A stretch of 64,000 bases of DNA. It comes from Candidatus Mediterraneibacter norwichensis (GTDB taxonomy: Bacteria > Bacillota > Clostridia > Lachnospirales > Lachnospiraceae). Location: the NCBI GenBank assembly GCA_019112765.1, contig DXIU01000040.1:1-64000 (forward strand), given 5' to 3'. The notes beneath the pieces are model-generated. The model did not search any database, was not told the DNA's origin, and saw only the letters and a list, made by a program, of their open reading frames with translations. Shown here piece after piece: positions 1 through 64,000 of the stretch (positions are counted from its first letter, which is position 1; each line of letters opens with the position of its first letter). The translations under genes and the position numbers were made by a program.

Positions 1-408
1 AAGGCCTTTCGGTCCGAGTACACGTCCGAGACGTCCTACAACGCCCATCATGTCAGGTGTCGCGACAACTACGTCAAAGTCAAGCCATCCCTCGTTCTGG
101 ATCTTCGGAATCAGCTCGTCTCCGCCTACAAAATCAGCTCCTGCTGCCTGCGCTTCCTCAGCCTTTGCGTCCTTCGCGAATACAAGGATACGCACTTTCT
201 TTCCTGTTCCGTGCGGAAGTACAACCGCGCCGCGGATCTGCTGGTCTGCATGACGTCCGTCACATCCTGTTCTGATGTGAGCCTCGATGGTCTCGTCAAA
301 TTTTGCTACTGCTGCTTTTTTTACTAACGCAACTGCTTCTTCTTTGTCGTAGAGGTTTCCTCTCTCGATCAGTTTTGCAGCTTCGATATATTTCTTTCCT
401 CGTTTCAT
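1..408 (-). CDS. rplA: 50S ribosomal protein L1 (C-terminus beyond window edge)
   Basis: Minus-strand translation [33 protein letters not shown]...[14 protein letters not shown]...; directly downstream of rplK; truncated at position 1. Confidence 0.93.
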
Positions 409-416
409 TTTACAAT

Positions 417-456
417 AACCTCCTTGTGGTATTGGCGGGAACGTGCCCCTCCCACT
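417..456 (-). promoter_or_regulatory. Leader motif upstream of rplA (copy 2 of a duplicated motif)
   Basis: AGTGGGAGGGGCACGTTCCCGCCAATACCACAAGGAGGTTATT on the minus strand; near-identical to the motif before rplK. Confidence 0.5.
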
Positions 457-478
457 GTCTATAAACTATTCAGATGCT

Positions 479-904
479 CTACTCTTCTACAACTACACCC
501 ATGGAACGGCATGTTCCCGCAACCATGCTCATAGCTGCTTCTACTGTTGCCGCATTCAGGTCAGGCATCTTTGTCTCTGCAATTTCTTTCAGCTGCTCTT
601 TGGTAATTGTAGCAACTTTGTTCTTGTTCGGCACACCGGAACCGGACTGGATCTTGCATGCCTTCTTGATCAGAACTGCTGCCGGCGGTGTCTTTGTAAT
701 AAAGCTGAAACTTCTGTCATTATATACTGTGATGACAACCGGGATAATCAGATCACCCTGATCAGCTGTTCTTGCATTGAACTGTTTTGTAAATTCAACG
801 ATATTTACACCGTGCTGTCCAAGCGCGGGACCAACCGGCGGTGCCGGAGTTGCCTTTCCGGCAGGAATCTGCAATTTGATATAACCTTCTACTTTTTTTG
901 CCAT
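479..904 (-). CDS. rplK: 50S ribosomal protein L11
   Basis: [35 protein letters not shown] is the L11 signature. Confidence 0.98.
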
Positions 905-911
905 TTTAAAT

Positions 912-952
912 TACCTCCTTGTGGTATTGGCGGGACAGCTGTCCCTCCCACT
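912..952 (-). promoter_or_regulatory. Leader motif upstream of rplK (copy 1)
   Basis: AGTGGGAGGGACAGCTGTCCCGCCAATACCACAAGGAGGTAA, hairpin-forming, contains the RBS. Confidence 0.5.
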
Positions 953-957
953 TTTCT

Positions 958-1476
958 TTAATCCAATTTTCTCACTTCTGAAAAACCAAGTTCAACCGGA
1001 GTCTCACGGCCAAACAGCTCAACATTGATCGACAGGCTCTTCTTCTGTTCATTCATGCTCTGTACAACGCCCACAGTTCCTTCCCATGCGCCGCTGAGTA
1101 CAGTGACTGTATCGCCTACGCCAAAGTTAACAACAACCTCTTCCCGTTTGATTCCCAGATTTGCCATTTCCTCTTCCTCAAGAGGAACCGCTTTGGAACC
1201 CGGCCCTACAAAACCGGTAACACCGCGGGTATTTCTCACCACATACCAGGTGTCGTCATTCATAACCATGTGAATCATCACATAGCCCGGGAACAGTTTT
1301 CTCTGAGCAGTCTTCTGGACGCCGTTCTTAAGTTCCACCACTTCCTCCATGGGAACGCGTACCTCAAGAATCTGATCTTCCAGGTGGCGATTCTCTATCG
1401 TCTTCTCAATGTTTGCTTTTACTTTGTTTTCATACCCTGAATAAGTATGGACTACATACCATTTTGCCTCTGACAT
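958..1476 (-). CDS. nusG: Transcription termination/antitermination protein NusG
   Basis: KWYVVHTYSGYENKVKANIEKTIENR...FPGYVMIHMVMNDDTWYVVRNTRGVTGFVG. Confidence 0.97.
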   Translation of the reverse strand: MSEAKWYVVHTYSGYENKVKANIEKTIENRHLEDQILEVRVPMEEVVELKNGVQKTAQRKLFPGYVMIHMVMNDDTWYVVRNTRGVTGFVGPGSKAVPLEEEEMANLGIKREEVVVNFGVGDTVTVLSGAWEGTVGVVQSMNEQKKSLSINVELFGRETPVELGFSEVRKLD

Positions 1477-1501
1477 ATAATCACCTTTCTGCTGCGGCCG
1501 G

Positions 1502-1708
1502 TTATCTCACCAAAAAGTTAATTCCGTACTCTAATACGACATCAACAACTGCGATAAGCAGTCCGAGAAATACGGAAACAAGAACGACTGCCGTAGTCTG
1601 TTTGGCAAGTGTTTTCCGGTCCGGCCAGACAATCTTTCTGAACTCTGCCTGAAGACCTTTAAACCAGCTTGTCTTCTGAGTCTTTTTCTTCTCGCTCATA
1701 ACATCCAC
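1502..1708 (-). CDS. secE: Preprotein translocase subunit SecE
   Basis: Short TM protein with WFKGLQAEFRKIVWPDRKTLAKQT; between nusG and rpmG. Confidence 0.93.
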   Translation of the reverse strand: MDVMSEKKKTQKTSWFKGLQAEFRKIVWPDRKTLAKQTTAVVLVSVFLGLLIAVVDVVLEYGINFLVR

Positions 1709-1721
1709 TTCCCTCCGGCAA

Positions 1722-1871
1722 CTACTTCGTTTCCTTATGCAGTGTGTGTGACTTGCAGAATCTGCAGTATTTCTTGGTTTCCATACGATCCGGATGAGCT
1801 TTCTTATCCTTCGTCATATTGTAGTTACGGTTTTTGCATTCCGTACACTCCAGTGTAATTCTTGTGCGCAC
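1722..1871 (-). CDS. rpmG: 50S ribosomal protein L33, probable GTG start
   Basis: (V)[58 protein letters not shown] 4-5 nt before the GTG at 1871; the 19-aa N-terminal extension in the ORF track is unlikely. Confidence 0.88.
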
Positions 1872-2014
1872 AACTTCCACCTCGCTTTTAACATATTTAC
1901 TACGTGTTACTGATGGTTGCGAAGCCATCTGTTTTTAGGCATAAAAAAAAGACCTACTTCCATTCGCCATAGCAGTATACCACAGCAAATGGAGGTAAGT
2001 CAAGGGATTTCATA

Positions 2015-3229
2015 CTATTTCGACAGGTTTATCTGTTTCGCCGCAGCACCTTCGTCTGAACCCCCGGATTTCTCCTGTTCTTTTGTTTCCGGGAATTTCT
2101 TTTTCAGCCTCTTATACACGCTGGCTCTGAACAGAGAGTAAATCACCGACACAATCGGAATAAAAATCAGCATTCCCACGACGCCCATCAGGCTGCCGCC
2201 GATCGTTACTGCAGCCAGTACCCAGATGGAAGGCAGGCCCACAGAACTTCCTACTACCTTCGGATAGATCAGGTTCCCTTCAATCTGCTGAAGAATCAGA
2301 AACATAATCACAAAGGTCAGCGCCTGAACCGGATCTACCATCAGGATCAGAAATGCCCCTATAACGCATCCGATAAAAGCGCCGAAAATCGGAATAAGCG
2401 CCGTAAAGGCGATCAGGACTCCCACCAGAAGAGCATACGGCATATTCAGAATACTCATAGCTATAAAAAACATGGTTCCCAGAATCACAGCCTCGACACA
2501 CTGGCCCGCGAAAAAGCTGGAAAAGGATTTAGCAGTCAATGAACACACCTCAAGAATCCATTCCACACGTTTTTCCGACAGGAATGCATAAAGAACTTTT
2601 TTCACCTGCACACTCAGTTTTTCTTTCTGCAGCAGCACATAACACGCGAAAACAAAAGCAATAACAAATGTAGCCACGCCGCTCACAAAGGAACCGATTG
2701 CAGACACAGTAGAATTAATCACATTCCCGGCTCCATCCTGAAAAAACGATACCGCACTGTCTGTCATTTTACCGATATCCAGATTCAGGCCGTCCAGCCA
2801 GGCTCTTACTTCGCTGTTGTCGGTAAACAGATCTTCCAGAAAACGCTGAGCCTCCGGCACAAACGCCCGGATCGTCTTACCCAGAGACAGAACTGTCGTC
2901 GTCAGTTCCGGAATCACAACAAACATCACAAGAACAATAACTCCGATCACAAGCGCCAGGGTAAGCACCAGACTCAGCGGACGCGCGAGACGGTTGGCAA
3001 TCTTCTTATCTTTCAGATAACGGTTATAAAAGATCTTTTTTTCCAGAAAGCTCATAGGCACGTTCAGAATAAAAGCGATCCCGCCGCCCAGAATAAACGG
3101 AAAGATAATGCCGAATGCAAATCCGATCCACTCAAAAAGTATATTATAATTCCACAAAGCAATAAGGATAATGATCGTAAAGACAATCAGCTCTTTCATT
3201 TTCCTCATATTTTCTCTGTCAAGCTTCAT
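2015..3229 (-). CDS. AI-2E family transporter (PerM/YhhT-like membrane protein)
   Basis: Multi-TM protein with ...GVLIAFTALIPIFGAFIGCVIGAFLILMVDP...QQIEGNLIYPKVVGSSVGL; AGGAGG RBS before ATG at 3229. Confidence 0.85.
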   Translation of the reverse strand: MKLDRENMRKMKELIVFTIIILIALWNYNILFEWIGFAFGIIFPFILGGGIAFILNVPMSFLEKKIFYNRYLKDKKIANRLARPLSLVLTLALVIGVIVLVMFVVIPELTTTVLSLGKTIRAFVPEAQRFLEDLFTDNSEVRAWLDGLNLDIGKMTDSAVSFFQDGAGNVINSTVSAIGSFVSGVATFVIAFVFACYVLLQKEKLSVQVKKVLYAFLSEKRVEWILEVCSLTAKSFSSFFAGQCVEAVILGTMFFIAMSILNMPYALLVGVLIAFTALIPIFGAFIGCVIGAFLILMVDPVQALTFVIMFLILQQIEGNLIYPKVVGSSVGLPSIWVLAAVTIGGSLMGVVGMLIFIPIVSVIYSLFRASVYKRLKKKFPETKEQEKSGGSDEGAAAKQINLSK

Positions 3230-3314
3230 AATTCCTCCTAATACCGATTTAAATACGCCTTCATTGTAACACATATGAAAAGAGTATCAAAGGCATAACC
3301 GGAATTTAAATTTG

Positions 3315-3665
3315 AATTTATCTGCGGTATGCGATTGAAAAAAGTCCGAAAATGTCAGAATACGAAGTGAGAATAAATCGTTTCCGGATAGCAGCTGCGG
3401 GAAATTCCGGCTCCGTTCCGCGTAATAAATAAAACTACAAACCCCTGAGCACAGGCTAAAAACAGGATTTTCAATGGAAACTCACGTTCCGTTCGGACAG
3501 CTCCATTGAAAATCCTGACGCCTGTACTCAGGGTTTTAAGTTTTACTAAATTACGCTTCAAGTCGCTGAAATTTCCCGCAGCTGCTATCCGAAAGACGCA
3601 TCCCGCTGTCCGTATTCCGCCATTTTCTGTTCTTATCCAATCCGCACTGCCGCCGATAATTTCAA
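3315..3665 (-). repeat. Family A palindrome, copy 1
   Basis: Inner arms CAGGATTTTCAATGGA (3463-3478)/TCCATTGAAAATCCTG (3502-3517); next arms CCCTGAGCACAGGC (3443-3456)/GCCTGTACTCAGGG (3520-3533); outer arms GGATAGCAGCTGCGGGAAATT / AATTTCCCGCAGCTGCTATCC. Confidence 0.85.
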
Positions 3666-3672
3666 CTGCAAC

Positions 3673-3819
3673 CAGGAAAACGAAGACAGATTTTTTCAAC
3701 TGCGGCTGACTGCTTATCCGGTTTCTGCTTTTCAAACAGGAAATGAACCTGTTTTCAAATATCAGCACAGAACACAGTTCCTGTATCAGCCGATAAAGTT
3801 CTGTCTTCTTTTCTTCCTG
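3673..3819. repeat. Palindrome D (middle element of composite)
   Basis: CAGG..GAAGACAGA (3673-3690) / TCTGTCTTC..CCTG (3800-3819); centre AAACAGGaaatgaaCCTGTTT. Confidence 0.65.
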
Positions 3820-3825
3820 TCTGAA

Positions 3826-4016
3826 TTTGGAATTGTGAGTGGGAAAGCGCAGCCGGGGAGTCCGGGTATGGTGATGGAGAGCTGTAAAGCGGCGCCGGTA
3901 CTTAGAGCGCGTCCTTTGCGCTCTTATGTACCGCTGCGCCGCGATCCGGGCGAAAGCGTGCTCTCCGGCGCGATACCCGGACTCCCCGGCGGAAACTTTC
4001 TCCACCCACAAATTCA
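3826..4016. repeat. Palindrome C with nested hairpins
   Basis: Perfect 17-bp arms CCGGGGAGTCCGGGTAT (3853-3869)/ATACCCGGACTCCCCGG (3973-3989); nested GGAGAGC/GCTCTCC and GGTACttAGAGCGC/GCGCTcttatGTACC. Confidence 0.8.
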
Positions 4017-4020
4017 AATT

Positions 4021-4680
4021 TCACACCCTCTCACTGTAATGATGCGTTTCTTCAAGCATCATATCCTTGACTTTCATCAGGCGGATCTGGGTGCTTCTTT
4101 CATTCTCGTCCAGTTTCATTGTGATATATTTGATATTTTCCTCTGTCTCCGGAATGATTACATGTTCCAGTGCGTTTACACGTCTTCTTGTCTTTTCAAT
4201 TTCCGCCGCCATGAGCTGGCATGCCTTTTCACACTCCGCCAGCCGTATCATGTCAGGCAGAATGTCTGCCAGAGATTTTACCGCGCCGTCCAGGTCACTG
4301 GATGTAAACGCAAAGCCGTACGAGTAGATATCATTTTCATCTGCCGTCCTGGTAGTGTACTCAAATACAGGGATATCCACGCTCATAACATTTTTTTCGC
4401 CGGCCTCCAGATTCACTTCCTGCTTGGGCGCCATCAGCGCTGTATTCAGAGCAGCCTCAGACATTCCCGCTTTGGCAATTACAAAATTGCGGTTAGCGGA
4501 TCTGATGCCCGCTTCTACTTTTTTCCGCACCTCCATATTCTCCCGGACAAGATCAAGATACTGACGCATCAGCTCATCCCGTTTATCTTTTAACAGCTTA
4601 TGCCCCCGGATTGCTGTAACCCGTTTCTTCTTCAGCCTTGTCAGCTCCATCCGCGTAGGATTTACATGTTTTGCCGCCAA
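4021..4680 (-). CDS. atpD: V-type ATP synthase subunit D, probable TTG start
   Basis: (L)AAKHVNPTRMELTRLKKKRVTAIRGHKLLKDKRDELMR; AAAGGAGG RBS upstream of TTG at 4680. Confidence 0.9.
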   Translation of the reverse strand: MAAKHVNPTRMELTRLKKKRVTAIRGHKLLKDKRDELMRQYLDLVRENMEVRKKVEAGIRSANRNFVIAKAGMSEAALNTALMAPKQEVNLEAGEKNVMSVDIPVFEYTTRTADENDIYSYGFAFTSSDLDGAVKSLADILPDMIRLAECEKACQLMAAEIEKTRRRVNALEHVIIPETEENIKYITMKLDENERSTQIRLMKVKDMMLEETHHYSERV

Positions 4681-4781
4681 AAGGGCGCCTCCTTTCTGTG
4701 CCCTGCAGGGCCTGCGGGACAGGAATTCTGCAATCCTCATAAGTACACCGGCCCCGCCCGGTTTGTCAGAATTTTCAGACT

Positions 4782-4818
4782 ACTCACAGGAAAGGGGTAC
4801 GTCCCCTTTCCTGTGAGT
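4782..4818. repeat. AAAGGGG-N5-CCCCTTT hairpin in atpB-atpD spacer
   Basis: ACTCACAGGAAAGGGG-tacgt-CCCCTTTCCTGTGAGT, perfect 16-bp stem. Confidence 0.85.
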
Positions 4819-4830
4819 TTTCAGAATATT

Positions 4831-6213
4831 TTATTCTTTTGCTGTATTCCCGTAATACTGGTCTAAATATTTGTCGTCGATTCGTTTGAGTTCGGTCCGT
4901 GGAAGCATACGGAGAAGTTTCCATCCGATATCCAGTGTTTCTTCGATGTTCCGGTCTGTATGGTATCCCTGAGATACGTATTCCTGCTCGAATGCGTCGG
5001 CGAATTTTGCGTACATCAGGTCAATTTCTGTCAGTGCCGCCTCTCCGAGAATCACCATCAGTTCTTTCGCGTCTTTTCCGCGCGCATAGGCGGCAAAGAG
5101 CTGATTCATCGTATTGGAGTGGTCCGCTCTTGTCTTTCCTTCTCCGATTCCCTTATCTTTCAGACGGGACAGGGAGGGCAGCACGTCGATGGGCGGCATG
5201 ATCCCCTTCCGGTAAAGTTCCCGGCTTAAGATGATCTGGCCTTCTGTAATGTATCCTGTCAGGTCGGGTATTGGGTGGGTTTTGTCGTCCTCCGGCATGG
5301 TCAGGATGGGGATCATGGTAATACTTCCCTTTTTTCCGTTCTGCCGTCCGGCTCTCTCATAGATGGAGGCCAGATCTGTGTACATATAGCCGGGGTATCC
5401 TCTTCGTCCGGGCACTTCCTTGCGGGCCGCGGACACTTCCCGGAGGGCGTCTGCATAGTTTGTGATATCCGTCAGAATGACAAGCACATGCATCTCTTTT
5501 TCAAAGGCCAGATACTCGGCTGCGGTCAGCGCCATTTTCGGCGTGGCAATCCGCTCAATGGCCGGATCGTTGGCCAGATTGATAAAGAGAACGGTTCTGT
5601 CAAGGGCGCCGGTTTCCCGGAAACTTTCAATAAAGAAGTCAGACTCCTCAAATGTAATACCCATGGCAGCAAATACAACGGCAAAATTTTCATCCTTTCC
5701 AAGTACCTTTGCCTGTCTGGCGATCTGCGCTGCCAGCTGCGCGTGGGGCAGGCCGGAAGCAGAAAAGATAGGCAGCTTCTGCCCCCGGACCAGAGTATTG
5801 AGTCCGTCGATAGCGGATACCCCTGTCTGAATAAATTCCTCAGGATAGCTTCTGGCCGCCGGATTCATGGGCAGACCATTGATATCCATGCGGGCTTCCG
5901 GAAGAATCTCCGGGCCCTCATCAATCGGCCGCCCCAGTCCGTCAAAGACGCGGCCCAGCATATCTTCCGATACGCCCAGCTCCATGCTCCTGCCCAGAAA
6001 ACGCACCTTGCTGTTGGACAGGTTAATTCCTGTGGAGCTTTCAAAAAGCTGTACCAGAGCGTCTGTGCCGTTGACCTCAAGCACCTTGCACCGGCGGGTC
6101 TCGCCGCCGGCCAGTTCGATCTCTCCCAGTTCGTCGTAAGTCACATGCTCTACACCGCGCACCAGCATCAGCGGTCCGGCTATTTCCTGAATGGTTCTGT
6201 ACTCTTTGGGCAT
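4831..6213 (-). CDS. atpB: V-type ATP synthase subunit B
   Basis: [34 protein letters not shown]...[18 protein letters not shown]. Confidence 0.97.
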
Positions 6214-7980
6214 TTACCGTTCCTCCTTTACAAATGCATTGGCGGTCTGCGCGCTCAGATTCTCGTCCGTCCTTCGGTATTCCTCATCCAGATCGTCCTC
6301 CCGTACGTATTTGAAACGCCCGATCTGTTCCCGCACCGGCATGGAAATCAGCTTCTGCAGCGAGGCCCCCTGAGAAAGGGCAGCGCTGGCTCTGTCATAA
6401 AAAGCATTTACAAGTTTCATCATCATATACTGTTTCTTCAGTGAAGTATACGTATCTGTTTCATGGAAGGAGTTCTGATGCAGGAAGTCCTCACGGATAG
6501 AACGGGCCGCCTCCATTTTCAGCCGGTCCCCCGGAGAAAGGGCATCCATTCCTACCATCTTTACGATTTCTTCCAGCTCAGCCTCTTCCTGAAGAAGAGT
6601 CATCATTTTCTGTCTTCCTTCCATCCAGTCCGGAGCCACCTCGGCGTTGAACCATTTTTCCATATCATCCAGATACAAAGAATAACTGTTCAGCCAGTTG
6701 ATTGCCGGGAAATGCCGTTTATACGCCAGATTCGAATCCAGTCCCCAGAACACTTTCACGATACGCAGCGTTGCCTGGGATACCGGCTCCGATGTATCGC
6801 CGCCCGGAGGGGACACTGCGCCGATTACAGAAAGGGCTCCTTCCCGTCCTTCTTTTCCGAGAGAAATCACATGTCCCGCTCTCTCATAAAACTGGGCAAG
6901 CCTGCTTCCCAGATAAGCCGGATAGCCTTCCTCTCCCGGCATCTCTTCCAGACGGCCGGACATCTCCCGGAGCGCCTCGGCCCACCGGGATGTGGAGTCT
7001 GCCATCAGCGCCACAGAGTAGCCCATATCCCGGAAATACTCCGCAATGGTGATCCCTGTATAGATCGAAGCCTCCCGGGCGGCCACAGGCATATCGGATG
7101 TATTGGCAATCAGAACCGTCCGCTGCATCAGGGGCTGTCCCGTCTTCGGATCCTTCAGCTCCGGGAACTCATTCAGCACGTCTGTCATCTCATTGCCCCG
7201 CTCACCGCAGCCGATATAAACTACAATATCCGCTTCCGCCCATTTTGCAAGCTGATGCTGAATTACTGTCTTGCCGCTTCCGAAGGGGCCCGGCACCGCC
7301 GCCACGCCGCCTTTGGCAAGAGGGAAGAAAGTATCAATCACCCGCTGTCCGGTTACAAGAGGCATTTTGGGCGGCAGCTTTTTCCGATAGGGCCTTCCCT
7401 GACGTACCGGCCATTTCTGCATCATAGTCAGTTCCCGGTCACCCTGCTCTTCAGAAATAACAGCGACCGTCTCCTCCACCGTAAAAGACCCTGCTCTGAT
7501 TTCTTTTACCGTTCCGCGGACACCGTAAGGAACCATAATTTTCTGCTGCACAAGAACCGTCTCCTGTACCGTTCCGATTACATCTCCGGACTCCACCTGA
7601 TCGCCGGCTTTTACAGCAGGAACAAATTCCCACTTCCGGTCTCTTTTCAGGGAAGGAACTTCCACGCCTCTCTTCAGGTTATTTCCCGATATTTTCATAA
7701 TGTCGTCCAGCGGCCTCTGTATGCCATCGTAGATGCTTGCAATCAGTCCCGGCCCCAGTTCCACCGACATGGGTACGCCCATGGACTCTACAGGTTCTCC
7801 CGGTCCCAGGCCGGAAGTTTCCTCATAGACCTGGATTGACGCTTCGTCTCCGTGCATTTCAATTATCTCACCGATCAGACGCTGGCTGCTTACCCGGACC
7901 ACGTCAAACATATTTGCATCCCGCATCCCGCTGGCAATGACAAGCGGCCCTGCCACCTTTTTAATCACTCCTGTGCTCAT
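6214..7980 (-). CDS. atpA: V-type ATP synthase subunit A
   Basis: Walker [37 protein letters not shown]. Confidence 0.98.
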
Positions 7981-8303
7981 TCATTTACTCCTCCAAACAG
8001 AATATCTGATCCGACCGCCTGCTCCACGGTCTTCTTCACGCCTTTCACGCCGGCGCCTGTATTCCCCGATACCCCTGGTATGCGGATAATCGCCGGCAGT
8101 GTTTTCTCACGGTATTCTTCGATTTCGCTTTCCACCTGCGCCGCTGCCGCCTCGGTAATGTAGATGATTCCGTAATTTCCCCCGGCCAGCCTGCGCAGAA
8201 TGTCCCTCGTCTCTTCCCGGGTTTTTACAGGGCAGATGCTCAGGCCCAGAGCAGCGAACCCGTATATGCTGTCATAGTCGCCGATCACCGCAATCTTATA
8301 CAT
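7977..8303 (-). CDS. atpF: V-type ATP synthase subunit F
   Basis: [31 protein letters not shown]...[10 protein letters not shown]; operon position. Confidence 0.93.
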
Positions 8304-9267
8304 ACATCTCCCTTACCCTTTCCCGGATTGCCTCTTCCGGAAAACCGTTCTGTTTTCCGGTCAGAATAATCCGAACCGTTTTTATCTCGTTCTCTCTTGC
8401 AACCAGATAGGCAAGCAGAGGGCCTGCCGAAAAAGTCTCATATTTCTGCGGTTTCAGTGATTCGATCATCCGGTTGTCGCACCATCGTTCAAATGCGGAC
8501 GGAGACTCCCTCAGCGCATCCGCGCCGCCTGCATAGGATGTCCCTTCCAGATACTGCGCGATCTCTTCCGCACCGGCCAGAGCCGCGCGGATCAGCTGTT
8601 CCACATTCACACTGCCGCACTCCGCCATGGCGCTGCGCATAAACTCTGCGCTTTTCCCGGTTTTCCGGGAACGCACGGCAATCCTGATATCGGCAATCGC
8701 CACGGTAGTGTCTGCATAATCAGCAATAATCTTTTCCCCGGAACGTTTCCCCGCCTCGTATATTGCCTCCAGAGCTGCTTTGTCTATTATAATATCACAG
8801 AGCTGTCCATCCCTGGTATGAAGCAGCTGGTCAAATGCCTCCGCCGCCGTCCGGGACATAGTGCCCGGCAGCCTGGAAAATTCCCTGTTTCGTATAATTT
8901 CCAGCATTTCCCGTCCCGGAATGGGGCAGTCATCATAAAAAATACGGGGATTGTCCGCCTCTGTACAGACTTCTTTTACCGCCGCCTTCAGATTATGATA
9001 CAGTTTCGGAAAGGACAGTACGTCAAATACACTTATATCCGGAGCCACATCACGGATTACTTCCCATGTCTTTTCTTCCTCCCGTTTCAGCACAGCGTCC
9101 ATATCCGCTGAGGAAGCGGGATCTCCCCATCCTTTGTCCGTTATGAACTGAAGCGCCTGGTCCGCTGTCCCGCAGGCGAGAAGCTGTTCTACGTCCCCGT
9201 CAGACAGAAGCGAAGTCTCAAGCGCGCGGATGCGCGCAACCGCATACGTATATTTTGTATTGCTCAA
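8296..9267 (-). CDS. atpC: V-type ATP synthase subunit C (V0D/AC39)
   Basis: YTYAVARIRALETSLLSDGDVEQLL...; operon position. Confidence 0.92.
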   Translation of the reverse strand: MSNTKYTYAVARIRALETSLLSDGDVEQLLACGTADQALQFITDKGWGDPASSADMDAVLKREEEKTWEVIRDVAPDISVFDVLSFPKLYHNLKAAVKEVCTEADNPRIFYDDCPIPGREMLEIIRNREFSRLPGTMSRTAAEAFDQLLHTRDGQLCDIIIDKAALEAIYEAGKRSGEKIIADYADTTVAIADIRIAVRSRKTGKSAEFMRSAMAECGSVNVEQLIRAALAGAEEIAQYLEGTSYAGGADALRESPSAFERWCDNRMIESLKPQKYETFSAGPLLAYLVARENEIKTVRIILTGKQNGFPEEAIRERVREMYV

Positions 9268-9292
9268 GTTTCACCCTCCTTACGGCTATACT

Positions 9293-9886
9293 CTATCCGA
9301 ACAGCATCCGGTTTACCTGATCTGACAGTTCCTCTTTCATAGAATCAAATATCGCCTTTATTCCACAGTTTTCTTCAATTCCTCCATATATAAGGAGGAA
9401 CCCTCCATCGAGCTCCGCCGGTTCCGGCGACAGCACGAGGCTTCCGCCTTTTACCGCCGCGGCAGTTTTCACCTTTCCGGAAAAACCTTCCGGCATCCGG
9501 TCAAGATCTCTCTTCGCAAAACAGATAACCCCTTCTCCTGGAAGAATATATTTCTCCAGTATTTTTTCCAGCAAAACAAAATACGCCTCACTGTCCAGAT
9601 TCAGCACTTTTTCATAAGCCGTCTGTATTACACAGTGAATTGCCTCCTGCTTTGCTTCAAGATATGCCTGTTTTCTGCGCATATCCATGGAAGCTTCCGC
9701 CCGTTTTTCATATTCTGCCGCTTCCCGCTCTGCACGTTTTTCGATCTCTGCGGCTCTGACATCCGCCGCTTCCCGGGCAGATGCCAGAGCCGCTTCAGAA
9801 TCTTTCTGTGCTTTTTCCAGAATTTCCGCGGCAGACTGCTGTGCTTCTTCCAGAATCCGGGCCTTCATTTTATCCAGTCCACTCAT
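9293..9886 (-). CDS. atpE: V-type ATP synthase subunit E
   Basis: Coiled-coil N-terminus MSGLDKMKARILEEAQQSAAEILEKAQKD; operon position. Confidence 0.9.
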   Translation of the reverse strand: MSGLDKMKARILEEAQQSAAEILEKAQKDSEAALASAREAADVRAAEIEKRAEREAAEYEKRAEASMDMRRKQAYLEAKQEAIHCVIQTAYEKVLNLDSEAYFVLLEKILEKYILPGEGVICFAKRDLDRMPEGFSGKVKTAAAVKGGSLVLSPEPAELDGGFLLIYGGIEENCGIKAIFDSMKEELSDQVNRMLFG

Positions 9887-9972
9887 ATTTCACGCTCTCC
9901 TTTTTACGCGCTCCGCACTTCTTTTTACTTTCTGTTTCCGCGCCTCTTTCCTGCGTTTTTACACCTGGTTTC

Positions 9973-12482
<2,510 letters not shown>

Positions 12483-12512
12483 ATCCCTCCTTTGCCTGTT
12501 TTCTTTCCAGAA

Positions 12513-12821
12513 CTATACAAGCAGGGAAATCACAAGGTCCACTGCCTCTTCTTTTTTCTTCTCCGCAGCCGATTTCAGCTGCCGGATCTCTTTTTCCAGA
12601 AGGATTTCTGCTTCCGCCTCTTTCAGCCGGGCCTTTTCTTCCGTCTGACGGGCCAGTTCCTCCGCTCTCTCTCTGGCTTCCGCGATAGTCTTCTCCTCAA
12701 TCTGCCGGGCTTTCGTTTCAGTCTGCTCCGCTGTTATCACGCTCTTTTCCCGGGCTTCTTTTACAATCTCATCTGCCCGGGCTTCTGCCGCGCGGATTTC
12801 CCGGATTGTCTCTTCCACCAT
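12513..12821 (-). CDS. V-type ATP synthase subunit H/G-like peripheral stalk coiled-coil
   Basis: Short Glu/Lys/Ala-rich coiled coil at the operon head. Confidence 0.75.
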   Translation of the reverse strand: MVEETIREIRAAEARADEIVKEAREKSVITAEQTETKARQIEEKTIAEARERAEELARQTEEKARLKEAEAEILLEKEIRQLKSAAEKKKEEAVDLVISLLV

Positions 12822-12984
12822 ACGTCACGCACCACCTTCCCTGCCGCTCTGTAAAATACATCCTTTTTATCATTTCCTGTTCCATCCATATTCATACGGA
12901 CGATATTTTGGGCAGATTTTAACAAATCAATTTACGAATATTATATACCAGGTCAGCAGAATATTCAAAACATTTATCAAAAAA

Positions 12985-13017
12985 CGGGCATCTGGCAGTC
13001 TTTTTTGCCATTGCCCG
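12985..13017 (-). terminator. Rho-independent terminator after trmL
   Basis: CGGGCAATGGC-aaaaaagact-GCCAgATGCCCG followed by TTTTTTG on the minus strand. Confidence 0.8.
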
Positions 13018-13030
13018 TGAAAATATATCC

Positions 13031-13534
13031 TTATTCTGTTATATCCGTCCATTTCAGACGGTGCAGACTGCCTGTTTCCTGCAGTCCCGGAAAGCCATTC
13101 TGCCGGAGCGCCTCATACAGGATTATAGCGGCGGAATTCCCCAGATTCAGCGAACGGATTCCGTTTCCCATGGGAATCCTCACACAGCGCTCCTCATTTT
13201 CCACAAGAATTTCTTCCGGAATCCCCGCGCTTTCTTTTCCGAACATAATATAGCAGTCCGGTTCATAGGACACCTCCGTATACATCCTCCTGGCCTTCGT
13301 TGTGGCCATATAAATTCTGGCTCCGGGATTTCTCTCAAGGAAATCCTGATAGTCAATATACGTAGTTACATCCAGATCCTTCCAGTAGTCCATTCCCGCC
13401 CGCTTCAGCGCCTTCTCGGACAGATGAAATCCCAGAGGCTCAATCAGATGAAGCCGCGCGCCGGCGGCCACACATGTTCTTCCGATATTTCCCGTATTAG
13501 CCGGAATTTCCGGCTCCAGAAGCACAATATTCAT
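13031..13534 (-). CDS. trmL: tRNA (cytidine(34)-2'-O)-methyltransferase
   Basis: MNIVLLEPEIPANTGNIGRTCVAAGARLHLIEPLGF; AAGGAG RBS before ATG at 13534. Confidence 0.95.
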   Translation of the reverse strand: MNIVLLEPEIPANTGNIGRTCVAAGARLHLIEPLGFHLSEKALKRAGMDYWKDLDVTTYIDYQDFLERNPGARIYMATTKARRMYTEVSYEPDCYIMFGKESAGIPEEILVENEERCVRIPMGNGIRSLNLGNSAAIILYEALRQNGFPGLQETGSLHRLKWTDITE

Positions 13535-13555
13535 TATATTCTGACTCCTTATCTC

Positions 13556-13595
13556 AAAGGGGTCAGACCCTTTTGGAAAGGGGTCTGACCCCTTT
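13556..13595. repeat. Tandem AAAGGGG-N-CCCCTTT palindromes
   Basis: AAAGGGGTCAGACCCTTTTGGAAAGGGGTCTGACCCCTTT. Confidence 0.85.
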
Positions 13596-13616
13596 TTCTC
13601 AAATTGTCTCTGTTGT

Positions 13617-14792
13617 CTATACATTTCGCTCAGCTCTCAGGCGCTGAATAAAATGTTCCACACGGCCCAGAGCTTCTTTCAGGTCTTCTATGGAATATGC
13701 GTAGGATATTCTCAGGAATCCCTCGCCGCATTCGCCGAATGCGGTTCCCGGAACGACTGCCACTTTTTCTTCCATCAGCAGTCTTTCGGCAAATTCTTCA
13801 GAGCTCATGCCGAATTCTTTAATACTTGGAAATACGTAAAATGCGCCGAAGGGTTCAAAGCACTCCAGTCCCATCCGTTCAAATTCGTGCATCAGGAACC
13901 TTCTTCTCTGATTGTAGGATCTGCGCATTTCCTGTACTTCATCCTCACAGCTGCGCAGTCCTTCCACCGCCGCGTACTGGCTGTTTGTCGGCGCGCACAT
14001 AATAGCAAACTGATGCAGCTTTGTCATCTGCCCGATAATCTGCGCCGGACCGCAGCAGTATCCCAGTCTCCATCCGGTCATGGCAAAGCCTTTGGAAAAT
14101 CCATTGATCACAATGGTACGCTCCCGCATTCCCGGAAGACTCGCAATCGAAACGTGTTCCGTGCCGTATGTAAGCTCTGAATAAATCTCATCGGACATTA
14201 CATACAGGTCATGCTTTCTTATAAACTCTGCAACCGGTTCCAGATCCTCTCTGGTCATTATCGACCCGGTCGGGTTGTTCGGAAACGGCATGATAAGAAC
14301 TTTCGTTTTCGGGGTTGTATGCTTCTCCAGATCCTCCACGGTCAGTTTGAATTCATTTTCATACTGAAGGGGCACCACAACAGGCACGCCGTCAGCCATA
14401 ACCGTACAGGGCAGATAGGATACATAACTGGGCTGGGGAATCAGAACCTCATCCCCCGGATCCAGCATACAGCGCAGACCAATGTCTATAGCCTCGCTTC
14501 CTCCTACCGTAACCAGCGTCTCATGTTTCGGATCGTAGGACACATGGATCTTCCGCTCCAGATAGAGGCAGATCTCATTTCTCAGCTCCTGCAGTCCTGC
14601 GTTGGATGTATAAAATGTTTTCCCTTTTTCCAGTGTAAATATACCTTCCTCGCGGATTCTCCACGGAGTATCAAAATCCGGTTCTCCCACGCCCAGAGAA
14701 ATTGCGTCCTCCATCTCGTTTGCCACATCAAAAAACTTACGGATCCCGGAAGGCTGAATATCTATGATCTTTTTTGATAATGGATTTCTCAT
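13617..14792 (-). CDS. Class I/II aminotransferase (PLP-dependent)
   Basis: INGFSKGFAMTGWRLGYCCGP Schiff-base Lys motif; MPFPNNPTGSIM. Confidence 0.93.
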   Translation of the reverse strand: MRNPLSKKIIDIQPSGIRKFFDVANEMEDAISLGVGEPDFDTPWRIREEGIFTLEKGKTFYTSNAGLQELRNEICLYLERKIHVSYDPKHETLVTVGGSEAIDIGLRCMLDPGDEVLIPQPSYVSYLPCTVMADGVPVVVPLQYENEFKLTVEDLEKHTTPKTKVLIMPFPNNPTGSIMTREDLEPVAEFIRKHDLYVMSDEIYSELTYGTEHVSIASLPGMRERTIVINGFSKGFAMTGWRLGYCCGPAQIIGQMTKLHQFAIMCAPTNSQYAAVEGLRSCEDEVQEMRRSYNQRRRFLMHEFERMGLECFEPFGAFYVFPSIKEFGMSSEEFAERLLMEEKVAVVPGTAFGECGEGFLRISYAYSIEDLKEALGRVEHFIQRLRAERNV

Positions 14793-15295
14793 TACGGTGT
14801 CACCAGCATCCTTTCCGACTCCTTGCGGGGAACCATAATTGTCCCGTGGTCTTTGTATTTTTTCAGGATAAAGTGTGTCGCCGTGCTCAGCACTTCATCA
14901 ATGGGAGAAAGCTTCTCGGATACAAACCGGGAAACCTCTTTCAGCGTCTTGCCTTCAATTGTCACAAGCAGATCGTAGCTTCCGGAAATCAGGTACACGG
15001 AATACACCTCCGGATAATTGTAGATCCGCTCCGCGATCCGGTCAAATCCCCGGTCTCTCTGCGGCGTTACACGGACCTCGATCAGCGCGGTTACCATCTC
15101 CACGCCTGCCTTATCCCAGTCAATCAGTGTATGATAGCCGCAGATGATTTTCTCTTTCTCCATCTCGGCCATTTCATTTGCCACATCCGTCTCGTTTACT
15201 CCCAGCATAACCGCAAGCTCGCCCAGATCCACGCAGCTGTTCTTTTCAATATCTTTCAATATTTCCATTCTCAGAGTTTCTTTTCTGTCGCTCAT
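14792..15295 (-). CDS. Lrp/AsnC family transcriptional regulator
   Basis: N-terminal HTH VDLGELAVMLGVNETDVANEMAEMEKEKII..., C-terminal RAM domain; stop/start overlap with aminotransferase. Confidence 0.9.
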   Translation of the reverse strand: MSDRKETLRMEILKDIEKNSCVDLGELAVMLGVNETDVANEMAEMEKEKIICGYHTLIDWDKAGVEMVTALIEVRVTPQRDRGFDRIAERIYNYPEVYSVYLISGSYDLLVTIEGKTLKEVSRFVSEKLSPIDEVLSTATHFILKKYKDHGTIMVPRKESERMLVTP

Positions 15296-15310
15296 AATGT
15301 TCCCTCCTGT

Positions 15311-16351
15311 TTATGAAATAGATTTTCCCGATTTATTTCCAAAAGGCCGGTCCTGCCGCCAGCACATCAGACTGTCCGGAGCGGGCCGGTCCAGATATCT
15401 TCTCTCGTCTCCGCTTGTGATCACCCGCGCGTTCTGCGCTCTGGCAATCCCAAGCCTGCCGGCTCGCGCGCCCGCCTTCTCCAGAACCCCCATCAGTTCT
15501 TCCGCATGCTCTGTAGCGATCAGGTAACTTCCCGCCGAGGTCATCTGATAGGGATTGATCTGAAAATACTCACAGATCTCCACCGTCTCCTGCTTCAGCG
15601 CCATAGCCTCCATGCTCACTTCCAGGCCTGTTCCCGATATCTCCGCCATCTCCCACAGCGCAGCCAGAATACCGCCGCTGCCGATCTGGCGGGCTGCGGA
15701 AATCAGCCTTCCGCCGCCGGACGCTTCCGCCCGGCACCCGGCAAGGATCTGTTCCGGCATCACCAGATCACTCTGAAGCGCTCTGGCCTGTCCGAGAAAC
15801 GAAGGGACAAATCTTTCCGCCAGCTCCTCTTCTGCTTCGTCCAGAATATGCAGCATCCCTTCCAGCCCTGTATATCCGCAGAGCAGGATCTCCTGTCCGG
15901 GTCTCATAATTCCGGTAAATTCCCGGCTGTCAGCCGCCCCGGCAGCATCTGCCAGAACTACCATCCGCCGGACTGCCGGATTCACCTCGCCCTGCAGACA
16001 GGTAAGTTCTGTTCCCATCCGTCCGCAGACTTCCTGCGCCCCGCGTGCCGCCGCCGCAAGCATCTCTTCTTCTGTTTCCTCCGGAAACAGAATCCGCAGG
16101 GATACTCCCTGAGGCGTCACACCCCGGGCCGCAAGATTTCCTGCCGCCTGAAGCACCGCGTACCGGGCCGTCCGGGGAGAATCCCCTGTAACGGAAGCGC
16201 TGCTCCAGACAGCAGCGTCTTCCGAAGCCAGGCGCAGGCCGGAACAGTTTTCTTCCGGAGACGGACGGAAAACCGAATGCCGCATTTCTGTATGAAGTTG
16301 TCTCTTCACGGACCGGTTCCAGGCCGTCTGTGTAATATTACCCGTTTTCAT
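15311..16351 (-). CDS. AIR synthase-related protein (HypE/PurM-like)
   Basis: C-terminal AIRS-like ISAARQIGSGGILAALWEMAEISGTGLEVSM; ATG at 16351 overlaps end of upstream vanW-family gene. Confidence 0.7.
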   Translation of the reverse strand: MKTGNITQTAWNRSVKRQLHTEMRHSVFRPSPEENCSGLRLASEDAAVWSSASVTGDSPRTARYAVLQAAGNLAARGVTPQGVSLRILFPEETEEEMLAAAARGAQEVCGRMGTELTCLQGEVNPAVRRMVVLADAAGAADSREFTGIMRPGQEILLCGYTGLEGMLHILDEAEEELAERFVPSFLGQARALQSDLVMPEQILAGCRAEASGGGRLISAARQIGSGGILAALWEMAEISGTGLEVSMEAMALKQETVEICEYFQINPYQMTSAGSYLIATEHAEELMGVLEKAGARAGRLGIARAQNARVITSGDERRYLDRPAPDSLMCWRQDRPFGNKSGKSIS

Positions 16352-17930
16352 CGGTCTCCTCCTCTGTTCCGCCGCTTCCTTCTGTATCTTCCCCATCCTG
16401 TGTTCCGCCGCCTTCCTTCTGGCTGCGTTTCTCAGCAATCCGGTTCATCACCGCTGTTATCGTTTCCTCATCCTGCGTATTCACTGCCTCTTCCATCTGC
16501 GCAGTCTCCTCCGCGTCATCTGACGCTGTTCCCACTGCCACGACTCTGTCCGTGGCCAGATAATAACTGTAATTGACCGCCTCCCGGCTGATCTCTTCGC
16601 CGTTTTCTGTTACGATCTTCCACAGCTGGGCAGTGTGTCCGGCCGTACCCTCGCTCTCTGTGTACATGGTTCCTATCTTTTCTGCCACTGCCACATAGGT
16701 GGTATGCTCCGGCTCTATGGTTTCCAGAGTCTCACTTTCATATTCCACTGTCCGTCCGGAAGGGCGGTATTCTTTTCCGTAAATGTAAAACGTAATTGTC
16801 CCGTTTCCGGCTTCCGCCCCGATATAAACCGGATTTTCCAGATTATTCTTAAATTTCAGATCTTTTACGCCTTCCGCTACAGCGGCATCCCGGGACGGAT
16901 CCACGTAAGACACCATCATAGAGTGCTCACACCGCTCCGTAATCTCAAGCTCGGCGTAGAGAAGCGCATTATACAGTGTAGTTGTCACCTGGCAGATACC
17001 TCCGCCCATGGACTCCACCACTTCATTGCCTGCATAAGAAGGCGCAGGCGCATATCCGTTTTCTTCTGTGTAGGGAGCTGTCTGTTCACTGGCTGATATT
17101 TCCTCTCCGGGCTGAAGCAATATGCCGTTTATATGAGCGGCTCCGGATCCTATATTCTTACTTCGTCCCTCTGAGCTTCCGGCATAACTGGTGCTGTATG
17201 TGCCCAGTACATCTGTAATATCTTCCAGATCCTCAGCCACAATGTCTGCCCGGGCTTCCTCCAGCACAGCCTGCACCTGCCCGCCTTTTTTGTCCCATCC
17301 GCTGCCAAGCAGATCATTCACAGCCGCCACTGTCTTTTCCAGGTCCAGCGCCTCTCCGGGCACATCCTCCTGTATGACCGCCGCGCCGTCCTTCCGGATA
17401 ATCGCCGCATTTTCCGGAGCGTCCAGAATACTGCCCATGCGGGTCCGGAGCACCTCTCCGGCTGACGCCTCTGTGATCTGATACTGCACAGGATAAGTTT
17501 TCTGTCCGCCTTTTTCCGAAGCTCTCAGAATTTTATAGCGGTCCACAAGACTGCCTTTTTTGCCGTAGTCTGCTGCCTGCTCTGTAATTTTCTCCAGATC
17601 TTTCACCGAAACTCCCAGTTCTCTGAGGGTCGCCCTTGCTTCCCTCCCGTCGTCCAGCGTGAAAACAATCAGTTCTCCGGACACCTGATCTGCTGCGGCC
17701 GTAACCGCAGATTCCGCCTCTTCTGCCGTCATGCCGGATACATCTGTCTCTCCGATAAAGACACCGTCAATAATAATATCCGGATCATATTTCTCAACTG
17801 TGCGCCGAAGCAGACTGTTTATAACAAGGATAACAATAAGAGCGGCCAGAGCCGCAAAAATTCCCAGAATTACAGTCCTTCTGCGCACTGCCGCAGCGCG
17901 CCTCTTTGTTGTCTGTTTCTTCTTTCCCAT
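16338..17930 (-). CDS. VanW family protein, N-terminal TM
   Basis: QPGEEISASEQTAPYTEENGYAPAPSYAGNEVVESMGGGICQVTTTLYNALLYAELEITERCEHSMMVSYVDPSRDAAV is a VanW domain. Confidence 0.92.
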   Translation of the reverse strand: MGKKKQTTKRRAAAVRRRTVILGIFAALAALIVILVINSLLRRTVEKYDPDIIIDGVFIGETDVSGMTAEEAESAVTAAADQVSGELIVFTLDDGREARATLRELGVSVKDLEKITEQAADYGKKGSLVDRYKILRASEKGGQKTYPVQYQITEASAGEVLRTRMGSILDAPENAAIIRKDGAAVIQEDVPGEALDLEKTVAAVNDLLGSGWDKKGGQVQAVLEEARADIVAEDLEDITDVLGTYSTSYAGSSEGRSKNIGSGAAHINGILLQPGEEISASEQTAPYTEENGYAPAPSYAGNEVVESMGGGICQVTTTLYNALLYAELEITERCEHSMMVSYVDPSRDAAVAEGVKDLKFKNNLENPVYIGAEAGNGTITFYIYGKEYRPSGRTVEYESETLETIEPEHTTYVAVAEKIGTMYTESEGTAGHTAQLWKIVTENGEEISREAVNYSYYLATDRVVAVGTASDDAEETAQMEEAVNTQDEETITAVMNRIAEKRSQKEGGGTQDGEDTEGSGGTEEETDENG

Positions 17931-18030
17931 TCCTGTCAGCTCCGCCCCGTTTCTGATCCCGAATCCGGCCGGACCGCTTTCGTCCGCGCCTTACATTTCT
18001 GTATTCTGATATATCGCTCTGCGCCGTATT

Positions 18031-18132
18031 TTATACAATATACGGCACAACCATCGTAATAATCATTGCCGCCACAATTCCTATAATGATAATAGATATG
18101 ATTCGCCTGATCTTTTTATCATAAAAATTCAT
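18031..18132 (-). CDS. 33-aa single-pass membrane microprotein (not in ORF track)
   Basis: MNFYDKKIRRIISIIIIGIVAAMIITMVVPYIV*; GAGGAG RBS about 10 nt upstream; directly downstream of the radical SAM gene. Confidence 0.65.
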   Translation of the reverse strand: MNFYDKKIRRIISIIIIGIVAAMIITMVVPYIV

Positions 18133-18153
18133 ATTTTTCTTTTCTCCTCTCCA

Positions 18154-19875
18154 TCATCTGCCGTCATTGCCGGAATCATCAACGCAGAAAACCGCCGCGT
18201 CATTTGTCAGCCTGTTTCTGCTCCGGTAATCGAACAGCAGCAGCCTCCCCCGCACTCTCTCCAGATGTGTCATCTTGCGGAGCTGGTTCCTGTCAAAGCC
18301 CTCATATCCTTTCAGATAACGGAATTCTTCTGCTTCCCTTTTATAAAAAGCAGAGGCTTCCTCTCTTGACACCCGGCTTTCTCCCAGAAAGTCCGGGCGG
18401 TTTTTCACATTATCCCTCAAATACAGGTCCAATGTCAACCACTCCCGGTATTCTTCTGTATTTTTCACCGGATGCTTCCGGATAAACTGATACAGAATCT
18501 CATATCTGGCCAGCCTGGAATGGCTGACTTTTAACAGGCCGGCAGATTCGTAGTACAGCGCAAGGGCTTCATACATGGCAAAGGGCGAGGAAAACTCTTT
18601 CTCCAGATGATCCAGCGTATGCCGGAACTGTGCGCTGTTATAGTAGACCTCCACCATCTCCTCCACCTGCTTAAGCCGGATAATGTCTTCGTAGGAAAGC
18701 CATTTTGTGGAAAGGACTTCATAAGGAGGACGGTCCTGGTAAATCAGCCCGTATTCCTGTGCTTTGTCATGCATGAGAGATCCTTTGAGCACTTTAAGAA
18801 ATCCGAGCTGAAGCTGATCCGGCTTCATGGCATACACACAGTTAAATGACCGGATAAAGCTTTCATAATCCTCATATGGAAGCCCTGCAATCAGATCGAG
18901 ATGCTGATGTACATTGCCGCCTTCCCGGATCCTGGCCGTAACCTGACCGACTCTGTCCAGATCCATCTTTCTTCTGATCTCGCGGATGGTCTCCCCGTTG
19001 GCCGACTGAACACCGATTTCAAGCTGTATAAGTCCGGGACGCATTTCCCGGATCAGCCGGATCTCCTCTTCATTCAGAAGATCCGCCGCCACCTCAAAAT
19101 GGAAATTTGTAATGCCTCTGTCGTGTTCTTTGATATAACTCCACACCGCCATCGCGTGATCGTGCCTGCAGTTAAAAGTCCGGTCGACGAATTTCACCTG
19201 AGACACTTCATGATCGATAAAGAACTGCAGTTCTTTTTTTACCAGTTCAATATCACGGAAACGGAGACATTTATCTATGGAAGACAGACAATAGCTGCAG
19301 GAAAACGGACATCCCCGGCTGGATTCATAGTAAATGATCCGGTTTCTGAAATCCTCAATGTGGCTGTACACAAAGGGAACCCGGCTCAGATCCATTACCG
19401 GCCGGGACGGATTGACCCGGACATTTCCCGCATCATCCCGGTACACAATGCCTCTGATCCGATCCAGAGACAGCCCCTTTTCTTCCTGACCGTGATAATA
19501 ATCCATCAGCTCAAGAAAGGTCTCTTCTCCCTCTCCGCACATAACACCGGTCAGGTGCGGGCAGGACTCCAGCATCCCGCTGCCGCTAAAAGAAACTTCC
19601 GGGCCTCCCAGCCAGATCCTGACATCCGGCAGGATCTTCGGAATCTCCGCAGTCACCTGACGGACATAACTGATATTCCACAGGTAGCAGGAAATACAGA
19701 GGATGTCCGGCTGCTGCCTGTAAATGTCCATCAGAATCTCATCGATAGTCTGGTTGATCGTATATTCCGCAATTCTGATCTCCTCTTTATATTTACACGC
19801 ATACGCCCGCAGGCTGTATACCGCGGGATTGGAATGGATATATTTCGCATTGATGGCTGCCAGTAAAATTTTCAT
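18154..19875 (-). CDS. B12-binding domain radical SAM protein (DUF4080 type)
   Basis: N-terminal cobalamin-binding fold MKILLAAINAKYIHSNPAVYSLRAY; CxxxCxxC cluster SSRGCPFSCSYCLSS. Confidence 0.92.
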   Translation of the reverse strand: MKILLAAINAKYIHSNPAVYSLRAYACKYKEEIRIAEYTINQTIDEILMDIYRQQPDILCISCYLWNISYVRQVTAEIPKILPDVRIWLGGPEVSFSGSGMLESCPHLTGVMCGEGEETFLELMDYYHGQEEKGLSLDRIRGIVYRDDAGNVRVNPSRPVMDLSRVPFVYSHIEDFRNRIIYYESSRGCPFSCSYCLSSIDKCLRFRDIELVKKELQFFIDHEVSQVKFVDRTFNCRHDHAMAVWSYIKEHDRGITNFHFEVAADLLNEEEIRLIREMRPGLIQLEIGVQSANGETIREIRRKMDLDRVGQVTARIREGGNVHQHLDLIAGLPYEDYESFIRSFNCVYAMKPDQLQLGFLKVLKGSLMHDKAQEYGLIYQDRPPYEVLSTKWLSYEDIIRLKQVEEMVEVYYNSAQFRHTLDHLEKEFSSPFAMYEALALYYESAGLLKVSHSRLARYEILYQFIRKHPVKNTEEYREWLTLDLYLRDNVKNRPDFLGESRVSREEASAFYKREAEEFRYLKGYEGFDRNQLRKMTHLERVRGRLLLFDYRSRNRLTNDAAVFCVDDSGNDGR

Positions 19876-20021
19876 AAAACAGATCCTCTTTTCCGGAGCA
19901 GTTCTGGTAATTCAAAAAGAATTTCCAGAAAATTTTACTATATTTTTTTTTGCAAGTAAAGAAACATGAACAAATTCATCCTCACACATTGACATTTCCC
20001 ATAAAACCATGTAAAATTAAG

Positions 20022-20287
20022 GCTCGTGCAGCCGGGGTGTTAGCGGTACCTTGTACCTGCAATCCGCTATAGCAGGGGTGATATTGCGCAGAGGGCGGCA
20101 GTCTGCAGGGCTGCCCCCGGTAAGTGACGTTGATGTCCGGGTCTCACGCGACGGGAACCTGTGAACCGTGTCAGGCCGGGAACGGAGCAGCACTAAGCAG
20201 GACCTTCCGGGTGCCGTGAGGGTGCCTGGGCTGAGTTAACTGCCGGGGTAACGCCTGTGGACCAAGTTCGAAGCGCAATGCACGCAA
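20022..20287 (+). ncRNA. ffs: Signal recognition particle RNA, large bacterial type
   Basis: Conserved core GTGAACCGTGTCAGGCCGGGAACGGAGCAGCACTAAGCAGGA; flanking Alu-domain sequence. Boundaries approximate. Confidence 0.93.
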
Positions 20288-20319
20288 AAAAAGAAATCTT
20301 TTTTTCAATGAAATAGCAA

Positions 20320-20355
20320 AAGAGGTACATCAGTCTTCACTGCGTACCTCTTTTT
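20320..20355. terminator. Bidirectional terminator-like hairpin between SRP RNA and tadA
   Basis: AAGAGGTACatcagtcttcactgcGTACCTCTTTTTT. Confidence 0.7.
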
Positions 20356-20416
20356 TCGTCCTTTATCTGCCTTACATCTCTTATCCGCCGTACAGCGCAC
20401 CCATCCCGCTAAGCGC

Positions 20417-20956
20417 TCAGTCTGCAATATCCTGCTGTCCGGCAGCGGATTTCTTCTGCATCTTCTTCCGCTCTCTCAGTTCCCGGAAAAATCCGGTCAT
20501 CAGTGCGCTGCACTCTTTCTCCAGTACTCCTGTCTCAAGCTGTGCCCGGTGATTGAATTCTTTCATATCAAGAAGATTCAGGATGGACCCCGCGCATCCG
20601 GCTTTCGGGTTCATACATCCCACCACCACCCGGGTCACCCGGGACTGTACAATGGCGCCGGCACACATCTGGCAGGGCTCCAGAGTCACATAAAGCGTAC
20701 ACTCTTCCAGTCGCCAGTCGCCCAGCTTTTTACTGGCCTTTCTGATCGCTGTGATCTCTGCGTGGGCAAGAGGACTTTTATCCGTATTTCTCCGGTTATA
20801 CCCCCGGCCGATGATTTTTCCGTCATGTACAATTACACATCCAATGGGAGTTTCATCCAGTTTATAGGCTTTTTTCGCCTGGCGGACAGCCTCCTTCATA
20901 TACTTTTCATCTGTCTTTCTCTGTTCCGTGATAATATCCTTCTTTTCTTCTGACAT
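20417..20956 (-). CDS. tadA: tRNA-specific adenosine deaminase
   Basis: SPLAHAEITAIRKASKKLGDWRLEECTLYVTLEPCQMCAGAIVQSR. Confidence 0.95.
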   Translation of the reverse strand: MSEEKKDIITEQRKTDEKYMKEAVRQAKKAYKLDETPIGCVIVHDGKIIGRGYNRRNTDKSPLAHAEITAIRKASKKLGDWRLEECTLYVTLEPCQMCAGAIVQSRVTRVVVGCMNPKAGCAGSILNLLDMKEFNHRAQLETGVLEKECSALMTGFFRELRERKKMQKKSAAGQQDIAD

Positions 20957-21037
20957 GATTTTCCTTTCCGCCTCTGTTCTTTTTTCCGGTTCTGCTGAAT
21001 AGACTGGAATGAAAAGAGACAAGACCAGAGGTATTAT

Positions 21038-22021
21038 ATGAATCCCGGTATTTTTTATTTATATGAATACGAAAATAACAGGCGGAGGAGAAACGTAGGG
21101 TTTATCAAAATCTCGCGCCGCTATCAGACCTGCATCCTCCAGATCCACGCCCGCGGCGTCTCAGCCGGCAACGGAGCGCCGCTTGAACTGTATGCATTTT
21201 ACAGGGACGGGGATGCCATGACCGGCACACAGATCGCCACACTAACCTGCTTCGGAAAGACTGTATCCGTCCGTCTTCCTGTATCTGAACGTTCATTCCC
21301 CGAAGGACGTCCTCTTTCTGAGATGGACGGTTTCCTCATCAAACTCCCCGGAGAAAAAACGGCCGTTTTCTGGATGGCCTCCGCATTTTTCTTCCCTGTG
21401 GATATCGGCATGCTCCGGCCTCCTGTATCTCCGGAAGGAGAAACGGAAGAGCCGGCTGTTCCCGCTCCGGGAAGTGACAGGACGGAAGAAGCCGGTTCCG
21501 ATATGGAAGAGGCAGTCCCCGAAGAATCAGCTCCTGTCCCGGAAAACATAGCTCCGGAAGTTCCTGAACAGAATGAGGAGTCGGAAGAACCGGAGGCCCC
21601 CTCTTCAGCTCTGGATGGAGCAGAAACGCCGTCCGGTCTGTCCGAAGATATTTCCAGTCAGGAAAAAGACGCCGTTTCCCGGAACTGCTGTTCCCCGGAT
21701 GAAAAGAAAAAGGCCAGAAAGATCCAGCGTTCGAATATTTCCATCCTCCCGCGGCGTTTCTGGTCCCTGGCCAACAACAGCTTCCTGCTTCACGGCTACC
21801 ATAACTATAACCACCTTCTGCTGGCCGAAGAGGCCGGCCGTCTGTGGCTGGGCGTACCCGGCATCTATGATCCCAGGGAAGCCAGAGCCGCGGATCTGTT
21901 CGGTTTTCCCCAGTTTACACGGGAATATGCCGCGCAGCTGGATCTGGAACCGGAAGAGCGCAGCGACAGCGATGATTTCGGCTACTGGTGCCGCTGTGTA
22001 GGAACCGGACGGATCGAATAA
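21038..22021 (+). CDS. Hypothetical protein with conserved N- and C-terminal domains and acidic linker (DUF6128-like)
   Basis: Long ORF; C-terminal WSLANNSFLLHGYHNYNHLLLAEEAGRLWLGVPGIYDPREARAADLFGF. Confidence 0.65.
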   Translation: MNPGIFYLYEYENNRRRRNVGFIKISRRYQTCILQIHARGVSAGNGAPLELYAFYRDGDAMTGTQIATLTCFGKTVSVRLPVSERSFPEGRPLSEMDGFLIKLPGEKTAVFWMASAFFFPVDIGMLRPPVSPEGETEEPAVPAPGSDRTEEAGSDMEEAVPEESAPVPENIAPEVPEQNEESEEPEAPSSALDGAETPSGLSEDISSQEKDAVSRNCCSPDEKKKARKIQRSNISILPRRFWSLANNSFLLHGYHNYNHLLLAEEAGRLWLGVPGIYDPREARAADLFGFPQFTREYAAQLDLEPEERSDSDDFGYWCRCVGTGRIE

Positions 22022-22031
22022 CCCTCTGTTG

Positions 22032-23438
22032 TCAGAGAATACCGTTCATTTCCTGATACAGCCGCTTTGCATAGCTGTCGGTCATTCCGCACACATAATC
22101 TGTAACAAGGAGCAGGCGGAGATAAAGTTTTTCCGCCTCGCTCTTTCCCTGTGCGTGAAGCCGGTAGGCATTTTTATAATTTTCAGATATAAATGATACA
22201 ATTCTCGCGTCAATCGATTCCGGCCTGTCATCTGTATCAAAGTGCAGAACCGCATGGACAAGCCGGTCCATAAGATAATTCAGAATTGTTGATTCATGGA
22301 CTTCCATTCTGTAAATCGCGCGCGAAGTAAACACTCTGCGGTACGCCATATCGCCCAGCAGATCCATCAGCTTTTCTCCGAATGTCCCGTAAAAAAGGTC
22401 TTTTCCGAAACTTCCGTCCATAATACTGTCATAATTTGATGTAAAACCGAATGTCGCGCAGCTGATCAGGAATCCCTGAGCGCTGACAATCCAGTTCTTC
22501 ACTGCGTAATCTTCCGGGCTGCTGACGCCTTTCTTTATGCCTCTCTCATAGAGCTGGCGCAGCTTCTCGCCGGCCCGGAAAGGAGACCGGGGCTCCCGGC
22601 CGTCCAGCACAGTCAGCTCCCTCTCCAGCGTGGAGTATGTAATGAAGCCTTTAACAAAAGCGTCTTCTATATCAGCGGTCTTATATGCAAGGTCATCTGC
22701 CGCCTCCAGGATATAAGTCAGCGGATGCCGGCAGTTTCCTGCTCCGGTAGCGGAGGTAATCCTGCGGAATACATCTGTATCCGCACAGTAATAGCCCATC
22801 TTCTTTTCCCGGATATTGCCGCTTTTTTCATTGATTTCCAGAGAAGATACCGGATATTTTATAATAGTATTCAGAAGCGCGTAGGTCAGATTCATCCCAT
22901 GCTCATCCACCAGGTAATGAAGTTTTGTCACCAGACGAAGCGCCTGCGCATTGCCTTCAAAGTGATAAAAATCCGCTTTCATCTGTTCGGTAAACATCTC
23001 ATCCAGCCGTTTTCCCTGATAAGAAAGAGCAGGAAGATTTTTCAGGAACCAGTCCCGGATCGCTTCTTCTCCGAAATGTCCGAACGGAGGGTTGCCGATA
23101 TCGTGTATCAGTCCGGCGCACTCCAGTATATGGGATATATCTTCTTTCATCCGCGGTGTAAACCCGGAATTTTTCTTATATTTCAGTATATTCTCACCGA
23201 TATTCTGGGCAAGGGATTTGCCCAGAGATGATACTTCCAGGGAATGCGTCAGCCTGGTCCGGATAAAGTCGCTCTTATCCAGAGGGAAAACCTGAGTCTT
23301 GTCCTGGAGCCTGCGGAATGAGGCGCTTCCGATAATCCGATGATAATCTTTTTCAAACTCGCTTCTCAGATCTGCCGCCCTTGTCCGCCCTGAACTCTCC
23401 CGCTCCCGTCTGTCAGACAATAACGTCCGCCATTCCAC
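22032..23438 (-). CDS. dgt: dGTP triphosphohydrolase (HD family)
   Basis: DKTQVFPLDKSDFIRTRLTHSLEVSSLGKSL...CAGLIHDIGNPPFGHFGEEAI. Confidence 0.95.
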   Translation of the reverse strand: MEWRTLLSDRRERESSGRTRAADLRSEFEKDYHRIIGSASFRRLQDKTQVFPLDKSDFIRTRLTHSLEVSSLGKSLAQNIGENILKYKKNSGFTPRMKEDISHILECAGLIHDIGNPPFGHFGEEAIRDWFLKNLPALSYQGKRLDEMFTEQMKADFYHFEGNAQALRLVTKLHYLVDEHGMNLTYALLNTIIKYPVSSLEINEKSGNIREKKMGYYCADTDVFRRITSATGAGNCRHPLTYILEAADDLAYKTADIEDAFVKGFITYSTLERELTVLDGREPRSPFRAGEKLRQLYERGIKKGVSSPEDYAVKNWIVSAQGFLISCATFGFTSNYDSIMDGSFGKDLFYGTFGEKLMDLLGDMAYRRVFTSRAIYRMEVHESTILNYLMDRLVHAVLHFDTDDRPESIDARIVSFISENYKNAYRLHAQGKSEAEKLYLRLLLVTDYVCGMTDSYAKRLYQEMNGIL

Positions 23439-23507
23439 AGCATTTCCTCCTTTCAGCTGACATTTGCCCCGCAGCCGGGCTGCGGGGCACTCATGTTTCT
23501 ATTTCGG

Positions 23508-24560
23508 TCAGTCCAGATAGATCGGCGGTTCATATGCATTGCCCAGCAGCGTTTTCTTCCGCTCCTGATAGCCTAAGAACGCCCACTCTGTCATATCTGT
23601 CCATTTATGGATTGTCCGGTCATATACCTGTACATATCCGATCCTTGTAGGATGCATGCGGACGCTGTTGGACTGATACTCTCTTCCCGTATAAGGATTC
23701 ACATCGCCCACTACTCTGTCCTCATCCGAATCATCTCTGGAGATCACAGGTTCAAAATCGTCCTCTGCCTGTTCCGCGGAATCTGTGTTTTCTTCCCCGG
23801 ATACGGAAGCTTCAGGCTCCTCCGCATAAGTCTGTTTCACAGACTCTTCTTCTGCTGCCGGACTGTCCTCAGCCGGCTTTTCTGTTTCTTTCTCTTCCCG
23901 GCTCTGGTCCGCTTCTTCGGTATGCTTCCTGCGCAGGAAAATATTTCCCGGACTGAACCGGCTCTTCTTCTTTCTGGACAGCTCTTCCTTCGCTTTTTCC
24001 ACAGGCTCGCCGGCCTTTATGCTCTCCTCTATCTCGCTTAACTCTTTATGGATATCATACAGCTCGCCGATGGTCATGTCTCTCTCATCTGCTTCCAGAA
24101 CTTCCTCTGTTCCGCCGCTCTGCTCAGATACATCTGCGGGCACAGACTCCCCGGTCACAGCATTCTGCTGTTCTGCTTCCCGCTGTTCTGCCTGAAGTTC
24201 TCCGGTCTCCTCCGCCTGAAGCTCTTCCTGCATATATACCGGTTCCGTCTTCCGTACAAAGTCCGAAGTGCTCTCCGGCTCTGCTGCCTGTATCCGGCTC
24301 CCCGCCGGTCTGCTCTTCGGCAGAACCTGAGACTGAGCCTCTCCTCCCAGAATGCTCAGACGGAAAGGACACTCCAGAATCTCCGCAATCATGCGCATAT
24401 CCTGTTCCTGAAAATTATCTCTTCCAAGCCGCTGCGTCAGATTCTGTCTTGACATCTTTTTCCCTGTCCGGACTTCAATCAGCTCAGCAAGCTGCTTAAT
24501 GGTCATCCCTTTTCTTCCAAGAATGATTTTCACCTGTTCGCCAAATGTTAAATCTTCCAT
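23508..24560 (-). CDS. HTH-containing protein with long acidic linker
   Basis: N-terminal XRE-like VKIILGRKGMTIKQLAELIEVRTGKKMSRQNLTQRLGRDNFQ; low-complexity middle. Confidence 0.7.
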   Translation of the reverse strand: MEDLTFGEQVKIILGRKGMTIKQLAELIEVRTGKKMSRQNLTQRLGRDNFQEQDMRMIAEILECPFRLSILGGEAQSQVLPKSRPAGSRIQAAEPESTSDFVRKTEPVYMQEELQAEETGELQAEQREAEQQNAVTGESVPADVSEQSGGTEEVLEADERDMTIGELYDIHKELSEIEESIKAGEPVEKAKEELSRKKKSRFSPGNIFLRRKHTEEADQSREEKETEKPAEDSPAAEEESVKQTYAEEPEASVSGEENTDSAEQAEDDFEPVISRDDSDEDRVVGDVNPYTGREYQSNSVRMHPTRIGYVQVYDRTIHKWTDMTEWAFLGYQERKKTLLGNAYEPPIYLD

Positions 24561-24743
24561 TCTTCTCCTCCTTATGTATCATTTATACCCCTTTTTCCTC
24601 TGTATGCGAAAAGCTGATAAACACCAGCCTTCACAGATAAATTCATTTGTTTCTTCTACTCACTCTATCCTATCAAACTAGCTCCGGCGCGTCAACACTG
24701 AAACACAGAAACAGACCGCCCCGCGTCTTTCCCTGTCTCCTTT

Positions 24744-25376
24744 TCACTCGTCTGTCAGACTGCAGACTGTAAGCCTGATATCAATCTCTCTGTCTGTAGA
24801 ACATACAGCCATTTTACAGGGAATATTTCCCGCTGCATATTCTCTGTAGTAATAAGGCAGCGGATATTCGGCAGGCTGTCTGACAAGCCGCGGCGGTTCA
24901 TCCAGCTGAATGCAGAATGAATCAAGAGGAAGGGACATCCCCCGGCGTGTCGCCTTCATAAAACTTTCCTTAAGCACCCAGTACCGGAAAAAGCAGTCCC
25001 GCTGTTCCTCCTCTGTTTCCGCCTTCATAATTCTCTCATATTCCTCCCGGCAGAAACGCCGCTCAGCCACTTTAAGCCTGGGAGTTCCCAGCTTTTCAAT
25101 ATCGCATCCCACCTGCGACTGCACACCATCCGTCTGAGCCGCGCACATTACCCAGCCGCCGGAGTGGGACAGATTAAAGGAAGCGTCTTCCGGAAGCCCG
25201 TATCTGTTCCGCATTTTCTGCCACAGAACCCACACGCCCACGCTCTGCGCCTTTCCGGATAAATATTTCAGGGCGTCCGCCTTCTCTTTGCGAAAAGACG
25301 GAAGCCCCTCATAATATCTGTTATAACACTCTTCATTATAAAGCGGAGTCACATCCGCAACCCATGTCCTGATCAT
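24744..25376 (-). CDS. 4'-phosphopantetheinyl transferase superfamily protein
   Basis: FNLSHSGGWVMCAA...VGCDIEKLG...FFRYWVLKESFMKATRRG. Confidence 0.92.
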   Translation of the reverse strand: MIRTWVADVTPLYNEECYNRYYEGLPSFRKEKADALKYLSGKAQSVGVWVLWQKMRNRYGLPEDASFNLSHSGGWVMCAAQTDGVQSQVGCDIEKLGTPRLKVAERRFCREEYERIMKAETEEEQRDCFFRYWVLKESFMKATRRGMSLPLDSFCIQLDEPPRLVRQPAEYPLPYYYREYAAGNIPCKMAVCSTDREIDIRLTVCSLTDE

Positions 25377-25378
25377 TT

Positions 25379-26998
25379 TTATCCCCTTAAGTAGCGGACC
25401 TCAAATGTCTCTATTGTAATCGGCTTATTGAAGAAAGCCCCCTGCGCGTAATCGCAGCCCAGCTCAGCCAGCACATTCAGCTGATCCTGTGTCTCTACGC
25501 CTGCTGCCTGTACGTAAGCGCCCAGCTGCCGGCATATATCAATAACAGCCTGCGCAACAATCTGGCTTCTTCTGTTTCCCACAATGTTTGTAATCAGACT
25601 CTTATCCAGTTTCAGACCGTCAAATTCCATAAGAGATAAGATCGAGAAACTGGAATCCTTTGCGCCGAAATGATCCAGAATCACACGGACATTGGCCTTC
25701 CTGATCTTGCTGCTTGTCTCTGCCAGCATCTCCTGATTCATCTCACTTCCGGACTCTGACACTTCAACTTCAAGATATTCGCAGCGCACATGGTATTTTT
25801 CCACAAGATGAAGCATCTTATCCGCAATGCTCTCCTGGCGGAGGGTAGCTCCCGCAAAGTTTACGGACACAGAGATCATAGGCATATCCTCAATGTCCCA
25901 GCGGTGCAGTGTCTTACATACTTCCTCAAAAACATACAGATCCAGATAATGAGAAAGTTTTGTCTCTTCCAGAAGGTTAATATATCTTCCCGGATCCACA
26001 ATGCCCAGATCTTTATGGTGATAGCGGACCACAGCCTCGGCTCCGGCCACTCTTCCTGTATTTACATCTATCTTCGGCACCAGGCAGACGATAAAGTTGC
26101 CCTGTCTGATATCTTCCAGAAGATCCTGTTTAATAATCGGTTCATGATGGCCTTTCCTGAGGTTCTTGTAATACTTCTTCTTCTCCTCACGCATCATGAC
26201 TTCCGCATTGGTGACAAGCTTCTCAGGCTCTATATCCACCTTCTCCCATGCGTATCCCATGGAAGCCAGCCCCAGGCTGATATTATCCAGTCTGCTGTGA
26301 ACGGCGTATATCTGTTTTGTAAAGTCTTCATACGACGTATTTTCCATCAGAACCAGATATTCATCCCCGGTCAGGCGGTATACATCCCCGCTGTGAAAAT
26401 ACTCGCCCAGTATCTCTCCCACGCGGATCACAACCTCATCCCCGTAATCCCGTCCGAATTCTTTATTAAAATTCTTCAGGCCATTGATGTCAATTGACAG
26501 AGCGCCTAAAGATTTCAGTTCTTTTTCTTTCACATGATCCAGATAATCCACAAAGCTGTTCCGGTTGAGCAGGCCGGTAAGATCATCATGGTAGCTCAGG
26601 TATTCCTGCTGCTTCTGCATCTTCTGCAGCGCGATCGCCTGAGGAATATACGGGAGAACCGCCCGGAGCAGCGCGATCTCGCAGCCTCCTCTGTGAACGC
26701 CCACGGCGGCCAGAACTGCTGTTGTTTCATCGTCAATCCTGAGAAATACACTGTAACTGTCCGATGTTGTGTCTGTAATCTCCTGCTTCATCCATTTCGG
26801 CTGATTTTCCGGAGGAAGCAGCTTCAGTCTGTCTCTCTGCCACGGCACGTTTTCCGCGCACCACTCATAAATTGTCTCAATATCATCCTGTTCTTTTTCG
26901 ATATAATAAACATACTCTGAATCATAATAATCCCGTACTGTACTCAAAACATCATTCACGATTTCGATCAGCGAACGAAGTTTATAATTATCACTCAT
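25379..26998 (-). CDS. GGDEF-EAL domain protein with degenerate motifs
   Basis: YRLTGDEYLVLME in place of GGDEF; AEAVVRYHH in place of EAL; ILDHFGAKDSSFSIL in place of DDFG. Confidence 0.85.
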   Translation of the reverse strand: MSDNYKLRSLIEIVNDVLSTVRDYYDSEYVYYIEKEQDDIETIYEWCAENVPWQRDRLKLLPPENQPKWMKQEITDTTSDSYSVFLRIDDETTAVLAAVGVHRGGCEIALLRAVLPYIPQAIALQKMQKQQEYLSYHDDLTGLLNRNSFVDYLDHVKEKELKSLGALSIDINGLKNFNKEFGRDYGDEVVIRVGEILGEYFHSGDVYRLTGDEYLVLMENTSYEDFTKQIYAVHSRLDNISLGLASMGYAWEKVDIEPEKLVTNAEVMMREEKKKYYKNLRKGHHEPIIKQDLLEDIRQGNFIVCLVPKIDVNTGRVAGAEAVVRYHHKDLGIVDPGRYINLLEETKLSHYLDLYVFEEVCKTLHRWDIEDMPMISVSVNFAGATLRQESIADKMLHLVEKYHVRCEYLEVEVSESGSEMNQEMLAETSSKIRKANVRVILDHFGAKDSSFSILSLMEFDGLKLDKSLITNIVGNRRSQIVAQAVIDICRQLGAYVQAAGVETQDQLNVLAELGCDYAQGAFFNKPITIETFEVRYLRG

Positions 26999-27159
26999 AA
27001 AATCTCTCCCCTGCATTTTATTGCCCGTATGCCCTGTCCTCCGCTGACAGACTCGGTCTTTTTCACACAGGCCTGCAGTATCTTCTCTGTATGGGCACTA
27101 CAATTATTGTAGTATACCTGAGAGTGAAATGCAAGTTAATTCAGAAGCTGCCCCGTCTG

Positions 27160-28410
27160 CTAATAGAGCATTGCCTGGATATTTTCATCCTCCATATTTT
27201 CCCGGTCAACCCACACAAATCCCGTGTCTACCTGCGCCTCATTTCCTTCCTGCAGAACCGTTCTCGCTGCCGCGACAACCGCGGCATATCCCATGCCAAA
27301 CGGATTCTGCACGATCAGTCCGTCAAGTTCTTCATTTTCAAGAGCTTCCAGCTGATCTTCTCCCGCGTCAAATCCAATCACAGACACATCCGCCATTCCC
27401 TCTGCCCTGTCCAGAGCGCCAAGAATCAGCCGGGATGCTTCCGCACTGGTGCCCAGGCATCCCTTCAGGTCCGGGTTCTTTTCAAAGCGCCATGCAATCA
27501 CGTCCTCATCTTCCATCTGCTCTGCTTCCGCATCCACCTGATCCAGAAGTTCTGTCGCCTGCTGAACGGACTCTTCATCGCTGTCAGCCGCAGTTCCGTC
27601 GCCGGAAACGATATCGGATGCTTTCACAACTTCCTCATAGGCAATATCCAGCTGTTCTGCCGCGGCCTGCCGCTTCATGAGGTCAAGCTGATCCATATAA
27701 ATAACGTCTGCAAGGTTCACCTCCAGATGATTTGACAACAGCTCCTCCCGGAACGCGTCGACCTGATCCTTCGAGCTTCCGGAAACAGAATCCGGTACAA
27801 CCAGTATTACATCTCCCTCTTCATCAATTGCGCTGCACAGCTCCTTGGCGGCAGTCTGTGCCGCCGCTGCATTATCCGTAGAGCAGGTGCACTGAATCCC
27901 CTGGTAAGAATTTCCCGACTCAAACGCCACGATCGGAATTCCATTCATCGTGGCAAGATCAAACTGAACCGCAGACGCCTCCTCGTCAATGCTTGAGATC
28001 GCAATCACGTCCGGATATCTGGCCAGCTCTTCATCCAGAATATTCACCTGTTCATCGATGTTTCCCGGGTCTCCCGGCACATTAAAAATAACTTTTATCT
28101 CGTCATCTCCGCTGTATCCCAGCTCTTCGTTCAGATCGTCCGCCGCCTGCTCGACACCTTCTTTAATCTGCTTCCAGTACGCGGACTCGTCTTCCTTCCC
28201 GATTACAGAAATATAGGTTCCCGGTTCAAGATCAAGGCCTTCCACATTGCTGTACGCCTCCACTGAAATCGCATTAAGCTTTGCCTGGTAATCCGGTTCT
28301 TCTGTTGTATCTCCGGTAAAAGCGCTGCTTTCTTTCCCTGAACTGCACGCACATATGCCAAGAGCCGCGCATGCGGCTATAGAAATTGCCATTGTTACTC
28401 TCTTTTTCAT
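27160..28410 (-). CDS. Orphan sugar-type ABC substrate-binding lipoprotein
   Basis: Lipobox LGICACSSG; periplasmic-binding fold; no adjacent permease or ATPase gene. Confidence 0.82.
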   Translation of the reverse strand: MKKRVTMAISIAACAALGICACSSGKESSAFTGDTTEEPDYQAKLNAISVEAYSNVEGLDLEPGTYISVIGKEDESAYWKQIKEGVEQAADDLNEELGYSGDDEIKVIFNVPGDPGNIDEQVNILDEELARYPDVIAISSIDEEASAVQFDLATMNGIPIVAFESGNSYQGIQCTCSTDNAAAAQTAAKELCSAIDEEGDVILVVPDSVSGSSKDQVDAFREELLSNHLEVNLADVIYMDQLDLMKRQAAAEQLDIAYEEVVKASDIVSGDGTAADSDEESVQQATELLDQVDAEAEQMEDEDVIAWRFEKNPDLKGCLGTSAEASRLILGALDRAEGMADVSVIGFDAGEDQLEALENEELDGLIVQNPFGMGYAAVVAAARTVLQEGNEAQVDTGFVWVDRENMEDENIQAMLY

Positions 28411-28707
28411 CTTCAGCCTCCATATAAATATGAAACTGTACCGCTACAGTCTGTTCTTTTATCGTCACAATATAATTTACTGTCTGTTCTGCCGCCGGAT
28501 CCGGCCGGCGGCGTCTTCCCTCTGATATAATACACCAATCGCAGAAAAAAGAAAGCAAATTTTTCTTAAATTTTCTTTGAATTCTCTGAAGAAAAGATCT
28601 CCCCTCAATATCACGGATCCGGCCGGCGGCGCGCCGGTGCTCCCCCCTGACATAAACCGGAATCCCGAAGCAAAAAACAGGTACTTAATTTAGAACATGA
28701 AAATAAC

Positions 28708-28736
28708 TTGTATATTTATTTCCGTTGTATTAAAAT
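28708..28736 (+). promoter_or_regulatory. Sigma-A type promoter of ferredoxin gene
   Basis: TTGTAT - 17 bp - TAAAAT upstream of AGGAGG and ATG at 28795. Confidence 0.6.
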
Positions 28737-28794
28737 GAGTATAACGAAAAGCGGATAGACCGCTTTCGAATCTTTTAAAAAGGAGGATCATACA

Positions 28795-28965
28795 ATGGCA
28801 CATGTTATTAGTGATGAATGCGTAAGCTGTGGTTCCTGCGAAGGCGAATGTCCGGTAGGCGCTATCTCTGAAGGTGATGGCAAATACGAAATCGATGCTG
28901 ATGCTTGCGTAGACTGCGGAGCATGCGAGGCTGCATGTCCTACAGGAGCGATTTCAGCGGAGTAA
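28795..28965 (+). CDS. 2[4Fe-4S] ferredoxin (not in ORF track, 56 aa)
   Basis: MAHVISDECVSCGSCEGECPVGAISEGDGKYEIDADACVDCGACEAACPTGAISAE*; AAAGGAGG RBS. Confidence 0.97.
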   Translation: MAHVISDECVSCGSCEGECPVGAISEGDGKYEIDADACVDCGACEAACPTGAISAE

Positions 28966-28992
28966 TATAGAAAAACGCGAGTGATCACAAGC

Positions 28993-29023
28993 AAAGCCGT
29001 CCGGATCAGCGGGCGGCTTTTTT
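28993..29023 (+). terminator. Rho-independent terminator after ferredoxin
   Basis: AAAGCCGTCCGgatcaGCGGGCGGCTTTTTT. Confidence 0.85.
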
Positions 29024-29057
29024 CATGCCTGGATACAGTTTCCGCTTCGCTGAGTTT

Positions 29058-29196
29058 CCACACATGCCAGCTCGAGGCCTCCGCTCTGCTTCAGCCTCTC
29101 ACTGATGGCGTCCGCCATATACAACCGCACAGAGATGCTCCGGAAAATATGCAAGCACATTTTCCGGAGCATCTCTGCACGTTTGTGCATGTGTGG
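29058..29196 (+). repeat. Family B palindromic element, copy B1
   Basis: Ends CCACACATG...CATGTGTGG; perfect 18-bp stem AGAGATGCTCCGGAAAAT (29131-29148)/ATTTTCCGGAGCATCTCT (29159-29176); shares CTGATGGCGTCCGCCATATA with B2/B3. Confidence 0.85.
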
Positions 29197-29221
29197 ATTT
29201 GTAACAATTTGACGAACGATT

Positions 29222-29254
29222 GGGTGGGGTGGAGGGGGTGGGGTATGGTATAAT
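29222..29254 (+). promoter_or_regulatory. G-rich tract (possible G-quadruplex) abutting a TATAAT -10 box
   Basis: GGGTGGGGTGGAGGGGGTGGGG (29222-29243), TATAAT (29249-29254), RBS aaggaggt, ATG at 29289. Confidence 0.55.
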
Positions 29255-29288
29255 GTGAACAGGTTGAGACAAGGAGGTATAAATATTA

Positions 29289-29909
29289 ATGGGTGAAGTC
29301 AGATTTATGATTTCCGAGGCGGCCAAACAGGTTGAGGTTGAAACCCATGTCTTAAGATACTGGGAGGAGGAACTTGGACTGACCATCGGGCGCACGGAAA
29401 TGGGCCACCGATATTATACCAGAGATGACATTCAGCTTTTCTGCTGCATTAAGAAACTGAAAGATGAAGGAATGCTTCTTAAGGACTTAAAACCTCTGAT
29501 TCCTGAACTGAAAGCGACCCGTCTTAAGATGAAGGAGTCGAAAGAAACGGAGACTTCAAAAGCTGTAAAGGTTCAGAATCCGGTTCAGAGTAAAGCCGGG
29601 GGTGAGACACTTCCTGCTCAGGAGACGGAAGTAGTCATACCGATCCGTCAGCTTGACCAGGTCCGTTCTCTGCTCGGGGAAGTGCTCACTGAAGTTGTCA
29701 CCGGGAACAATGAAGTTCTGAAAAAGGATATCAGCGAGGCTGTAACCGCAGATGTGATGCAGGAAATGGACAAGCTGCTGCAGTCAAAGGAACGTCAGCA
29801 GGAAGAACACTTCCGGAAGCTGGACTGTCTCATCCGCCAGCAGCAGGCAAGCCGGAAAGAATCTGTAAAAGTCAGTCCGATTCTGAAACTGAAAAAAATG
29901 TTTACATAA
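29289..29909 (+). CDS. MerR-type HTH protein with coiled-coil C-terminus (RacA-like architecture)
   Basis: MISEAAKQVEVETHVLRYWEEELGLTIGRTEMGHRYYTRDDIQLF; C-terminal coiled coil ERQQEEHFRKLDCLIRQQQ. Confidence 0.85.
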   Translation: MGEVRFMISEAAKQVEVETHVLRYWEEELGLTIGRTEMGHRYYTRDDIQLFCCIKKLKDEGMLLKDLKPLIPELKATRLKMKESKETETSKAVKVQNPVQSKAGGETLPAQETEVVIPIRQLDQVRSLLGEVLTEVVTGNNEVLKKDISEAVTADVMQEMDKLLQSKERQQEEHFRKLDCLIRQQQASRKESVKVSPILKLKKMFT

Positions 29910-29911
29910 AA

Positions 29912-29960
29912 ACACGGCGCCTTTCGAAAGGGGACTGTCCCCTTTTGAAAAGTACCGTGT
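29912..29960. terminator. Convergent-gene hairpin carrying AAAGGGG-N5-CCCCTTT core
   Basis: ACACGG..GAAAGGGG-actgt-CCCCTTTTGAAA..CCGTGT between merR-like (+) and dnaB (-). Confidence 0.7.
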
Positions 29961-29978
29961 CTGTATGGATTCTCTTCC

Positions 29979-31319
29979 TTACTGGCGGAGTTCGTTGCCG
30001 AATCTTGTGTACTGCGGCATCCAGGCAAGCCGGACGGTTCCGATCGGGCCGTTTCTCTGTTTTGCTATAATAATCTCCGCAATATTTTTATCTTCCGTAT
30101 CCGGATTATAATAATCATCCCTGTAAATAAACATACATACGTCTGCATCCTGCTCAATCGCCCCCGACTCACGAAGGTCGGAAAGCATGGGCCGCTTATC
30201 TGTCCGCTGCTCAACGGCACGGCTGAGCTGTGAAAGGGCGATCACCGGCACATTCAGCTCCCGGGCAAGCCCCTTCAGGGAACGGGAAATCTCAGAGATC
30301 TCCTGCTGACGGCTTTCATTTCTTCTGCTGCCGCCGGCGCTCATAAGCTGAAGATAGTCGATAATAATCAGATCCAGCCCCAGCTCCAGCTTATATTTTC
30401 TGCACTTGGACCGCATCTCGGAAATTGAAATTCCCGAAGTATCATCGATAATCATCCGGGAATTCCCGATAGTTCCGGCCCCTTCGATCAGTTTTTCCCA
30501 GTCGGTATCCGACAGGGTACCTGTCCGGAGAACCTGCGCATCCACATGGGATTCCAGAGAAAACAGACGGTTTACCAGCTGTTCCTTTGACATCTCCAGA
30601 CTGAAAATCGCCACAGCAAGGTTCTGCCGGAAGGCTGCATGCTGGGCAATATTAAGAACAAACGCCGTCTTTCCCATAGACGGGCGGGCCGCGATCAGGA
30701 TCAGATCTGATCTCTGCAGTCCCGACAGTTTATAGTCGAGATCAATAAAGCCTGTCGGAATTCCTGTTACGGTTCCTTTTGTTTTTGATGCCTTCTCGAT
30801 TACATCAAGGGCATTCAGAACAACCTGTTTTATCGGCGTATATTCCTGTGAATTTCCGTGTTCCACAAGTTCAAATACTTTCTTTTCTGTTTCATCCAGT
30901 ATTTCTTCCAGAGGCTTATTTTCAAGATAGCAGACATTCGCCGTCTCTTCATTGATCTTAATCAGCCTGCGGAGCGTCGCCTTATCGCGCACGATTTCAG
31001 CATAATACTTGACATTTGCCGACGTCTGTGTTCCCACCAGAAGATCCCTGGCATATTCCATGCTGCTGACTTCCGGAGGAACATCTTTCTCTTTCAGATG
31101 TTCCTGAAGAGTAATCAGGTCAATGGGTTTTCCTTTATGGAAAAGTTCAACCATAGCGTCAAACAGAATTCCGTACGCAGTCTGATAAAAGTCCTCTCCG
31201 GAAATAATTTCGGAGGCTACCATGACAGCCTCCTTATTCATCAGCATTGCTCCCAGCACGGCCTGCTCGGCCTCTGCGCTGTGGGGCGGTATTCTTTTCA
31301 TTGCAGCATCTATATCCAT
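29979..31319 (-). CDS. dnaB: Replicative DNA helicase
   Basis: MDIDAAMKRIPPHSAEAEQAVLGAMLMNKEA...LILIAARPSMGKTAFVLNIAQ. Confidence 0.98.
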   Translation of the reverse strand: MDIDAAMKRIPPHSAEAEQAVLGAMLMNKEAVMVASEIISGEDFYQTAYGILFDAMVELFHKGKPIDLITLQEHLKEKDVPPEVSSMEYARDLLVGTQTSANVKYYAEIVRDKATLRRLIKINEETANVCYLENKPLEEILDETEKKVFELVEHGNSQEYTPIKQVVLNALDVIEKASKTKGTVTGIPTGFIDLDYKLSGLQRSDLILIAARPSMGKTAFVLNIAQHAAFRQNLAVAIFSLEMSKEQLVNRLFSLESHVDAQVLRTGTLSDTDWEKLIEGAGTIGNSRMIIDDTSGISISEMRSKCRKYKLELGLDLIIIDYLQLMSAGGSRRNESRQQEISEISRSLKGLARELNVPVIALSQLSRAVEQRTDKRPMLSDLRESGAIEQDADVCMFIYRDDYYNPDTEDKNIAEIIIAKQRNGPIGTVRLAWMPQYTRFGNELRQ

Positions 31320-31334
31320 AAAGACCGACTCTCC

Positions 31335-31784
31335 TTATGCTTCTTCCTTCACAACTACTTTCAGTTCAGCCGTCACTTCCGGGTGCAGCTTAACCGGAAC
31401 ATTGTGGGTTCCCAGCGACTTGATGGTCTCTTTGAGCTGAATCTTCTTCTTATCCACATCCAGTCCCATCTGCTCTTTTACAGCTGCCGCAATCTCTTTG
31501 CTTGATACAGAACCGAAAGCTCTTCCGCCTTCGCCCACCTTAATGGCCAGCTCAACTTTTCCCTGCCCTAATTTCTCAGCGAGAGCCTTCGCCGAAGCCA
31601 GCTGCTCCTCGGCGACCTTTTTCTCATTATTCTTCTGAAGCTTCAGATCATTCAGATTCCTGCCTGTCGCCTCCACTCCCATCTTCTTCGGGAGGATAAA
31701 GTTTCTCGCATATCCGTCATTTACATTTACAATCTCACCTTTTTTTCCGAGAGATTTTACATCCTGCAGCAAAATTACTTTCAT
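31335..31784 (-). CDS. rplI: 50S ribosomal protein L9
   Basis: [40 protein letters not shown]. Confidence 0.98.
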
Positions 31785-31785
31785 T

Positions 31786-33837
31786 TTATATGTCTCCTTC
31801 CTCGATCATCTGGTCTATTGTCTGTTTCAGTGTCTTGATCGCCTCATCCATATTTGTATGGTCAAACTGCGCTCCGGCAGAATTGATATGTCCGCCGCCG
31901 CCCAGCTTTTCAGCAATAATCTGTACATTGACCTCGTCTATGGAACGGGCGCTCATATAGATCTTCCCTTCATATATCGTAAGCACAAAAGATGCCTTTA
32001 TGCCGCTGATATCCAGAAGCTCATTGGCCGCCTGCGCCGCAAGCACGGTAGGACTGTCAATATCGCCGGGACACTGCGCAATGGCGTACTGTTTCCTGTA
32101 TACCTCCGCCATTCTCACCGCCTCAGCCTTCGCCCGGTAGGACTCTATATCATCCCGGAACATTTTGCGGACACGGGTAATATCCGCTCCGCATCGCCTC
32201 AGATATGCTGCCGCCTCAAAAGTCCTCACGCCTGTACGGTTCATGAAGTTTCTTGTATCGATCATGATTCCCGCGTACAGGCAGTCCGCCTCAACTGACG
32301 GGAATTTGATATCATCCACAATATACTGCAGCACTTCTGCCACCATTTCGCAGGTGGACGAAGAATAGGGCTCCACATAGGAAAGCACCGCGTTTTCGAT
32401 AATATTGCTGCCCTGGCGATGGTGGTCAAGCACCGCGATCATGCGGGAACGCTTCAGAAGATCCGGACACTCTGTCATCTGCGGTTTGTTCGTATCTACC
32501 ACGATCACCATCGTATTGTCATTAACATAGTCAAGCGCCTGGTCCGATGTAAGAAAAATATCATCTTCATAAGCCGGGCTCTCTGCGATTTCATCATACA
32601 GAGGGCGGATGGATCCCGACACTTCGTTAATTACAATATGGGCCTTTTTCTCCAGACTTACCGCAGCCCGGTATATACCCATACATGCTCCGAAAGAATC
32701 CGGATCCGCAATCTTGTGCCCCATCACGATAACCTGGTCTTTGGTTACAATAAACTCTCTGAGCGCTTCCGCCTTGACACGGGCCTTGACACGGGTATTC
32801 TTCGCTGTCTGCTCCTTCTTGCCTCCGAAATAGGTAATGCCGTTGCAGTCTTTGATTACGGCCTGATCGCCTCCCCGGGCAAGAGCAAGGTCAATCGCCA
32901 CCCGGGCATACTGGTAGCTCAGCGCATACGTAGCCGTATTCAGTCCAAGACCGATACTCAGCGTGGCAGAGCGGGCATTTCCGATATTTACCTGTTTTAC
33001 TTCCTCAAGGATGGAGAACTTGTCTTCCTTTATCTTCTTGTAGCTCTCTTTACGGATAACAACAAAGTATTTGTCCTTCTCCATCTTCTTGACAATACCG
33101 TCAACATCTCCGATATACTTATTAATCTTCCGGTCAATCAGAGCCACCAGAAGAGACTGGCGGACTTCCTCTACACTCTCCATGACTTCGTCATAATTGT
33201 CAATATAAATCAGCCCGGCAATCAGCCGCTGTTCTTCGTTTTCACGGATATATGCGTTCAGTTCCGTGACATCCTTCATATAAACCGCAATAAAGAACTC
33301 CTTCTCCTCCGGAATCTGCAGAAGTTCTTCCTTCTCGCTGAAGCCTTCCACTGATACCCGGCGCAGCTCCACCTGATAATCCCGGTCCCGGAAACTCACT
33401 TCCAGCTCCACATGTTCCATATCATTTTTCGGGAACACGCCGGGATGAAGCTCCGGAATAATTTTATTCAGATATTTCTCTCTTTTCTGACCTTCTATGA
33501 TGGCTTCAAAACAGTCATTTTCCCATAAAATATGTCCGTCTTCCAGCGTAATCGCATAGGGAAGGGCCAGCTCCTTCAGCAGCAGGTTCTCAATCCCTTT
33601 ATACTGAGCCGAGAACTGGACAAGATCAGCAAAAATCAGAGAACGGTTATAAAAGTACAGCGCACTTGCAATAGCAAAATAGACGAGAACAAAAAGCGAC
33701 ATGATAAATCCGGCTTTTTTATCAACCGCATATGTCCAGATGTTCATAGCCACAAGAAGAATCGTCATGATAAGCGGCCACTGCATATACATCCTGAGCT
33801 GTCCTTTTAATTGCATTCTCTCTCTCTTTTTCTTCAT
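31786..33837 (-). CDS. gdpP: Cyclic-di-AMP phosphodiesterase GdpP (DHH-DHHA1)
   Basis: TM N-terminus, degenerate [27 protein letters not shown] and [17 protein letters not shown] before ATG at 33837. Confidence 0.93.
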
Positions 33838-34072
33838 AAGCCATTTCCTCACCGCATGTCTGAGCCCGGCGCGCAAATGCCCGCTCAGAATCCGTGCTGC
33901 AGATATATTTCGTTACAATAGTGTTATTATACCATCTTTTCAGCTTTTATTCCACTACAAAAAATCAAGCCGGAAAATGGGCGGAAAATGGGCGATATGT
34001 TGGTACGACTCACGTATTCGCAGATGTGGGGCGGGGGATTCCGGTTCCGTTCTATGGGATAAGCGCAGAAAA

Positions 34073-34167
34073 CACCCGGAATACAGGCGTCAGAATTTTC
34101 AATGGAACTGTTCGAACGGAACGTGAGTTTCCATTGAAAATTCTGTCTTTAGCCTGTATCCAGGGTG
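34073..34167 (+). repeat. Family A palindrome, copy 2 (core)
   Basis: CAGAATTTTCAATGGA (34091-34106)/TCCATTGAAAATTCTG (34130-34145) within CACCCGGAATACAGGC/GCCTGTATCCAGGGTG; homologous to copy 1 in opposite orientation. Confidence 0.88.
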
Positions 34168-34307
34168 TTATAGTTTTACTATTCTGCGGAACGGAGTTCA
34201 TAATTTCCTCATCCGGTCTCCGTATACGATTCTGCTTTACTCTGTATCCGGATGTTTTCAGATGTATCCCCAATCACAGTTCCCGATAAATTTCAAAGCG
34301 GACCGGA

Positions 34308-36890
34308 TCAGCAGGTTGCCCCGCCTTTCAGGTGTTTCTGCGCCTTGATATTCTCTTCTTTTCTCGCCAGCAGATCATCTGACAGGAGCTGCTCCTGGAC
34401 ATTTTCAAAGCCGATTCTTGCGACAGTATCCGCGAAGCGCTCGCCTGTAATGCCCTGCTCACGGAAGAGAAGGATTGCCTTTTCTACAACAGAAAGGACC
34501 TCTTCTTTGTCAGTGAAGACTTTATCCAGATATCTTCCCTGCGCCACTTTCTTGCCCCAGCGTCCGCCGATATAGACGCGGTAGCCGTTTGTGTAGTCCT
34601 CGATTGCATGGAACGGGCACCTGCCTACGCAGCGGCCGCAGTGGTTACATGCATTTTCATCAATAGTAATCTTTCCGTCTGCCAGTTTCGCCACTTTGAT
34701 CGGGCAGTTATTTTCAATCTGGCACACCTTGCAGCCACGGCATTTTTCCAGATCAATCTGCGGCACTCTCTGGCCGATAATACCCAGGTCGTTCAGGTCC
34801 GGTTTTACACAGTTATTCGGGCAGCCGCCTACCGCGATCTTGAATTTATGCGGAAGCTTTACTTCCCGGTAGCCATGGTAGAAACGCTCGTGGATCTCCT
34901 CTGACAAGGCAAAGGTGTCGATCAGGCCGTACTGGCATGTGGTTCCTTTACAGGATACAACCGGACGTACCTTGGATCCGGTTCCTCCGGTCTCAAGGCC
35001 CGCCTGCATCAGATATTCTCTCAGAGGTTCAATATTATCAAAAGGTACGCCCTGAATTTCCATCGTCAGCCGGGAAGTCATGGTTACTTCTCCGCTTCCG
35101 TACTTTTCTGCCGCCTCCGCGATTACTCTCGCCTCATCCGCGGTGATCTTTCCGTTTCTTGTAATAACACGGCCGTTGAATTTATCCGGCGTTCTCTTAT
35201 CCTTCAGGAATCCCAGCGCTTTCACACGGGTCTCCTCTTCCTTGGAGACTGCCGCGCCTGCATTTTTCACTTTCACATCATTGAAGAATGTCGCGCCCTC
35301 CAGGACAACTGTATTCTTATATCCATAATAGCGCATCCTGTTCTGAAGGAAGTACGCCCTCTTTCCTTTTGCACATACGAGCAGAATCTTTTCATCTTTA
35401 TCCAGACCTTCAATCTCGCCGTTTACCTGTGCCAGATTTACATAGAACGCTCCACGGATAGCCGGTTCCGGCTGCACGTCTACCACACGGTATCCCTCGG
35501 CTTTTCCTGCAGCATACTCTGCCGGAGTCATGCTGACAATTGTACCGTCAATCTTGTTCATCAGTACATAGACTGCCTGTACAAACGGATGGATCGCTGT
35601 GGAAAACGGCGGTGCGTACGCGAAATCAGCGTTTTCATAATCATCCAGTTTTGCGCCCATATTGATGCCCATAACAGCGATATCCACCATCTTGTCCACC
35701 GCGCCCGGTCCGAACACCTGAACTCCCAGCAGTTTTCTTGTCGTCCGGTCCGCGATCAGTTTTGTAATAAAGAAAGAAGCATCCGGATAATAGTGCGCCT
35801 TGTCGTCTGTGGGAACCAGAGCAGTAATCACATCATAGCCGGCTTCTTTTGCCTGCTCTTCTGTAAGTCCGGTACGTCCGATATTCATTCCCGGCAGCTT
35901 AACCACACCGGTTCCGAGTACGCCCGGGTATGTTTTCTGTGCGCCGGCAAGCACCTGTGCCAGTGTACGGCCTTCCATATTTGCGGAAGACCCCATCGGA
36001 GACCACTGCCTTTTTCCTGTAATACGGTTTGTTACCATTACGCAGTCGCCTGCCGCGTAGACATCATCAAGATTTGTCTTCATCTGTCCGTCTGTCAGAA
36101 TCGTTCCCTTAAACATCTCGATTCCGCTGTCCTGAAGGAACCCGGTATTCGGACGGATACCGGCAGCCATGATCAGCATTTCACAGGGCAGCACTCCCGC
36201 AGATGTCTTTACTCCCGTTACTTTGTCTGCCCCGAGCACAGCCTCCGCGCTGGTTCCGGTGATCACGCGGATCCCCTGATTCAGAAGATGTTTCTTCGCA
36301 TACGCTGCCATCTCCGGATCAAGAATATTCGGAAGGATCTGGGAAGCAAAATCAATCACTGTCACATTGATTCCTTTTGCCTGCAGATTTTCTGCCGCCT
36401 CCAGTCCAATAAACCCGGCGCCGATTACAACCGCTTTCTTCACATTATTTTTCTCCGCATATGTACGGATGCCTTCCGCATCATCGGGCGTTCTCATCCG
36501 GAATACGCCCGGAAGGTCTTTTCCTTCGATGGGCAGCTCTGCCGGTGACGCTCCCACAGCGATCACAAGTCTGTCATAGGAACAGACCTCGGTTTCTCCG
36601 CTCTGCACGTCTCTGAGAGTAACCTCCTTTTTGCCCGCATCCAGCGCCACCGCTTCTTTCCCTGTGCGCACCTCCACACCTGTGAGACCGGAATATTTCT
36701 GAGGCGTGTTTACAATCAGCTCGTCTCTGCTCTCAATCAGCCCTCCTACGTAATACGGAAGACCGCATCCCGCATAGGAAATATCCTGATCCTTCGTGAT
36801 TACTGTCACTTCAATACTTCTGTCTTCCCGCTTTAATTTTGCCGCGGTTTTTGTTCCGGCCGCGACGCCGCCAATGATAAGAACCTTCAT
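34308..36890 (-). CDS. CoA-disulfide reductase-like flavoprotein fused to rhodanese, sulfite/nitrite reductase-like and 4Fe-4S domains
   Basis: MKVLIIGGVAAGTKTAAKLKRED...YAGCGLPYYVGG; rhodanese-like LLVCAKGKRAYFLQNRM; VVSCKGTTCQYGLIDT...GGCPNNC; CRGCKVC/CNHCGRCVGRCP. Confidence 0.88.
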   Translation of the reverse strand: MKVLIIGGVAAGTKTAAKLKREDRSIEVTVITKDQDISYAGCGLPYYVGGLIESRDELIVNTPQKYSGLTGVEVRTGKEAVALDAGKKEVTLRDVQSGETEVCSYDRLVIAVGASPAELPIEGKDLPGVFRMRTPDDAEGIRTYAEKNNVKKAVVIGAGFIGLEAAENLQAKGINVTVIDFASQILPNILDPEMAAYAKKHLLNQGIRVITGTSAEAVLGADKVTGVKTSAGVLPCEMLIMAAGIRPNTGFLQDSGIEMFKGTILTDGQMKTNLDDVYAAGDCVMVTNRITGKRQWSPMGSSANMEGRTLAQVLAGAQKTYPGVLGTGVVKLPGMNIGRTGLTEEQAKEAGYDVITALVPTDDKAHYYPDASFFITKLIADRTTRKLLGVQVFGPGAVDKMVDIAVMGINMGAKLDDYENADFAYAPPFSTAIHPFVQAVYVLMNKIDGTIVSMTPAEYAAGKAEGYRVVDVQPEPAIRGAFYVNLAQVNGEIEGLDKDEKILLVCAKGKRAYFLQNRMRYYGYKNTVVLEGATFFNDVKVKNAGAAVSKEEETRVKALGFLKDKRTPDKFNGRVITRNGKITADEARVIAEAAEKYGSGEVTMTSRLTMEIQGVPFDNIEPLREYLMQAGLETGGTGSKVRPVVSCKGTTCQYGLIDTFALSEEIHERFYHGYREVKLPHKFKIAVGGCPNNCVKPDLNDLGIIGQRVPQIDLEKCRGCKVCQIENNCPIKVAKLADGKITIDENACNHCGRCVGRCPFHAIEDYTNGYRVYIGGRWGKKVAQGRYLDKVFTDKEEVLSVVEKAILLFREQGITGERFADTVARIGFENVQEQLLSDDLLARKEENIKAQKHLKGGATC

Positions 36891-36896
36891 CTTTCC

Positions 36897-37304
36897 TTAC
36901 CTCTCTTCGTTTTCTCTTTTCCCCGATGCTGTAACCGGCATTTCCCGGGACCCTCTGAGCAGATCCTTGTTCCTGTGGCAGCAGTTCTCTTCATCTGCAC
37001 ACTCCGGACGCATCTGCAGGCAGACATAGACATCGCCGCCGCCGATGGAAAGCGCCCTGCCATTGACAAGCATATCTGCTATTTTACGGCGGGCCTCCTC
37101 ATAAATCCGCGTCACAGTCGGGCGGGAGATTCCCATCCTGTAAGCGCACTGCTCCTGGGTCATCTGCATATAATCCAGCAGACGGATCACTTCATACTCG
37201 TCATATGTAAGATTGATACTGCCGGACGCTTCGCACCCCTGCGGCGAAAACCCTGTAACCCGGGGAATCGAACAGATACATCTCTGTTTCTGCGGTCTGG
37301 CCAT
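36897..37304 (-). CDS. DUF134/UPF0251 family DNA-binding protein
   Basis: GCEASGSINLTYDEYEVIRLLDYMQMTQEQCAYRMGISRPTVTRIYEEARRKIADMLVNG. Confidence 0.92.
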   Translation of the reverse strand: MARPQKQRCICSIPRVTGFSPQGCEASGSINLTYDEYEVIRLLDYMQMTQEQCAYRMGISRPTVTRIYEEARRKIADMLVNGRALSIGGGDVYVCLQMRPECADEENCCHRNKDLLRGSREMPVTASGKRENEER

Positions 37305-37431
37305 GATCCTCTCCCCCTTCCGTTTATACAGCTCTGTTATCAGTATATATCATTATAAACATATGTCAATAATGTATCAGTAATATGTATAAAATTCCAG
37401 AGAACTTTCCAGTCAGGACAAGATAATAAAA

Positions 37432-37472
37432 GAGACTGATTTCCCGGTTTTACCCGTGAAATCAGCCTCGGT
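37432..37472 (-). terminator. Terminator of rpsF-ssb-rpsR operon
   Basis: GGCTGATTTCACGGGtaaaaCCGGGAAATCAGTCTCTTTT on the minus strand. Confidence 0.75.
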
Positions 37473-37480
37473 ATTTCTGA

Positions 37481-37747
37481 TTAGTCCTGTACGTACGGCA
37501 TCAGGGAAATATGTCTTGCTCTCTTGATTGCTACTGTAAGAGCTCTCTGGTGTTTCGCACAGTTTCCTGTGATTCTTCTCGGAAGAATTTTTCCTCTCTC
37601 AGAAACATATTTCTTTAACTTAGCTACGTCCTTGTAATCAATTTCGTTATTCTCTTTCCCACAGAATACGCACACTTTCTTTCTTCTGCGCGCCGGGCCT
37701 CTTCTTTTGAAGCCGCCTTCTGGTCTGCTTCCTTTTTCGTAAGCCAT
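37481..37747 (-). CDS. rpsR: 30S ribosomal protein S18
   Basis: [63 protein letters not shown]. Confidence 0.97.
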
Positions 37748-37840
37748 GATGGTTCTCCTTTCTCAGCAACGAAGTGCTTATCCTGGCCTGCACTGTGTTC
37801 ACGCCGCATTCATAAGCCTGCGTTCCCAAGCGCCGCCGGT

Positions 37841-38278
37841 CTAGTTAAACGGCAACTCTTCTTCAACACCATCCGGAATATTCATGAAACCATCTCCAGC
37901 CGGAGCGCTCGGTGCCGGTGCCGGCTGATGGTAGGATGACCTGTTGGCCTCACTCTCAGCCCTGCTCTCAGCAAACTCCTGCTCTTCCACGATTACCTCA
38001 GTTGTATATACTCTCACGCCGTCTTTATTCGTGTAGCTTCCGGTCTGAATCCGTCCGGATATGGAAACCCTCATTCCCTGGCGGAAATATTTTTCCGCGA
38101 ACTCTGCGGAACGTCCGAACACAACGCACGGAATAAAATCCGCGGTAGGCTCTCCGTCCCTCTTGAATCTGCGGTCAACAGCTACTGTGTATCTCGCAAC
38201 TGCGGTCGCGTTCTCTCCCTGGGAATATCTCACTTCAGGATCTCTCGTCAAACGTCCTACTAAAATTGCCTTATTCAT
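37841..38278 (-). CDS. ssb: Single-stranded DNA-binding protein
   Basis: MNKAILVGRLTRDPEVRYSQGENATAVARYTVAVDRR...acidic tail DGVEEELPFN. Confidence 0.97.
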   Translation of the reverse strand: MNKAILVGRLTRDPEVRYSQGENATAVARYTVAVDRRFKRDGEPTADFIPCVVFGRSAEFAEKYFRQGMRVSISGRIQTGSYTNKDGVRVYTTEVIVEEQEFAESRAESEANRSSYHQPAPAPSAPAGDGFMNIPDGVEEELPFN

Positions 38279-38294
38279 ATATACCTCTTTCCGC

Positions 38295-38582
38295 TTATGC
38301 TTCCTGTTTCACGCATAAATATCTGAGTACGTTGTCCATGATGCGGATACGCTGCTCCACATTACCCGGAACTGTACTGTCAGCCTCGAAGTGGACGAAG
38401 TAATAAAATCCTTCTTTCATCTTCTGGATCTCGTAAGCGAATCTTCTCTTGCCCCACTCATCCACGTCTGTCACGTTGCCGCCGAAACGTGTGATCAGAG
38501 CTTTCACTTTCTCGATTACGTCTGCTCTTGCTTCGTCTTCGAGTTTTGCGCTTACAACAACAGCTAATTCATACTTGTTCAT
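38295..38582 (-). CDS. rpsF: 30S ribosomal protein S6
   Basis: MNKYELAVVVSAKLEDEARADVIEKVKALITRFGGNVTDVDEWGKRRFAYEI. Confidence 0.97.
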   Translation of the reverse strand: MNKYELAVVVSAKLEDEARADVIEKVKALITRFGGNVTDVDEWGKRRFAYEIQKMKEGFYYFVHFEADSTVPGNVEQRIRIMDNVLRYLCVKQEA

Positions 38583-38709
38583 GCTTCTGCACCTCCTTAT
38601 GGTCTCCGGCCCCCGGCTTCACTCCGGGAACAAGGATATTTGATTACTTATCGGAATAAATCCAAAAGTATGTCACGGTTACCTATCATACCATAAGAAG
38701 TTTTGTGTT

Positions 38710-38898
38710 TCAAGCTTTTTTCGTGATTTGTTTTGTATTTTTTTCCACCAGTCTGCGGGGAACCATGATCTGATGAGAGCACCCCATGCATTTCAGACGG
38801 AAATCAGCTCCCACCCGGAGAATTTCCCACTCACAGCTTCCGCAGGGGTGAGGCTTTTTCATTTTAATTATATCTCCCACATCAAATCTGTCTGCCAT
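38710..38898 (-). CDS. DUF951 domain protein
   Basis: DVGDIIKMKKPHPCGSCEWEILRVGADFRLKCMGCSHQIMVPR. Confidence 0.92.
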   Translation of the reverse strand: MADRFDVGDIIKMKKPHPCGSCEWEILRVGADFRLKCMGCSHQIMVPRRLVEKNTKQITKKA

Positions 38899-38971
38899 TT
38901 TTCTGCTCCTTTCCCCCGGATCCGGCAGTATACATTTCCTGCATCACGCAGGAATAACGCCGCACTTCTTT

Positions 38972-40048
38972 TTAATCAACTGACGTCAGCACCCCATGCA
39001 CGAGAAACCGTTCATTTTCCGTAACACTGGTACAGGTAGAAAGACTGACGATCTGAGAATCTGTATTTACTTCCACGCCGAAATCATACAGGGATGACTC
39101 CAGACACAGATCGAGATATTCCTGGAATTCCTCGTCAGACGCATATTCAATCTTATAATTATCCGACCGGGCATCTACAACTCCTGCCGAAAAGATTGTG
39201 TATGTACGCACTTCACCGGAAGGTGTGTAAATGTAAAAATACGGATACTTCTTTCCATATTCTTCGTCCCTGTAGTTTTTAAGCTGGGAGAACATCTGCT
39301 CTCCTACCCTCATATTATGTCCGTATATGAATGTATTTCTGTCCGAGAAATCCGAACTGTTCCGGTAATCCACAAATATGGCTCCCAGTTTATTGTCATT
39401 TTCCGTAAATGTTTTTGTCAGATAATCCTCATTATCCGCACTTTTTACGACCGGGTAATTGATAACAGCCGGCTCATCAAAACGGATCCATCCGATGGTA
39501 TCCGGATTTTCCTGCATAAGCACATCAAAATCCACGCTGAATCCTTCTCCGTCCGCATCCGTCGTAACAGCCAGATCCCGGATCTCATCATACTCTTTGC
39601 TTCCGGTATAGTAAGGTACCAGCATAATCACGAGCTGATACAGGGAAAAGACGAACACACAGACTGCGGCGATCAGCACTACCGTTGATACTGCGTCAAA
39701 CGCGGTTCTCTTTTTCTTGCCTTTTTTGCCTCCCGGATGTCTGGAGTTTTTCCCGGATGTGCCTTTTTTATGGCTTCCGGCTTTCCGGGATGCGTTTCTG
39801 CGGATTCCGTCATCCTGAGACGCAGCGCTCTGAGCGCTGTCTCTCCGGGGCGTGGTTCTCTGTATTCCATCACTCCGGGATGCGGTTCTCTGCGCACCCT
39901 CTCTGTGTGTATTATTTTTTCTCAGATCAGAAGACGCTGTCCCCGGATGCCTTTTTCCCTGACCGGAAACCGGATTTCCCGACGGTATCCTGCGTACTCT
40001 CTGATCCCCCTGGCTTCGTATCGGCCTTTCTTTCCCTTCTCTGTCCAT
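38972..40048 (-). CDS. Class B sortase with Arg/Ser-rich repetitive N-terminal tail
   Basis: Catalytic VSLSTCTSVTENERFLVHG, NTFIYGHNMRVGEQMF; AGGAG RBS before ATG at 40048. Confidence 0.88.
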   Translation of the reverse strand: MDREGKERPIRSQGDQRVRRIPSGNPVSGQGKRHPGTASSDLRKNNTHREGAQRTASRSDGIQRTTPRRDSAQSAASQDDGIRRNASRKAGSHKKGTSGKNSRHPGGKKGKKKRTAFDAVSTVVLIAAVCVFVFSLYQLVIMLVPYYTGSKEYDEIRDLAVTTDADGEGFSVDFDVLMQENPDTIGWIRFDEPAVINYPVVKSADNEDYLTKTFTENDNKLGAIFVDYRNSSDFSDRNTFIYGHNMRVGEQMFSQLKNYRDEEYGKKYPYFYIYTPSGEVRTYTIFSAGVVDARSDNYKIEYASDEEFQEYLDLCLESSLYDFGVEVNTDSQIVSLSTCTSVTENERFLVHGVLTSVD

Positions 40049-40142
40049 CTTTCTTTCTCCTAACCAATCATCTTGTCTGCATTTTTTCAGTTCTTCTGTG
40101 ACGGCGCCTTTCCGTGCAGCCGTCCGGCCCGCTCGCGGGCTG

Positions 40143-40799
40143 TCAGAATCCCAGGTTTTCATCTACAAGTATAATCTTAAACCGCTTCGGAACGCGGCTG
40201 AATCTTGTCACCATAATCTGGCAGCAGATACAGTCCGGACTTTTGCAGTCAGAACAGCTTCCGTTCTTTACACACGGAGTACTGATCCCAAAGCGCTGCG
40301 TATTGATCGGTGCCGCCTCGTTTCTGGCTCTGTGCATGGCGTCCTCCTCTGTTTTGACCACCTTGTTCATTCCTACAATAAGGAGAACATTTTCCGGACC
40401 GAACGCATATGCAGCCACACGGTTCGCGTTTCCGTCGATATTCACAAAAACTCCGTCCTCGCTCATGGCATTTACGCTGCCCAGATACCAGTCGCAGGTA
40501 AATGCTTTCAGCGCGATCTCCTGTTTTTCCTCCGGCGTGGATGCCTTATCCCTGTCATAAAACACATAATTTCCTGAAGAAATTGCGTCAGTCAGCCCTG
40601 ACTCTCTCACGGATGCGGAACCGCCCATATTAATGGTGCTGCCCTCCGGAATCAGCTCCAGCGCTTTTCTGACTGCCTCTTCCTTTGTCTTTACATACCA
40701 GGCGTCCATATTTCTTGACTTCAGCGCTTCTGCGACACGTTTTCCGAGAGCTTCATTTCTCATTTCTCTCACATTTTTCATGTTCTCATCCTCTTTCAA
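40143..40799 (-). CDS. LUD-domain lactate utilization protein (LutC-like)
   Basis: AEALKSRNMDAWYVKTKEEAVRKALELIPEGSTINMGGSASVRESGLTDAI. Confidence 0.9.
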   Translation of the reverse strand: MKEDENMKNVREMRNEALGKRVAEALKSRNMDAWYVKTKEEAVRKALELIPEGSTINMGGSASVRESGLTDAISSGNYVFYDRDKASTPEEKQEIALKAFTCDWYLGSVNAMSEDGVFVNIDGNANRVAAYAFGPENVLLIVGMNKVVKTEEDAMHRARNEAAPINTQRFGISTPCVKNGSCSDCKSPDCICCQIMVTRFSRVPKRFKIILVDENLGF

Positions 40800-40871
40800 T
40801 AAAAGATCATAGTTATTCTATGCCTGCCATCTGATAAAAAGCATACCACATCCCTGTCTCTTCGGCAAGAA

Positions 40872-41555
40872 TCACAGCTGCGGCACGTCTGCCGCCGACA
40901 CATAAAACTCTTCCCCGGTTTCCAGGCAGAGACACGCAAGCCTCCCTCCGTGTTCCGGAAATGCCGCGCCGCAGTCTATGTCCAGCAGTTTTCCGTCCGG
41001 CCGGCGCCAGATCGCCGCAGGCTCTTTCGGGTATCCCCGGAGGATAAAAGCAGGGACATGCCCTACGATAGAGATATACCCGGGAAAGCTCTTCCCGTCC
41101 CCGGTCACTTCGCTTTCCCACAGGAACATATCCTTTTTCTTCCATAGCTCAAAAACGCCCTGCGTCGACGCATGCGCCAGAATGTAACAGGTATCTTTGA
41201 TCTTTACCTTTTTATAAAGAGGAAGTTTTTTCATCCATCGCACATACTCCGGAAGCTTTTCCCGGGTAGACGCCCTGCTCATCAGAATCCTGTACGTATT
41301 GTAAAAATATCCTTCTGATTTATCTGCCGTATATTCATACCATTCCGCGAACATATCTTCATGGTTGCCCTTCAGAGCCACAATATTTTCCCGGGAAGCC
41401 GCAAGTTCAATCACTCCGGCAGGATCCGGCCCCCGGTCTATCATATCTCCCAGAATATACAAGGTATCCTCCGGAGAAAACGCGATCTTCCGGAGCATCC
41501 TCTCCAGCAGTTCTGCCATGCCGTGTATGTCCGACATTACATATGTCCGCCCCAT
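40872..41555 (-). CDS. Metallophosphoesterase (PP1/ApaH-like)
   Basis: YVMSDIHGMAELL...LYILGDMIDRGPDPAGVIEL...VALKGNHEDMF. Confidence 0.92.
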   Translation of the reverse strand: MGRTYVMSDIHGMAELLERMLRKIAFSPEDTLYILGDMIDRGPDPAGVIELAASRENIVALKGNHEDMFAEWYEYTADKSEGYFYNTYRILMSRASTREKLPEYVRWMKKLPLYKKVKIKDTCYILAHASTQGVFELWKKKDMFLWESEVTGDGKSFPGYISIVGHVPAFILRGYPKEPAAIWRRPDGKLLDIDCGAAFPEHGGRLACLCLETGEEFYVSAADVPQL

Positions 41556-41606
41556 AATAACATCACCTTTTTCCCGGCGCGGTTTCCTCACTTTCCGCGT
41601 CTCTGC

Positions 41607-42365
41607 TTAAGTATGTTTTTTAATGGTTTCCCTGAGCACATATTTTTTATCGCTGTACCGGTCCGCAATGTAACTGTTGGCGCTGCGCTCAAGCTCATCC
41701 GGAAGCGGCTCGAGCCGTACATCCTCCCCGTACTTCCGCTTCAGCGCCCGTTCCAGAAGATAGTCGCAGACCTGAGGATTTTTCGGAAGCAGCGGTCCGT
41801 GCAGATAGGTGGCGATTACATTTTTATATACTACACCCTCATATCCGGATTTCCCCGTATTTCCATATCCGAAAAATACTTTTCCAAGCGGGGTGTGATC
41901 TCCGATATATGTGCGGCCGCCGTGGTTTTCGAAACCGACCACAGGCATATCAAACAGGGGACTGTTCAGGATGATATTTTTCACCAGCCGCTCCGGCTCC
42001 CACTCTGTGGTAATATCCAGAATAGCCAGCCCTTCTATGGTCTCTGTCCGGGTTTTATAATATTTCCCCAGAAGCTGATAGCCGCCGCACACCGCCAGCA
42101 CCACGCCGCCTTCTTCTACATATTTTTTGAAATCGTCACGGATATTTTTCAGGTAGCCGCACACCAGCTCCTGCTCTCTGTCCGAGCCGCCGCCCAGCAG
42201 CACAATATCCAGGCGCGAGAAGTCAATCTCGTCTCCGGAAAGGAAAGGGATCACCTCCGCTTCAATGCCCCGCCACTCAAGCCGTTTGCGGAAGCACTGA
42301 ATATTGCCTCTGTCTCCGTACAGATTCAGCAGATCCGGGTATAAATGTCCGATTGTCAGTTTCAT
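41607..42365 (-). CDS. gatD: Lipid II isoglutaminyl synthase, glutamine amidotransferase subunit
   Basis: HLYPDLLNLYGDRGNIQCFRKRLEWRGIEAEVI...VLAVCGGYQLLGKYY; overlaps murT. Confidence 0.95.
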   Translation of the reverse strand: MKLTIGHLYPDLLNLYGDRGNIQCFRKRLEWRGIEAEVIPFLSGDEIDFSRLDIVLLGGGSDREQELVCGYLKNIRDDFKKYVEEGGVVLAVCGGYQLLGKYYKTRTETIEGLAILDITTEWEPERLVKNIILNSPLFDMPVVGFENHGGRTYIGDHTPLGKVFFGYGNTGKSGYEGVVYKNVIATYLHGPLLPKNPQVCDYLLERALKRKYGEDVRLEPLPDELERSANSYIADRYSDKKYVLRETIKKHT

Positions 42366-43726
42366 CTGCTCTGGCCTCCTTCCGTTCCTTTCTCCAGCTC
42401 TGTCAGAAGATGGTTTATCCTGTACAGACCGGAATAGTTCACGATCACATAAAGATTCTTCGTTCCATTTTTCACCAGATCAAGAATGGCGCTCCTCATA
42501 TCCGTTGTGGAACTGCAGGGGATATCCTCGTATTTCAGCCGGAGTCCCATGTCATACTTCCGTGTTCCCGCAGTGGTTATGGAAGCTGCATTGCTGTCTC
42601 CCAGATACTGGAAATCCACATCCCACAGCCAGGAAATATCTGTGCCGTCCTGGGACGTGTCGTTGATCTGAATAATAATATCCTTCGGATCCGGATCCTT
42701 CAGAACCAGAGACACCTTCTGCTGGAAACCGATGGGATTCTTCGCCAGATGAAGCTGGACTTTCGCGCCTTTAATGTGGAAAATACTTTCCCTGTTGTTG
42801 CCGTAATCGAATGCCTCGATCATTGTCTTAAATGTCCTGTATCCCGCCCCCGCAGTCTTAAGTGCGGTGTAGGCGGACAGTGTATTATATATATTGTAGG
42901 GAGTCCTCGCCGTTGAATCGATATGCTGACCGTCCAGGTCAAAGGAATACAGTCCGTCCTCCCGCATTGTTATATTTTCCGCCGAATAATCCGGATCCGG
43001 CCGCTTCCATCCGCAGGACGGGCAGCGGTAAATGCCCAGCTGTCCGTAATGGAAAAATTCGTACTCCAGTTTGCTTCCGCATTTCCTGCAGAAAATGCTT
43101 TCCCGGATCTCAGACCGTGAGATATCGTCAAATATCTGCTCACTGATACCGCAGGTCACATATGGGTTGCCGCTCTCCTGGGCCAGAGAGCAGGACAGGA
43201 TATCATCGCAGGTAATAATCAGCTTCATATCCGGCACACTGGTCACTGCTGCCATCAGCTTGCTGAATGTGATATCCACCTCGCCGAAACGGTCCAGCTG
43301 ATCCCTGGATATATTGGTCAGCACACCGCAGTCCGGCTGCAGCTGGGGCAGCACTCCCACAGCCGCCAGCTCGTCCACTTCGATGCAGGCAAAGTCCGCA
43401 TCCAGCCGGCCTTTCCGGTCTGTTGCCAGCACGAAGGCGGAAATAATGCCGTTCATCATATTGGCGCCGGTCCGGTTAATAATGACCTTCTTTCCTTCCG
43501 ACTCCAGTGCCCTGCACAGAATCGCATTTGTGGTAGTCTTTCCGTTTGTGCCCATTGTAACGAGAATTTTCTCCCGCACCTGCCCGGAAATTTCCTTTAA
43601 TATATGGGGATCGATCCGGCGGGCCACATATCCCGGAAGGGTCACGCCGCTGCCCCGGTTCATTTTTTTAATCAAAAAACTTGTTATCTTTGCGCATCTG
43701 ACTGCAAATCTGCTTCTTAATCTCAT
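42362..43726 (-). CDS. murT: Lipid II isoglutaminyl synthase, Mur ligase subunit
   Basis: KILVTMGTNGKTTTNAILCRALESEGKKVIINRTGANMMNGI; 4-Cys zinc ribbon CRKCGSKLEY...YRCPSCGWKRPDP. Confidence 0.96.
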   Translation of the reverse strand: MRLRSRFAVRCAKITSFLIKKMNRGSGVTLPGYVARRIDPHILKEISGQVREKILVTMGTNGKTTTNAILCRALESEGKKVIINRTGANMMNGIISAFVLATDRKGRLDADFACIEVDELAAVGVLPQLQPDCGVLTNISRDQLDRFGEVDITFSKLMAAVTSVPDMKLIITCDDILSCSLAQESGNPYVTCGISEQIFDDISRSEIRESIFCRKCGSKLEYEFFHYGQLGIYRCPSCGWKRPDPDYSAENITMREDGLYSFDLDGQHIDSTARTPYNIYNTLSAYTALKTAGAGYRTFKTMIEAFDYGNNRESIFHIKGAKVQLHLAKNPIGFQQKVSLVLKDPDPKDIIIQINDTSQDGTDISWLWDVDFQYLGDSNAASITTAGTRKYDMGLRLKYEDIPCSSTTDMRSAILDLVKNGTKNLYVIVNYSGLYRINHLLTELEKGTEGGQSR

Positions 43727-43762
43727 ATCTTAAGCAACTCTTTCCTGTTTATTTTCCGGATA

Positions 43763-43879
43763 TCACACATGCCAGCCCGATTCCGCGGCTCTGCCGCTCC
43801 TTCTCGCTGATGGCGTCCGCCATATACTCGGGGAAGCGCTCTGCCGGCTTTGCAAGCCTGCTTGCACACCGCCGATATC
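43763..43879 (+). repeat. Family B element, copy B2 (right arm lost)
   Basis: TCACACATGCCAGCccgATTCCGCGGCTCTGCCGCTCCTTCTCGCTGATGGCGTCCGCCATATACTCGGGGAAGCG..., runs into B3. Confidence 0.85.
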
Positions 43880-43890
43880 CCTCTGGTCTT

Positions 43891-44028
43891 TCACACATGC
43901 CAGCTCGATTCCGCGGCTCTGCCGCTCCTTCTCGCTGATGGCGTCCGCCATATACTCGGGGAAGCATTCTTCCGGCTTTGCAAGCCAGCTTGCACACCGG
44001 AAGAATGCTTCCCCGAGTGCATGTGTGA
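43891..44028 (+). repeat. Family B element, copy B3 (complete)
   Basis: TCACACATG...CATGTGTGA; perfect 21-bp stem CTCGGGGAAGCATTCTTCCGG (43955-43975)/CCGGAAGAATGCTTCCCCGAG (43997-44017). Confidence 0.9.
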
Positions 44029-44192
44029 ACTGTAATACATTATACGGAAAATGGCTGCGGAAGACAAGGGCTGGTTTCGTCCGGAAATCATCACCAAACG
44101 GAGAAATTCGGTTATCAGGATTCTTGAGAGTAGCCTTTTCACTATATTTGTGCTAAAATAGCATAGATAATTGAGAATCGAGGATAAAGAAT

Positions 44193-44954
44193 ATGGAATG
44201 TCAGATTGACGGTTTAAAGATAAATTACACAGATGAAGGCAAAGGAAAAGCGCTTCTTTTTCTTCATGGCTGGGGCTCTAATCTTGAGGCGTTCCGCTGT
44301 GTGACGGATCAGCTCAAAGATTCTTATCGGATTATAAGGCTTGATTTCCCGGGATTCGGCGGCAGCGACTGTCCGCCTGTTCCCTGGAACGTAGATGATT
44401 ATGTGGCAGTGACGAGAAAGTTTATCGAGTATCTTGCCCTGGAAAAAGTTGATCTGATTGGACATTCTTTCGGCGGAAGAGTGATTATCAAGATGGCTTC
44501 CTCTCAGAATGACTTTCAGATTGACAAAGTTGTGCTTATGGACAGTGCAGGTATTCTCCCTGTAAAAACACTAAAGAAAAGAGTACGGACAAGAGTTTTT
44601 AAGATAGGAAAAAGAATCCTTCTGATTCCGTTCGTGAAGAAGCTGTTTCCTGATGCACTTGAAAAATACCGTAGATTGTTCGGTTCAGCTGATTATAATA
44701 ATGCTTCCGGCGTTCTCAGAGATACAATGGTAAGAGTTGTTAATGAAGATCTGGAATCGTATCTGCCGGATATCAGATACCCTGTTCTTCTTATATGGGG
44801 GGATCAGGACGATGCCACGCCGATGAGGGACGCGCATATTATGGAAAAAATGATACCGGATGCAGGACTTGTCGTCATTAAAGGAGCAGGACATTTTTCA
44901 TTCCTGAAAGATCCGTATCTGGTTGCAGCAGCAATGAAATCATTTTTTGGATAA
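44193..44954 (+). CDS. Alpha/beta fold hydrolase
   Basis: LLFLHGWGSNLEAFRCVTDQL; nucleophile elbow LIGHSFGGRVI; catalytic DQDDATP and GAGHFSF. Confidence 0.93.
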   Translation: MECQIDGLKINYTDEGKGKALLFLHGWGSNLEAFRCVTDQLKDSYRIIRLDFPGFGGSDCPPVPWNVDDYVAVTRKFIEYLALEKVDLIGHSFGGRVIIKMASSQNDFQIDKVVLMDSAGILPVKTLKKRVRTRVFKIGKRILLIPFVKKLFPDALEKYRRLFGSADYNNASGVLRDTMVRVVNEDLESYLPDIRYPVLLIWGDQDDATPMRDAHIMEKMIPDAGLVVIKGAGHFSFLKDPYLVAAAMKSFFG

Positions 44955-44983
44955 TATAAAGAAAAAGACAAAAGGGGATTGAT

Positions 44984-46519
44984 ATGAAATATATATGGTT
45001 TATAGTGTTTTTTGCAGCATATGTTCTTTACCTCCGGTATCTGATGCATATGTTCCAGCTGAATTCTTATAAAGCCGCGGAACAGAATAACTGGATGAAA
45101 AAGAACAGAGGAGTGATTGTACTGCATGCGGCGTTTTCGGTCGTGTCTTTTATTGTGCTGGCTGCAGCAGGCAGGGCAGGTGTTATAGTTTCGGCAGTTA
45201 TCTGGCTGCTTGCTGTGATTTCATGCTGGCCGCGGAAAAAGGCGAAAAAACCGCTGGTCTGCACAGCCCGGGTTATCAGGATGTTTGTCACACACGCTGT
45301 CTTATTCCTGATTGTTATTGCGGCGTCATGTTTTTTCAGTGTGGATATGTATGCAGCCTGTATCATGTACCTTGTTCTTCCGATTTTAATTCTGTTTGTT
45401 AATGTGATTAATATGCCGATACAGAAAATGGTAAATCGGAGATTTATTAATGAAGCAAAAAAGAAGATACAGAGCATGCCGGATCTGAAAGTTGTGGGAA
45501 TTACCGGAAGTTACGGAAAAACAAGCGTGAAATTTTTCCTGACAGAGCTTCTTCTGGGCAAGTTCAATGTACTGTGCACACCGCTCAATTACAATACAGA
45601 GCTGGGAGTTACAAAAACGATTCGTGAAAATCTTCTTCCGATACATGAGATCTTTGTCTGCGAGATGGGCGCGCGGTATGTAAATGATATACAGGCAATC
45701 TGTGATATTGTACACCCCCGATATGGCGTGATCACATCAATCGGGCCTCAGCATCTGGAGTCTTTTGGAAGTATCGAAAATATTGTGAAAACAAAATTTG
45801 AGCTTTATGAAAGTATACCGGACGACGGCATGATGTTTTTGAATTATGACAATGAATATATCAGAAATTATAAAGGGATGAAGCCGCAGACCGGATTTGG
45901 AAGCAGCCCGGACGCGCAATTCAGACTGCTGAACATGGATGTTTCTGCATCAGGTACGGTTTTCCGTGTGGATATACCGGGAGAAGGAGCACAGGAGTTC
46001 GCAACTGAACTGATCGGGGAGCACAATGTACTTGATATTACAGCAGCGATTGCTGTTGCGTATTCTCTGGGGGTTACAGTGCCTGAACTGAAAAAGCGCG
46101 TGAAGAAAATACGACCCGTGGAACACAGACTTCAGCTGCTTCCGAGGCGGGGGCGGATCACTATCATAGATGATGCATACAATTCTAATCCTAACGGATT
46201 CCGAAGCGCAGTTGATACGCTGAATTATTTTAGTGAAACAAAGGTGCTGATTACCCCGGGTATGATTGAACTCGGAGAAAAACAATATGAATTAAATTAT
46301 GAGGCCGGTCGGCACGCTTCAGAGGTGTGTGATTATATTATTCTTGTGGGCCGGAATCAGACAAAGCCGCTTCAGGACGGAATAAAAAGCAATGAAAAAT
46401 TCGGGCAGGAACGACTTCGTGTTGTTAATACACTGAGTGAGGCTATGCAGCTTGTTCCAGGACTTTCATCAGGGGAATTGGTTGTGTTGCTGGAAAATGA
46501 TCTGCCAGACAACTATTAG
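44984..46519 (+). CDS. Membrane-anchored MurF-like Mur ligase
   Basis: Multiple N-terminal hydrophobic segments replace the MurF N-domain; P-loop VVGITGSYGKTSVKFFLTELLL, NYNTELGVTKT, DDAYNSNPNGFRSAVDTL. Confidence 0.92.
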   Translation: MKYIWFIVFFAAYVLYLRYLMHMFQLNSYKAAEQNNWMKKNRGVIVLHAAFSVVSFIVLAAAGRAGVIVSAVIWLLAVISCWPRKKAKKPLVCTARVIRMFVTHAVLFLIVIAASCFFSVDMYAACIMYLVLPILILFVNVINMPIQKMVNRRFINEAKKKIQSMPDLKVVGITGSYGKTSVKFFLTELLLGKFNVLCTPLNYNTELGVTKTIRENLLPIHEIFVCEMGARYVNDIQAICDIVHPRYGVITSIGPQHLESFGSIENIVKTKFELYESIPDDGMMFLNYDNEYIRNYKGMKPQTGFGSSPDAQFRLLNMDVSASGTVFRVDIPGEGAQEFATELIGEHNVLDITAAIAVAYSLGVTVPELKKRVKKIRPVEHRLQLLPRRGRITIIDDAYNSNPNGFRSAVDTLNYFSETKVLITPGMIELGEKQYELNYEAGRHASEVCDYIILVGRNQTKPLQDGIKSNEKFGQERLRVVNTLSEAMQLVPGLSSGELVVLLENDLPDNY

Positions 46520-46546
46520 ATAGGATAAGGGAGGAGATTCATTAAA

Positions 46547-47746
46547 ATGGATGCAATGAAAATCAAGGTAGGTGTTTTTTTCGGTGGCAACAGTGTGGAG
46601 CATGAGATATCAGTTATCTCCGCGCTCCAGGCTGTGAGGGCGATGGACAGAGAAAAATATGACATCATTCCGGTCTATATTACACGAGATAACAAATATT
46701 ATTGCGGTGAAAAGATAGAAGACATTGAGAATTACAGCAATATATCAGAACTTCTGAAAGCCAGTCAGCAGGTAATACTGGTAAAGGGAAATCAGAGAAT
46801 CGAACTATATAAGTTCCCGTTTGGCATGTTTTCCAACAAACCGTATGACTATATAGACATTGCGTTCCCGATTGTACATGGGACAAATGTGGAGGATGGC
46901 GCTCTGCAGGGCTTTCTCCAATATTTTGGAGTGCCGGTAGTCGGTTCAGACGTGCTGGCCTCAGCAGTCGGGATGGACAAATATGTGATGAAAGTGCTCT
47001 TGAAAGAAGAAGGCATACCTGTGCTGGACGGACTGCGCATTAATATATTTGAATATGAAAGTGATGAAAAGGCTGTTCTTGACAAAATCGAAGCCAGATT
47101 CTCATATCCCGTTATTGTAAAACCGATCAATCTTGGTTCAAGTGTAGGGATCAAGATCGGCCATGACAGGACCGGACTTGAAGAAGCGCTGAAGTACGCA
47201 TTCGATTATTCGACAGATATACTTATTGAGCGGGCGGTGACGAATCTGCGGGAAATCAACTGTGCTGTATTGGGTGATTCCGAGGAGGCAATTCCTTCCG
47301 AGTGCGAAGAGCCGTTTAACTCGGATGAAATTCTGAGCTATCAGGACAAATATCTGTCCACTGGCGCAAGCAAGGGAATGGCAAGCGTGAAACGCCAGCT
47401 TCCGGCCGATATACCGGCTGATATAAGAGATCAGATCCGGAATCTGGCGGTGAAAACTTTCAAGGCGCTTCGCTGCAACGGCACAGTCCGTATCGACTTT
47501 ATGATTGATGGTGATACAGGAAAAGTCTATGTAAATGAAGTTAATACGATACCCGGTTCTCTTGCATTTTATCTGTGGAAAGCCAGCGGAATTGAGTACA
47601 AAGAGCTGCTGACCCGAATGATACAGCTTGCCCTGAAGCGGACAAGAGAGAAAAACGCGATATCGTTTGAATACGACACAAATATATTAAACGGTTTTTC
47701 TTTTGGAGGCAGCAAAGGTGAGAAACTTAAAAGCGGAAAAATATGA
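46547..47746 (+). CDS. ddl: D-alanine--D-alanine ligase family (ATP-grasp)
   Basis: GVFFGGNSVEHEISVISALQAV...DGALQGFLQYFGVPVVGSDVLASAVGMDKYVMK...VYVNEVNTIPGS. Confidence 0.92.
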   Translation: MDAMKIKVGVFFGGNSVEHEISVISALQAVRAMDREKYDIIPVYITRDNKYYCGEKIEDIENYSNISELLKASQQVILVKGNQRIELYKFPFGMFSNKPYDYIDIAFPIVHGTNVEDGALQGFLQYFGVPVVGSDVLASAVGMDKYVMKVLLKEEGIPVLDGLRINIFEYESDEKAVLDKIEARFSYPVIVKPINLGSSVGIKIGHDRTGLEEALKYAFDYSTDILIERAVTNLREINCAVLGDSEEAIPSECEEPFNSDEILSYQDKYLSTGASKGMASVKRQLPADIPADIRDQIRNLAVKTFKALRCNGTVRIDFMIDGDTGKVYVNEVNTIPGSLAFYLWKASGIEYKELLTRMIQLALKRTREKNAISFEYDTNILNGFSFGGSKGEKLKSGKI

Positions 47747-48464
47747 CAGTATTCCATCCCTGGCATTTCCAGGAGACAATATCCCGGAACCTGAATTAAA
47801 GGATGACCGGTTTGTTGATATTGAAGAATATTCCGGCGGACAGATCATATGCCGCCCGGCATATTTCCTGAGAGGGATTAAAGGAGCTTTGAACAGGGCT
47901 CTGATGCGGGAAAAAGCGGCAGAAAAACTTGCGAAAGCATCGGACTGGCTGCCGGAGGGTTTCAGATTCTGCGTCCTGGATGCCTGGCGTCCCTTTGAGG
48001 TTCAGTACAGTCTGTACTGTGAATATTTCTGCAATCTGGCATTTCGGCAGGAATATCAGACAACATCCGTCATGGATCTTCATAAAACAGCACGGCGGTT
48101 TGTTTCTTTTCCGGAAAGGGAAAGTAATATATCCTATGTTCACTCAAGCGGAGGAGCTGTAGATCTGACTATCATAGATAAAGAAGGAAACGAGATCTGC
48201 ATGGGCAGTAAATTCGATGAATTCAGCGAACGCTCCAATGTAGATTATTATGAAAACCAGGGGGAAAATGCACAGGCTCAGCACAACAGAAGGATGCTTT
48301 ATCAAATAATGAAGCGGGCGGGATTTACAAATCTGCCTTCAGAGTGGTGGCATTATGATTACGGGGACAGATTCTGGTCATTTTATACAGAAGAAAAATT
48401 AATATACAGTTCAGTGTATGATATACCTAAAGAGTTTAAGGAGAAGGTGATAATACATGGATGA
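47718..48464 (+). CDS. VanX-like D-Ala-D-Ala dipeptidase (M15), GTG start
   Basis: HxxGxAxD in YVHSSGGAVDLTI, ExWWH in PSEWWHYDYGDRFW; GGAGG RBS before GTG at 47718; overlaps ddl end. Confidence 0.9.
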   Translation: MRNLKAEKYDSIPSLAFPGDNIPEPELKDDRFVDIEEYSGGQIICRPAYFLRGIKGALNRALMREKAAEKLAKASDWLPEGFRFCVLDAWRPFEVQYSLYCEYFCNLAFRQEYQTTSVMDLHKTARRFVSFPERESNISYVHSSGGAVDLTIIDKEGNEICMGSKFDEFSERSNVDYYENQGENAQAQHNRRMLYQIMKRAGFTNLPSEWWHYDYGDRFWSFYTEEKLIYSSVYDIPKEFKEKVIIHG

Positions 48465-49788
48465 TTCCAAACCGTATCATATTTTTATCAGTTACAGGCG
48501 CGACGGCGGAGACGTGATGGCACGTCTGCTGTATGAAGTGTTTTCATACAAAGGATATCGTGTTTTTTATGATAACGAGTCCTTGTCCTCAGGAAGATTT
48601 GACAAAAAAATATACCGGATTATTGAGGAGTGCCAGGATGTTCTTGTGGTATTGTCGCAGGGCAGCCTTGAGCGTTGCCGGAATGAAGGGGATTGGTTCA
48701 GAAACGAAATTACCCATGCAATAAATAAGAAAAAAGCCATTATTCCGATTTTTGCAGATAAATTCGAGCTTCCGGCAGAAGAAGAAAGGGCTTCATATCC
48801 GAAGGAAGTACAGGAGCTGCTGGTTTATCATGCATATACCCTTAAAATCGCATATTTTGATTCTGTAATAGGGAAAATAGAACGCGCGCTGTTGTCATCA
48901 AAGGATAAGGAAGTTCATTTTCTTGACAATGAAAGAAATGTGGAGAAAATGAAAGAGTTCCTGCAGAGTCGTAAGCTGATGGAACGCATGCCGGAAAGTA
49001 TGAAAAAAGAACTGATCAGCAGCGCCGTTTGTTCTATTATGGGAAGGGATAACGGCAAAATGGTATATGATATGCTTCTTCCTTATCTGGAAAAAAAGTT
49101 TAATATCAGAACAAGCTTTGAGTATCAGATTTCTCTTTTGGAGCGCTTCCGTTTTCATAATGACAGGATTGATGATGATAAATATTATTCTATCAAAGAA
49201 CGGCTTGAGTTTTCAAAAGAGTACCTTGCAGATCCTCCCAGGCAGGAGTTTTGGATCGCTTTCACTACTGATCTGAAAGAGCTGGACGATAAGCTTCGTA
49301 AGGCAGAATTTTTCTTCAGCGAAAACCTTTTGATTGATAAAGAAGATATCAGGGCACTGGAGGAGCTCCACTCGGAATACCAGCAGGAATTTTATAAAAA
49401 GAAAATGAAAGTCAGAATAATGGTTGATAAAAATTTTCTTGAGCCGGAAGAACTTATTGTAGACGACAGCGGTATTTTTGCCAGGTATATGCTTGATGAA
49501 AAAACAGTATCGGACAGCGCGCTGAATGTAACGATTCAGTTTGTAATGCCTCACCGAAAGGGCGGCAGCAGTTTTTTTGCTTCGATCAGTGAGCCGACAT
49601 ACAGTCCTTCTGTTTCATTTACATATCCGGAAGATATAGTAGAGGTTCAGATGATACCATTTCTGAACAGAAATATTACTGCCAAGGATTCATCAATTTT
49701 CGAAGGTGACTGTAAATTTCATGTAAAAGATGAATGGGTTATGCCGATGAGCGGGGCAGTGTACATTATAAAAGAAATCGAAGAGTAA
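48457..49788 (+). CDS. TIR-domain protein with uncharacterised C-terminal region
   Basis: YHIFISYRRDGGDVMARLLYEVFSYKGYRVFYDNESLSSGRFDKKIYRIIEECQDVLVVLSQGSLERC...DWFRNEI; ATG overlaps end of the dipeptidase gene. Confidence 0.92.
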   Translation: MDDSKPYHIFISYRRDGGDVMARLLYEVFSYKGYRVFYDNESLSSGRFDKKIYRIIEECQDVLVVLSQGSLERCRNEGDWFRNEITHAINKKKAIIPIFADKFELPAEEERASYPKEVQELLVYHAYTLKIAYFDSVIGKIERALLSSKDKEVHFLDNERNVEKMKEFLQSRKLMERMPESMKKELISSAVCSIMGRDNGKMVYDMLLPYLEKKFNIRTSFEYQISLLERFRFHNDRIDDDKYYSIKERLEFSKEYLADPPRQEFWIAFTTDLKELDDKLRKAEFFFSENLLIDKEDIRALEELHSEYQQEFYKKKMKVRIMVDKNFLEPEELIVDDSGIFARYMLDEKTVSDSALNVTIQFVMPHRKGGSSFFASISEPTYSPSVSFTYPEDIVEVQMIPFLNRNITAKDSSIFEGDCKFHVKDEWVMPMSGAVYIIKEIEE

Positions 49789-49889
49789 TATGTAACAATT
49801 CAGCCATTCTAAATTGAATGACTGGTAGAAAAATACAAATCAGCACCAAAAAATGGGGCCTGCGAGGCAAATGAAAAGAGGGAACTTTT

Positions 49890-51338
49890 ATGAGCGGACA
49901 AAATCTTACACTACTGACTGACCTGTATGAACTGACTATGATGCAGGGATACTTTGAAACTCAAGAAAATGAAACCGTAATCTTTGACGTTTTTTTCAGG
50001 GATAACCCGAATAAAAGCGGCTATTCGATCATGGCCGGTCTGGAACAAGTCATAGAATATATCAAAAATCTTAACTTTTCCTATGAAGATGTGGATTATC
50101 TGAGAAGTCTGGGCATCTTTAGCAATGACTTTCTTCACTATTTAAGCGGTTTTCATTTCAGTGGAAGTATTTACGCCATCCAGGAAGGCAGCGTAATTTT
50201 TCCGAAAGAGCCTATTGTAAAAGTTATTGCTCCAATCATGGAAGCCCAGCTTGTAGAGACAGCCATATTAAACATTATTAATCACCAATGCCTGATTGCT
50301 ACAAAAGCATCCAGGGTTGTTTATGCCGCGCAGGGCAATGGTGTTATGGAATTCGGTCTCCGGCGGGCGCAGGGTCCGGATGCCGGTCTTTACGGCGCGA
50401 GAGCCGCCATGATCGGCGGATGTGTAGGTACTTCCAACGTGCTGGCCGGTAAAATGTTTGACGTACCTGTGCTCGGAACTCATGCCCACAGCTGGATCAT
50501 GAGTTTTAAGGACGAGTACACAGCTTTCAAAGAATATGCCCGCCTGTACCCTGATTCCTGCACTCTTCTGGTTGACACTTATGATACTCTAAAATCTGGT
50601 GTGCCAAATGCGATCCGGGTATTTCAGGAAATGCGCGATGCCGGCATTAAACCGAAAAGCTATGGTATCCGTCTTGATTCCGGTGACCTTGCCTACCTTT
50701 CCAAAAAGGCCCGTAAGATGCTGGATGCAGCTGGCTTTGAAGATGCGGTTATCGCCGCATCCAATGACCTGGATGAATTTCTAATCAATGATCTGAAGAT
50801 CCAGGGCGCCGCTATTACTTCCTGGGGAGTCGGAACTAATCTGATTACATCCAAGGACTGTCCCTCTTTTGGCGGCGTGTACAAACTGGCCGCTATTCAG
50901 AACGAGGCCGGAGAGTTTGTTCCGAAAATCAAAATATCCGAAAATACCGAGAAAATCACAAACCCGGGTAATAAGACCATCTACCGTATCTATGACAAGG
51001 AGACCGGAAAGATTCGAGCTGATCTGATCTGTTTTGTAGATGAAATTTATGATTCTTCAGAAGATCTCCTTTTATTTGACCCGAACGCCACCTGGAAAAA
51101 GACTCTTCTCCCGGGAGGGACTTATACAATGAAAGAGATTCTTCAGCCTATTTTCATCAATGGCGAATGTAAATATCAATCTCCTTCCGTAAAGGAAATT
51201 GCGGAATTTTGCCGTCTGGAAAAAGATACATTATGGGATGAAACAAAGCGTCTCTTCAATCCTCACAAAGTATATGTAGATCTTTCCAGAAAGCTTTATG
51301 ATACAAAAACCAAACTTCTGAACAGAGTTAATATTTGA
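49890..51338 (+). CDS. pncB: Nicotinate phosphoribosyltransferase
   Basis: NLTLLTDLYELTMMQGYFETQENETVIFDVFFRDNP...FGLRRAQGPDAGLYGARAAMIGG. Confidence 0.95.
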   Translation: MSGQNLTLLTDLYELTMMQGYFETQENETVIFDVFFRDNPNKSGYSIMAGLEQVIEYIKNLNFSYEDVDYLRSLGIFSNDFLHYLSGFHFSGSIYAIQEGSVIFPKEPIVKVIAPIMEAQLVETAILNIINHQCLIATKASRVVYAAQGNGVMEFGLRRAQGPDAGLYGARAAMIGGCVGTSNVLAGKMFDVPVLGTHAHSWIMSFKDEYTAFKEYARLYPDSCTLLVDTYDTLKSGVPNAIRVFQEMRDAGIKPKSYGIRLDSGDLAYLSKKARKMLDAAGFEDAVIAASNDLDEFLINDLKIQGAAITSWGVGTNLITSKDCPSFGGVYKLAAIQNEAGEFVPKIKISENTEKITNPGNKTIYRIYDKETGKIRADLICFVDEIYDSSEDLLLFDPNATWKKTLLPGGTYTMKEILQPIFINGECKYQSPSVKEIAEFCRLEKDTLWDETKRLFNPHKVYVDLSRKLYDTKTKLLNRVNI

Positions 51339-51339
51339 A

Positions 51340-51461
51340 TTATTTAGATATATCTCCAGCTTTCCGAAGCCCGGCGACACCATTCTTGTAAAGGCATCCC
51401 ACGCAATGGAATTCCCGGAAATTGTGGAGCATCTCCGTAAAGAGGAAATAAAATCATGAAA
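51340..51461 (+). pseudogene. C-terminal remnant of a canonical murF
   Basis: Open fragment ELFRYISSFPKPGDTILVKASHAMEFPEIVEHLRKEEIKS* matches MurF C-terminus style; no N-terminal part; stop overlaps next ATG. Confidence 0.75.
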
Positions 51462-52268
51462 TATCAGGTACTTGTGCTGGATCTCGACGGCACACTGACA
51501 AATTCGAAGAAAGAAATCACAGAGCCCACCAGAAACGCGCTCATAGAAATTCAGCAGGAAGGCCGTATTGTCGTCCTGGCCAGCGGACGTCCCATCAACG
51601 GGGTAGTTCCCCTGGCTGAAAAGCTGGAGCTGAAAAAATACGGAGGCTACATGCTCTCCTTCAACGGAGCCAGAATCACCCAGTGCTCCACCGGCCGGCT
51701 GATCTACAATAAAACCGTACCGCCGGAGGTTATTCGTCCCATCTATGAATATGTGCGGGACCGGGAAGGCGTAAATATCATTTCATACAGTGATACGGCC
51801 ATATTCTCTGCGAAAGAGCCCGGCCGGTATACTCTGCTGGAGTCCCGTATTAATGATATGGAAGTCATTGTATCAGAAGATTTCCCTTCCGTTCTGCCGC
51901 CGTCGGTAAACAAGCTGCTCCTTCCCGGGGAGCCGGAAGTTCTGGAAGCGCTGATGCCTCACCTGAAAGAAACATATCACGGCCTTCTGAGCATTTACCG
52001 CTCCGAGCCCTTCTTTCTTGAGATCATGCCCCAGAATATCGACAAAGCCACTTCCCTCCAGAAGCTGCTCAACAGTCTCGGAATGACTGCGGATGAAATG
52101 ATCTGCTGCGGAGACGGCTACAATGACGTATCCATGATCGAATACGCCGGACTGGGCGTAGCCATGGGAAACGCACAGCCGGCAGTAAAGGACTCCGCTG
52201 ACTTCGTAACCCGCACCAACGATGAAGACGGAATCCTTCACGTCATCAATCTGTTCATGCGTGATTAA
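51456..52268 (+). CDS. Cof-type HAD-IIB family hydrolase
   Basis: VLDLDGTLTNSKKEITEPTRNAL...MICCGDGYNDVSMIEYAGLGVAMGNA. Confidence 0.94.
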   Translation: MKYQVLVLDLDGTLTNSKKEITEPTRNALIEIQQEGRIVVLASGRPINGVVPLAEKLELKKYGGYMLSFNGARITQCSTGRLIYNKTVPPEVIRPIYEYVRDREGVNIISYSDTAIFSAKEPGRYTLLESRINDMEVIVSEDFPSVLPPSVNKLLLPGEPEVLEALMPHLKETYHGLLSIYRSEPFFLEIMPQNIDKATSLQKLLNSLGMTADEMICCGDGYNDVSMIEYAGLGVAMGNAQPAVKDSADFVTRTNDEDGILHVINLFMRD

Positions 52269-52293
52269 ATAATTGCAAAAATATGTACAAAAA

Positions 52294-52340
52294 AGAAAAC
52301 TCAGCGAAAAGGGGACGTACCCCTTTCCGCTGAGTTTTCT
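52294..52340. terminator. Convergent-gene hairpin with AAAGGGG-N5-CCCCTTT core
   Basis: AGAAAACTCAGCGAAAAGGGG-acgta-CCCCTTTCCGCTGAGTTTTCT between HAD (+) and aroE (-). Confidence 0.85.
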
Positions 52341-52354
52341 GACAATTTCATCTG

Positions 52355-53230
52355 CTACTGAAAGAATTTTTCTTTTACTTCTTCTACCGGCATTTCCTTA
52401 CCCGTGAACAGCTCGAATGCGGCAACTCCCTGCCAGAGCAGCATTCCGCTTCCGCCTACCGCAGCTTTACATCCTGCTTCTTTCGCCTTGCGGACCAGAA
52501 GGGTTTCCTTCGGATTGTACACCACATCCGCCACCGCAAGATCCGAACGGAGAACTTTTTCCGGAACCGGCATTACATTCTCCAGCGGACTCATACCTGC
52601 CCGCGTGGCATTGACAAGAATGTCGCTTTCGCCGATCACCCGGGTCAGCATTTCTTCATTATCCAGATCTTCTATCCACACTTTTCCAATAGAAGGCACT
52701 GCTTTCCGGATCTTTTCCACTGTCTTTTCCCCGTTTGCGTAGAACTCGTCTTTCCGGTTGAAAATAGCGATCTCCGCAGCTCCGTCCAGGGCTGCCTGAA
52801 CAGCAATTGCAGTCGCTGCCCCGCCTGTGCCAAGCAGAACGATTTTCTTTCCTTTTATGTCCACTCCATGCTCCAGGAGATTGCGCACAAACCCTGTGCC
52901 GTCTGTCATATGCCCGGTCATTGTACCGTCTTCCTCAATTACAACCGTATTGCAGGCGCCTACCAGCTCCGCCGCGGGGGAAAGGCGGTCGACCAGCTGG
53001 GCAACCGCTGTCTTACACGGCATTGTCACGTTAAATCCGCCTGCATGAAATGTACGGAACGCATCCAGCGCATCTTTTGTTTTCTCCAACGGCACGTCAA
53101 ATGCCAGGTAAGCACTGTTAATGCCAAGTTTTTCAAAGCTGTAGTTGTACATAGCCGGGGAACCGGAATGGCCTACCGGCGATCCGATCAGTGCATATAA
53201 TTTTGTATGTCCGTCAATTCTTCTTTCCAT
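52355..53230 (-). CDS. aroE: Shikimate dehydrogenase
   Basis: LYALIGSPVGHSGSPAMYNYSFEKLGINSAYLAFDV...VLLGTGGAATAIAV; GGGAGG RBS before ATG at 53230. Confidence 0.95.
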   Translation of the reverse strand: MERRIDGHTKLYALIGSPVGHSGSPAMYNYSFEKLGINSAYLAFDVPLEKTKDALDAFRTFHAGGFNVTMPCKTAVAQLVDRLSPAAELVGACNTVVIEEDGTMTGHMTDGTGFVRNLLEHGVDIKGKKIVLLGTGGAATAIAVQAALDGAAEIAIFNRKDEFYANGEKTVEKIRKAVPSIGKVWIEDLDNEEMLTRVIGESDILVNATRAGMSPLENVMPVPEKVLRSDLAVADVVYNPKETLLVRKAKEAGCKAAVGGSGMLLWQGVAAFELFTGKEMPVEEVKEKFFQ

Positions 53231-53512
53231 AATGATTCTGCCTCCCGATATTTGCTGCTCTCTGCCGCTCAGGGCAGGAGTCAGGATTATCCTGATAGAA
53301 ATGCAGCGGAAAGCGCACATCAGAAATCCGCTCCGCTGACCTGGGTTCAGTATAACACATTCCCCCTGATACTCCAACACTTTAACGCATAAAAATTTTA
53401 ATGTGTTAAGTCGAATCTTTTTTTCTTTTATGCTATACTCATGTAAAGCATCTGCCGGAGATACGTTTTCAGAGAGCGATAAACCGGCGCATCTGCTTCA
53501 GGAGGTCTTTAC

Positions 53513-54565
53513 ATGAACTTACTTAATTATGCCAATGATCTGATTTACGCGGCGGGGAATACGAAAAATCTTCCCGACATTCTCACCCGCTTCCGGATAT
53601 TACTGCCGGAATACTCTTCCTGCGCGGAAGAAAAAAAACCCTGGCCGCGGGAAGATAATGAAAATCTGTTCGCCCTTCTCTGGAATCTGCACGATGGGGA
53701 CACGCTGTCCGCCACCCTTCTCCCACGGGAAGCTCCGTTCACTTTTGAGGGACACTATAAGCCCGCCACACGGACACAGATGCATTCTCATGAATATCTG
53801 GAACTGTTCTATATCGCAGACGGGGAATACCGGCAGAAAATCCTGGACAGTGAATTCACATTTTCAAAGGGAGAGCTGTGCCTGATTGACCGGAACTGTC
53901 TGCACCAGGAGATCCTGGACGGCACATCCGCCACAATTCTCTTTCTCGGAATCACGCCGGATATTTTTGATGACATTACAAAAAACAGTACAGGCGCTGA
54001 GGGCATGGACGGATTTTTAAACACCGCTCTCCTGAAGCAGAAAAATATACAGCAGTACCTGCATTTCCGCCCCCGGACAGAGTCTGATCCGCTGATGGAG
54101 GAGACTTTTCTGTCGCTTCTGGCCGAACTGTCCCGCAATGACGCAGCCTCTCCGCTGATCTGCAGAGGCCTTCTGACACGCCTGTTCGGTCTTCTCAGCA
54201 CCAACTATGAATTTTCGCTGTCCAAAAAAGTGAAAAAAGAAATGAACTGGCTTCTTCTGGAAGAAATATCAGCATTTATCGGCGAGCATCTCCAGGATAT
54301 CTCAATCCGCATGCTGGCTGAAAGATTTCATTTCCAGGACGATTATTTCAATCGTCTGCTGAAAAATTATACAGGTATGACGTATACTGAATTCCTTCAG
54401 TCGCTCCGGCTTGAGCGCGCCGAAACACTGCTGAGGGAAACCAGTTTCTCTGTAGAAGAAATCGCCCGGGAAATCGGCTACCACAACAAAGGATATTTCT
54501 ACAAAATATTTGCGGAACGGTACCGGCTTACGCCGGCACAGTTCCGCAGAAGGATGAAAAAATAG
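53513..54565 (+). CDS. AraC family transcriptional regulator
   Basis: C-terminal ISIRMLAERFHFQDDYFNRLLKNYTGMTYTEFLQSLRLERAETLLRETSFSVEEIAREIGYHNKGYFYKIFAERYRLTPAQFRR; N-terminal cupin. Confidence 0.94.
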   Translation: MNLLNYANDLIYAAGNTKNLPDILTRFRILLPEYSSCAEEKKPWPREDNENLFALLWNLHDGDTLSATLLPREAPFTFEGHYKPATRTQMHSHEYLELFYIADGEYRQKILDSEFTFSKGELCLIDRNCLHQEILDGTSATILFLGITPDIFDDITKNSTGAEGMDGFLNTALLKQKNIQQYLHFRPRTESDPLMEETFLSLLAELSRNDAASPLICRGLLTRLFGLLSTNYEFSLSKKVKKEMNWLLLEEISAFIGEHLQDISIRMLAERFHFQDDYFNRLLKNYTGMTYTEFLQSLRLERAETLLRETSFSVEEIAREIGYHNKGYFYKIFAERYRLTPAQFRRRMKK

Positions 54566-54578
54566 TATTTATTTTTTC

Positions 54579-56978
54579 TTATTTGTCTTCCGGTAAATGC
54601 CATTTCCAGTCTCTGATCTCCGGCATATCAATACCGTTGTCATGGATGTACTGCTTGTGCTCAACCAGCTTGTCGTTCATCTGCTGAATCAGATAAGAAC
54701 CGCGGTTTCCGAGCTGCGGCAGTGCTTTGATAGCATTCTTTACAAGGTTGAATCTGTCAATCTCATTCTGAACACGCATATCGAACGGTGTTGTGATTGT
54801 TCCTTCTTCCTTGTATCCGTATACTCTGATGTTCTTGTTCGCACGTCTGTATGTCATCTCGTGAATCAGAGTATGATAGCCGTGGAATGCGAAGATAATC
54901 GGCTTGTCTGTTGTAAACAGAGCGTTGTACTCTGCGTCTGTCAGACCGTGCGGATGTTTTGTATGCTCTTCCAGTTTCATCAGGTCAACTACGTTGACAA
55001 CGCGGATCTTCAGTTCCGGAAGTGCGTCACGCAGGATTGTTACAGCTGCAAGAGTCTCAAGTGTCGGTGTGTCGCCGCAGCATGCCATTACGAGGTCCGG
55101 CTCCTGTCCCTGATCGTTGCTTGCCCAGTTCCAGATACCGATACCCTGTGTACAGTGTTTTACAGCCTGCTCCATTGTCAGCCACTGCTGTCTCGGATGC
55201 TTGGAAGCTACGATTACGTTTACATAATCTCTGCTTCGGATACAGTGATCGAAGCAGGACAGCAGACAGTTCGCATCCGGCGGAAGGTAAAGACGTACTA
55301 CGTCTGCCTTCTTATTGGCAATGTGATCCAGGAATCCGGGATCCTGATGTGTAAATCCGTTGTGATCCTGCTGCCATACGTTGGATGACAGGATCAGGTT
55401 CAGGGATGCAATAGACTGTCTCCACGGCAGCTGATTGCAGACTTTCAGCCATTTAGCGTGCTGAGCGCACATGGAATCTACTACACGGATAAATGCTTCG
55501 TAGCTTGCGAAGAATCCATGACGTCCTGTCAGCAGATATCCTTCCAGCCATCCCTCGCACATATGCTCGCTGAGCATGGAGTCCATAACACGTCCGTCAG
55601 CTGCAAGGAATTCGTCTGTATCATATTTTTCACCGTTCCAGTCACGGTTTGTAACTTCGAATACTTTTCCGAGACGGTTGGACATTGTCTCATCCGGTCC
55701 GAAGATACGGAAGTTTCTTTCTTTCTCGTTCAGTTTGAAGATATCTCTTACGAATCCGCCAAGCTCGATCATATCCTGAGCCTCAACAGCGCCCGGAGCC
55801 GGTACGTCAACCGCGTAATCACGGAAGTCCGGAAGTCTCAGGTCACGAAGCAGCTTACCGCCGTTTGCATGCGGGTTGGAACCGATTCTTCTGTCGCCCT
55901 TCGGAGCCAGCTCTTTGAGTTCCGGAATCAGTCTTCCGTTCTCATCAAACAGCTCTTCCGGATGATAGCTCTCAAGCCAGTCTTTCAGGATCTGAAGGTG
56001 TTCCGGCTTGTCCATCATGATCGGCACCTGATGTGCACGGAAGGAATCTTCAATCTGAGCTCCGTCAACTACCCTCGGGCCTGTCCATCCCTTCGGTGTA
56101 CGAAGAACGATCATCGGCCACTTCGGTCTTGTTGTGTCATCGTTCTCTCTTGCGTTCTTCTGGATCGCCTTGATGTCGTCCATAGCTTTGTCAAGAGCCT
56201 CTGCCATCTTTCTGTGCATAGCCATGTGGTCGCTTCCGTCATCCTCTACCTCTACGAAATACGGCTTCCATCCGCATCCGTCGAAGAAGTGCTCCAGTTC
56301 CTCATGAGAAACACGAGCCAGTACAGTCGGGTTGCTGATCTTATATCCGTTCATGTGAAGAATCGGAAGAACAGCTCCGTCTGTCTTCGGGTTCAGGAAT
56401 TTGTTGCACTGCCATGATGTTGCCAGCGGTCCTGTCTCTGCCTCGCCGTCTCCGACGATACATGCTGCGACAAGATCCGGGTTGTCAAATACTGCACCGA
56501 ATGAATGAGCCAGTGAGTATCCAAGCTCACCACCCTCGTTGATGGAACCCGGTGTCTCCGGAGCAACGTGGCTGGAAATACCGCCCGGGAATGAGAACTG
56601 CTTGCACAGTTTCTTCAGTCCGTCCATATCCTCTCCGATGTTCGGGTATACTTCGCTGTATGTACCCTCAAGGTATGTATTTCCTACGAAGAAGTTTCCG
56701 CCGTGTCCCGGTCCGGAAATAAGGATCATATCCTGATCGTATTTTTTAATTACTCTGTTCAGATGAACATAAACAAAGTTCTGTCCAGGTACAGTTCCCC
56801 AGTGTCCTACGATTTTCTTTTTAACATGATCCATTGTCAGCGGCTCGCGCAGAAGCGGGTTATCCAGAAGGTATAACTGAGCTGCGCCGAGATAGTTTGT
56901 AGCACGCCAGTACGCATCCATCTTTTTCAGATAGTCTTCAGTGATCGGCTGCTGTTCAACAACATTGTTCTCTGACAT
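54579..56978 (-). CDS. Xylulose-5-phosphate/fructose-6-phosphate phosphoketolase
   Basis: [25 protein letters not shown]...[20 protein letters not shown]...ISGPGHGG. Confidence 0.97.
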
Positions 56979-57107
56979 TCTGAATGTCCTCCTTAATTAA
57001 AACTTGTCAGGGACATGAGTCCCCACCTTCATCTTATTTTAAACACTCCGAAGGCTTTTTTCAATTTCCCGTGTCTGTTAATTTCTCAAAAAGTTACCTA
57101 TTCCGAC

Positions 57108-58067
57108 TCAAAAACTGAACTTTCTGTCAATTTCTGTAATCAGGCTGTCACCCGACAGGTCATTCTCTCTCATATCAATCCTGCGGATCCGGCTGTCCTC
57201 ATAGGTCTTGTAGTAATAGATTCCTCTGCCGGCATTTACACAGCAGGAATATGTGGTAATATCCCAGGTTCCACGGGGCGTTACTACGGACCCCCTCACC
57301 ATGGACACCCCGTCCAGAATATGAAAAAACTGAGACACATTTTCCTCCTCCGTGCTGCCGCTGACAGAATTCCACTTCAGAAAAGCTGCCCGTATGAAGC
57401 GGGATACAGAGGAGGCATCACCCGGCAGGCCGGCAGCTCCCACTCCCTGCGAGCAGGGTTTCAGTTCCAGACCGGCGGCAAACCGGTTTACCGCCGGCGC
57501 TGCCTGCAGATTCAGATACTGATTCAGATTCCACCGGTGGTATTCAAAGGGCGGATTATTTGTCAGAACTCCGATAGGATTATCCAGAATATTCAGGCCC
57601 GTTCTGACCGGTTCCAGCACAAGACACTTCCGGCCGTCAGCCAGCATCCAGTGGAGGGGAGCCGGGGGCAGGCCGGCAGAAAACGCGGCGTCTGTGACGC
57701 ACGTATTCTCCAGAAGCTCTGCCGCCTCCTCCACAGAGCCGCAGCTTCCCAGTATCCAGGGAATCATTTCAAACGAAGCAGCGTTGAACATCCCTGCCTC
57801 TTCTTTCCGATAAACGGCATTGTCAGGAAAATTCAGCCCGGCCATGCACAATCCCTTTTCATTGACCGCCTCCGCATAAAGCGGAAATTTCTCCGGTGCC
57901 GCTGCCATTCCGATCATTGCATAGTGCTCTTTCAGCACGGGCAACCGGGTAAAACGCAGGGGGAACCGGCGGGGCGTAATCACCACATGCTCCCCGAAAG
58001 AAACGTCCAGATCCAGATTTCTCCCGAAATAAAACGCTCCGTTTTCACAGGTAATACAGGTACACAT
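57108..58067 (-). CDS. Choloylglycine hydrolase family / bile salt hydrolase-like, Cys2 nucleophile
   Basis: MCTCITCENGAFYFGRNLDLD...EKGLCMAGLNFP...VLTNNPPFEYHRWNLNQY...LPGDASSVSRFIRAAF; GGAGG RBS before ATG at 58067. Confidence 0.93.
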   Translation of the reverse strand: MCTCITCENGAFYFGRNLDLDVSFGEHVVITPRRFPLRFTRLPVLKEHYAMIGMAAAPEKFPLYAEAVNEKGLCMAGLNFPDNAVYRKEEAGMFNAASFEMIPWILGSCGSVEEAAELLENTCVTDAAFSAGLPPAPLHWMLADGRKCLVLEPVRTGLNILDNPIGVLTNNPPFEYHRWNLNQYLNLQAAPAVNRFAAGLELKPCSQGVGAAGLPGDASSVSRFIRAAFLKWNSVSGSTEEENVSQFFHILDGVSMVRGSVVTPRGTWDITTYSCCVNAGRGIYYYKTYEDSRIRRIDMRENDLSGDSLITEIDRKFSF

Positions 58068-58163
58068 AAACCATTTCCTCCAGTCTGCTTCCTCCATGCA
58101 TAAAGCGCCTCCGGCAAAAATGCCGGAGGCATCTGTATCCAGTATTACCCGCCTGCAGAGATT

Positions 58164-59303
58164 TTAATCTCTGTCAAACTTTGTGACAATCATATGAACA
58201 ATATAAGGAATAAGAATTACCGGTATCGCCAGGTAAGCAATGGCACTGTACGCCTTCTGAATCAGAGTCAGCAGCCCGAACTGGGCAATTCCGAAATCAA
58301 TGACGCAGCACACAAGGGCGGCAGCAATCTCTTTCCTGGAAATCTGAAATCTTTTCTTTGCTCCGTCAGAAACTTCCTTTTTCCTCCCGGATTCGCCGCA
58401 CACACGCTTCACCATGGCCGCAACCATATTAACCGCTGTGGATACTGCGCCCAGAATAATCAAAATCGAAATCAGCGGAGTCATAAACGAAGCCCCCACG
58501 CCGTTCTGCACCATAAATAATGTAGGCACGCTCTGCTGTGCCGCGTCCGGATTCGTGTAAATTGTCATAAGTCCCAGCACAACCATGACCATCATCAGAG
58601 AATTCACTACAAATCCCGCTCCCATACTCTTCACCGCGTCTCCCGGTTTTTCAAAGGATCTGGCATGCTGGACGAAAACCGCGATATTGGACAGCTGAAA
58701 CGTTCCATACAGGAACGCGGAGTAGAGCGCGTCTCCCAGAGGCAGCTGTTCTGCCGTCATGCTCCCGGCCGCAGCCGTAATCTCTGAAAAATTAACTGCG
58801 ATATTCGGAATATATACAATCAGAAGTCCCGCGATAATACATATGGACAGAACCGAAGCAACTCTGCGTACCAGATCTGTGCCGAAAATCGCAACAATAA
58901 AAATAAAGAGTCCGATCAGGAACGTACACAGCAGATACGGAAGCCCTGTCAGAGTACTGAGCGTCGCGCCGCCGGTGGCAAAAGCAACAGCCGGAGCCAC
59001 ACACATTACGCAGATATACAGCACTTCAAACAGATTGGAAAAAACCGGTGCAAATCTGCCGTAAAATGCGTTATTATATGAGCGGTAATCGTACACCTCA
59101 TGCTTTCTGGCAAACCGGAGACTGTACGCGAAAAAGACGGTATTGTACAGCATGGCAAGAACCGGCATGATCAGACACCAGATTCCGTATCTCACAAAAT
59201 AACTGTAGATCTGCGCTCCGGAGGCAAATCCACCTCCGAAATGTGTTGTAAACCATACAAATGATACGCCGAGGATAATGGCGCCTGTCTTATTTTTCTT
59301 CAT
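58164..59303 (-). CDS. YkvI-like membrane protein (putative transporter)
   Basis: KTGAIILGVSFVWFTTHFGGGFASGAQIYSYFVRYG, about 10 TM segments. Confidence 0.8.
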   Translation of the reverse strand: MKKNKTGAIILGVSFVWFTTHFGGGFASGAQIYSYFVRYGIWCLIMPVLAMLYNTVFFAYSLRFARKHEVYDYRSYNNAFYGRFAPVFSNLFEVLYICVMCVAPAVAFATGGATLSTLTGLPYLLCTFLIGLFIFIVAIFGTDLVRRVASVLSICIIAGLLIVYIPNIAVNFSEITAAAGSMTAEQLPLGDALYSAFLYGTFQLSNIAVFVQHARSFEKPGDAVKSMGAGFVVNSLMMVMVVLGLMTIYTNPDAAQQSVPTLFMVQNGVGASFMTPLISILIILGAVSTAVNMVAAMVKRVCGESGRKKEVSDGAKKRFQISRKEIAAALVCCVIDFGIAQFGLLTLIQKAYSAIAYLAIPVILIPYIVHMIVTKFDRD

Positions 59304-60399
59304 TGTCTTTTCTCACTCTTTCTTTCAGTTTATCCATTGCGTCAGCCAGCATCTCTTTTGTCACTCTGTAAGGATAATGGTCCACATCTGACATGTCCGG
59401 GATCCGCTCCATACACTCTTCCCACTCTTCCTCCGTGATCTCAATCTCATCCAGAGATACCGGCAGGTGAACTGCTTTGTTCAGCCTGTAGATCTTTTCA
59501 AACTCGTCATACTGCTGATCCGCCAGCAGGGCGATAAGAACGCCGAAACCTACCACCTCACCGTGAAGGTGTTTTTCCTCGATCACCGGATATACAGTCA
59601 TCGCATAGAAAATCGCGTGGGCCAGGCCGCTGTTGTAATCCGGCGTATAATCTTTGGTCAGGAAAATAGACGCGATTCCGGTGGTCACCACAATCGCCAG
59701 AACCACCTGTTCCACATCATAGGTACAGAGTCCCTTTCTGTGATCCTCAAGAGCCTTCGGCCCGTACTCGATCAGAGGCTCGCAGCACATACGGCTGACC
59801 GCCACGCCCAGCGCGGTAAAATGCTCCAGCCGTTCGTCTCTCGATGAAATCGTCGCCTCATAATATTTCGCATAGGTATCGCCGATTCCCGCCCACATAT
59901 ACTGGCTGGGCGCCTTTGCGATAATCTCCGTATCAATGAACGAATGCATGACCGGCCTGACAAAGAAATGAGGCTTCAGAAATGTCCCGTCCTCATTGTA
60001 CATAATTGAAACAGACGTACAGGCGGAGCAGTTTGAGGCAATGGTCGGGAAAGCAAACACCGGCTTATCATCTGTAATGCACAGGCACTTCACCGTATCA
60101 AGGGCCTTTCCGCCTCCTACGCCGAACACCATATCAGCCTCCTGATATACCGGCATGGCACGGAGTTTTTCCACTGTGGCATAAGTACAGTTTTCTCCGT
60201 AGATCTCTTTGCCAATGATTTCAAGATTTGTCTGTTTTACATAAGATTCTATTTTGTCACAGGCGGCTTCCAGAGCTTTCTTTCCGCCGATTACAAGGAC
60301 TTTCTTTCCGTAGGACTCGCACACCGGTCCGATTTTGTCATAGATTTTATCACCGATGGAATAATTCGGAAGATGTACTTCATAGTTTTCCAGTTTCAT
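59290..60399 (-). CDS. Iron-containing alcohol dehydrogenase family (GldA-like)
   Basis: DMVFGVGGGKALDTVKCLCITDDKPVFAFPTIASNCSACTSVSIMY; AAAGGAGA RBS before ATG at 60399. Confidence 0.9.
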   Translation of the reverse strand: MKLENYEVHLPNYSIGDKIYDKIGPVCESYGKKVLVIGGKKALEAACDKIESYVKQTNLEIIGKEIYGENCTYATVEKLRAMPVYQEADMVFGVGGGKALDTVKCLCITDDKPVFAFPTIASNCSACTSVSIMYNEDGTFLKPHFFVRPVMHSFIDTEIIAKAPSQYMWAGIGDTYAKYYEATISSRDERLEHFTALGVAVSRMCCEPLIEYGPKALEDHRKGLCTYDVEQVVLAIVVTTGIASIFLTKDYTPDYNSGLAHAIFYAMTVYPVIEEKHLHGEVVGFGVLIALLADQQYDEFEKIYRLNKAVHLPVSLDEIEITEEEWEECMERIPDMSDVDHYPYRVTKEMLADAMDKLKERVRKDNEEK

Positions 60400-60469
60400 A
60401 TTGATCTGTCTCCTTTCATCTGCGGGACCGGACCCGCCGGCGCCTGCGCCGTCATCCCCGGCTTTTTCC

Positions 60470-60765
60470 ACAAAAGAAAAAGCCCCTGTCCCATACAATT
60501 CTATTGCAGGGACAAGAGCGTTCATACAATCAACTCCTGCGGTGCCACCCGGCTTGATGCAGATCACTGCACCCTCTCACGCATACTGACATATGCTTTC
60601 TTTGATAACGGAGTCCAGTCTCCGGCTTGCCTACTCTGTAATTCAGCTCGCCCTCAAAAGCCCATTCACTCCAGTTCCGTCATACCGCGATTCCACCATC
60701 CGCGGCTCTCTGTAAAGCATTACTGAAGTTACTTGCTCTTTCTCAACGGTTTGATAAAACTTTAC
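60470..60765 (-). promoter_or_regulatory. T-box riboswitch with terminator, probable Trp (UGG) specifier
   Basis: Minus strand: CAGAGAGCCGCGGATGGTGGAATCGCGGTATGACGGAACTGGAGTGAATGGGCTTTTGAGG...AGCCGGGTGGCACCGCAGGAG... then terminator GTCCCTGcaatagaattgtatGGGACAGGGGCTTTTTC. Confidence 0.9.
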
Positions 60766-60838
60766 CACTCAAAAAAGAAAATGTCAATTTTATTTATACT
60801 CTGTTATTATATTCTCTCTGTTCAGCCCTTCCTGGTTC

Positions 60839-61801
60839 TTACGCCTTCCGGTGTTTAACGCATATACAGTCCGCCAGTTTTCTTGCTCCCTTAAATACTG
60901 CTTTGTCGGCCTGCATTGTTATATAAGCCAGCATTAGTATAACTGCGTACATGGGTATGTACCACCGTATTCCCGGATCCCGAACCGAAAAAAATATTTT
61001 ATAGACAATCAGATGGACCAGATACAGCTCAAATGTCATCTGATTAAAAAATTTCAGGATTCTGCTGTTAACCCTCACTCTTAGCGTAAACAGATATATC
61101 AGAACAAGGAAACTCACAGGACAGATATACTGAAGCTGACGAACTCCCTGGCGGTATTTCCATTCAATAACCAGAAATACCGCCGTGGCAGCCAGCAGCC
61201 ATATGTCTCTGCCTTTCTCTGTTTTTTTATCAATCTGCTTTTTATAAAGCGCCGTCAGCTCGCCAATCGCAAAACAAAAAGCCGTGTTATACCACCAGGT
61301 TCCCCTGTCTGCCGCAATACAAAGGCCAATATAGATTATCGGGTTCAGTACAATCCAGATCAGACTGCCCTTCAGATATTTTCTTCCGATCCAGAAGCAT
61401 ACATAACAATACAGAATAATTGCCACAAACCAGAGCTCTCTTCCATTTGGATAACAGAACCTCAGAGCAGCTCTGACAATATCCGCCGCATTATAATCTG
61501 TATGAAAAAATATATTATTGATCACGGTGACAACCGTTCCCGATACAAGAAAGATCAGAATCAGATGAAATACCTTATTCAGCCAGAATCCTTCAAAATA
61601 CTGTCTTCCCTTTTTCTGAAACCGGACTGTCAGTCCATACCCGGACATAAACAAAAAAACTGCAACGGCAAGCTGTCCTGTATTTGCAAAAATCAGGGAC
61701 AACATCCTGTTATCCGAGTAAAACGTCAGATGATAAAGCATCACAACAACAGCCGCTGCCCCTTTCAGACAATCCGTCGTGTTTTTCTCCACACAGATCA
61801 C
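60839..61801 (-). CDS. Acyltransferase family membrane protein (acyltransferase 3 type)
   Basis: LKGAAAVVVMLYHLTFYSDN...FLFMSGYGLTVRFQKKG...LWFVAIILYCYVCF. Confidence 0.88.
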   Translation of the reverse strand: MICVEKNTTDCLKGAAAVVVMLYHLTFYSDNRMLSLIFANTGQLAVAVFLFMSGYGLTVRFQKKGRQYFEGFWLNKVFHLILIFLVSGTVVTVINNIFFHTDYNAADIVRAALRFCYPNGRELWFVAIILYCYVCFWIGRKYLKGSLIWIVLNPIIYIGLCIAADRGTWWYNTAFCFAIGELTALYKKQIDKKTEKGRDIWLLAATAVFLVIEWKYRQGVRQLQYICPVSFLVLIYLFTLRVRVNSRILKFFNQMTFELYLVHLIVYKIFFSVRDPGIRWYIPMYAVILMLAYITMQADKAVFKGARKLADCICVKHRKA

Positions 61802-61902
61802 CCCCGTACGTATTAATCATGCCCTAGTATATCATGAAATCGGTTTTTCGGAAATATCCGGCTGAACCAGCTCTTCCCTGCCGGGCGTATTACGCAAAAA
61901 AT

Positions 61903-61943
61903 AAGCCAGACACCCCGGCATCTTCTGCCGTTTTGTCTGGCTT
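61903..61943 (-). terminator. Terminator of DAHP synthase gene
   Basis: AAGCCAGACAaaacggcagaagatgccggggTGTCTGGCTTATTTTTT. Confidence 0.8.
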
Positions 61944-61954
61944 TTTCATTTTTC

Positions 61955-62983
61955 TCAGCACATTTCCGCGATCTCGTAAAGCAGTCTTTCCGAAGCCTCC
62001 CATCCGAGACAGGGATCGGTAATGGATTTTCCGTAGATATGTTCAGATACATCCTGGCGTCCCGGTTCGATATAACTCTCGATCATCACGCCCTTGACCA
62101 GATTATGAATCTCCGGCGAGAGCTTGCGGTTATGAAGCACTTCCTTCACAATACGTACCTGTTCCTCATACTGCTTATTGGAATTGGAATGGTTGGAATC
62201 AACGAGAACCGCCTGATTCTGAAGGCCCATTTTCTCGTACATTTCCAGCAGGCACTTAATGTCTTCATAGTGATAGTTCGGCTGGCTGACGCCGCGCTTA
62301 TTTACTCCGCCCCGCAGAATCGCATGGGCAAGCGGATTGCCGGAAGTCTCCACTTCGCAGCCCGCATAGGCATAATGCTGGGGATGCTGTGCCGCATAGA
62401 TGGAGTTCAGCATAACGGAGAAGTCGCCGCTGGTAGGATTCTTCATTCCTGTAGGCACATCAAAACCACTGGCTGTCTGACGGTGGTGCTGATCCTCAAC
62501 GGAACGGGCTCCGATAGCCACATAAGAGAGCAGATCCTCCACATAACCCCAGTTTTCAGGATACAGCATTTCATCTGCTGCCGGCAGACCGAACTCCTCA
62601 ATGGAGCGCATCTGCAGACGGCGGATGGCAATCAGTCCCGCCACCAGGTCCGGACGCTCCTCCGGGTTCGGCTGGAACGCGATTCCCTTGTATCCGTCTC
62701 CATTGGTACGGGGCTTGTAAGTGTAAATACGGGGCACGATCTCGATCCGGTCCTTAACCTTCTCTGACACACGGCTCAGACGGCTGATATAGTCGCAGAC
62801 AGCATCTTCATTATCCGCCGAGCAGGGTCCGATAACCACGAGAAACTTATCTGATTTTCCTGTAAAAATATCACGCAGTGCCTGATCTTTCCGGCGCTTG
62901 ATCTCTTTGCCGCGCTCTGATAACGGATACTGCTCACGGATCTCGGCCGGCGTCGGCAGTTTCTTTAAGTATGAAAAACTCAT
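61955..62983 (-). CDS. 3-deoxy-7-phosphoheptulonate synthase (class I)
   Basis: FLVVIGPCSADNEDAVCDYISRLSRV...YTYKPRTNGDGYKGIAFQPNPEERPDL. Confidence 0.96.
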   Translation of the reverse strand: MSFSYLKKLPTPAEIREQYPLSERGKEIKRRKDQALRDIFTGKSDKFLVVIGPCSADNEDAVCDYISRLSRVSEKVKDRIEIVPRIYTYKPRTNGDGYKGIAFQPNPEERPDLVAGLIAIRRLQMRSIEEFGLPAADEMLYPENWGYVEDLLSYVAIGARSVEDQHHRQTASGFDVPTGMKNPTSGDFSVMLNSIYAAQHPQHYAYAGCEVETSGNPLAHAILRGGVNKRGVSQPNYHYEDIKCLLEMYEKMGLQNQAVLVDSNHSNSNKQYEEQVRIVKEVLHNRKLSPEIHNLVKGVMIESYIEPGRQDVSEHIYGKSITDPCLGWEASERLLYEIAEMC

Positions 62984-63199
62984 TGCAAAACAATCCTTTC
63001 TGTTCCCACCTGGGAAATATGTATTCCCGCTTCACTTTCCAGGGAAATGAGCGGCGTATATTCCATATGATACAGAGCTTTCTTTCCGTACCACATAAAA
63101 TAAAAGTTCTAAAATATAAAACCACAAAAAATAATATATCCAGACAGGTCATAATGTCAACTGATTCCGCCATATCTTTACAGAAAACTTTGTTTAAAA

Positions 63200-64000
63200 T
63201 TAATCGGTCAGTCCGGCTGCCGCATCATATGCCTCCTGTGCCTCTGCTTCGGAAATCGTTCCCTGCTCTTCTGCCTGCTCCACGCGCATCAGATACACAT
63301 CCGACAGAATATCAAAATATTTTTCATTTACCAGCGTGTCCCGGACAGCATTCTCATAGATTCTCTCCGCCGACTGATACTGACTGTCCATCAGCTGCCG
63401 GTAAACGGTGCAGGCCGGAGAACGGTACAGCAGAATTCCTGCGACTGCTGTCAGACCGAAGATACAGGTAAATACAATTTTAGTGATTTTGAATCCCTTC
63501 TTTTCCTTCGGATATCCTATGATGCCAAAATCAACCAACGGTATTTTCTGCACCGGAGCGCCGCATTTCGCGCAGAAATTCTGGCTGCTTTTAACCTCTG
63601 CGCCGCACTGACTGCAAAAGCGGCTGCGCCGGTACCTCCTGCAGGCATTGAATATATGGAGACCCAGCCATACTGCCAGCAGAACGGCCAGCACAATCAG
63701 CAGCATATTCCTCGTCCGCTCCCCGCTGTCTACGGCTGACGAATTGAACTTCGCGCTGTAGCTTTTTTCAAATACGCCGTCCCCGTCTCCGTCCTGCTTC
63801 AGTTCCACCCACTGCTCCTTCCTCGTATTCATCGAAAAATAAGAAGTATCTGTGACAGGTACATTTTCAAAATACCTGGTGTCTGAATAATCCCCCTCCG
63901 CATCGGGATAGCCAAGCGATACGTCCATAGTCCCCCTGTCATTTCCTTCAATCGTAATCTCGTAATCCTGCGCGGTGTCCAGACGCAGAATCTTCTCCTG
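63200..64000 (-). CDS. Zinc-ribbon membrane protein (truncated by window end)
   Basis: CSQCGAEVKSSQNFCAKCGAPV zinc ribbon flanked by TM segments; frame stays open to 64000. Confidence 0.8.
   Translation of the reverse strand, partial: QEKILRLDTAQDYEITIEGNDRGTMDVSLGYPDAEGDYSDTRYFENVPVTDTSYFSMNTRKEQWVELKQDGDGDGVFEKSYSAKFNSSAVDSGERTRNMLLIVLAVLLAVWLGLHIFNACRRYRRSRFCSQCGAEVKSSQNFCAKCGAPVQKIPLVDFGIIGYPKEKKGFKITKIVFTCIFGLTAVAGILLYRSPACTVYRQLMDSQYQSAERIYENAVRDTLVNEKYFDILSDVYLMRVEQAEEQGTISEAEAQEAYDAAAGLTD

Follow-up and report, generated by a model that had tools for sequence, protein, structure and literature searches.

The locus described here raises the question of what a T-box leader controls when it is followed, on the same strand, by genes for an alcohol dehydrogenase, a membrane transporter and a bile salt hydrolase (BSH), and of whether the BSH belongs to the response governed by that leader. 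From the window, i.e. the whole stretch of 64,000 nucleotides that was analysed, and from related loci, we consider it quite probable that a Trp T-box controls a two-gene operon composed of an iron-containing alcohol dehydrogenase (Fe-ADH) and a YkvI-like transporter, likely devoted to Trp salvage, and that the BSH is a lineage-specific neighbour and not a conserved member. The leader and its signals are the following.

60759-60787, minus strand: promoter-like sequence TTGACA-17-TAAAGT with TG before the -10 element, 10 of 12 consensus matches.
60505-60755, minus strand: T-box leader specific for tRNA-Trp, specifier UGG and bulge UGGC (RF00230, 91.5 bits, E=1e-20).
60472-60519, minus strand: intrinsic terminator of the leader, GCUCUUGUCCC...GGGACAGGGGC then UUUUUCUUUU, recognised by sequence, fold and d-score.

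The original prediction of a full T-box leader in front of three same-strand genes, for which it had proposed alignment to the Rfam covariance model as a check, is confirmed: the RF00230 match covers all 219 model positions (1-219) with UGG as the specifier. The leader lies 1.5 bits below the gathering score of the family, which is 93, so that a default Rfam scan is silent on it; genome-wide, 12 RF00230 matches are found at E <=0.001, and the leader of the ADH-transporter pair ranks eighth among them. The promoter-like site ends 4 bases 5' of the T-box and, on its sequence, is a strong predicted promoter. In the terminator, 11 bp or more form the stem and a U-run follows; its d-score (d'Aubenton-Carafa) is +31. 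In the RF00230 alignment, the UUGUCCC that makes up its 5' strand also serves as the 3' strand of the antiterminator, and the two predicted structures are mutually exclusive.

The amino acid sensed can be read from two elements, the specifier loop, AGUGAA-UGG-GC, and the acceptor-pairing bulge, UGGC. The host tRNA-Trp (L222) has the anticodon CCA, the acceptor AGGGGAU/AUCCCCU and G73. The triplet UGG is present in 54/54 relatives that carry the exact core motif, and GAA-UGG in all 56 exact-core leaders, including a second Trp T-box of the window genome. The assignment to Trp, originally drawn from the UGG specifier and the UGGC bulge, is thus sustained by the host tRNA and by the whole set of leaders. 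A shift of frame would offer two other readings, tRNA-Gly (GGG/GGA, +1 frame) and tRNA-Met (AUG, -1 frame), and the first gains some appeal from the base that follows UGG, G in 45 leaders and A in 11, which makes the +1 frame a Gly codon in every one of them. However, the Gly reading fails because host tRNA-Gly(CCC) has U73 and would need a UGGA bulge, in line with the earlier claim that G73 is found in tRNA-Trp and not in tRNA-Gly; conversely, the bulges of the cassette-heading leaders are UGGC in 52/55 and UGGU in 3/55, all compatible with G73, U opposite G73 being a known variant that accounts for 46% of Trp T-boxes according to TBDB (PMC7778990). The second Trp T-box of the window genome, moreover, precedes a gene for a TrpB-like enzyme. 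Given the tRNA discriminator, the bulges and the uniform UGG, a Gly or Met specifier was rejected, and we regard it as extremely improbable.

The two genes that follow the leader tRNA-Trp would control are:

59290-60399, minus strand: Fe-containing, glycerol-dehydrogenase-like alcohol dehydrogenase, 369 aa (PF00465; glycerol dehydrogenases in the PDB).
58164-59303, minus strand: YkvI-like membrane transporter, 379 aa (80 relatives; structure model of APC/LeuT fold).

Translation of the dehydrogenase starts at the ATG at 60399, which is preceded by AAAGGAG; the GTG at 60567, the mechanical start of the open reading frame, was discarded in its favour. The protein belongs to the Fe-ADH superfamily, as had been claimed (PF00465, 70.9 bits against a cut-off of 31.3), and it falls below the cut-off of every NCBIfam subfamily model: the GldA model NF006941 gives 206 bits with a cut-off of 336, which leaves the protein outside GldA, and NF007880, which we take to be named after E. 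coli ybdH, gives 151.6 bits with a cut-off of 429. The transporter gene overlaps that of the dehydrogenase by 14 bases, and the two are therefore very likely on a single transcript. As regards the transporter itself, the predicted order of the three genes stands, while the name YkvI has no counterpart in a family model, since no Pfam or NCBIfam model matches the protein; 'YkvI-like' is kept here as a label from the original prediction. Its predicted structure (mean pLDDT 90) is matched by Foldseek with probability 1.00 and TM values of 0.6-0.7 to BasC, LAT1, LAT2 and AdiC at 10-18% identity, and LAT1 and LAT2 with bound Trp are among these matches. The fold match of the model thus places the protein with the amino acid transporters of the APC/LeuT fold.

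Relatives of the locus indicate which of these elements belong together. Among 80 related loci, drawn from 85,462 prokaryote species, a T-box stands in front of the cassette in 56: the exact T-box core precedes the ADH-transporter pair or the transporter in 54/80, and two more loci (L071 and L084) have a T-box recognised by Rfam, both read as UGG. In 10 further loci with the gene pair an Rfam search gave no T-box, and some of the remaining loci end early at contig ends. Throughout the family the dehydrogenase and transporter genes are adjacent, whichever of them comes first. Most carriers belong to the Lachnospiraceae, and some of the records bear the titles Agathobaculum, Flavonifractor, Butyricicoccus and Gemmiger. 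The DNA 3' of the transporter varies from genome to genome; the next gene, in at least 8 relatives, is an unrelated one that has its own near-perfect promoter (11/12 consensus matches). The acyltransferase gene at 60839-61801 was dismissed as a part of the cassette, since it appears in no other locus examined. On these comparisons, T-box, Fe-ADH and YkvI-like transporter form a conserved cassette.

In its architecture the leader resembles known Trp T-boxes (RF00230, the Trp class of TBDB, those of NSS and ABC transporters, and that of TrpX of Streptococcus suis): they share the AGUGAA-UGG specifier loop of Stem I, the AGAGA apical motif, the UGGN antiterminator bulge, an intrinsic terminator and a downstream transporter. 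Trp T-boxes have been reported for transporters of the NSS and ABC types (PMC2494555), and what sets the present leader apart is the Fe-ADH and YkvI-like transporter genes downstream. This pair was not found behind a T-box in the T-box literature searched, nor did any paper in the collection searched mention both YkvI and the T-box; a Trp T-box in front of these two genes is apparently undescribed. A trpB-like gene under a Trp T-box has been reported in Dehalococcoides (PMC2494555); together with the TrpB-like gene of the window genome (C88) it shares the Trp salvage context of the cassette, with other genes downstream, and the leaders of C88 and of the cassette are nearly alike, with 81% identity. 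A further parallel comes from E. coli, where ybdH, a putative alcohol dehydrogenase, is regulated by MetJ together with the methionine aminotransferase mtnE (PMC3228920). As in the cassette, a putative alcohol dehydrogenase, in enterobacteria placed beside an aminotransferase, answers to the shortage of a single amino acid; however, the E. coli pair has no transporter and responds to Met through a protein repressor, whereas the cassette has a transporter and would respond to Trp through a T-box. The kinship between ybdH and the dehydrogenase of the window rests on the sub-threshold NF007880 match.

The physiological role of the pair may be approached from the Trp metabolism of the host. The window genome, rated 100% complete, has no match for IGPS/TrpC, and its TrpA is only a fragment or relic. 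Since TrpC is missing and a TrpB-like enzyme is encoded behind the other Trp T-box, the cassette would most likely serve Trp salvage. In the genus, trpC is present in 17/24 cassette-bearing and in 21/34 cassette-free genomes; for want of a clear association, the cassette was rejected as a stand-in for Trp biosynthesis, and it is not tied to auxotrophy, because 17 of the 24 genomes that bear it keep trpC. The uptake under Trp starvation that had been foreseen is plausible for a predicted APC/LeuT-fold transporter in a TrpC-less genome.

According to the established T-box model, uncharged tRNA-Trp would pair with UGG and UGGC, the antiterminator would form, and the ADH and YkvI-like genes would be transcribed. 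The transporter would then import Trp or an indole-type precursor; the dehydrogenase might oxidise a 2-hydroxy acid, e.g. indolelactate, and an aminotransferase might convert the resulting 2-oxo acid to Trp. That the dehydrogenase acts on a 2-hydroxy acid imported by its partner is a weak suggestion, to which two leads point. In one relative (L091), a 53%-identical transporter lies among 2-hydroxyisocaproyl-CoA-dehydratase-like genes and CoA-transferases; the other lead is the MetJ-controlled ybdH of E. coli, with its aminotransferase neighbour. Alternatively, the transporter could import Trp itself and the dehydrogenase could have a separate role, with no 2-hydroxy acid involved. The APC/LeuT fold of the transporter model agrees with this, as does the fact that T-boxes often control amino acid transporters (PMC2494555), but the adjacency of the two genes in both orders points to one shared pathway; we rate this alternative as a credible competitor, somewhat short of an even chance. 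The third gene requires separate treatment.

57108-58067, minus strand: bile salt hydrolase, 319 aa, Cys2 (NF038245).

This gene was taken to start at the ATG at 58067, inside the open reading frame, because no other start places Cys directly after Met; the start of the open reading frame at 58097 is too early to satisfy this. Its identification as a BSH proved right: NF038245 scores 402.6 bits, above the cut-off of 350, the Pfam family CBAH (PF02275) gives 2.3e-88, and the best PDB match is a bile salt hydrolase (E=6e-95). The match is full-length, over 310 residues, with Cys2, Arg16, Asp19, Asn79 and Asn171 conserved; the Arg of SRFIRAAF is at position 223 or 226. Compared with known members of the choloylglycine hydrolase family (PF02275/NF038245; Lactobacillus salivarius type, 4wl3), the protein keeps the catalytic residues, and only its place in the genome, behind an operon with a Trp T-box, sets it apart. 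By sequence it appears to be an ordinary family member.

Whether transcription from the T-box might reach the BSH depends on the spacer between the two genes, 96 bases at 58068-58163, where two candidate signals were found.

58109-58132, minus strand: spacer hairpin GCCTCCGGCATTTTTGCCGGAGGC then GCTTTATGC, with a strong stem and a poor U-tract.
58161-58189, minus strand: promoter-like TTGTCA-17-TAAAAT over the stop codon of the transporter gene, a possible BSH promoter, 10 of 12 consensus matches.

The spacer folds with z=-6.8; on account of its poor U-tract and of a d-score of -12, which is below the terminator threshold, the hairpin was rejected as an intrinsic terminator. An independent BSH promoter in or near the spacer had been named as evidence against control by the T-box, and such a site is weakly present: 58068-58163 proper contains no clear promoter, and about 3% of shuffled versions of the 200 bases upstream score as high as the promoter-like sequence at 58189-58161. 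Both the hairpin score and this site are weak evidence on co-transcription. Read-through of the T-box transcript, with induction of the BSH by Trp starvation in the window species, would be favoured by the common strand, the short gap, the lack of a canonical terminator and of a clear promoter inside the spacer, and by the TATATAAT-like leader that the BSH of the nearest relative (G040) has and that of the window does not have. However, the promoter-like site lies 122 bases 5' of the BSH, the gene order recurs in no relative, and the gene after the transporter has its own promoter in the relatives mentioned above. We hold such read-through to be possible and rather doubtful.

Comparison with the relatives bears on the same point. 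In 15 related loci, from close relatives sharing contigs with the genus set of the window, a BSH gene precedes the cassette and has the same orientation; owing to that position, it is not under the cassette leader there. The other 65 related loci, some of them ended by contig ends, have no BSH beside the cassette, and only in the window, among related loci, does a BSH lie 3' of the transporter. Among 59 BSH matches in the loci examined, which are redundant and often have short upstream stretches, a T-box core upstream was found only in the window genome. A conserved T-box-BSH operon was consequently rejected, as no second example exists among these relatives.

The origin of the adjacency is suggested by G040, whose BSH is the nearest relative of that of the window and lies in the order DAHP synthase, BSH, phosphoketolase; no cassette was detected in the G040 genome. 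The last of these genes is also present in the window:

54579-56978, minus strand: phosphoketolase (PF09364/PF03894/PF09363), neighbour of the BSH in G040 and G021 (L182, L211).

In the window this gene has its own promoter-like site at 57064-57036, and DAHP synthase and phosphoketolase flank the series acyltransferase, T-box, ADH, transporter, BSH. In the BSH tree the window and G040 sequences are joined at 100/98, apart from the BSHs found upstream of T-boxes. The tree speaks against the window BSH being a relocated copy of the upstream BSH of sister species, and this origin was rejected. The cassette-free order of G040, together with the tree, makes the adjacency of T-box and BSH look lineage-specific. 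Most simply, the cassette would have come to lie between the genes for DAHP synthase and BSH by arrival in the window lineage; alternatively, G040 may have lost it. The BSH would then be an ordinary enzyme placed behind the operon in the window lineage, which may receive read-through.

A BSH has met the cassette twice in one genus, upstream in the relatives and downstream in the window, with distinct BSH lineages; this could hint at a link, and no fair post-hoc probability can be attached to it.

The inclusion of the BSH in the Trp response, as first proposed, is not borne out by the comparison of loci: no relative has a BSH behind the T-box, the linked ones being upstream, and the window BSH comes from another BSH lineage than those linked to the cassette. 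A functional partnership would require that the enzyme free Trp from N-acyl-Trp, e.g. Trp-conjugated bile acids, or make such conjugates. The two meetings of distinct lineages would favour it, but the 65 other loci, some of them cut short by contig ends, have no BSH next to the cassette, a BSH linked upstream is outside the control of the T-box, and by its scores the protein is an ordinary BSH. We consider the partnership very improbable, and a link between Trp and bile acids is speculation; a literature search on T-box, BSH and tryptophan together found only general reviews.

The significance of the BSH link depends on read-through being real and is founded on a single genome. There is some chance, not a large one, that low charged tRNA-Trp raises the BSH in the window species through the T-box; if true, this would make the deconjugation (or re-conjugation) of bile acids depend on how well one gut bacterium is supplied with amino acids. 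The cassette has a wider reach, being common to many gut Lachnospiraceae and some neighbours. Its Trp T-box is a functional hint for the transporter family and for the Fe-ADH, both of which should take part in acquiring Trp. Indole compounds are traded among gut bacteria and with the host, and, if the proposed role is true, an importer induced by Trp starvation and its partner dehydrogenase would make the salvage of indole acids testable.

Within the genus, the bile salt hydrolase (BSH) gene adjoins the T-box cassette (Trp T-box, iron-ADH and YkvI-like transporter) twice, in a group of related loci (L183-L197) and in the window (57108-60755); the order of BSH and cassette is opposite in the two cases, and the BSH lineages also differ. 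In two close relatives, L022 and L024, where BSH, ADH and transporter are all present, a T-box between BSH and ADH was not detectable. The closest BSH relative, with 74% identity, is found in genome G040 (L182:3581-4537). A single in-frame TAA is located close to the end of this G040 gene, inside the aligned stretch.

Two other features of the window are:
60839-61801, acyltransferase-3 gene, with DAHP synthase on one side and the cassette on the other
20024-20285, large SRP RNA of the ordinary bacterial type (RF01854, 192.8 bits)
The acyltransferase-3 gene is absent from all other fetched loci. A distant YkvI-like transporter, with 53% identity, is found in Alkalispirochaeta alkalica (L091), and the cluster around it (L091:308-7372) resembles (R)-2-hydroxyisocaproyl-CoA dehydratase with its activator and two family III CoA-transferases.

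The window's own genome, G000, contains a second Trp T-box (L217, G000:C88:5420-5666, minus strand), 81% identical to that of the window and followed downstream by a TrpB-like PLP enzyme (NF009057, 692 bits). Another T-box (L228, G000:C63:5740-5975, minus strand), whose specifier may be AUC (Ile), lies upstream of genes resembling 2-oxoacid:ferredoxin oxidoreductase. A TrpA relic, covering only profile positions 189-257, is present at about 5040-5245 of L237 (G000:C14:17044-17241), flanked on both sides by unrelated genes; the genome's trp operon has apparently decayed.
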